Source of the DNA: a virus
IMG/VR virus record: IMGVR_UViG_3300030451_004353
Location: 1-24,589 of that record
DNA length: 24,589 bases
Strand: one strand, 5' to 3'
In this document: one piece after another, positions 1 to 24,589 of the stretch
Numbering within the stretch: the first letter of the stretch is position 1
Layout: the number at the start of each line of letters is the position of its first letter
Made by a program: the position numbers and the translations under genes
Notes under the pieces: generated by a model
Databases searched by the model: none
What the model was told of the DNA's origin: nothing
The model's input: only the letters and a program-made list of their open reading frames with translations

Positions 1-115
1 CAACAGGATAGCCCTGGGTTGACTTTCTCGCTAATGATTGGAAGTCTCCGAACAGTTCATCAAAGATGCTGCGTCCGAGAAGACTAGGTGTATTATATCG
101 TGCTAAATTGCTCAT
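1..115 (-). CDS. Small heat-shock protein (Hsp20-like), N-terminal part only
   Basis: Only the first 38 codons are present; the gene runs off the left edge of the window. It begins with ATG, preceded at 7 nt by a strong GGAGG ribosome binding site. The translation starts MSNLARYNTPSLLGRSIFDE and continues through LFGDF to end at GYPV. A short N-terminal arm with a GRSIFDELFGDF-type segment followed by a GYP(V) stretch is typical of phage and bacterial Hsp20 proteins, where the alpha-crystallin domain starts next. Hsp20 proteins are ATP-independent holdases that keep unfolded proteins soluble, and they are common in marine T4-like phages. The alpha-crystallin domain lies outside the window, so the call rests on the N-terminal arm alone. 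It is the last gene of the minus-strand series, 189 nt downstream of the preceding gene. Confidence 0.6.
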   Translation of the reverse strand, partial: MSNLARYNTPSLLGRSIFDELFGDFQSLARKSTQGYPV

Positions 116-148
116 GTTATTTCCTCCTATAATAAGCAAGGTTGTTTG

Positions 149-167
149 TGACCCCCGAAGGCAGTCA
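149..167 (-). other. Hairpin with UUCG loop upstream of the Hsp20-like gene
   Basis: On the coding strand TGACTGCC is followed by TTCG and a G-rich arm ending in GTCA. TGAC/GTCA and CC/GG pair around a UUCG loop, with one wobble and one bulged G. It lies about 35 nt before the Hsp20-like start codon. No T-run follows, so it is not a typical intrinsic terminator. It could be an RNA-stability or processing element of the leader. Confidence 0.35.
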
Positions 168-224
168 AGATTGCAAGCACCGCACAGCCACTTGCTATCT
201 AACATAAGTATATATTATTTTTTG

Positions 225-241
225 GTTTTGTCTAACAAAAC
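225..241. repeat. Perfect 7-bp inverted repeat, 3-nt spacer
   Basis: GTTTTGT and ACAAAAC flank CTA. It sits in the 189-nt gap between the 144-residue protein and the Hsp20-like gene. It is AT-rich and not followed by a T-run on the coding strand, so it looks more like a small operator than a terminator. The function is unknown. Confidence 0.35.
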
Positions 242-304
242 AAGGGAAAAATACACAGGAGCGTATAAAATCGCTACCACAAGGTCAAAATACTTAGTAA
301 GCAC

Positions 305-739
305 TTATTCCTCTACTGGTTCGTCTTCAATTTTGAAGATCTTGTTGACCTCTACTGGATGGACTTTTAGTTCCTTTCCAGCAGTCAGTAGAATGGAGTT
401 CTCGTATTGTGTCCAGTCTAGTTTTAGGTCTTTTCCTGTTTTCCCTTCGTGCTGGGAGGCCACAGCAGCATTGAGGGCGTTGATTGTGTAGAGGGTGTTG
501 GTCTGCTTCTTGCGATGCATACGCATTGTGAAAAGACGTGGGTTAAAGGGCTTACCCTTCTCTACAACAGCGTTGTAGGTGATAATCTTCTTTTCAGGGT
601 TTTCGGTGTCCTGTAGCAAGAAAATGAGATTGTTGGTAATCTCAATATTATTGACTATGAACTCAACTTCTTCTTGTATCTTTTGCTCGTCGTCTGTTAT
701 AATAAACGATGCTAGCAAAACTCCACGTCTGTTCGTCAT
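305..739 (-). CDS. Conserved hypothetical protein, 144 residues
   Basis: I do not recognise a named function. The protein begins MTNRRGVLLASFIITDDEQ and has a mixed alpha/beta look. It carries an NTLYTINALN segment near residues 81-90 preceded by a basic MHRKK, and an acidic C-terminus (EDEPVEE). No signal peptide or membrane segment is visible. The ATG is preceded at 11 nt by AGAGGA. A 57-nt gap with a variant late-promoter motif (ACTATATATT at 771-780) separates it from the tubulin-like gene upstream, so it may have its own transcript as well as read-through. From memory of related phages I believe similar small proteins occur in other marine T4-like phages; no search was possible. Confidence 0.75.
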   Translation of the reverse strand: MTNRRGVLLASFIITDDEQKIQEEVEFIVNNIEITNNLIFLLQDTENPEKKIITYNAVVEKGKPFNPRLFTMRMHRKKQTNTLYTINALNAAVASQHEGKTGKDLKLDWTQYENSILLTAGKELKVHPVEVNKIFKIEDEPVEE

Positions 740-770
740 TTAGGGGCAATTCCTCTAGTTTCTATGGTCT

Positions 771-780
771 AATATATAGT
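771..780 (-). promoter_or_regulatory. Variant late-promoter-like motif ACTATATATT
   Basis: This is a 9/10 match to the recurrent coding-strand motif ACTATTTATT. It lies 31 nt upstream of the ATG of the 144-residue protein, in a 57-nt intergenic gap. It is weaker evidence than the exact copies because AT-rich sequence alone can give such a match. Confidence 0.4.
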
Positions 781-796
781 GTTTAAGAAGTTGTTT

Positions 797-1654
797 TTAC
801 TTGCCCGCAAAGTCCTGAATTTTGGAGGAATATGCGACGCATAACACTATCATAGCCTCTAGAGTTGTTTCATAGACTGAAAAACTGGTGGAGACGTCTT
901 CGGTCTTATAACTTTTGACGTGCTCTTTAATACGCTTGACGAGAGTGGTGTCTTCGGCGAGTTCCTGTTGTGGAACTCCGTAGAAAAAGTGAATGTCCTT
1001 AACCTCTTCCAACGGGAACAAAAGATTGATGTCTTTATTCTCTTCTTCTAGAGAAGATACGCCATAAGCCACAACACGAGCAATATCGGGCGGACTGATT
1101 GGATTAGCCAAAACTGGCTTTGTATGTTTAAAGAAGTTTATCATTGCCACAACATAAGAAATAAAATATGAAATGGTTTTTTCATATTCATTAATTGGGA
1201 CGTGACCTGCCAGTTCCTCTACCTTGAGCTTGTCTACCAAAAAGATATTTTCAAACTTCCCTGAGCGAGCATATTCTTGCAGTACATTAAATGCTATTCT
1301 ATCGTCCCGTTTTTGCACCTCTGAAATCATTTGCCTGTCGGGGCAAATATAAAGAACGTTTAATTTTGTATCTTTTACTGTTTCCAGAACCTTTAAGGTG
1401 GCTCCAGAAATAGGATCTCCGCCCTCAACAACTAAAAGTACTTCGTCCCCTTTCTTAATCGATCGAAGATAGACGCCTACCTCATCAGTATCAACATTTG
1501 CCTCAAAAGAGGCCATATCACCATGTTCGCCGATAGACAAACTTCCACGCTCGTCAATATCGCCGTCAATTTTGTAAATTCTGTATTCTGGGTAGGCTGT
1601 TAGTTCCTCTGCGATAGCACAGCCAAGTTTCCCTAGACCAATAACTTTATCCAA
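797..1654 (-). CDS. Tubulin/FtsZ-superfamily-like protein
   Basis: The 285 residues align by eye with FtsZ along their whole length. A GLGKLG nucleotide-loop-like motif (6-11) follows the first strand, VIG. A strand DEVLLVVEGG leads into GGDPISG (78-84), where FtsZ has GGGTGTG. LNVLYICPD (98-106) matches the FtsZ strand TVAVVTKPF. FENIFLVDKLKVEEL matches DSLITIPNDKLLKVL. NPISPPDIARVV (184-195) sits where FtsZ has the catalytic NVDFADVRTVM. The end, FFYGVPQQEL to MIVLCVAYSS, matches the FtsZ C-terminal domain. The glycine-rich phosphate loop is degenerate, so GTP hydrolysis is uncertain. There is no C-terminal tail. It starts at TTG with AAGGAT 7 nt upstream and overlaps the polymerase gene by 8 nt, implying coupled translation. 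The alternative, an NAD-binding Rossmann protein, explains only the first motif. Confidence 0.65.
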   Translation of the reverse strand: MDKVIGLGKLGCAIAEELTAYPEYRIYKIDGDIDERGSLSIGEHGDMASFEANVDTDEVGVYLRSIKKGDEVLLVVEGGDPISGATLKVLETVKDTKLNVLYICPDRQMISEVQKRDDRIAFNVLQEYARSGKFENIFLVDKLKVEELAGHVPINEYEKTISYFISYVVAMINFFKHTKPVLANPISPPDIARVVAYGVSSLEEENKDINLLFPLEEVKDIHFFYGVPQQELAEDTTLVKRIKEHVKSYKTEDVSTSFSVYETTLEAMIVLCVAYSSKIQDFAGK

Positions 1655-2867
1655 GTCGTATATCCTTCATAGAACCGAGAGTTTTACCTCTTTTTATGTT
1701 TACCCTGAATTTGCCGAAATTCGTAGAGCCCATAAGTGCAACCATTGATTTAAGTAGGTTCGCATCCTCGTTTTTCATATCAATCACAATAGCATCGTGG
1801 ATTAGGAAAGCGATGTGTGAGCCTTGTGATTGTTTCCGTAGAAGATACTCTATCTTTAGAGCCTGCTTTAGAGTGAGTTCTGCGGCGGTTGATTGGACCA
1901 AGTAGTTCAGGGCGTGGTGTTCGCTTGTATCGGGTATTTGCTTTTTAAACGGCGTTCTAACTGTTGCTCCGTCCCAATATTCTTTGAGTAGTCGGTCCTT
2001 TTCGTAGAACTCCGCTAGTTTGGTCATTTCTTGCTGGTCAGCGGCTGTTTTTGAGCCGTACAACCAAGCGAAAAAGGCAACCTTGGCTTGATCACGGGTG
2101 TTGATTTTTGTAAAGATTTCCTGAAGGTGGAAATCGTGTACATCGCCCTCTGGCTGCTCCTTGCCGAGAAGACCGAGCAAAGTGCGAACTTCTGCTCCGT
2201 TGAAATCTAGTTCTACAAAGCAGTCATTCTGTGGTTTAACCGCTGAACGGAACTCTTTGCTCATCGTTAGGATTGGGAAGCTTCCCTTTTTGGTTGTGAG
2301 CCTGCCTGTTTTCGTGCCAAACTGATTATAGCGAACATATGGAGCCGCTGACAAGATGTTCTTGGCATGGTTCTTTAGTTTTGGGCTCTGTAGGTAAGCC
2401 GATACTCGCTGGACGTCTATGCTGACCTTCTGGTTGCTTATATCTTCTAGCATCATAGATACGTGCTTGTAGAACTCATACCTTTCGGGCTTTTGTACGT
2501 TCTTGGCGACGTATTCAGTTATTTTATTTTTTACCTCGCAAAATTCAACTAGGAACCTTTCGGGCACTAAGTCAAAAAAGCAGTTCTCGTAGGTATCCAC
2601 TTGGGAAATGCTCAAAGAGCGCCTGAAAGCCATAATCTTCTTGGATACGTCTTCCCAGTCGTCCTTTAGGTATTCTGGGATTGCGTCCCCAATCTTGCCG
2701 CCCTCAAGATACAGCGAAATATACTCAATATCGAGGTCTCGCAGGTAAGGAGCGTATTTCCAAGTTTGGGTGAGTTCTGGTGGGAAGCCTTCAGGGTCGA
2801 AGATTAGCTGATTATCAGCGTAAATGCCGACGCACTCGGTTTTATCATCAAGAGTTTGGAATAACAA
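1647..2867 (-). CDS. Short family A DNA polymerase, polymerase domain only
   Basis: The 406 residues carry the family A (Pol I) palm and fingers motifs. TGRL is at 187-190. Motif A is DFNGAEVR with D221, E226 and R228. Motif B is R258, K262, F266, Y270 and G271, with the same spacing as R754/K758/F762/Y766/G767 of E. coli Pol I. QSTAAE is at 325-330 and motif C is HDA at 357-359. Catalytic aspartates D221 and D358 are present, but the usual HDE glutamate is alanine. No DEDD-type 3'-5' exonuclease motifs or 5' nuclease domain fit in the short N-terminus. It should add nucleotides to a DNA primer in the cytoplasm; whether it is the replicase or an accessory enzyme cannot be told here. The start is TTG, with GAGG 5 nt upstream and no nearby ATG at the right place. 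It follows a virion gene by 10 nt. Confidence 0.85.
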   Translation of the reverse strand: MLFQTLDDKTECVGIYADNQLIFDPEGFPPELTQTWKYAPYLRDLDIEYISLYLEGGKIGDAIPEYLKDDWEDVSKKIMAFRRSLSISQVDTYENCFFDLVPERFLVEFCEVKNKITEYVAKNVQKPERYEFYKHVSMMLEDISNQKVSIDVQRVSAYLQSPKLKNHAKNILSAAPYVRYNQFGTKTGRLTTKKGSFPILTMSKEFRSAVKPQNDCFVELDFNGAEVRTLLGLLGKEQPEGDVHDFHLQEIFTKINTRDQAKVAFFAWLYGSKTAADQQEMTKLAEFYEKDRLLKEYWDGATVRTPFKKQIPDTSEHHALNYLVQSTAAELTLKQALKIEYLLRKQSQGSHIAFLIHDAIVIDMKNEDANLLKSMVALMGSTNFGKFRVNIKRGKTLGSMKDIRLG

Positions 2868-2877
2868 CTTAGCCTCA

Positions 2878-4386
2878 CTAGGAGTTTAATATATCACCAA
2901 CAAAGTCTATCGTTAATGGATCAGTATCGGCTGGTCCTAAAAAATCATCTTGAATAACTTGAAGTGCCAACAAGTAAGCTGCCTCAGGATTATTTCGGGA
3001 TTTTATGTTATAAACATCCATGGCCTGCTGAATTTCGTACTTTCTTCTTTGAATTGGGATCTGGTATTGCCTCTCCAATAACCTAATGACATAGAAGGTC
3101 TTCAATTTCCATCGATAGCTGTATAGCTGATTAAATTCTTCTTTTGTAATTTGACTTCTCTGCACGGTCCTGCTATAGGGAGGACAATCATCTGTAAAAG
3201 ATCCAAGCTTTTGTACCAAAATAGTTGGCTTTTGAGAAATATAAAAATTATAAAAATCTAACAAATATTGTTCAAAGATTTGCATATCTGAAGACCATGT
3301 TTCGGAGTAATCCCGCTCAAACATTGCCACAAATGCACTTCTTTGGTCCTGGGTGTTAAATATAGGCTCCCATCCGCCGCCGGCGGAGGTCTTGTATCTT
3401 TTATACCCAGGCTCATTTCTTATCTCATCGTTAGCATCAAGATATTTAAAGAAAGACACATGCCTCACAACGTCCTCAAGTCCTGGTATCTGGGAAAAGC
3501 CATACGCTCTTGGGGGAAGTTCCACATCTCCAACAAATGGCTCACACACATAGCTCACATTGTCCCTAACATTGAATCCCTCGATAGGTACCCCCAACAT
3601 ATATTCCAACATCGCTGGGTTTCTCAGGTCAGCCACAAGTCTCCATGGAATATTCTTATCTATGGAAAAACCATACTGTGAAGCTATGTTTGCGACGAGG
3701 GCAAAATTAGCATCACCAAACTTATACGCCTTATTGAAATCATCGTCATAATCATCTGAAGAAAGCTCTATCACAAGCCCAGATGCGTACAGTGGGGTCT
3801 TTTGGCTCTCCACTATGCCACTTAATGTAACGGGACCAGCCTTAAGAAGAGAATCTTCTACAAACTCTCCTATTAAATCGATAAAGTTATCAATATTTCT
3901 TAATCTTTCGTCATTCCCATTAGAACTCATAAAGTCTGTGAAAAACGCAGGATATACCGTTGCCCTCATATAATCATCATAAAACGCTGATATTGGTGTC
4001 CATGCCTTGACCGCAAAGGGCTTTGCCCATGGGCTATCACGATAGATGATATTATTATCTGCTAGTTCTTTTAACTTAAGAGCAAAATCATACCAAGCAT
4101 CAACTACAAAATCTATTGCATATAAAGACTCCGACTCTTCCTCTACAAAGGGTAATGATTTTAATCGCCTTGTGTTTGGAAGAACAGAGTATCCTTTATG
4201 ATTTATAGTTCCGTAGAACCTATCTGTAGTCCAAGTCTTTATGAAGTTATTAGCCATGAAATCAGGAAAAACATAATTATCATATCTTTCCCTTTCTTGA
4301 AACACCCTCTTCGAATTAAGAGAGTTAGACCCATACGAATACAAAGAAGGATTTGTTGAGGGGTCTATCTTTTGCTGGCGAGACAT
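2878..4386 (-). CDS. Putative baseplate/tail structural protein, 502 residues, function unknown
   Basis: I do not recognise a named family. The protein is rich in aromatic residues (Tyr, Phe, Trp) and has no signal peptide or membrane helix. A striking segment is YGFSIDKNIPWRLVADL near residues 235-251, followed by a short Met-rich helix. The C-terminal third is helical and charged. It starts 4 nt after the stop of the large hub-like gene and is followed after 10 nt by the polymerase gene. Lying at the end of a run of baseplate genes (tube initiator, gp53, hub-like) makes a baseplate or virion role likely, but that is inference from position. Confidence 0.6.
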   Translation of the reverse strand: MSRQQKIDPSTNPSLYSYGSNSLNSKRVFQERERYDNYVFPDFMANNFIKTWTTDRFYGTINHKGYSVLPNTRRLKSLPFVEEESESLYAIDFVVDAWYDFALKLKELADNNIIYRDSPWAKPFAVKAWTPISAFYDDYMRATVYPAFFTDFMSSNGNDERLRNIDNFIDLIGEFVEDSLLKAGPVTLSGIVESQKTPLYASGLVIELSSDDYDDDFNKAYKFGDANFALVANIASQYGFSIDKNIPWRLVADLRNPAMLEYMLGVPIEGFNVRDNVSYVCEPFVGDVELPPRAYGFSQIPGLEDVVRHVSFFKYLDANDEIRNEPGYKRYKTSAGGGWEPIFNTQDQRSAFVAMFERDYSETWSSDMQIFEQYLLDFYNFYISQKPTILVQKLGSFTDDCPPYSRTVQRSQITKEEFNQLYSYRWKLKTFYVIRLLERQYQIPIQRRKYEIQQAMDVYNIKSRNNPEAAYLLALQVIQDDFLGPADTDPLTIDFVGDILNS

Positions 4387-4390
4387 TTAC

Positions 4391-7168
4391 CTACCCCCTT
4401 CGTCTTGTTTTGTCTGGTGTTACTCTTAGTTCGAAAACACAATCAAGGTTTGTTTCGTAACCACGATTAGATATTTGGTGAGTAGATCTGATAACTCTAT
4501 AATAACCACCTATTCCAAGAACTGGTCCAGCGAAACTGCCAAGCGATGGTCGGCTATCAATAAATATCAAATCACCGTTTTTATGCAGCGTATTTCCATA
4601 TAAAGTTAGCGTTACGTTCTGCGGGAGAAATAAGGCTTGAATTTTATCGTCGAGATTGTTTGACTCTATCAACATTTCCTGGAAATAGCGTGTATCTTGT
4701 CGTGAGAAATTATAAGTCTTAGCCAAGCCACGATCAGATCCTATAACATAGTGGTATATTCCCTCAGCTTCGTCTTTTTCCCTATCACCAACTCGTCCTT
4801 TATGGGAGGTGTTGGTCTCAAAGATTGGATAAAAATGTTGAAATTTTAGCCCTGCATTCGCAAGGGGATTTTCTTGAGATTTTCCTATTTTCTCCAAATC
4901 CCCCTTGTCGAGCAAGAATCCTAGATCACGGGTACTAAAACGATCACCACTCACAACTGTATAATCAAAAGCAATCCTATCATAAATCTTTGGATCTTGA
5001 TTTACAATGCGAGCAGTGGCCTTTAACATGTCATTCATAAAATACCTAAATGGGAAGGACTTTATTCTTCTCGACACAATACGATTGTAGAAAAATTGCC
5101 CAAAGTTATCAACCGTTATCGGGATATCATATATTGAGTGATTTTGCTCCAGCCTACTTGTGTTTCCTAGTATCAAGCTTATGTCTTCTCTTAGTCCAGA
5201 TGTTCTCATTGCATTCTTTAGGATATCTCCTAAGCGCATATAATATACCACGGTGTCCTTCTGTGGGTCAACGTTGCTTGCCTCTTCAGATCCCACTGGT
5301 TTCAAGATCTTGTTCTTGATTCTTTGCGAGTCTCTTTTAAGAAGTTCTTTCACAGGGTCAAACTTAACTTTTAGCTTTCCAACCTCATCTTTGCTGATAA
5401 CTGCCTTATGTACATACTCTGATCTTATCAAATTATCTAAGAATCTTGAATATATATCCCTAAGTCTAATAGTTTCTGCCCTTTCATACAAAAGTGTAAG
5501 CAACTGTCCTCGGAGGCGCACAAGTGTAAACTCTGAAGATTCTTCATCTACTTGCTGTAGTTGTAGCAATTGCAACTCCAAAGATTGAAGTTCCTGTGCT
5601 GCCCTGAGTCCTGCCAATGTTACAGCGATAGTTTCTTGCCCAAGGGAGTTTGTTATTGTGCCGCCCTGAGTCTTTATAATTGACTGTAAATATGGCTCCT
5701 TAGATACACTCTGATCAACTGTTCGAGCTTCGCCCTCTTGCTTAGAGAGGCTTTCTTTAGTAGAGTTTCTAATGTCTAGTATATTGCCTTCTATTTGTAT
5801 AAAGCCATCAATTGCAACTTCTGTCTCTCTGTACAAAAATTCATTTTCATCATCTTCTAAATTATTTGAACCAAAAACATCTGAACTTGCAGTGGCAAGA
5901 TAATTGTCGCTAGAACCTAGGTATTTCAAGGATAGGGTTGTAGGACCCTCTTGTTGGAACTCTACGTTATAATCTGCCAAGTTTAAGAATATGGCCTTGT
6001 TAGTCGCATTTAAGCTTTCTATGAACGCTGCATATTCAGCATTGCTTTTAAACAGTCTGGCAAGTTGATCCTGGTTTCCACCTGGAACAGACCAACCCAC
6101 GACCACCTTTAATTGTCTAAATTCTTTTTTTCGAGCAGCTATAGTGGTCTTTTCTCTTAGTTTTTTTATCTTAACTTGATCGGAGGCTTTTTTACTTATC
6201 TCTTTTTTATATGTCTCGATGGTTTCAGAAAGTTTGAGGATTTTGTCTAGCCTCGGGTTCGAACCCTTATTTCTAGAAGATTCACCCTTTTTAATTGCCG
6301 AAGATGCTTTGTCTATTTCTTCCGCTAAGGCTACAGAACTCCCTGTCGGGAATAAGAATTGTAAATAATTTATGTTTGCTAACTCTGCTAGGGTTCCAAA
6401 ATATAATTCAAGCTCAGCCTCGATGATGAAATCACCCTCATGCTTATTGTAATAATTCCAAGTAAAAGATCTAATACCTGCGTCGGAACCCCTCTGTTCT
6501 CTAGGTTCTAATAAGGTATTTATGTCGCCATCGGATCTTAAGTTAGCTATCCTAGCGGCATATTCACCTGTAGTATAGTCACTGAAATATATTTCTCTCT
6601 CATTGCCGTCCTTGTCCACCATAAAAAACCTCAAAAGAGGAACCAACATTGCTAACTGCTGAGGGGTTGCATGGACGAAAGAGCTATATAAAGCCTTACC
6701 CTCTTTTATGGGACCCTTGTTCGACAAGAGGTTTATGTAAGACCCTTTCTGGAGGTTTATATCCTTAAGGCGGTGAATTTGCTCTTCAGACTCCTCTTCT
6801 GCATCGGTTTTTTCAAACTTTTGCTGAATTTGCCTTATTCTATCAAAAAGTGCCATCTGGACATCGTCTATATACTTTTGCTGCTCCTTGGATATTTGCT
6901 CATATACCTTACGGCGGCGCTGGTCTTGTTCTTTTTGGACCTGCTCTATAGAACGAACGGGCCCACTTTCACCAGCACTAAGAACTTGACTTTGGCGAGT
7001 AAAATATTCACCAGATAAATCACTTGCTTGCACTGGAGCAGATGGCTCTTGTTCTGCAAAAGCCCTATAGTTCTCAAATCTAGTATCTCGGTCTTCATCT
7101 CGGGCTTCACGCTCTCTCCTAAGGCGCTCTGCAACTCTTCGAATGTTATTATTACCGTAATAAGTCAT
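4391..7168 (-). CDS. Large baseplate protein, possibly hub (gp27-like), 925 residues
   Basis: The N-terminal 140 residues are highly charged and predicted helical or coiled coil. Two beta-rich blocks follow, one around GIRSFTWNYY...LELYFG and another around LKVVVGWSVP, which look like repeated tube- or hub-type folds. The last 50 residues (GIGGYYRVIRSTHQISNRGY, then ETNLDCVFEL) resemble the C-terminal strands of phage hub proteins such as T4 gp27 and P2 gpD, where a 'YxVxxxxHxI...YxTxLxxxxEL' pattern recurs. It would sit at the centre of the baseplate and connect tube to spike. The ATG overlaps the stop of the gp53-like gene (TAATG), giving tight translational coupling. It is far longer than gp27 (about 390 residues), so extra domains are present. 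The hub assignment is moderate; baseplate membership is better supported. Confidence 0.6.
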   Translation of the reverse strand: MTYYGNNNIRRVAERLRREREARDEDRDTRFENYRAFAEQEPSAPVQASDLSGEYFTRQSQVLSAGESGPVRSIEQVQKEQDQRRRKVYEQISKEQQKYIDDVQMALFDRIRQIQQKFEKTDAEEESEEQIHRLKDINLQKGSYINLLSNKGPIKEGKALYSSFVHATPQQLAMLVPLLRFFMVDKDGNEREIYFSDYTTGEYAARIANLRSDGDINTLLEPREQRGSDAGIRSFTWNYYNKHEGDFIIEAELELYFGTLAELANINYLQFLFPTGSSVALAEEIDKASSAIKKGESSRNKGSNPRLDKILKLSETIETYKKEISKKASDQVKIKKLREKTTIAARKKEFRQLKVVVGWSVPGGNQDQLARLFKSNAEYAAFIESLNATNKAIFLNLADYNVEFQQEGPTTLSLKYLGSSDNYLATASSDVFGSNNLEDDENEFLYRETEVAIDGFIQIEGNILDIRNSTKESLSKQEGEARTVDQSVSKEPYLQSIIKTQGGTITNSLGQETIAVTLAGLRAAQELQSLELQLLQLQQVDEESSEFTLVRLRGQLLTLLYERAETIRLRDIYSRFLDNLIRSEYVHKAVISKDEVGKLKVKFDPVKELLKRDSQRIKNKILKPVGSEEASNVDPQKDTVVYYMRLGDILKNAMRTSGLREDISLILGNTSRLEQNHSIYDIPITVDNFGQFFYNRIVSRRIKSFPFRYFMNDMLKATARIVNQDPKIYDRIAFDYTVVSGDRFSTRDLGFLLDKGDLEKIGKSQENPLANAGLKFQHFYPIFETNTSHKGRVGDREKDEAEGIYHYVIGSDRGLAKTYNFSRQDTRYFQEMLIESNNLDDKIQALFLPQNVTLTLYGNTLHKNGDLIFIDSRPSLGSFAGPVLGIGGYYRVIRSTHQISNRGYETNLDCVFELRVTPDKTRRRG

Positions 7169-7509
7169 TACCCAATGTATCCTAACACATCCTCTAGCGG
7201 CAATGGTATGAAAATAGTCTCTCCTACTGAAAACTCTGCTTCAGAAGCCTTTTTATTATACCAAGCAATTACCCACCAATATTTTGGTGAGCCATAATAT
7301 TTTGTAGAAAGATTATAGAGTTTGTCTGTCGAGGTCCAAACTATTGTCGCATTATTGAGAGAAGCAATTTCACTCGGGGTCGGGAATGCAATGCGAACCG
7401 TATCATACTGAACCATTTGTTGTATATCTCTGTCTTTAAAAAATACGTTTTTATAGTTCTTATCTTTATTCGTAAAAATTCTTCTTTTAGTATATCTTGA
7501 ATATGTCAT
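7168..7509 (-). CDS. 53: Baseplate wedge protein, gp53-like with LysM-type domain
   Basis: The 113-residue protein has a LysM-like C-terminal half. TIVWTSTDKLYNLSTKYYGS is followed by PKYWWVIAWYNK and ends in VGETIFIPLP. The pattern 'LYxLSxKYYGxPxYWWVIAxYN...GxxIxIP' is typical of T4 gp53 and small LysM tail proteins, which join baseplate wedges or clamp the hub. The start has GGAG 8 nt upstream and lies 3 nt after the preceding stop. The gene sits between the tube-initiator-like gene and the large hub-like gene, a usual place for LysM baseplate proteins in contractile tails. It is shorter than T4 gp53 (196 residues), so only the core is kept. Confidence 0.75.
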   Translation of the reverse strand: MTYSRYTKRRIFTNKDKNYKNVFFKDRDIQQMVQYDTVRIAFPTPSEIASLNNATIVWTSTDKLYNLSTKYYGSPKYWWVIAWYNKKASEAEFSVGETIFIPLPLEDVLGYIG

Positions 7510-7512
7510 TTT

Positions 7513-8505
7513 TTATTCTCCCCGCAGGCGGTCAAGAGCAGATGGCAAACGACGGTCTTTAGCAGAAAAATTACGGATACTTGGCTCGGGTGGCGAAGAG
7601 TTTAATCGATCAAGTGCAGATGGTAGTTCACGGTCTCTACTGCCAACATAAGCCGAAACGCTGTTAGCCACGCCGTCTGGATTTCGAAGCTCAGGAGACA
7701 CTGGTCTTGGCGGTGTTGCAGCGGATGTTCCCGGTTGGACTAACTCACTTAGATCTGTACTTCCTTGCTCACTAAGTCGCTGAGCCGTTGAAGGCAATTG
7801 GCGATCACGGCTTCCGGCGGGAGTTGAGGCATTCCCAACTTGTCCGTCTCTTTTGATAACTTGCCTAGAAGGAGTGAGCCCTGATCCATATGGGAAACTT
7901 GAATTGTCTACACCAACCTCTCTATAAGTAAAAGTTGTACCATCAGCAGACTTTTGATACCCAAGTGAGTGTTCATGAAGAACGTTAAGCTCAGTATTAA
8001 GTCTAAAAGTTTTTGGATAATATTCTACATCAGGTCTTATAGCCGTACTGGTCGTTCCTGGGTTGTCCTTATAAAACATCCCAAACTCTAACTCTGGATC
8101 AAATGTAAAACCATTAACATAACCAAGCAGACCTTCACCTGTTTGAGGGTTTCTGATTAGATTTCCAAACTTTATCCTCAAAAGAGGAGCTTGATTAATC
8201 GCAGTGGCTCCCCCAATAGAATCTACTGTATATAAAGGGTACATGAAACTCATCAAATTATTAACTTTTTTCAAGTTTTTTTGAGCCTCAAAAAAAGAGC
8301 TTGCGGGGACGTTCCAGGCAATAGAAAGCGCTCTTCGGGTATTGACGAAGGTAGCTATTGGGTCCATGCGACCATAAACATCTTCAGAGTTCCACTGCTG
8401 AGTATATGCATCACTGAACATCTCTAGAAATGCTGGGAATTCTACCGCATAATTGGTTGGAACATGTACTATTTGCAACTTCATTTTATAATTTGATAGT
8501 CCCAT
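7513..8505 (-). CDS. Baseplate tail-tube initiator-like protein (gp48/gp54 type)
   Basis: The 330-residue protein has an N-terminal domain of about 185 residues resembling tube-like baseplate proteins. Recognisable parts are NTRRALSIAWNVPASSFFEA (55-74), NNLMSFMYPLY (82-92), PLLRIKFGNLI (107-117) and the closing strand FRLNTELNVLHEHSLGY (167-183). Such proteins cap the hub and start tube polymerisation. Beyond residue 185 the chain becomes polar and Pro/Ser-rich, probably disordered, with three copies of a DRxLPSAxDRL motif. The gene follows the tape measure by 12 nt with AAGGGA at the tape-measure stop, and precedes the gp53-like gene by 3 nt. Whether it corresponds to gp48 or gp54 cannot be decided; only one such gene is present here. 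Confidence 0.65.
   Translation of the reverse strand: MGLSNYKMKLQIVHVPTNYAVEFPAFLEMFSDAYTQQWNSEDVYGRMDPIATFVNTRRALSIAWNVPASSFFEAQKNLKKVNNLMSFMYPLYTVDSIGGATAINQAPLLRIKFGNLIRNPQTGEGLLGYVNGFTFDPELEFGMFYKDNPGTTSTAIRPDVEYYPKTFRLNTELNVLHEHSLGYQKSADGTTFTYREVGVDNSSFPYGSGLTPSRQVIKRDGQVGNASTPAGSRDRQLPSTAQRLSEQGSTDLSELVQPGTSAATPPRPVSPELRNPDGVANSVSAYVGSRDRELPSALDRLNSSPPEPSIRNFSAKDRRLPSALDRLRGE
7525..7815 (-). repeat. Three-copy protein repeat DRxLPSAxDRL in the C-terminal tail
   Basis: The copies are GSRDRQLPSTAQRL (residues 231-244), GSRDRELPSALDRL (288-301) and SAKDRRLPSALDRL (314-327) of the tube-initiator-like protein. The intervening sequence is Pro/Ser-rich and not repeated. The spacings are 57 and 26 residues. 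They look like short linear binding motifs or peptides that dock on another baseplate protein. Confidence 0.8.
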
Positions 8506-8517
8506 TGTGTTGTTCCC

Positions 8518-10440
8518 TTAGTTTCTACTTGTCAAGTCCAGGTGAGTATCAAGTGTATTTATTGTTCTTTGGTCTAAAACCTTACCATCAAGCTTAGATG
8601 TCAGATTGACTGTCACATTGGTTGTTTGATCCATATTAGCTCTTCTGCTTCGTCTGGCGGCGCTATTCATTGCAGCATTTGTTGTTGGCGGAGCAGATGG
8701 TTTTCCAAAAATAGCATCATAAGCTTTCAAAGCCGCAAATTCAGATGCTGCGCCGCCGGCGACACCAGCACCAAAAGCGCCGAGGACGCCGACGCCACCC
8801 GTAGCAGCCGTAAGTCCAGCAGCAGTGGCAAGACCACCTATTACATTAGCACCAAGACCAACAATTTGCCTAGCCATGCTTGAGTTTTCATCCATAAGCA
8901 TAGCGCCGCTTGCGCCGGAGGCGATAATGCCGGCTCCAATGGCAGCCTTTGCAGGACCAGGCAAAGCAGTGAGTGCCGCTCGACCTGCCGTTGCTAGCCC
9001 AGCGACTCCCGTAGCTCCAGCCACACCAGTTAGCACCCCTCCTACGCCTGAACTTTTAAGAAGACTAGCAGTTTTTAGTGCCACTAATGCCCCTAATACA
9101 AGAGGTGCCCATTCAACGAATTTGTCAAAGTGTCTATTTATAAAATGTAATATTCTCTCTAACACGGGGACAACATGTTTAGAAAACTGAGTCAATATTT
9201 GTTCTAACAGTTTTGCCATTCTCTCTTGCACAGAGACCATGTCTGTTATTGTTTTTTCTCTTTGTTCCTTTTGAAAAGCTGCAATGTCTACCTTTCCTCC
9301 CAGAAGTCTTGCTGCTGTCTGCTCATCTTGTCCCAAGATATCAGCGATCATTTGGCGCTGACGGCGACCAAGACTTTCAAACTGGATTCCCTGTAGGTTA
9401 AACTCCTGCCTTAAAAGGTCTATGCGGTCCTCTGAACTAGCCTTTAGTAACTCAACAGAATTAAGCTGGAGTCCCAACTGAGCATTTAATCGCCCTGCAA
9501 CATTTGCAGCACTCTCAAATGTATCAAACAATTCACTAATGTCAAAAGCCTGTTTTGTTGTTAGTCCCAACTCCCTAGCTTGCTTTGCAAGCTTCTCAAA
9601 TACTTTTATTCCTTGTTGCCCAAATCTTGCCAAACTAGGACCCAATTCATTAAGATCTGAAACAACGGTCTGAACGGGTCTCCCTATCTCCGTTGCCAAG
9701 CCTTCAAGGCTTCGAGCAGCTTCTGCGGCGGCTTGACCCGTTAGTCCAAAAGAGTAATTAACTGTATCAAGCGCCTGTCCAAAGGCTTGTGTATCAACCC
9801 CTAGGCGAAAAAAACGAGCGCCGATGTCTTCTAGGATTGCCTGTTGTCCATCCCCAAGAGCGTTAAACCTTTGCATCTGAGTGCTTAGACCGTTTATAAT
9901 CTGAGCGCTCTCTTCAAATCCAATTGCTAAGGCTCTATTTCTCTCTGCAAGACCTGTTAGGTTGTCCTGGAAATCCCTGAACATGCCTGTGGTTCTGCCA
10001 AGCTCGACCCTCGACTGGTTAAGTGCAAAAGTAAGATCAATTATTGACTCTATCCAACCCTTTGTTGAGGTGAGAGCGCCGAGGTTTCCAGCCTTTAGAG
10101 TTGTGAGCCCCTGATTAACCGCATCAAGTCCTTTTTTGTACGCATCCATTCTTTTCTGAAGTTTTTCGACCTCTTCCTGCTGGTCTCGCATACTTTGAGT
10201 GATTTCAACTATCTCTTTGTCGGCGTTGCTGAGAGTGCCCTCCAATAGACCAAGTTCAAGGCGAAGGGCTTCAACATTAGAGGCCTGTGTCTCTTCCGCT
10301 AGTTCTAGTTTTTTAAGAGTTGCTAGATACTTCTTTACTGTCTCGTCTTCTTGCCCTAGGGCGGCTATATATGCCTCTCGGGCCTTAGCAAGCTTTGCCG
10401 TCTGCTCTTGTAATCGCTTTATCTGATCTTCTATAGACAC
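8518..10440 (-). CDS. 29: Tail tape measure protein (gp29-like)
   Basis: The 640-residue protein begins with a long coiled coil (about 1-115). A helical middle follows with tape-measure-like segments (NGLSTQMQRF, LEGLATEIGRP). Then comes a hydrophobic, Gly/Ala-rich stretch (roughly 445-580), and a polar tail ending in beta-prone TTNVTVNLTSKLDG. This layout and its place between the tube/chaperone genes and the tube initiator mark the protein that sets tail length and fills the tube. T4 gp29 has 590 residues, so a tail of similar length is expected. The start is GTG with AAGGAG 7 nt upstream; the ribosome site overlaps the TAA stop of the previous gene. Confidence 0.85.
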   Translation of the reverse strand: MSIEDQIKRLQEQTAKLAKAREAYIAALGQEDETVKKYLATLKKLELAEETQASNVEALRLELGLLEGTLSNADKEIVEITQSMRDQQEEVEKLQKRMDAYKKGLDAVNQGLTTLKAGNLGALTSTKGWIESIIDLTFALNQSRVELGRTTGMFRDFQDNLTGLAERNRALAIGFEESAQIINGLSTQMQRFNALGDGQQAILEDIGARFFRLGVDTQAFGQALDTVNYSFGLTGQAAAEAARSLEGLATEIGRPVQTVVSDLNELGPSLARFGQQGIKVFEKLAKQARELGLTTKQAFDISELFDTFESAANVAGRLNAQLGLQLNSVELLKASSEDRIDLLRQEFNLQGIQFESLGRRQRQMIADILGQDEQTAARLLGGKVDIAAFQKEQREKTITDMVSVQERMAKLLEQILTQFSKHVVPVLERILHFINRHFDKFVEWAPLVLGALVALKTASLLKSSGVGGVLTGVAGATGVAGLATAGRAALTALPGPAKAAIGAGIIASGASGAMLMDENSSMARQIVGLGANVIGGLATAAGLTAATGGVGVLGAFGAGVAGGAASEFAALKAYDAIFGKPSAPPTTNAAMNSAARRSRRANMDQTTNVTVNLTSKLDGKVLDQRTINTLDTHLDLTSRN

Positions 10441-10451
10441 TTAAAGACTCC

Positions 10452-10784
10452 TTAGTTGCGTATGGGCCAGTTAATACCAGCTTCCCTCTCAAATCTTTTG
10501 ATAGCAACATCGAGCTTAGCTTTTTGCTTATATGTCATAGGGTCATCAAGACCATATTTCTTGATATAATCCATATATCTTTTTTCATTAACAAGAGTAT
10601 CTGTGAATCTCTCTACTTCTATCCTGTTCCCTCGAACACGAACAGGTATTCTGCGACCCTTGTACATCTTAGACAAAAGGTACTGAATCCAAGCAGCAAA
10701 GACATTTAGGATATTTTCATTGAGTTGCTGCTCTTCACGGAGAGCAGTCAAATCTAGAACCTCATTTTCAAAATCGATATTCAT
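10452..10784 (-). CDS. Small conserved protein upstream of the tape measure, 110 residues
   Basis: The function is unknown. The protein is mainly helical and charged. LREEQQLNEN is at 15-24, followed by a hydrophobic helix (VFAAWIQYLL), a basic strand MYKGRRIPVRVRGNRIEV, and then KKYGLDDPMTYKQKAKLDVA and a GINWP end. I believe similar short proteins precede the tape measure in marine T4-like phages, but could not check. Position suggests a role in tail or baseplate assembly. The start ATG has GAGGT 8 nt upstream, and an exact copy of the late-promoter-like motif lies 27 nt upstream. The stop overlaps the tape measure ribosome site. Confidence 0.7.
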   Translation of the reverse strand: MNIDFENEVLDLTALREEQQLNENILNVFAAWIQYLLSKMYKGRRIPVRVRGNRIEVERFTDTLVNEKRYMDYIKKYGLDDPMTYKQKAKLDVAIKRFEREAGINWPIRN

Positions 10785-10811
10785 ATAGACAAACCTCGCA
10801 TACGTCTGCCT

Positions 10812-10821
10812 AATAAATAGT
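10812..10821 (-). promoter_or_regulatory. Late-promoter-like motif ACTATTTATT upstream of the 110-residue gene and tape measure
   Basis: This is an exact copy of the recurrent 10-mer, read on the coding strand. It sits in the 52-nt gap, 27 nt from the ATG, a distance fitting a -10-type element with a short leader. Confidence 0.55.
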
Positions 10822-10836
10822 TGTTAAATACATTTA

Positions 10837-11067
10837 TCACGAGTTGTACTTAAATGTGTTCTGGGCTCTCTGAGAAGCTGATTTTCCATTCATGGCATCA
10901 GCCTCTTCTTGTTTTTGTTTTATCAATCTTTGAAGCATCCAAAATCGAATACTTACGGGTAGATTATATGCCTCAAAGAAACTCCATCCGCCATAGTGCT
11001 TCAGGTGAAAAATCTGTTCGTAGACAGCTTCTATATACCGATCACTTAGGCCAAAAAAAGTCAACAC
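10837..11067 (-). CDS. Small protein overlapping the gp26-like gene; possible frameshift partner (tail assembly chaperone type)
   Basis: The conserved-looking part is FFGLSDRYIEAVYEQIFHL, then KHYGGWSFFEAYNLP, then a helix ending LQRLIKQKQEEADAMN, then a polar tail. The frame stays open back to 11115, but no ATG lies in the overlap with the gp26-like gene. I chose GTG at 11067 because GGAGG (11077-11081) lies 9 nt upstream; TTG codons at 11070 and 11064 are alternatives, as is TTG at 11115 without a ribosome site. The reading frame is +1 (equally -2) relative to the upstream gene. The sense shared by both frames begins at a T7 run (11053-11059), so the protein may instead be made as a C-terminal extension by frameshifting. 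Genes between tube and tape measure often encode tail assembly chaperones. Confidence 0.65.
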   Translation of the reverse strand: MLTFFGLSDRYIEAVYEQIFHLKHYGGWSFFEAYNLPVSIRFWMLQRLIKQKQEEADAMNGKSASQRAQNTFKYNS

Positions 11068-11917
11068 CAAGCGGAACCTCCATGTCCGCTTCGTGACCGC
11101 AGTTTGAGCAATCAAATTCTTGTTTGAGGTTAATGTTTGGTATTACTTGAGCATAGATCGTTCGGAGATGACGAGCATCTCGTGCTGGCATTGCTTGTAT
11201 AAAAGATTCTACTGTAAAGGGGTTGTTGTCTCCGTTTACCGAAGTGATAAATGCTCTGAAAGCATCTGTCGTGGATGTTGAGTCCATCTTCTTTTTTGAT
11301 TTCCTAAGAGCTTCTTTAGCAACCCTTGTTTCGTCAGCACCTGTCAAAAGACGACACTCAACTTGTGCTCGGGTCATTGGAAGTGTAATGTTTACCGTTC
11401 CGTGAGAACTATAAGTAACCATAAGCTTGTCGGCATTACCCCTAAAGTCAATGACTGGCGGAGAAGAGATATCAAATGAATACTCAACATTTGTAGAGCA
11501 GTTTGGGCACGTAATATTTGTTTCGTACTCTGGACCATACCCTGTGCGACGAGCAGCCACTAGGAGTGCATTCTTATCCCCAACTAAAAGAGTATTGACA
11601 TCTACCCTTTTATCGATAATTAAGTTTTGTAGCATCCTATCAAGAGCTACCCCCTCTTTGAGGAGCGATCTAGAAGTTAAAATATCTTCTTCTTTTGCCG
11701 TCATAAAACGGATCTCAATAGTCCTCTCATTATGAAGAGGATGCCCTGGTGGGTAAAATGTGCCCTCGCTTGGGAGTTCTACAAATTCTGTTGGGACGGA
11801 CCAATTAAAGGCTGGGGCTGTTGCTGTGTTCTGTTCAGTAGCTGAAGCTACAGCAGCAGTCGCACCATCGTCCTGAGGGACATGGTCTAGCCCTAGTCTA
11901 TCGTCATTTCTACTCAT
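11042..11917 (-). CDS. Baseplate hub/tail assembly protein with zinc ribbon (gp26-like)
   Basis: The 291-residue protein has a disordered N-terminus (1-38). A block follows that is typical of T4-type base plate proteins in the gp26 family: FVELPSEGTFYPPGHPLHNE, then IEIRFMTAKEEDILTSRSLL, then QNLIIDKRVD and LLVGDKNALLVAARRTGYG. Two CxxC pairs, C137/C140 and C270/C273, should form one split zinc ribbon. Related proteins in marine T4-like phages are annotated as baseplate hub or hub-assembly proteins; they act during assembly and may chaperone the tape measure. The ATG has AAAGG 7 nt upstream. The 3' end overlaps the next reading frame and contains a T7 slippery run 9 nt before the stop. Confidence 0.75.
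   Translation of the reverse strand: MSRNDDRLGLDHVPQDDGATAAVASATEQNTATAPAFNWSVPTEFVELPSEGTFYPPGHPLHNERTIEIRFMTAKEEDILTSRSLLKEGVALDRMLQNLIIDKRVDVNTLLVGDKNALLVAARRTGYGPEYETNITCPNCSTNVEYSFDISSPPVIDFRGNADKLMVTYSSHGTVNITLPMTRAQVECRLLTGADETRVAKEALRKSKKKMDSTSTTDAFRAFITSVNGDNNPFTVESFIQAMPARDARHLRTIYAQVIPNINLKQEFDCSNCGHEADMEVPLGVDFFWPK
11053..11059 (-). other. T7 run, candidate +1/-2 ribosomal frameshift site
   Basis: Zero-frame codons are GAC TTT TTT TGG CCT AAG TGA. A +1 slip (or a -2 slip) on the T-run enters GGC CTA AGT GAT, which begins the conserved part of the next protein. A -1 slip meets TAA after two codons (TTG GCC) and is ruled out. A fusion would have about 359 residues. GGAGG lies 17 nt upstream of the run. 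Confidence 0.4.
11077..11081 (-). promoter_or_regulatory. Internal GGAGG ribosome binding site within the gp26-like gene
   Basis: It lies 9 nt before the GTG at 11067 and so decides the start chosen for the overlapping small gene. It could also act as an internal Shine-Dalgarno element that pauses ribosomes before the T7 run. Confidence 0.5.
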
Positions 11918-11933
11918 TATGCAACCTTTCTTT

Positions 11934-11943
11934 TATAAATTAT
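11934..11943 (-). promoter_or_regulatory. Weak match to the late-promoter-like motif upstream of the gp26-like gene
   Basis: ATAATTTATA on the coding strand is an 8/10 match to ACTATTTATA, 16 nt upstream of the ATG in a 52-nt AT-rich gap. It could be chance in such AT-rich sequence. Confidence 0.3.
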
Positions 11944-11969
11944 AACTTGTATTATTGGATTATTTAAAT

Positions 11970-12539
11970 TTATCCACGAGTAGATGCTGGGACGTTAGAT
12001 GACACTCCACTTCTCGATAGCTCTGCCCAGTCGTATGTGATCTGGACTGTAACTTCTGTCATCTCATCAGAGTCGTAAGACAGAGTACCACCAAAATCAA
12101 TATTTGTAATGATTGGGTTGATAAGTTCCCATCTTTCAATCTCTTTTCCATCAGCATCCAACTGCTTGATGACAACAGCACCGATGGTATTCTTAAAAGC
12201 TTCCTTGCTTAAGCTAACTTTTGAAATGTCAGCAGTATCAGGATACTTATATCCAGAAGCACCCAAAACATCTAGGAAAGCAAATGACAAGTCTGGGTTA
12301 ACTGGGTCTACCAAAGTTACTGTGATTGGCTCCCAAGTTACACGACCTGGAAAGTTGAATGTATGGTCAATATATTGGTGAGTGATTGTACTTACAGCGG
12401 CGACAGGCTTTGTTGCTGTCTTGACAGACCAAACAGGAATATCGCCAGGCTGATTTCCGTTTCTAGATGTAAAACTTAACTCAAACCGAAATTGACGTTT
12501 TGGTTCTGCGTTTGCTTGACCCCAAAATAGACTTGCCAT
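11970..12539 (-). CDS. 19: Tail tube protein (gp19-like)
   Basis: The 189-residue protein matches the T4 gp19 tube fold in length and pattern. QFRFELSFTSRNG (17-29) is followed by IPVWSVKTATKPV, then HTFNFPGRVTWEPITVTLVD and a long helical insertion. The closing strands are NPIITNIDFGGTLSYDSDEM and EVTVQITYDWAEL. It polymerises into the inner tube through which DNA passes. It lies directly downstream of the sheath gene, the usual 18-19 pairing. The ATG has GAGGAG 11 nt upstream and a variant promoter motif 19 nt upstream, so extra tube transcript may be made independently of the sheath. Confidence 0.9.
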   Translation of the reverse strand: MASLFWGQANAEPKRQFRFELSFTSRNGNQPGDIPVWSVKTATKPVAAVSTITHQYIDHTFNFPGRVTWEPITVTLVDPVNPDLSFAFLDVLGASGYKYPDTADISKVSLSKEAFKNTIGAVVIKQLDADGKEIERWELINPIITNIDFGGTLSYDSDEMTEVTVQITYDWAELSRSGVSSNVPASTRG

Positions 12540-12558
12540 TGTTTATTTAGCTCCTCGT

Positions 12559-12568
12559 AATAAGTAGT
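12559..12568 (-). promoter_or_regulatory. Variant late-promoter-like motif ACTACTTATT upstream of the tube gene
   Basis: This is a 9/10 match to ACTATTTATT, 19 nt before the tube gene ATG in a 40-nt gap. A promoter here would make sense, since tube subunits are needed in high copy. Confidence 0.4.
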
Positions 12569-12579
12569 TATCCAGTGAA

Positions 12580-15564
12580 TTAATCCTCGAAGGACGCCCC
12601 ACTGTTTGTAATTATGAAGTCGATTGCGAAGAACTCTACAGCACGGGTTGGCTTCACATACAACTTAGCATAAATGATGTTGCGATCAATAAGATCTGGT
12701 GTGGTTGTTGATTCATCCAAGATTAGTCGGAAGTCTTCAATACCGAACTGAGACTTGACATCACGAAGGACTGGCTCAGCCTGACCCAAGAAGCGATCCC
12801 ATGTTGCTTGTGCATTTGGAGCAAATAGAAGTCTTGAGGCGATGAAGGAGATTTCACGCTTCAAGTAAATCATCAAGCGGCGGACATTAATTCGATCAAG
12901 AGCACTTGCTGTTTGTTGTAGTGTCTTTTGCCCGAAGATGACAATCCCCTCTGCTGGGAATTTAGCGATTGGGTTAATGTTGTTTTCGTAGAGCGTATCA
13001 CGATCATCAGATGTTAGTCTGCGTGATACGTCTAGAACTGGGACACCAGCAGCACCTTCGCTCAACCCGCCACGGGTGAAGCCTGCTGGAGCAAACCAAG
13101 GTGCCTGCTGCCTATCAGTGTTAGAAAGAACACCGAGTGCGGCAACTGATGGTGGTGCCCATAGGCTTTGGTTTGTGTTGTTATCCAAAATCCTTACCCA
13201 TGGGTAGTAGGTTGCACCATAACTGTTGTTAATGCTGCGGTTAGCTAATGCTGTGGCAGCAGCAGATGGTGTATTACCTTCATTGCGGCTTTCCGCTGAG
13301 CCAGTGTCTTCTGTGTCTGGTGTGTAAGCATTTGGAATATCGATGATTGCCAAAGTATCAGCACGATCTTCGGCAGTTTCCAAAAGGTAATCGGTTACAC
13401 CAGCAACTGTTACACCTGGGATGGTGATAGCATTCATTTCCACATCATCAGGATCTGCTACTATGTTAATTGACTTACGTAGCGAGAATAGCTCATAGGA
13501 GTTCTTCTCGTTTGTAGCATCAGTAAACTTAGAGTTTCTAAATGGCTCTCTTTCAGTAATGTCATAGCCGTCAAAACCGCCATGAAGAACAGTTGTAAAG
13601 CGATCCAAACCAGCAGTAAGAACTGATTTATATGAGCCACCTGTTGCGCTAACACTGCTTCCAGCGCTGCGGTAAGTGCTGCTGTAAGCATATCCATCAG
13701 CCGCAGATCCTGAGATATTGTCCAAAGAGAAAGCCCAAGAAATTTCATATGGCTGAGTTAGTATATATGTGCTTGTTTCTCCCGCAACATCGACATCTGT
13801 GCTAGCTGGATTGTCATTGATGCCACTCAAGTCAAAACTTCTTGGTCTCAAGCAATCAAGTGTTTGCTGAGCAAAGAAGGTATCAGTAGCACTTCTTCCT
13901 GTCCAAGCTCCCCAGTAGGTGTTTCGCAAGCTGCGAGGAGAGCCCCAGGTGCTGCCTCCACGAAGAGGAACACTTGGGAACTGAATAGAACCTGAGAATT
14001 TGCTTCCATTGCCTGACTGAGCACCATCTAGACTTAGAATGTCAGTACCATACAAGTTCCCAGCAGTACCATAAGATCCAGTGTTTGCACCATTTATCAT
14101 TGTGAAAACTGATCTCTGAGAAGCCGAAAGAGGAACTCTTCCTGTAGCCAAAGAGCTAAAGCCAGCAGAACCACTGACAACGTTTACATCTCTGTATTTT
14201 AGTGGTCCGAAGACTCCGAAAGGTAGCCATCGAGTTTCGCCTGAACCAGCAGCAACGTCTTCGTTCATAACAACACGAACAAAGTTAGACTGATTATCAA
14301 ACTCGCCATACTCTACATTTCTTTTGTCTGTTTGACTATAGACTTGGTACTTATCACCAATTCTCTTGGCAATATAATTTTCAGACGCTGGATTGAGGTT
14401 CAACTCATCAAAGCGCTCAATAATTTGTGGGCGAGCATCAGTATCTGAAATGCTTCTGATCAATACTGAGAATGATCCATAATCTTGATAGTCTCCAGAT
14501 GGAGCCTTAATGTTAGAAATAGAAATCTTTATTTCTCTCTGTGCCCACTCACCAGCAGATATAGCCTCAAGGCGGAAAAGCTTTTGCTGAGCCCTGGCAG
14601 CATAAGCTCCTGTATTTGTGCTGAGATCCTGAGAAAGGAACCATCCTGTAGTTGCCTTCTTTGAAGCACCTTTCCAGTTGTTCTGCTGGGCACTCCCTGA
14701 AGAAGCAGCCATTGGGAACATTGCGGCATGGAATTTTGTTGGCTTAGAAGATAGTAGACCAATAGAGTTATCTCCCTTAGTCTCCAAAGAGTATTCATAA
14801 GACTCGCCGAGCCAATAAGATCCGCTCTGATAGAAATCACGAGTTGATTGCGTGGTAATGTTCGCATTAGTGATGGATGCATTTGTATTAAGAACTTTTC
14901 TGATAAAGTTTTCTGAATCAGGGTTCAAGCTCACGGTTACTTCATTTTCATAGCTCCCAGTGGGTGTTGTGAAAACAAGCTTAAAATCGTTCTCGGTAGA
15001 AACCTCATAAAGAGTTGAACCAAGCTTTCCAGGGACAGTCGAAGCTGCGCCTGAAAGAAGGACACGACCTGTTGAGCTATAGAATTGTGCTGCGACGGCT
15101 CCAGAAACTGTAGTAGCCAAATCAGCACTCAAAGAGGACGATGGCCAGACCACCAAAGCAAAAACACCGCCATTGTTGTCCGTATTAACTTTAGGTACTG
15201 ACCAGCCTGCCTTGCCAGCGTTTGTAGCGTTTGTGTCCTGGTCTCCCAGGGTTCTAACGAATGTAAGAGGAGAGTTATTTCTCAGCCAAGCCTTAGCAGC
15301 AAATGCAGCATAGGTTGGAGCGGTATTGTTGCCCTCACGCCAGGCGTCGCCGCCTTCATTACCTGCAACTGGGTTGCCGAAAGTCTGAACAAAATCAGAG
15401 TATGATTCTACTCGAACTGGCTTGTCAGCAGGTCCCTTGCGGGAACGACCAATAACTACTGGTCCTACTTCAGTTGGTGTAGCTGGAAGCTGTGATTGAT
15501 CTATTTCGTCAATGAACACTCCAGGTGAAATGAACTTAAACTTTTTAGAAGAGTTGTCAGCCAT
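12580..15564 (-). CDS. 18: Tail sheath protein (gp18-like), enlarged
   Basis: At 994 residues it is about 335 longer than T4 gp18 (659). The N-terminus is typical of sheaths: FISPGVFIDEIDQSQLP (11-27), then PVVIGRSRKGPADKPVRVES, then YSDFVQTFGNP. The C-terminal 130 residues hold the conserved core that binds tube and neighbours: INVRRLMIYLKREISFIASR, then LLFAPNAQATWDRF, and the handshake-type end YVKPTRAVEFFAIDFIITN. The middle (about 115-790) is Ser/Thr/Gly/Asn-rich and beta-prone, and probably forms protruding domains on the outside of the sheath. The protein contracts on infection to drive the tube through the envelope. It starts with GAGGAG 11 nt before ATG; an exact promoter-like motif lies 66 nt upstream. 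Confidence 0.92.
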   Translation of the reverse strand: MADNSSKKFKFISPGVFIDEIDQSQLPATPTEVGPVVIGRSRKGPADKPVRVESYSDFVQTFGNPVAGNEGGDAWREGNNTAPTYAAFAAKAWLRNNSPLTFVRTLGDQDTNATNAGKAGWSVPKVNTDNNGGVFALVVWPSSSLSADLATTVSGAVAAQFYSSTGRVLLSGAASTVPGKLGSTLYEVSTENDFKLVFTTPTGSYENEVTVSLNPDSENFIRKVLNTNASITNANITTQSTRDFYQSGSYWLGESYEYSLETKGDNSIGLLSSKPTKFHAAMFPMAASSGSAQQNNWKGASKKATTGWFLSQDLSTNTGAYAARAQQKLFRLEAISAGEWAQREIKISISNIKAPSGDYQDYGSFSVLIRSISDTDARPQIIERFDELNLNPASENYIAKRIGDKYQVYSQTDKRNVEYGEFDNQSNFVRVVMNEDVAAGSGETRWLPFGVFGPLKYRDVNVVSGSAGFSSLATGRVPLSASQRSVFTMINGANTGSYGTAGNLYGTDILSLDGAQSGNGSKFSGSIQFPSVPLRGGSTWGSPRSLRNTYWGAWTGRSATDTFFAQQTLDCLRPRSFDLSGINDNPASTDVDVAGETSTYILTQPYEISWAFSLDNISGSAADGYAYSSTYRSAGSSVSATGGSYKSVLTAGLDRFTTVLHGGFDGYDITEREPFRNSKFTDATNEKNSYELFSLRKSINIVADPDDVEMNAITIPGVTVAGVTDYLLETAEDRADTLAIIDIPNAYTPDTEDTGSAESRNEGNTPSAAATALANRSINNSYGATYYPWVRILDNNTNQSLWAPPSVAALGVLSNTDRQQAPWFAPAGFTRGGLSEGAAGVPVLDVSRRLTSDDRDTLYENNINPIAKFPAEGIVIFGQKTLQQTASALDRINVRRLMIYLKREISFIASRLLFAPNAQATWDRFLGQAEPVLRDVKSQFGIEDFRLILDESTTTPDLIDRNIIYAKLYVKPTRAVEFFAIDFIITNSGASFED

Positions 15565-15599
15565 CGAAATGTATTCTCCTCGGTCTTATGCGTATAGTA

Positions 15600-15652
15600 C
15601 GGTATTCAAGAATTTACACTAAATACCAATAATAAATAGTAGGGCGGTATTC
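15600..15652. repeat. 8-bp direct repeat flanking the sheath promoter motif
   Basis: CGGTATTC occurs at 15600-15607 and 15645-15652, 45 bp apart, on either side of the ACTATTTATT motif. It may be a regulatory site or chance. Confidence 0.3.
15631..15640 (-). promoter_or_regulatory. Late-promoter-like motif ACTATTTATT upstream of the sheath gene
   Basis: An exact copy on the coding strand, in the 102-nt gap between tail terminator and sheath genes, 66 nt upstream of the sheath ATG. It would start the 18-19 transcript. Confidence 0.55.
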
Positions 15653-15666
15653 CAAACGCCAGGTTG

Positions 15667-16530
15667 TTATGATCTGTATTTATCTTTTCTGCCCGCATGG
15701 AACTCAGGCTCGTCGCCGACTACTGTTCTTTCTCTGCCAATTGTAACTTCAGCAGCAGATTCACGGCGGATTACAGCAGGAACGTCCTCGTTCTTATCTG
15801 ATCCCAAGATATATCCCAACACTGTGATTGTGGTTGTGGACTTAAACATTCTTTCGTCTGTGTTTAGTCCTGAATTATTGCTCTCATTTGAGAATGTTTC
15901 GTCGCCAAAAGCCTCATAGACATTCCCCTCGTGTTCAATCTTAAAGGCCACTGGAGTTGAGAATCTTCCCATCATCGCAGCAATGATTTCATTCATTTGC
16001 TGTTGAAACTCTGTAGCCATCTTAATCTCGTAGGTTATCTCTACGTAAGTTGGCATTGGAACGTATAATGTATCATACACTACCTTTTCATTATCAAAAG
16101 GGAATGTGCTTTGATTATATTTTCTTTGTGCCGTTGCATTCGCACGATCTCTTGACTTCTCTTGGTTGACCTGCCGAGCGATTGGGATTGAGCCACCCCG
16201 CTTATAAAAGCCGAAGTATGGCGGAATATAGACACCATACTTGCCCTTGTTAGAAGGATTGTTGAGCATTTGGCCACGAACAATAGAGATAAGTGGGTAT
16301 TCTAGTGTTCTACCGTTCTTGCGTAGTTCAGGGTCGTCCTTGATTGAAAAAGCACGCTCTGGGGAAGCAAAGAGAACGGGCACTTTGCGGAAGCCTTCAT
16401 TTGTGTTGCAAAAGATATTTAGATCGTCATTTACAAAGTTATAAAGGGCTCTATCAATGTCCTCTATGGTAGAGGGTCGGAAACCATATCTTGCGTCTAA
16501 ATCTTGGTTTAACTCTGTTCTTTTAGGCAT
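15667..16530 (-). CDS. 15: Tail terminator/tail completion protein (gp15-like)
   Basis: The 287-residue protein has the T4 gp15 landmarks. FRKVPVLFASPERAF resembles IRVPITYASKEHF. RTLEYPLISI follows, and PTYVEITYEIKMATEFQQQM with NEIIAAMMGRF resembles PIKMIYELSIFTRYEDDMFQ. A polar tail follows. In T4 gp15 caps the tail tube and sheath and joins tail to neck. I chose the ATG at 16530: it has AGGA 9 nt upstream and lies 11 nt past the gp14-like stop. An upstream ATG at 16590 would overlap that gene by 49 nt and adds 20 polar residues without a ribosome site. It completes a gp13-gp14-gp15 run in the T4 order. Confidence 0.85.
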   Translation of the reverse strand: MPKRTELNQDLDARYGFRPSTIEDIDRALYNFVNDDLNIFCNTNEGFRKVPVLFASPERAFSIKDDPELRKNGRTLEYPLISIVRGQMLNNPSNKGKYGVYIPPYFGFYKRGGSIPIARQVNQEKSRDRANATAQRKYNQSTFPFDNEKVVYDTLYVPMPTYVEITYEIKMATEFQQQMNEIIAAMMGRFSTPVAFKIEHEGNVYEAFGDETFSNESNNSGLNTDERMFKSTTTITVLGYILGSDKNEDVPAVIRRESAAEVTIGRERTVVGDEPEFHAGRKDKYRS

Positions 16531-16541
16531 AGTGTAATTTC

Positions 16542-17057
16542 CTATAATCTTTTCCCTGGATTGAACAGACCTTTGCGTGCTTGTCGGCAAGTGGCTTGGA
16601 CGCCCAAAGCCTGTCCGTCAGCAAAGTCTGCATCTTGTCCAAAGAGATACCTGGAGTCTTCAAATACATCTACAATCTCAAAATACTGTGCATCGTATTG
16701 AATAAAGTCTCCAGGGCGAACAAACAAGTCTTGATCTTCTACGAGTCTTCTCTTGTGGAAATTGACGGTAATATTAAAAAGACTATCAAATCCATATTCA
16801 TCCTGTGTTCTTGTTGATCCTTCATAGTTTATTAAAGAATATACACGGATTGGTGGGAGGAATGTTTTTTCTATTGCTTCCCCGTAAAGATCGTTATAGT
16901 TTGTGGTTTTTATATCAAGCGGAAAGTAGAGAACCTGTTGACCAACAACGTGTTCAATGACTTCGTCGTTGATTTGCTTTACAAAGTCTCTTTCCGCTTT
17001 ACCAACGAATAGTGGTGGTGGAGGAGTTGCTGGTTGTGTCCATCTGTTTTGAGCCAT
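16542..17057 (-). CDS. 14: Neck protein (gp14-like)
   Basis: The 171-residue protein aligns by eye with T4 gp14. VLYFPLDIKTTNYNDLYGEA (42-61) matches CYYVPREYVSPDLIFGED. INYEGSTRTQDEYGFD (76-91) matches FEGYEG...FGMQ. VRPGDFIQYDAQYFEIVDV (113-131) matches [20 protein letters not shown], and LFGQ (138-141) matches QLGQ. It is shorter than T4 gp14 (256 residues), lacking the C-terminal extension. Gp14 joins gp13 to make the neck that seals the DNA-filled head and accepts the tail. The ATG follows the gp13-like stop by 4 nt, and its ribosome site (TAGGT) lies inside the end of that gene. Confidence 0.85.
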   Translation of the reverse strand: MAQNRWTQPATPPPPLFVGKAERDFVKQINDEVIEHVVGQQVLYFPLDIKTTNYNDLYGEAIEKTFLPPIRVYSLINYEGSTRTQDEYGFDSLFNITVNFHKRRLVEDQDLFVRPGDFIQYDAQYFEIVDVFEDSRYLFGQDADFADGQALGVQATCRQARKGLFNPGKRL

Positions 17058-17061
17058 CTAT

Positions 17062-18318
17062 TTAACCTACGTAAATTCCCATTGGGATTTTCCCAACGAC
17101 TTCTTGGAGGTTATTCATTAGCTGAGCGTCTCCTTCAGCAAGGGCACCATAAGCCATCTCATCTAGGACAGTCTTAAGTTCCTCTCTTAAAGCATTTTGC
17201 TCTTCCTTTGCCTCAGAGACTAGAGCAGGACCATTAAGAGTGACTTCATTCCCTGGGATTGGTATGGAAGCAAGTTTGGAGCGTACCTGACCTAGTGTTT
17301 CTTTTGCCAATGATAAGGCAAAGCGGCGAATCCACTGCTTACCAATGCTGTTGATATGCTTATATGGCACATTTGGGAATGGCAATGTGTTCATGTTGTT
17401 CACACCGTCAGCACCATACTTTCTTGTTGGGTCTTCCTGGAAAGCATCTTCAGCGACCCGGAAGTCTACCCAAAACTTCTTTGGTCGAATACCGCTAGGA
17501 GTAGGATATATTCTTAGTTTATTATTATTAATCTTAAAAGAATAGTGCGATGCTCTAACGTTAAGGTCTTCCTCAAAAGCATATGCCTGAAGGACATTCT
17601 GCCACGCTGGAACTAGCTGGAATTGACTATCATCAGCATACATCCCGTAGGTAGACAAATTACCCACTGCGCCAATAGCATAGCCACCAAAAAAGTTCCA
17701 AGTACTTTGTGGTGTTCTATAATAAACACGCTGTATGGTTATCGCATTATTTCCAACACTGGCAGAAAAAGGAGAACCTGATTCCAAAGAAGCACTATAA
17801 ATAATATCTTGAAGATCGTAATCCTGTACATCTTCTATGGCGTCAAAAGAGGCTGAATAAATTGTTTGAGAAGCCCCGACACCAGCGTGAAGACTGACAC
17901 CACGACCGACGTGAGTTGCATAACCAAGCTGAAAGCGTGGGAACTTAAGGTTAGGCTTAGTATCAAGACCGCCAGAGCCTGAATACTCTGTGAACTCACC
18001 ATCCTCGTCGAAAGACCCCGTTGTATTACCAAGCATGTCGGAGAGAACGTTTTTAGCCTGATGGGTGTTGATTAGGTAAGAATACTCTAAACACGCTTCT
18101 TCATAGGCGTTATATACAATAGCTGGAGTTATTTCTAAGTCTAATACTCTCCCGCCAAGCTTATTATAGGTATATGCTACTTGGTCAGCAGCACCGCTGA
18201 TGAAAGCATCTGTGGTATAGATGCCATAGGATAAAGAACTTAAAACTTCACCAGTATCCCCTGTTGCTGGTAGAACAACAGCACTTACTGTACTTGCTGG
18301 TTGTAGATTTGTAGGCAT
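17062..18318 (-). CDS. 13: Neck protein (gp13-like)
   Basis: The 418-residue protein aligns with T4 gp13 (309 residues) at both ends. Near residues 50-84, GGRVLDLEITPAIVYNAYEE with ACLEYSYL matches [20 protein letters not shown] with ALELYGEYHF. In the C-terminus, GKQWIRRFALSLAKETLGQV, then LNGPALVSEAKEEQNALREE and the end GIYVG match RWVKAYATALAKELNGQI, DGQRLIEEARLEKEALREE and GILVG. The middle carries about 100 extra residues, mostly beta-prone. Gp13 binds the portal and, with gp14, stabilises packaged heads. The ATG has GAGGGT 5 nt upstream and a promoter-like motif 19 nt upstream, directly after the capsid gene terminator, so it heads its own transcription unit. Confidence 0.85.
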   Translation of the reverse strand: MPTNLQPASTVSAVVLPATGDTGEVLSSLSYGIYTTDAFISGAADQVAYTYNKLGGRVLDLEITPAIVYNAYEEACLEYSYLINTHQAKNVLSDMLGNTTGSFDEDGEFTEYSGSGGLDTKPNLKFPRFQLGYATHVGRGVSLHAGVGASQTIYSASFDAIEDVQDYDLQDIIYSASLESGSPFSASVGNNAITIQRVYYRTPQSTWNFFGGYAIGAVGNLSTYGMYADDSQFQLVPAWQNVLQAYAFEEDLNVRASHYSFKINNNKLRIYPTPSGIRPKKFWVDFRVAEDAFQEDPTRKYGADGVNNMNTLPFPNVPYKHINSIGKQWIRRFALSLAKETLGQVRSKLASIPIPGNEVTLNGPALVSEAKEEQNALREELKTVLDEMAYGALAEGDAQLMNNLQEVVGKIPMGIYVG

Positions 18319-18337
18319 TATTGACCCTCGCTTATTG

Positions 18338-18347
18338 TATAAATAGT
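18338..18347 (-). promoter_or_regulatory. Late-promoter-like motif ACTATTTATA upstream of gp13-like gene
   Basis: It lies between the capsid gene terminator and the gp13-like gene, 19 nt before the ATG. A new promoter is expected exactly here because the terminator would block read-through. This is the best-placed copy of the motif. Confidence 0.6.
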
Positions 18348-18369
18348 TTTTTGGTTCCGTAATTTATCC

Positions 18370-18403
18370 GTAAATAAGAAAACCCCGCCACTAGGACGGG
18401 GTT
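18370..18403 (-). terminator. Intrinsic terminator after the major capsid gene
   Basis: The coding strand has a 7-bp stem AACCCCG/CGGGGTT around a 9-nt loop (TCCTAGTGG), followed by TTCTTATTT. It is GC-rich with a T-run, a classical rho-independent terminator, 31 nt after the stop codon. Confidence 0.9.
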
Positions 18404-18416
18404 CTCTCAGGTTTAT

Positions 18417-18434
18417 TCACTCCCTAGGGGGTGA
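18417..18434 (-). repeat. Palindrome abutting the capsid gene stop codon
   Basis: TCACCCCCTAGGGAGTGA is an 18-bp near-perfect palindrome with one mismatched pair, starting right after the TAA. As RNA it would form a small hairpin upstream of the intrinsic terminator, and might protect the mRNA 3' end. Confidence 0.6.
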
Positions 18435-20162
18435 TTAGCTTACGTCAGATACTAGATCTGCGACAACAACCAAACCGTACATGTCAGGACGTACCATCTT
18501 CTTGGCGTAGCGGGTCATGACACCCTTACGAGGTACGAAGTCCTCTGGTCCAAAGATGGTTGGTGTGACCTGTAGTGGGACATAAGGAGCATATACGTAG
18601 CCGCTTTCTAGGAAGCTGCTGCCCTTACGTCCTACTAGGAGTAGGTTGCGGGTGAAGTAAGGATCGACATGAATGTCCATCTTACGGCTAATAGAGCCTA
18701 CCTGCTTGACGCCCCAAGAGCCAGCAGCATCATCGACGGCAGCAGCAGCACGGAAACCACTGGTGAATTCGAGGATGTTTGCTACTTCTGGAGAGCATAC
18801 GAGGAAGTTAGCACCACCACGTAGTGTCTTACGGTGAATACGAGCACTTACTTCGTTGACTGTTTCAAGAAGTGTTTCGTACCATTCAGAGACAGTACCT
18901 GTGAAGTCTGGGAAGTTTGTACCAGAAACGATAGAACCTGTTTCACGGTTCAAGAACTTACCTGGGCTGCGAGACCAGTACAATGTACCAGCGGTAGCAC
19001 CCTTGACGAGATCTTCAAGGATTTCTTGGTCGATCTCAAGAGCAACTTGCTCAGAAAGGATGCTGGTCAACTCAACTTCAGCGTCGAGGTTATGGTAAGC
19101 ATTCAAGTCTTGAGCTAGCTCTGGAGACCACTTAGCCTTGAGCTTCTTGGTCAAAGCTGTTACAGCAACAGAGTCAACCTTGATGTCGATCTCAGGAATG
19201 TTTTCTGTAGCTTCGAGACCCCAAGTAGAGGTACCGACGATAGAACCTAGAGCATCACCACCTGTGAAGCCGTCTTCTTGTGCGTAGGTTGTCTCTGTTG
19301 ATAGCTCAGCAGCGGTCTTAAGGGCACCAACAGCGGCAGCACCAGAACCTGTACCTACGAAAACTACGTCCAACTTACCAGAAGTAGCAGAAGTCTTTGT
19401 TAGGCGACGAATTTGGAAGCCACCATCAGCAACGATACCACCCTGACGAGATAGAACATCAGCACGGCGAACAACAGCAGTTATGAGGTTGTCTTCGTTG
19501 AGATCAGTTGGCTTGTCAATTGTAGCAATGTAGTAGACGCTAGAACCAGATGTGAAAGCTGGATCACCTTGTAGGTAAGACCAGAAATCGCCGCCTGGGA
19601 TAGAGCCGCTATCACCGAATGTACCAGAACCAACAGCAGTAATGCTGTTGCTAGAATCAGAACCTGTTGGGCTAGCAAAACCGTTGTTCAAGCTATAAGC
19701 TGAAAGCTGACCGCCGTTGCCGCTAAGGTCAACACCGCCTGTAATCTGAGAGGCGACTCGGCCACCACCATATACAGAAGTGTCGCCTTCGTTTGCTAGG
19801 CGATACTTGTTATCCATGCCACCGTCTGGAGAGAAGGTGAAGTCAAGGAAGAAAATGAGACCTGATGGGAGGCTCATTGGTTGGACAGAAACAAGGTCCT
19901 GTGCCAAGAGTTGACCGAATACACGGCGAACGATTGGGAATGCAACAGCGGCAAAACCTTCGACATCGCCGGCAGCCATTGTAGATTGCTCCTTAAGAAG
20001 CTGGGCAGCTTGGTTTTCTAGAAGACGAGCCATGTTTGAACGACCATTGTCGTTAAGACCCTCTAGAAGACCTGTCTTTTCCCACTTCTCTAGAAGAGCT
20101 TCACCTTCATTAGCAAGAGAGCGTGCTCTGATGCCTTCGGTGAGTGTGTTAAGTACAGACAT
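18435..20162 (-). CDS. 23: Major capsid protein (gp23-like)
   Basis: The 575-residue protein is slightly longer than T4 gp23 (521). Near 73-110, AFPIVRRVFGQLLAQDLVSV with QPMSLPSGLIF matches VMGMVRRAIPNLIAFDICGV with QPMNSPTGQVF. The segment LKAKWSPELAQDLNAYHNLD with AEVELTSILSEQVALEIDQE matches LKAAYSIELAQDLRAVHGMD with AEAELSGIL... of gp23. The C-terminus has SGYVYAPYVPLQVTP like AGIYYAPYVALTPL. It forms the icosahedral shell. A likely prohead-protease site of the L/I-x-E type is LKE at 56-58, removing the N-terminus during maturation; this is inference. The ATG has AAGGAG 6 nt upstream and lies 17 nt after the scaffold gene, with a strong terminator downstream. Confidence 0.95.
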   Translation of the reverse strand: MSVLNTLTEGIRARSLANEGEALLEKWEKTGLLEGLNDNGRSNMARLLENQAAQLLKEQSTMAAGDVEGFAAVAFPIVRRVFGQLLAQDLVSVQPMSLPSGLIFFLDFTFSPDGGMDNKYRLANEGDTSVYGGGRVASQITGGVDLSGNGGQLSAYSLNNGFASPTGSDSSNSITAVGSGTFGDSGSIPGGDFWSYLQGDPAFTSGSSVYYIATIDKPTDLNEDNLITAVVRRADVLSRQGGIVADGGFQIRRLTKTSATSGKLDVVFVGTGSGAAAVGALKTAAELSTETTYAQEDGFTGGDALGSIVGTSTWGLEATENIPEIDIKVDSVAVTALTKKLKAKWSPELAQDLNAYHNLDAEVELTSILSEQVALEIDQEILEDLVKGATAGTLYWSRSPGKFLNRETGSIVSGTNFPDFTGTVSEWYETLLETVNEVSARIHRKTLRGGANFLVCSPEVANILEFTSGFRAAAAVDDAAGSWGVKQVGSISRKMDIHVDPYFTRNLLLVGRKGSSFLESGYVYAPYVPLQVTPTIFGPEDFVPRKGVMTRYAKKMVRPDMYGLVVVADLVSDVS

Positions 20163-20179
20163 TTTTTTCTCCTTTTAAG

Positions 20180-21154
20180 TTATTTTGTCTTTGTTCCTGC
20201 GAGCGTCGCCCAACGATTGTATGTTGGACTCTTTTCGGCAGTGCGTTCCTCTGTACGATTTCCGCCAAGAATCACAGATGATCTTCTTGTTACAGCTTCA
20301 GACAACGATTGTGGGGCAGTATTTTGAATACCCGCCATTGTCTTTTGAAGAGTCTCATAGACCATCTTCGCTTCTTCTACCGAACGTGCTGCGGAAACTA
20401 GCTCAGCAACTTTAGCTTTTTGCTGCTCATTCAAGGAGGAATCTCCAAGCACACGATTCGCATATAATAACCTTGCGTTTTGCAAGTTTATTTCTTCTAA
20501 TTTTTCTTTTACTTGCCCTAGAAGTTGCTTGAGTTCAGCATTTTCCTTCTGAAGGGCTTCGTTTTGTTCTTCGGAGCGGATAAGATTTTCTGCATCCTCC
20601 TTGTCCATTCCGTCAGTGTCAACTGATTCTACTTGTTCGTCCTGTTCAACCTGGTCTTGTGTAAGGTTTTCTTGGGCACGATCAAGTTCTACCTGTGGGA
20701 CATCGACCCTGAGCATCTCTTTGAACATGTCTACGAGTTCATTTTCATTAAGCTCAAGTTCTTCGTCATCACGGTTAGCAGGCATTTCGTCGTCGAGGGG
20801 AAGACCGACTTCGTCAGCAACCTCTTCACGATCAAGCTCAACTGCTTCTTCTTCGCCTTCTTCAGATTCGGCGGCAGCAATAATGTCGTCAAGGTCTACA
20901 ACAACAATATCTTCGTCGTCGTCAGAAAGATGAGCCATTGGTACTTGCTCCATAGCAGTGCTGTCTACTTCGACTTCTGCTTCTGGCTCCATGCCCATTC
21001 CAAGATCCATTTCGTCATCTTGTTCCAAAAGTTTGCTTACAGCATCTTTTACTTCGTCGTTGTATTTCTCGACAATAGCGGCTTCAGCACTTTTAACAGC
21101 GGCTTCACGAAGAGCCTTTGCGTCAACGATTGCTTGTTCTAACATAGTAGACAT
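20180..21154 (-). CDS. 22: Prohead core scaffold protein (gp22-like)
   Basis: The 324-residue protein is very acidic (Glu/Asp clusters at 43-135), with helical, coiled-coil-prone ends (1-45 and 190-275). It has a basic, polar C-terminus ending YNRWATLAGTKTK. There are no membrane or enzymatic motifs. Composition, helical content and position directly before the capsid gene match the T4 prohead scaffold gp22, which fills the prohead and is degraded by the gp21 protease. Sequence similarity to T4 gp22 itself is not evident by eye, so the call depends on context. No gp21 protease gene is beside it. The ATG has AAGGGG 8 nt upstream; a promoter-like motif 35 nt upstream starts the 22-23 transcript. 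Confidence 0.75.
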   Translation of the reverse strand: MSTMLEQAIVDAKALREAAVKSAEAAIVEKYNDEVKDAVSKLLEQDDEMDLGMGMEPEAEVEVDSTAMEQVPMAHLSDDDEDIVVVDLDDIIAAAESEEGEEEAVELDREEVADEVGLPLDDEMPANRDDEELELNENELVDMFKEMLRVDVPQVELDRAQENLTQDQVEQDEQVESVDTDGMDKEDAENLIRSEEQNEALQKENAELKQLLGQVKEKLEEINLQNARLLYANRVLGDSSLNEQQKAKVAELVSAARSVEEAKMVYETLQKTMAGIQNTAPQSLSEAVTRRSSVILGGNRTEERTAEKSPTYNRWATLAGTKTK

Positions 21155-21189
21155 AGATTAATCCCCTTAATTGATGATATTACATCAAA

Positions 21190-21199
21190 AATAAATAGT
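21190..21199 (-). promoter_or_regulatory. Late-promoter-like motif ACTATTTATT upstream of scaffold and capsid genes
   Basis: An exact copy on the coding strand in the 73-nt gap between the 531-residue fibre-like gene and the scaffold gene, 35 nt from the ATG. It would drive the highly expressed 22-23 unit. Confidence 0.55.
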
Positions 21200-21227
21200 A
21201 GATTAAAAATGTAAACGACTTATAATT

Positions 21228-22823
21228 TTATGGTAGAGAATTATATGTAGCGTTGATTAAGCCCAGGACTTGCCACTTTGAACCATCCCATATCAATTGG
21301 GCGGTTCCTCGTGTAAAGCCTTGGTAGCCTCCTCCTGGGTCGGAACCACTCAAAACTACTTGCCCTGTTGTAAGTCCAGGACCAAAGACATCTATATTTG
21401 ATCCTGTAATTTCAGCACTGTTTGCAGTGTTTATTGTTCCGCCATTATTTTGCTTAAAGATGATATTCTTCTGTTGTCCTGCAAATGTACCGTCAGAAAT
21501 TCCATATGAATAAAAAGCATTGTTAGCTAGCCCAGTAATGTCGATGACAGTGTTTCCATCAACAGCATTCACCAACTTGCCAGAGCCGAGGACAGGACTA
21601 CTAGCAACATTAAGATTTTGAATTGCTGACGCCCCAAATGATCCTGAGTAAGAAATACTGCCACTTATCGATAGTGTTTGGGCTGGAGATGCAGAGTTGA
21701 TACCCACATGCCCTGAGCCTGTTACGAATAGGATATTCGCATTATCGTCGTGTTCTACTTTGAGAAGAGGGCTAGTAGCTGCTGTCCCTTGAGCAGTGGT
21801 GGTTCCCGACACATGCAAAAGAGCACTAGGTCTATCGCTTTCGTCAAAACTTTCACCAATACCCACTTGTCCATCAGGCTGGATACATAATTTTGATCTG
21901 TTGCCTGTTGTAAACTGCATAGGCATCCCGCTCGTTCGGGTTCCAAGGAGACCAGCATTGCTCATCCCATTTGCTAAATAAGTAACTTCTGGGTCTGTTC
22001 CGGCATTTCCATTTATTCCTAAAATAAATTTGGAGTTTCCACCGTCTTGGGTTATCTTGAGGAACCCAGTATCGGTCTCTGGCGTGTTATCTGTGTCCGC
22101 TTCGATATAGATAGAAGCAGCAGCCACGGATTGTATATGGAGGTTATTGCTTGGGTCACCAGTCCCAATACCAACTCGTCCTGAGCCAGAGACATAGAGT
22201 ACGTTTTCTATTGTTACCCCGGCATCGGTAACTCCATCAACCCGAAGTACATCTTTCTCAACAGAAGATGCTGAAACATGAAGCCGGGCAGCAGGAGAAC
22301 CTGTATTAATGCCTACATTATTATTAGAAGCACCAGCCACAACAAGAGCGTTCGTACCGCCCATCCTTAAGCTTAAGCTTTCTCCAGATTTAGCGTTTAC
22401 AATGGTTTCCCCATTTGCTCTTTGCTGCAAAGCAAAACTATTACTAGACATTTGATCCCTATGAGCAAAGTTAGCATAATCTGAAGTTCCATTGTAGCCA
22501 ATCTTGGCTTTGCCGAGAGTAGTAACGATATCAGCATCGTCAGATACAGTGATGGTGTTGCCATCAAAGGTAAAGTTAGCAGAGCCGCCAAAAGACCCAT
22601 TGTCATTAAATTGTACCTGGGTGTTTGCTCCGCCAGGGCTGCCACCGCCGCCACCGCCGCCGTTTTGTGTAATTTGAACACCGTTAATTAGAAGGGAACC
22701 AGTAATATCAACAGAGCCAGTAAACTCATGAACATCTGTATCTTTATCAGTACCTGTTGTGGTACTGCCAGGAACATTGTTTGGTGAGGGTGTGAAGCCT
22801 CCTCCGCCGCTACCGAATCCCAT
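21228..22823 (-). CDS. Fibre-like virion protein with GIGT-type repeats, 531 residues
   Basis: A Gly-rich N-terminus with two poly-Gly runs (about 5-9 and 55-61) leads to a module seen in many phage fibres, NTQVQFNDNGSFGGSANFTF (67-86). Four degenerate repeats of the type 'VGIGTxxPxxxLHVSG' follow at about 169-186, 215-232, 318-340 and 371-388. These form trimeric beta shafts in tail fibres. The C-terminus has GTAQLIWDGSKWQVLG (507-522), a common closing beta element. No chaperone (peptidase S74) domain is present. The protein likely decorates the virion or contacts the host. It sits between a small beta-rich protein and the scaffold gene, an unusual place for a tail fibre, so a head fibre is possible. 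The start has GGAGG 8 nt upstream. Confidence 0.7.
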   Translation of the reverse strand: MGFGSGGGGFTPSPNNVPGSTTTGTDKDTDVHEFTGSVDITGSLLINGVQITQNGGGGGGGSPGGANTQVQFNDNGSFGGSANFTFDGNTITVSDDADIVTTLGKAKIGYNGTSDYANFAHRDQMSSNSFALQQRANGETIVNAKSGESLSLRMGGTNALVVAGASNNNVGINTGSPAARLHVSASSVEKDVLRVDGVTDAGVTIENVLYVSGSGRVGIGTGDPSNNLHIQSVAAASIYIEADTDNTPETDTGFLKITQDGGNSKFILGINGNAGTDPEVTYLANGMSNAGLLGTRTSGMPMQFTTGNRSKLCIQPDGQVGIGESFDESDRPSALLHVSGTTTAQGTAATSPLLKVEHDDNANILFVTGSGHVGINSASPAQTLSISGSISYSGSFGASAIQNLNVASSPVLGSGKLVNAVDGNTVIDITGLANNAFYSYGISDGTFAGQQKNIIFKQNNGGTINTANSAEITGSNIDVFGPGLTTGQVVLSGSDPGGGYQGFTRGTAQLIWDGSKWQVLGLINATYNSLP

Positions 22824-22838
22824 TCTTATATCCTCCGA

Positions 22839-23255
22839 TTATTCGTCGATGCCAGAACCAGTTAGTGGGAACATCCCGTTGGGACCAATCCCAGTCAGTT
22901 CAGCAAACATTTCAAATGTAGCGTCGCCGCCAGGCGCAGATACATAAACTTTGCTGCACTTAATATTCATTGTCAAAGAAGAGTTAAGTTCTCCTAATGT
23001 AATATAATGATATCCAGAAAGCACGTTAGCTGACCCTGAAGGGGCAAAGTGAACACGAATGTCATCGTTTGATGCGTCTTTATTAATAATAGTAATAGAC
23101 CTTGTCACGTTTGGAAAATTGATCTCGGTCTCTAGTCCACCGTTAATTGTGCTCCCAGTAATAAAAGGAGTTCCTGCAACTTGATAAGACCCTACACTGC
23201 CTAGCCCAGGTGTCTGAAAGTTGTAGTAATTGCTTGTGTCGGGTGATGTAGCCAT
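22839..23255 (-). CDS. Small beta-rich virion protein, 138 residues, function unknown
   Basis: The sequence is beta-prone and Gly/Ser/Thr-rich: YQVAGTPFITGSTINGG (24-40), TRSITIINKDASNDDIRVHF, a middle YHYITLGELNSSLTMNI, and an end with VYVSAPGGDATFEMFAELTG. It has no signal peptide and almost no helix. It resembles small head-decoration or fibre-base proteins in general character; I cannot name a family. The ATG has an unusually strong AGGAGGT 8 nt upstream, located in the last codons of the bS21 gene, and the stop lies 15 nt before the fibre-like gene. High expression is likely. Confidence 0.65.
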   Translation of the reverse strand: MATSPDTSNYYNFQTPGLGSVGSYQVAGTPFITGSTINGGLETEINFPNVTRSITIINKDASNDDIRVHFAPSGSANVLSGYHYITLGELNSSLTMNIKCSKVYVSAPGGDATFEMFAELTGIGPNGMFPLTGSGIDE

Positions 23256-23258
23256 CTT

Positions 23259-23540
23259 CTATGACCTCCTCTTTTTATATCGATCCCTAGGCTTAAGTAG
23301 TTCGTCCCTACGTCTATTCACCTTGTTGATCAGTCTTTGTCTTTCTTCTTTTTCTTCCCTGCGTTTCTCGCTGGGTGCCTTGAAGTAGCGTCGGTTGCGT
23401 ACTTCTTCGATAATGCCCTCTGCTTTTACCATCTTGCGGAAGCGGCGGATCATACGTTCTGGATCGCCGTGATTATCTTCCGCACGAACAGTAACACAGG
23501 GTTCGAGTGGCTTGTTGTTATTTCTACGATTGTTTCTCAT
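23259..23540 (-). CDS. rpsU: Ribosomal protein bS21 homologue (phage-encoded)
   Basis: The 93-residue protein holds the bS21 core. VTVRAEDNHGDPERMIRRFR, then KMVKAEGIIEEVRNRRYF and KAPSEKRREEKEERQR follow the E. coli bS21 pattern (VRENEPFDVALRRFKR, EKAGVLAEVRRREFY, EKPTTERKRAKA). It has short N- and C-terminal basic extensions. bS21 binds the small subunit near the anti-Shine-Dalgarno end of 16S rRNA and helps start translation; phage copies probably replace the host protein and favour phage mRNAs. I chose the ATG at 23540, 4 nt after the previous stop. An upstream in-frame ATG at 23585 overlaps that gene by 41 nt and adds only a Gln-rich stretch. The visible ribosome site is weak. Confidence 0.88.
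   Translation of the reverse strand: MRNNRRNNNKPLEPCVTVRAEDNHGDPERMIRRFRKMVKAEGIIEEVRNRRYFKAPSEKRREEKEERQRLINKVNRRRDELLKPRDRYKKRRS
23264..23270 (-). promoter_or_regulatory. Full-strength ribosome binding site AGGAGGT inside the end of the bS21 gene
   Basis: The seven bases match the anti-Shine-Dalgarno sequence exactly, 8 nt before the ATG of the 138-residue virion gene. They are also codons of the last Arg-Arg-Ser of bS21, so the two genes are tightly linked. Confidence 0.7.
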
Positions 23541-23544
23541 TATT

Positions 23545-23943
23545 TTACTTTCTTGTTGCTGCTGCAACACTTGACCAGCTTCCAAAGCCGGGAATACTTG
23601 AAATATCTACACCTGGATCGTTAGGAGCTACTCCAGATAGCGCTCCGCCTTTGCCGCCCTTGCTCTCAACAATTGGTCGAGTTCCTTCAAAAAGTTCTGG
23701 GTTGGAGAACTTCTTCTTCACATCTTCATAGGAGTTCCTACCAATAGCATCAAGAACTTGTTTTTTATTCTCTGCCATGCGTTGATTAGCTTGCGGAGCA
23801 GGCTGTCTTCTTGCTTCTTGTACCAAAGTTGCTGTGCCCATGCCTTGTACAACCTCTGAGATGATGCCTGATAGCATACCTTCCTCGAAGATTACCTCAC
23901 GGACACATTCTTTAATAATATTTTTGAGTTCCGATTTTTTCAT
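23545..23943 (-). CDS. Hypothetical protein, 132 residues
   Basis: The protein starts with an amphipathic helix MKKSELKNIIKECVREVIFE, a type of N-terminus frequent in small proteins of marine T4-like phages. A Gln/Ala-rich linker, a charged helix (SYEDVKKKFSNPELF) and a Gly/Ser-rich C-terminus (GKGGALSGVAPNDPGVDISS) follow. No catalytic motif, signal peptide or membrane helix is visible. It lies between a fibre-like gene and bS21, with AAGGGA 5 nt before the ATG. A minor virion or assembly protein is possible; the function is unknown. Confidence 0.65.
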   Translation of the reverse strand: MKKSELKNIIKECVREVIFEEGMLSGIISEVVQGMGTATLVQEARRQPAPQANQRMAENKKQVLDAIGRNSYEDVKKKFSNPELFEGTRPIVESKGGKGGALSGVAPNDPGVDISSIPGFGSWSSVAAATRK

Positions 23944-23955
23944 TTGTTTCCCTTC

Positions 23956-24589
23956 TTAACTCACTTGATACCAGGCTGATATTGTGCTGGTGGAAATCCA
24001 TACGAATTCTAATGCTGTTGTGCCGCTAGCATCACTAAGGCTTCCGAAGGAGCCGTTAATACTTCCAGCAGGCATAATCATTGTGCTGTTTGTTGTGCTC
24101 TGGGCGATGATGGTAAGTCTTTGTCCGCTTGTAGAGCCGTTAGGAATGTTTAGGGTATGAACTTCGTAGCCACCCATATCAGTTCCATTGATGGAGTCGG
24201 CATCCAAAAGCATAATACCAGCGTCTAAAGATAATGTACTACTTGTCCCAGTCCCAAGGTCCTGTGTTCCGACAGCAGTAGCATATTCTGTAGATTTAGT
24301 TGTACCCTCAATTTCCAGAGGTGTTGTTGGGGCATTTGTGTGAATGCCGACATAGCCGTTTGTTCCTTCTAGGGTGATGCGAGCCTTATGTCCGCCATTT
24401 ACACTAGCATTAGCAAGCTGTAGGGGGCGAGATGAGGCCGCTAGCGAAGGATAAAAGGCATCCATAAAAAAAGCGTTGCCTAGAGAATCTGTAAAGGTTG
24501 CTCCTGCATCACCCTCCATAGCAAGCGTAGCTAGACGTTGAGCACGAGAGTTAGAGTTTAGACCATCTTGGTAAAAGTCTATGTAAGGA
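23956..24589 (-). CDS. Fibre-like virion protein, C-terminal part (5' end outside window)
   Basis: The reading frame is open to the right edge: the 23 codons before the ATG at 24519 translate to PYIDFYQDGLNSNSRAQRLA and TLA without a stop, so that Met is internal and the gene is truncated by the window. The protein carries FYQDGLNSNSRAQRLATLAM, a shaft repeat GYVGIHTNAPTTPLEIEGTT, and a beta-rich end with LTIIAQSTTNSTMIMPAGS and LEFVWISTSTISAWYQVS. These are typical of trimeric phage fibres or fibre-like head proteins. It is the first of two fibre-like genes in the window and ends 12 nt before the next ATG. Confidence 0.75.
   Translation of the reverse strand, partial: PYIDFYQDGLNSNSRAQRLATLAMEGDAGATFTDSLGNAFFMDAFYPSLAASSRPLQLANASVNGGHKARITLEGTNGYVGIHTNAPTTPLEIEGTTKSTEYATAVGTQDLGTGTSSTLSLDAGIMLLDADSINGTDMGGYEVHTLNIPNGSTSGQRLTIIAQSTTNSTMIMPAGSINGSFGSLSDASGTTALEFVWISTSTISAWYQVS

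Follow-up and report, generated by a model that had tools for sequence, protein, structure and literature searches.

A predicted tubulin-fold protein without the GTPase signature, encoded next to the DNA polymerase of a T4-like phage

The locus and its gene neighbourhood

The DNA analysed here, referred to as the window, is a stretch of 24,589 nucleotides from a virus record 33,667 bases long (IMG/VR record IMGVR_UViG_3300030451_004353). At positions 797..1654 on its minus strand lies an open reading frame (ORF) of 285 aa, the TTG start codon of which overlaps the stop codon of the gene upstream, a family-A DNA polymerase (polA; 1647..2867, minus strand, 406 aa; PF00476, E 4.7e-16; phrog_17, E 1.9e-20), such that the two genes share 8 bases. 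The TTG start is supported by relatives that have ATG at the same residue; across the 32 distinct loci best matched by the window protein, the start is TTG in 20, ATG in 10 and GTG in 2. The polymerase model is the only Pfam match of the 406-aa polymerase, in which there is no exonuclease domain.

Six pairs of the polA-linked gene give pN values of 0.07-0.21 against pS values of 0.67-0.87, from which the gene is judged to be under strong purifying selection. Taken together with the size of the family, which comes to at least 581 relatives among the 600 stretches listed by an IMG/VR scan run with a divergent clade (80 were kept), this low pN means that the ORF is not a chance one; it is a real and conserved gene, and the original prediction was right. 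Other IMG/VR scans returned 10, 36 and 46 loci. No cellular relatives were found among 25 and 96 candidate stretches from genome_contigs, and tblastn of the phage collection with five members, at E values of up to 1 or 10, gave no relative and one chance match (E 9). A search of the open-access literature brought up no publication that we recognised as dealing with a polA-linked tubulin-fold family. LQEYARSG (residues 125-132) ranks with the best-conserved stretches of the polA-linked proteins, R130 and S131 being invariant in 97 sequences; this motif is not known to have an FtsZ or tubulin counterpart, and it is perhaps a partner-binding site.

The gene is embedded in a replication cluster with the order polA, tubulin-fold gene, 144-aa protein, SSB, UvsX, exonuclease and DnaB, the order downstream of the window being taken from relatives, in two of which (L009 and L053) SSB, UvsX, the 5'-3' exonuclease and DnaB are named by profile. 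The 144-aa protein (305..739, minus strand) is a homologue of Immutovirus gp002 (40.9% over 127 aa, E 4.7e-23). This setting is nearly constant throughout the family: polA is upstream in 104 of 111 distinct loci (six of the other seven have < 400 bases upstream, and L055 has 1.4 kb), SSB is downstream in 94/94 loci with > 1.5 kb of downstream sequence, and UvsX in 66/66 loci with > 3 kb. In the 104 loci with polA, the start of the family gene touches or overlaps the polA stop in 68, follows it by 2-50 bases in 7, by 51-400 bases in 23 and by > 400 bases in 6.

Elsewhere, the virus carries T4-like genes for a Gp23 capsid (PF07068), a T4-type baseplate protein (PF12322) and a tail sheath. The sheath gene (12580-15564, minus strand) encodes 994 aa against a sheath profile of about 450 positions, such that the protein must contain a very large insertion. 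The placement of the tubulin-fold gene in a 'late region' by the original prediction has to be corrected, as the gene sits at the junction of baseplate and replication genes and its ties are with the replication side. By polA, the best match in the phage collection is Immutovirus immuto (Flavobacterium phage vB_FspM_immuto_2-6A), which is also the best cultured match by major capsid protein. It has the same gene order around polA, except that polA is followed directly by gp002, the homologue of the 144-aa protein, and then by gp003, SSB and recombinase; no polA-linked family member was found in its record of 160 kb. Since this closest cultured relative found keeps the order without the gene, a clean gain or loss has occurred at that place.

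Fold of the window protein

Sequence alone barely reveals any kinship of the window protein with tubulin, and the assignment of its fold therefore rests on predicted structure. Neither Pfam nor PHROGs gives a noteworthy match to the protein, its sequence has no match in the PDB, and it does not reach the cut-off of PF00091; three divergent relatives match PF00091 below the cut-off (E 0.015-0.053), the best with 16.0 bits of the 33 needed. Seven family members searched against PHROGs gave nothing better than E 0.02, and no tubulin was found in the PDB with profiles A1, A2 and A4. In hhalign comparisons with single sequences, which have low power, E. coli FtsZ (0.2-0.5%) and Bacillus phage G gp138 (0.2-2.1%) scored at the level of unrelated proteins. 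Identities as GSH-S_ATP, UPF0261, Spore_Cse60 or DNA_ligase_C were rejected, the matches being below cut-off and confined to scattered members.

An AlphaFold2 model built from 97 sequences (the window protein and 96 homologues) has a pLDDT of 95.3 and a pTM of 0.92, an earlier model from nine close sequences having been poor (pLDDT 60.5). The predicted model contains a two-domain tubulin fold with an H7 helix and a C-terminal activation domain. Foldseek matched it to 413 PDB chains at E <= 0.001, of which the best 50 are all FtsZ or TubZ, the top match being Aquifex FtsZ (2r6r, E 1.1e-12, TMq 0.74, 15% identity). In VIA-align the best 50 rows belong to FtsZ, TubZ, CetZ and tubulin, at Z scores of 22-25 over 264-282 aligned residues: CetZ 3zid has the highest (25.3, rmsd 3.1, 264 aligned), tied with CetZ2 4b45 (25.1) and close to B. 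cereus TubZ (24.2, 282 aligned) and FtsZ (23.6). As these scores lie within about 2 units of each other, no single tubulin family is singled out. In a viral structure library, an uncultured phage supplies the best match with its 'FtsZ Cell division GTPase' (14% identity, E 1.5e-11), ahead of PhuZ from phage Noxifer (TMq 0.52, E 4.7e-6).

On this model the window protein almost certainly has a complete tubulin/FtsZ fold, with both domains and H7. The FtsZ-like fold that had been proposed to extend through the C-terminal domain is thus borne out over the whole length of the predicted structure, the aligned lengths exceeding the 200 residues that had been named as support for it. The opposite outcome, in which the protein would be a Rossmann nucleotide-binding protein of the TrkA-N or dehydrogenase type, lacking the tubulin C-terminal domain and unrelated to tubulin, is excluded unless the model is wrong. 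GxGxxG followed by D is also an NAD-binding pattern, and a few members give weak TrkA_N and NAD_binding_2 matches below cut-off, but with FtsZ, TubZ, CetZ and tubulin filling the best 50 rows of VIA-align, and FtsZ or TubZ those of Foldseek, we consider this assignment extremely improbable. The model also favours the proposal of a lineage distinct from PhuZ, given that the match to Noxifer PhuZ is weaker than that to FtsZ in the PDB.

The GTP-binding loops

Loop residues were counted in 111 sequences, made up of the 97 rows of alignment A4 (the window protein and 96 of the 111 distinct locus proteins) and 6 and 8 further members. The 15 locus proteins outside A4 comprise one equal to the window protein, nine near-duplicates or short proteins, and five close members (72-87% identical) that have GG(D/E)PISG, K142 and S162, as in the window. 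The window clade is defined as the 33 members (two of them identical) at >= 45.7% identity to the window protein, the other clades as the 78 members at <= 37.7%. These numbers apply to the residue counts; the signature count, the hhalign clade profiles and the rate comparison were split at 46.0%, which places L320 (45.7%) with the others and gives 32/79.

The tubulin/FtsZ GTPase signature loop is given as GGGTG(S/T)G in the available part of PMC2875224. No member of the family has it (GGGTG[TSA]G, 0/111). In the window protein its place is taken, as had been noted originally, by a T4-type loop of sequence GGDPISG (residues 78-84; 1403..1423, minus strand), opposite GGGTGTG of FtsZ. G78 and G84 are present in 33/33 window-clade members, and D/E80 and P81 in 31/33 each; in other words, as judged by these counts, the phosphate loop of the clade is conserved as GG(D/E)P and is not decayed. 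An acid and a proline in this loop would be unfavourable for a bound triphosphate. The T1-type loop, GLGKLG (residues 6-11; 1622..1639, minus strand), is likewise conserved, with G6 in 97/97, G8 in 97/97 and G11 in 96/97 of the A4 sequences.

The conservation of the T1 and T4 loops within clades bears on the possibility that the protein inhibits host FtsZ, acting as a subunit mimic that blocks division. An FtsZ-fold decoy without a working site would suit such a role, and the available part of PMC13423816 provides a precedent, in which FtsZ is the partner of the phage protein T7 Gp0.4. A simple decoy would have no need of conserved loops, however, and the position of the gene is fixed in the replication cluster, such that we regard inhibition of FtsZ as improbable.

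Two further positions, mapped through the Asn that two phage families with intact loops conserve, are those that we take to be the guanine-contact Asn of tubulin in T6 and H7. At the T6 position, which is Lys142 in the window protein (1229..1231, minus strand), Asn is found in 74/78 other-clade members and in 0/33 of the window clade; at the H7 position, Ser162 (1169..1171, minus strand), it is found in 75/78 and 4/33, respectively. As far as the alignment goes, the window clade has lost both Asn, which most other-clade members keep.

The T7-type loop was located by profile alignment to loop-intact phage proteins, and runs from Ile186 to Pro189 (1088..1099, minus strand), followed by Asp190. 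Ile186 and Pro189 align with D248 and D251 of a TubZ-like protein described below, and in a second profile alignment Ile186 aligns with the invariant Asp of the other loop-intact family. The loss of the first T7 Asp, as originally claimed, is hence seen in two alignments and that of the second in one. An acid occurs at position 186 in 0/33 window-clade and 3/78 other members, and at 189 in 2/33 and 1/78 (3/111 at each position overall). In the adjacent columns, the window clade has acids in 13/33 members at 187 and in 10/33 at 190, the others in 31/78 and 53/78, respectively (44/111 and 63/111 overall). An alignment error of one column would make Ser187 and Asp190 the T7 counterparts; this would alter the picture for the other clades and still leave no conserved acid in the window clade. 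On the basis of these counts and of the rate comparison given below, we dropped the notion that a partner might have preserved the T7 acids of this clade. From the state of its loops, the window-clade protein is very probably not a working GTPase.

These losses also bear on the notion of an independent filament, in which the protein, in a role akin to that of PhuZ, would position DNA or virions by assembling without GTP hydrolysis. The complete fold is retained, and according to the available part of PMC4244570 the loss of catalysis in PhuZ D190A does not prevent the formation of stable filaments, albeit with DNA positioning disturbed. Assembly of that mutant nonetheless requires GTP, whereas the window protein has lost both the phosphate-loop signature and the Asn residues. 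T7, moreover, lies near the nucleotide at the subunit interface in protofilaments of phiKZ TubZ, tubulin and FtsZ (available part of PMC3678025), and the T7 stretch of the window clade is without a conserved acid. An independent filament is thus rather unlikely.

A second, TubZ-like gene in the same virus

Outside the window, on the same record, is a gene for a TubZ-like GTPase of 378 aa (G000:C1:32131-33261, minus strand; also L220:1495-2631), which was first touched by the A4 profile in two phages. The loops of this protein look intact (GAGQGGG and GGSGGGT). The copy at L138, which equals that of the window record in all 378 residues, exceeds the cut-offs of PF00091 (37.3 bits, 33 needed) and of PF22453, the model for the TubZ-like C domain (30.3 bits, 26 needed), and in the PDB the protein matches B. 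cereus TubZ (E 8.6e-12). Three small genes separate the TubZ-like gene from the terminase in the window record and in the two phages read. Two small genes flank it (L138:4455-4838 and 2974-3303), both with apparent membrane segments by eye and both present in the window record. Among phages, the TubZ-like protein matches Bacillus phage G alone (two records; 20.6%, E 8e-6), of which gp138 (L326:1187-2317, plus strand) is annotated as 'putative FtsZ-like cell division protein'.

Both tubulin genes occur together on 14 contigs, all of the window clade by identity: the virus's own record, G003, G009, those of L019, L022 and L040, and 8 of 17 TubZ-like contigs tested (G020 and G021, among the 14, have identical polA-linked proteins). 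The remaining 9 of the 17 (31-64 kb) gave a short cross-match only, and the window-clade fragments G011 and G013 contain neither the TubZ-like gene nor a terminase. When 14 other-clade contigs were compared with the TubZ-like profile, only G005 matched, with a gene of another type. The terminase was found in 7/7 other-clade contigs tested, and 5/5 terminase sites (9-9.5 kb read) have no homologue of the TubZ-like gene or of its two small neighbours, while keeping the terminase and two of its neighbours. The cassette, being present with the window clade and missing at these sites, hence marks the window clade. Moreover, no second tubulin was detectable in four other-clade contigs of 159-204 kb; of the scans behind this, one contained no genome with a known match, and is weak alone, and two others had positives. 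The large contigs and the five terminase sites led us to drop the idea of a tubulin partner for every family member. The association between loss of the Asn residues and the TubZ-like gene comes down to one clade, and perhaps to one event.

The G005 gene encodes a 364-aa protein with GVGGGGGK and GGGGGTGS, and belongs to a canonical FtsZ-like family (L221:1225-2319, minus strand; also loci L231-L310; contigs up to 281 kb), of which one scan returned 107 relatives; one member had no match in the phage collection. Six of 20 large contigs with a G005-type protein also have a polA-linked protein. With G005 included, both Asn are retained in the polA-linked protein of 6 out of 7 such contigs, and so the G005-type protein does not accompany Asn loss. 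Kinship of the polA-linked family to this family (A6) was rejected: the A4-A6 score of 86.7% seems to be due to three TubZ-like rows, since it falls to 0.6-1.3% once they are removed, and one member alone gave 0.3-23.5%.

With the TubZ-like protein, hhalign gives the polA-linked family 91.8% (E 7.5e-7, 259 columns), against <= 2.6% for 11 unrelated phage proteins. By clade, the others alone reach 92.6-93.0% and the window clade alone 0.8-1.3%. These are single-template scores and not a tree, and they fit a common phage origin of the two proteins.

Comparison with known tubulins

Among the proteins compared by profile, none comes closer than the TubZ-like protein of these phages themselves. TubZ, the plasmid and phage partition GTPase (PF00091 and PF22453), shares the fold; the window protein is set apart by the missing GGGTG(S/T)G, by the lack of a conserved T7 acid in its clade, by its place in a replication cluster and by its length, which falls 93 residues short of that of the TubZ-like protein. 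FtsZ, the bacterial division GTPase, provides the best Foldseek matches, with a structural identity of about 12-16%, and it has the signature loop that the window protein lacks, the latter having almost nothing past the C-terminal domain. Archaeal CetZ carries the GTPase signature, which is missing from the polA-linked family. PhuZ of the nucleus-forming jumbo phages is also a phage-encoded tubulin fold, but it is the weaker structural match and has a different loop state, and the present virus is T4-like with a Gp23 capsid. Two FtsZ/tubulin types of jumbo phages are treated in the available part of PMC7824862, and PhuZ homologues in that of PMC7162821; neither part describes a phage tubulin without the signature.

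Possible functions

The explanation that we prefer, if tentatively and a little short of even confidence, is that the protein is a GTPase-dead tubulin fold made with the phage polymerase, which in the window clade may work with the TubZ-like GTPase. In outline, the protein would be expressed together with PolA and would have a role with replicating DNA, being a subunit or adaptor of tubulin fold that is produced along with the replisome. In the window clade, where GTP hydrolysis is very likely absent, it may cap, seed or join filaments of the TubZ-like GTPase, by which replicating phage DNA would be tied to those filaments. In the other clades, the two Asn may still allow binding of guanine nucleotide and the protein may act without a TubZ-like partner; as the four large contigs without a second tubulin imply, the family as a whole does not depend on one.

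The partnership itself, taken on its own, is somewhat more doubtful. The two tubulin genes lie in different clusters, one of replication and one of packaging. Identity across 21 pairs drawn from seven genomes is 90-100% for the TubZ-like protein and 48-74% for the polA-linked protein, which gives no indication that their rates match (between G009 and G003 the values are 94% for the TubZ-like protein, 83% for the terminase and 65% for the polA-linked protein). The window-clade profile alone, as described above, is unlike the TubZ-like protein. A co-polymer would be expected to need the conserved T7 acid that the window clade is without.

Close in weight to filament capping is the suggestion that the tubulin fold serves as a replisome accessory, a monomer or dimer that binds, for example, PolA or the 144-aa protein, forms no filament and is unconnected with the TubZ-like protein. 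The near-invariant position between polA and SSB, the polA overlap, the family-typical LQEYARSG with its invariant R130 and S131, and the family's presence in contigs of 159-204 kb in which no second tubulin could be detected are all consistent with it. Set against these are the same replication cluster of Immutovirus, which manages without the gene, and the retention of an entire tubulin C-terminal domain; we hold the accessory role to be possible and no better than that.

Returning to the capping of TubZ-like filaments, its boldest extension, which we think unlikely, would be a cytoskeleton of two tubulins in phages other than the nucleus-forming ones. The TubZ-like GTPase of the packaging region would make dynamic filaments, the polA-linked subunit would cap or join them and dock the replisome, and the sister-clade protein, alone, would still bind guanine nucleotide. 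Such a division of labour would resemble the one between alpha- and beta-tubulin, though it would have arisen in a virus.

Significance

In the available parts of the literature, phage tubulins are described as PhuZ/TubZ GTPases that move DNA. What is new here is a large family of predicted tubulin fold that is without the GTPase signature, is fixed in a replication cluster and has no cultured-phage relative that we could find, one clade of which pairs this signature-less fold with another tubulin-like protein, whose loops are intact. Should the two proteins cooperate, these phages would offer a natural test of how labour is split between a dead and a live tubulin; if they do not, the tubulin fold would have been recruited as a replication factor.

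Follow-up and report, generated by a model that had tools for sequence, protein, structure and literature searches.

Frameshifting in tail chaperone genes is a known phenomenon, and the question raised by the present locus is whether a gp26-like gene of the T4 supergroup also uses it to encode a short and a long product. The locus is carried by IMGVR_UViG_3300030451_004353, the record of an uncultured T4-like marine virus whose relatives number in the hundreds, and the window denotes the whole stretch of DNA that was analysed, namely, 24,589 nucleotides (positions 1 to 24,589 of the record). The original prediction placed a programmed +1 or −2 frameshift at a run of seven T residues between the gp26-like gene and the next reading frame, and offered internal initiation at GTG 11067 after GGAGG as the alternative. 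It also cautioned that such shifting had yet to be established for T4-type gp26, and the literature agrees (PMC5009743, PMC10885494). A programmed frameshift at the T-run accounts for the comparative data presented here far better than any other reading; we consider it highly probable that a ribosomal +1 frameshift operates in this tail assembly chaperone gene of the T4 supergroup, thereby yielding a short and a long product.

Locus layout

All features described in the window lie on the minus strand. The T4-like nature of the record is indicated by its capsid protein, which matches Gp23 (E 1.3e-71). The gp26-like open reading frame (ORF) occupies 11042..11917, encodes 291 aa and corresponds to a short tail assembly chaperone (TAC-N), with matches to PF12322 (E=1.7e-17; 64.3 bits, curated cut-off 24.5) and phrog_150 (E=9.7e-18). 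It is flanked on one side by a gp19-like tail tube protein gene (11970..12539; phrog_4542, E=2.9e-23) and on the other side by a probable tape measure protein gene with weak matches (8518..10440; phrog_167, E=6e-4; phrog_1533, E=1.4e-3). The same order of tube, chaperone and tape measure genes is repeated in the records of phages immuto, SP-15 and LIS04. A 110-aa ORF without a family match (10452..10784) is situated between the chaperone and the tape measure genes, and the corresponding position in Mel-JY01, immuto and SP-15 likewise contains a short ORF. The tail sheath ORF (12580-15564, 994 aa) has sheath-domain matches confined to its last 290 residues. A match to a family A DNA polymerase was found at 1647-2867 (PF00476, E 4.7e-16), alongside the T4-type Gp23 capsid protein; the DNA polymerase of T4 belongs to family B.

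The gp26-like ORF ends with ...GGT GTT GAC TTT TTT TGG CCT AAG TGA, and the ORF at 11115-10837 lies in the +1 frame relative to it. The two frames overlap by 74 nt, from TTG 11115 to the upstream stop, and the overlap contains no ATG, both as originally described; the possible starts there are only TTG 11115, TTG 11070, GTG 11067 and TTG 11064. The T7 run was also located correctly (11053..11059; 0-frame GAC TTT TTT TGG), with a spacing to the 0-frame stop TGA (11042..11044) of 8 nt rather than 9. The 33.7-kb parent record contains GACTTTTTTTGGCC just once. The run is preceded by a GAC codon (11060..11062) and followed by the 0-frame codons TGG CCT AAG (11045..11053), which are dual-coded with GGC CTA AGT. 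From GGC at 11052, the +1 frame continues for 71 codons plus a stop (10837..11052) and begins GLSDRYIEAVYEQIFHLKHYGGWSFFEAYNLPVSIRFWMLQRL; this extension (TAC-C) is recognised by its conservation in relatives, its ratio of nonsynonymous to synonymous change (dN/dS) and a profile match.

In the proposed mechanism, the majority of ribosomes would read to TGA and release the short gp26-like chaperone of 291 aa. A minority would slip one base forward on the U-run, with peptidyl-Phe-tRNA (anticodon GAA) moving from UUU to the overlapping UUU, or to UUC in some relatives. The slipped ribosome would read on with GGC CTA to give a long chaperone with a helical C-terminal domain, and the length of this fusion, 359 residues, is as originally calculated. 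If the two products act like lambda gpG and gpGT, coating of the tape measure protein would fall to the short form and recruitment of tube subunits to the less abundant long form.

Conservation of both protein parts

Relatives were collected in three samples. The scan seeded with the upstream protein retained 80 loci, of which 52 were distinct at below 95% identity (set 1); a scan with the downstream domain added 64 further loci (set 2), giving 116 in the clade. A second clade comprised 56 distinct loci related to a protein of Flavobacterium phage immuto, and 172 distinct metagenome loci were thus available overall. The +1 layout and the U-run are kept in the 52 non-redundant relatives and the 64 further loci; the layout is therefore more than a product of chance.

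The +1-frame product is a 71-residue helical domain with the core GGWSFFEAYNLPV.IR.WFL.RL, which is present in 52/52 non-redundant relatives. Beyond the 0-frame stop, dN/dS is mostly 0.01-0.15 where dS is computable and resembles that of the upstream gene, indicating that this frame is under purifying selection and encodes protein. A short and a longer product sharing the N-terminal part are thus both encoded and conserved at the level of the genes, which were the objects examined. Fold models were made for the two domains separately. The AlphaFold2 (AF2) model of the gp26-like protein reached a pLDDT of 87 and retrieved many T4-type baseplate hub (assembly) proteins in Foldseek, with E down to 1e-20; the +1 domain retrieved weak matches only. 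Searches of the PDB by fold and by sequence returned nothing significant, with the HK97 chaperone 2ob9 at E 1.7 only. A search of genome contigs with the +1 domain found no relatives, and a locus search with the SP-15 protein found SP-15 itself only.

Proposed slip site among relatives

The C-terminal domain is in the +1 frame in 116/116 clade loci, and in all 116 the two codons before TGG offer a UUU with U or C as the next base. The motif is TTT TTT TGG in 101 loci, TTC TTT TGG in nine, TTT CTA TGG in three and TTT CTT TGG in three, and the site is exactly TTTTTTTGGCCT in 94 of the 116. The TGG after the slip is invariant in the clade and the CCT nearly so. The immuto-like clade shows the +1 layout in 56/56 loci with TTT CTT TGG CCT, TTT TTT TGG CCT or TTT CTA TGG CCT; every listed shift motif contains UUU-pyrimidine and none has a T before the run. 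The +1 layout was also found in Microcystis phage Mel-JY01, immuto, SP-15, LIS04, GXN1 and record LR756508. A P-site codon able to re-pair one base forward is thus available as UUU-pyrimidine throughout the clade and in the listed immuto-like motifs. The P-site would differ by variant, TTC TTT T requiring the second Phe codon and TTT CTA T the first. In an experiment that varied the codon preceding the prfB stop, UUU ranked among the next most slippery codons (PMC10885494).

The base preceding the run is T in 0/116 clade loci. Where codon −3 encodes Asp or Asn, it ends in C in 36/36 cases in set 1, compared with a background of 38%, and in 48/48 cases in set 2, and Asp/Asn codons elsewhere are T-ending in 62%. 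Because the third base of GAC is never T, the run is held at seven and the −1 heptamer T_TTT_TTT is removed. A non-T base before the run in the +1 clades would stop tandem −1 slippage. A canonical −1 signal, that is, an X_XXY_YYZ heptamer leading into an open −1 frame, was not found at these loci, where the domain lies in the +1 frame; the −1 frame closes after one codon in 94/116 clade loci.

Alternative explanations

The original prediction left the direction open between +1 and −2, and only the former has stood. A −2 ribosomal frameshift as in phage Mu, which would give DFFFGLSD instead of DFFGLSD, draws on the fact that T7 permits two-base-back P-site re-pairing in most relatives, and the GGAGG 17 nt upstream would, if anything, draw the ribosome backward. 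However, TTC TTT TGG and TTT CTA TGG keep both the domain and the frame without two-base-back pairing, whereas they allow a +1 movement of Phe-tRNA from UUU to UUU or UUC, and +1 fits all 116 loci; the direction thus resolves to +1, and a −2 slip is very unlikely. Relatives in which the T-run is broken and both proteins are kept, which had been named in advance as evidence against a frameshift, do occur, but solely with substitutions preserving UUU-pyrimidine. The same interrupted runs bear on transcriptional slippage, in which RNA polymerase would omit one U. A 7-base homopolymer could slip and the loss of one U would lead to the same fusion, but the arrangement is kept where the run is broken to TTTCTATGG or TTCTTTTGG and seven bases are short for such slippage, making this explanation extremely unlikely. 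Homopolymer miscalls are known to produce false frameshifts, and a single in-frame gene disrupted by a sequencing error was also considered; the same frame break recurs in 172 distinct loci from metagenomes as well as in the genomes of cultured phages, the run being interrupted in many of them, and the 0-frame retains WP followed by a stop. The interrupted-run variants already refute this explanation, the probability of which is negligible.

Two points favour separate initiation of the second protein within the final part of the gp26-like gene, either at TTG/GTG/TTG (11062..11070, in the +1 frame) after GGAGG or at TTG 11115: the spacing from GGAGG to the starts is good in the window (6-12 nt), and nine relatives have an ATG at codon −5. 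However, the possible internal starts, including the GTG 11067 that had been proposed, are not conserved. Among the 97 loci bearing GGNGG, 27 have starts at codons −6 to −4, compared with a background of 25%, and GGAGG was rejected as a start signal since starts following the box do not exceed the background frequency. In 35/116 loci (16/52 in set 1 and 19/64 in set 2), no ATG, GTG or TTG occurs in the open +1 frame ahead of the shift, and a stop stands directly before ACT/AAT TTT TTT GGC in loci L002, L010, L013, L064 and L077. Among the immuto-like loci, 13/56 are without ATG/GTG/TTG upstream of the shift. Internal initiation also leaves the constraint on the U-run unexplained and is judged highly unlikely, and the ribosomal +1 frameshift at the U-run is retained as the preferred reading.

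Nucleotide-level constraint and candidate stimulators

Synonymous change in 112 near-neighbour pairs was approximately equal to expectation (ratio ~1) along the gene and fell to 0.56-0.42 in windows covering codons −13 to about +5, with P-values for synonymous sites and codons that assume independence and ignore phylogeny and are thus indicative only. The minimum of 0.42 is reached only at the shift, and the ratio is ~1 again from codon +4 downstream. Constraint falls on codon −9, codon −3, the Phe codons and TGG CCT. That codons beyond +4 are free of it speaks against an RNA structure downstream; neither a stable nor a conserved RNA fold was detected, and the folding z-scores at the site were unremarkable (−1.2, −1.1). 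An upstream hairpin, GCGGA/TCCGC (−36 to −32 and −22 to −18 from TGG), is complete in just 20/52 relatives and was dropped as a general stimulator on this count and on the plain z-scores.

The GGAGG box was confirmed at 11077..11081, 17 nt before the first TTT. Codon −9 is GAG in 44/44 Glu codons, compared with a background of 44%, and GCG or GGG where the residue changes; its third G is invariant in set 1 (52/52; GAG/GCG/GGG). In set 2, codon −9 is GAG in 52/64 loci and the GGNGG box is absent in the others, and the box was not seen in the immuto-like clade. This Shine-Dalgarno (SD)-like box is a possible frameshift stimulator that is not universal, and its loss in part of set 2, together with its not being seen in the immuto-like clade, makes it a modulator at most. 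The GGNGG box is synonymously constrained, and its position 17 nt ahead of the slip corresponds neither to the prfB nor to the dnaX spacing. No stimulator shared by every clade was found.

Relationship to T4 gp26 and gp51 and the cyanophage counterpart

Judged by profile comparison, both protein parts appear to belong to the gp26/gp51 families. T4 gp26 and gp51 are both members of PF12322 (gp26, 215.6 bits, E 8.8e-64; gp51, 177.5 bits, E 3.9e-52), the family of the gp26-like ORF. When their profiles were compared directly, the +1 domain and the T4 gp51 tail did not match. The +1 domain is colinear with the −1-frame gp51 domain of cyanophages in profile comparison (90.5%, E 1.4e-6; reversed control 0.2%), and the cyanophage domain in turn matches the C-terminal tail of T4 gp51 (98.3%, E 1.7e-14). 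These alignments through the cyanophage domain suggest that the 0-frame product is the gp26-like short chaperone and the fusion the gp51-like long one. T4 shares with the present locus the Pfam family and, via cyanophages, a C-terminal extension of gp51 that is probably homologous to the +1 domain; it differs in having two separate genes on opposite strands, for which no frameshift is needed. Clade records of 111-188 kb contain one PF12322 locus, compared with two genes in T4, and a T4-type pair of separate complete genes for the short and long forms was not found in these records; the fusion is therefore without a visible substitute there.

The short gp51 of cyanophage P-HM1 (53 aa, L181:8677-9557) is in the −1 frame after gp26 and carries its own gene annotation. 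All 62 distinct loci examined (among L182-L261) have NNT TTT TTC or NNT TTT TTA at the junction, which constitutes a classical −1 heptamer, and the base before the run in these cyanophage-type loci is T in 62/62. The cyanophage gp51 is probably a −1 frameshift extension of gp26. Several cyanophage junctions are without ATG. Poly-T −1 signals in T4-like TAC-N genes have been mentioned as known, a comment that probably refers to cases of the cyanophage type (PMC12846349). The cyanophage and present loci thus have in common a single PF12322 gene, a short homologous C-domain and a U-run at the junction, whereas they differ in frame and in the preceding base: −1 with T_TTT_TTC/A and a T before the run in cyanophages, +1 and never T here. 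We propose, with about even confidence, that sister lineages shift in opposite directions on a homologous U-run (−1 for cyanophages; +1 for the uncultured clade and its Flavobacterium, Microcystis and SP-15 relatives), with the direction set by whether the base before the run is T, and that T4 dispensed with it through separate genes. Under this proposal, the +1 signal may need no stop codon, rare codon or downstream structure, and may be partly tuned by an unusually distant SD-like box. With the one-gene +1 arrangement of PF12322 placed beside the cyanophage −1 version, the route to T4 genes 26/51 and the switch of frameshift direction become testable.

The 595-kb jumbo-phage record LR756511.1 (L087) places the C-domain in the other frame, and stop and start codons overlap there as TAATG. 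Its second domain reads as a translationally coupled separate gene and not as a +1 fusion, indicating that the frameshift is not universal in the family.

Comparison with known systems and implications

The lambda gpG/gpGT system resembles the present one in that a single locus, placed between the tube and tape measure genes, encodes a short chaperone together with an extended fusion produced by frameshifting, and differs in its −1 shift, whereas +1 at UUU-pyrimidine in a PF12322 protein is proposed here. The long chaperone of phage Mu likewise requires a frameshift, and its −2 shift leads to the same net frame as +1; the −2 re-pairing is impossible in several relatives here. HSTV-2, a haloarchaeal myovirus, is reported very likely to use +1 in a counterpart of G-T frameshifting (PMC5009743); it is an archaeal virus, and the likeness considered here is that of a +1 shift in a myovirus. 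The same 2016 recoding review describes G-T frameshifting as widely conserved 'except T4' (PMC5009743). A passage in PMC10885494, citing Vladimirov, Gautam and Davidson (2022; Virology 566:9-15), states that T4-like phages use two genes, some with one short and one fused gene. In the literature consulted, a +1 version within the T4 supergroup appears not to have been described before.

The results also correct annotation: across hundreds of contigs, and in isolates including immuto, SP-15 and LIS04, the C-terminal domain has either been left unannotated or been entered as a hypothetical protein of its own. For the study of recoding, the clades provide a naturally varied +1 site (UUU_U, UUU_C) without an A-site stop codon. 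The prfB gene, which encodes RF2, also relies on a +1 slip of the P-site tRNA, on CUU_U, and influenza PA-X is produced by a +1 slip of the P-site tRNA on UUU_C. Compared with prfB and PA-X, the present site has no stop codon in the A-site, and its SD-like box, which is not universal, stands at a distance of 17 nt instead of 3. In Streptococcus phage vB_SagM-GXN1 (L086), the junction near 3727 has the site TTC TTT CGT, which is like the UUU_CGU +1 site of influenza PA-X.
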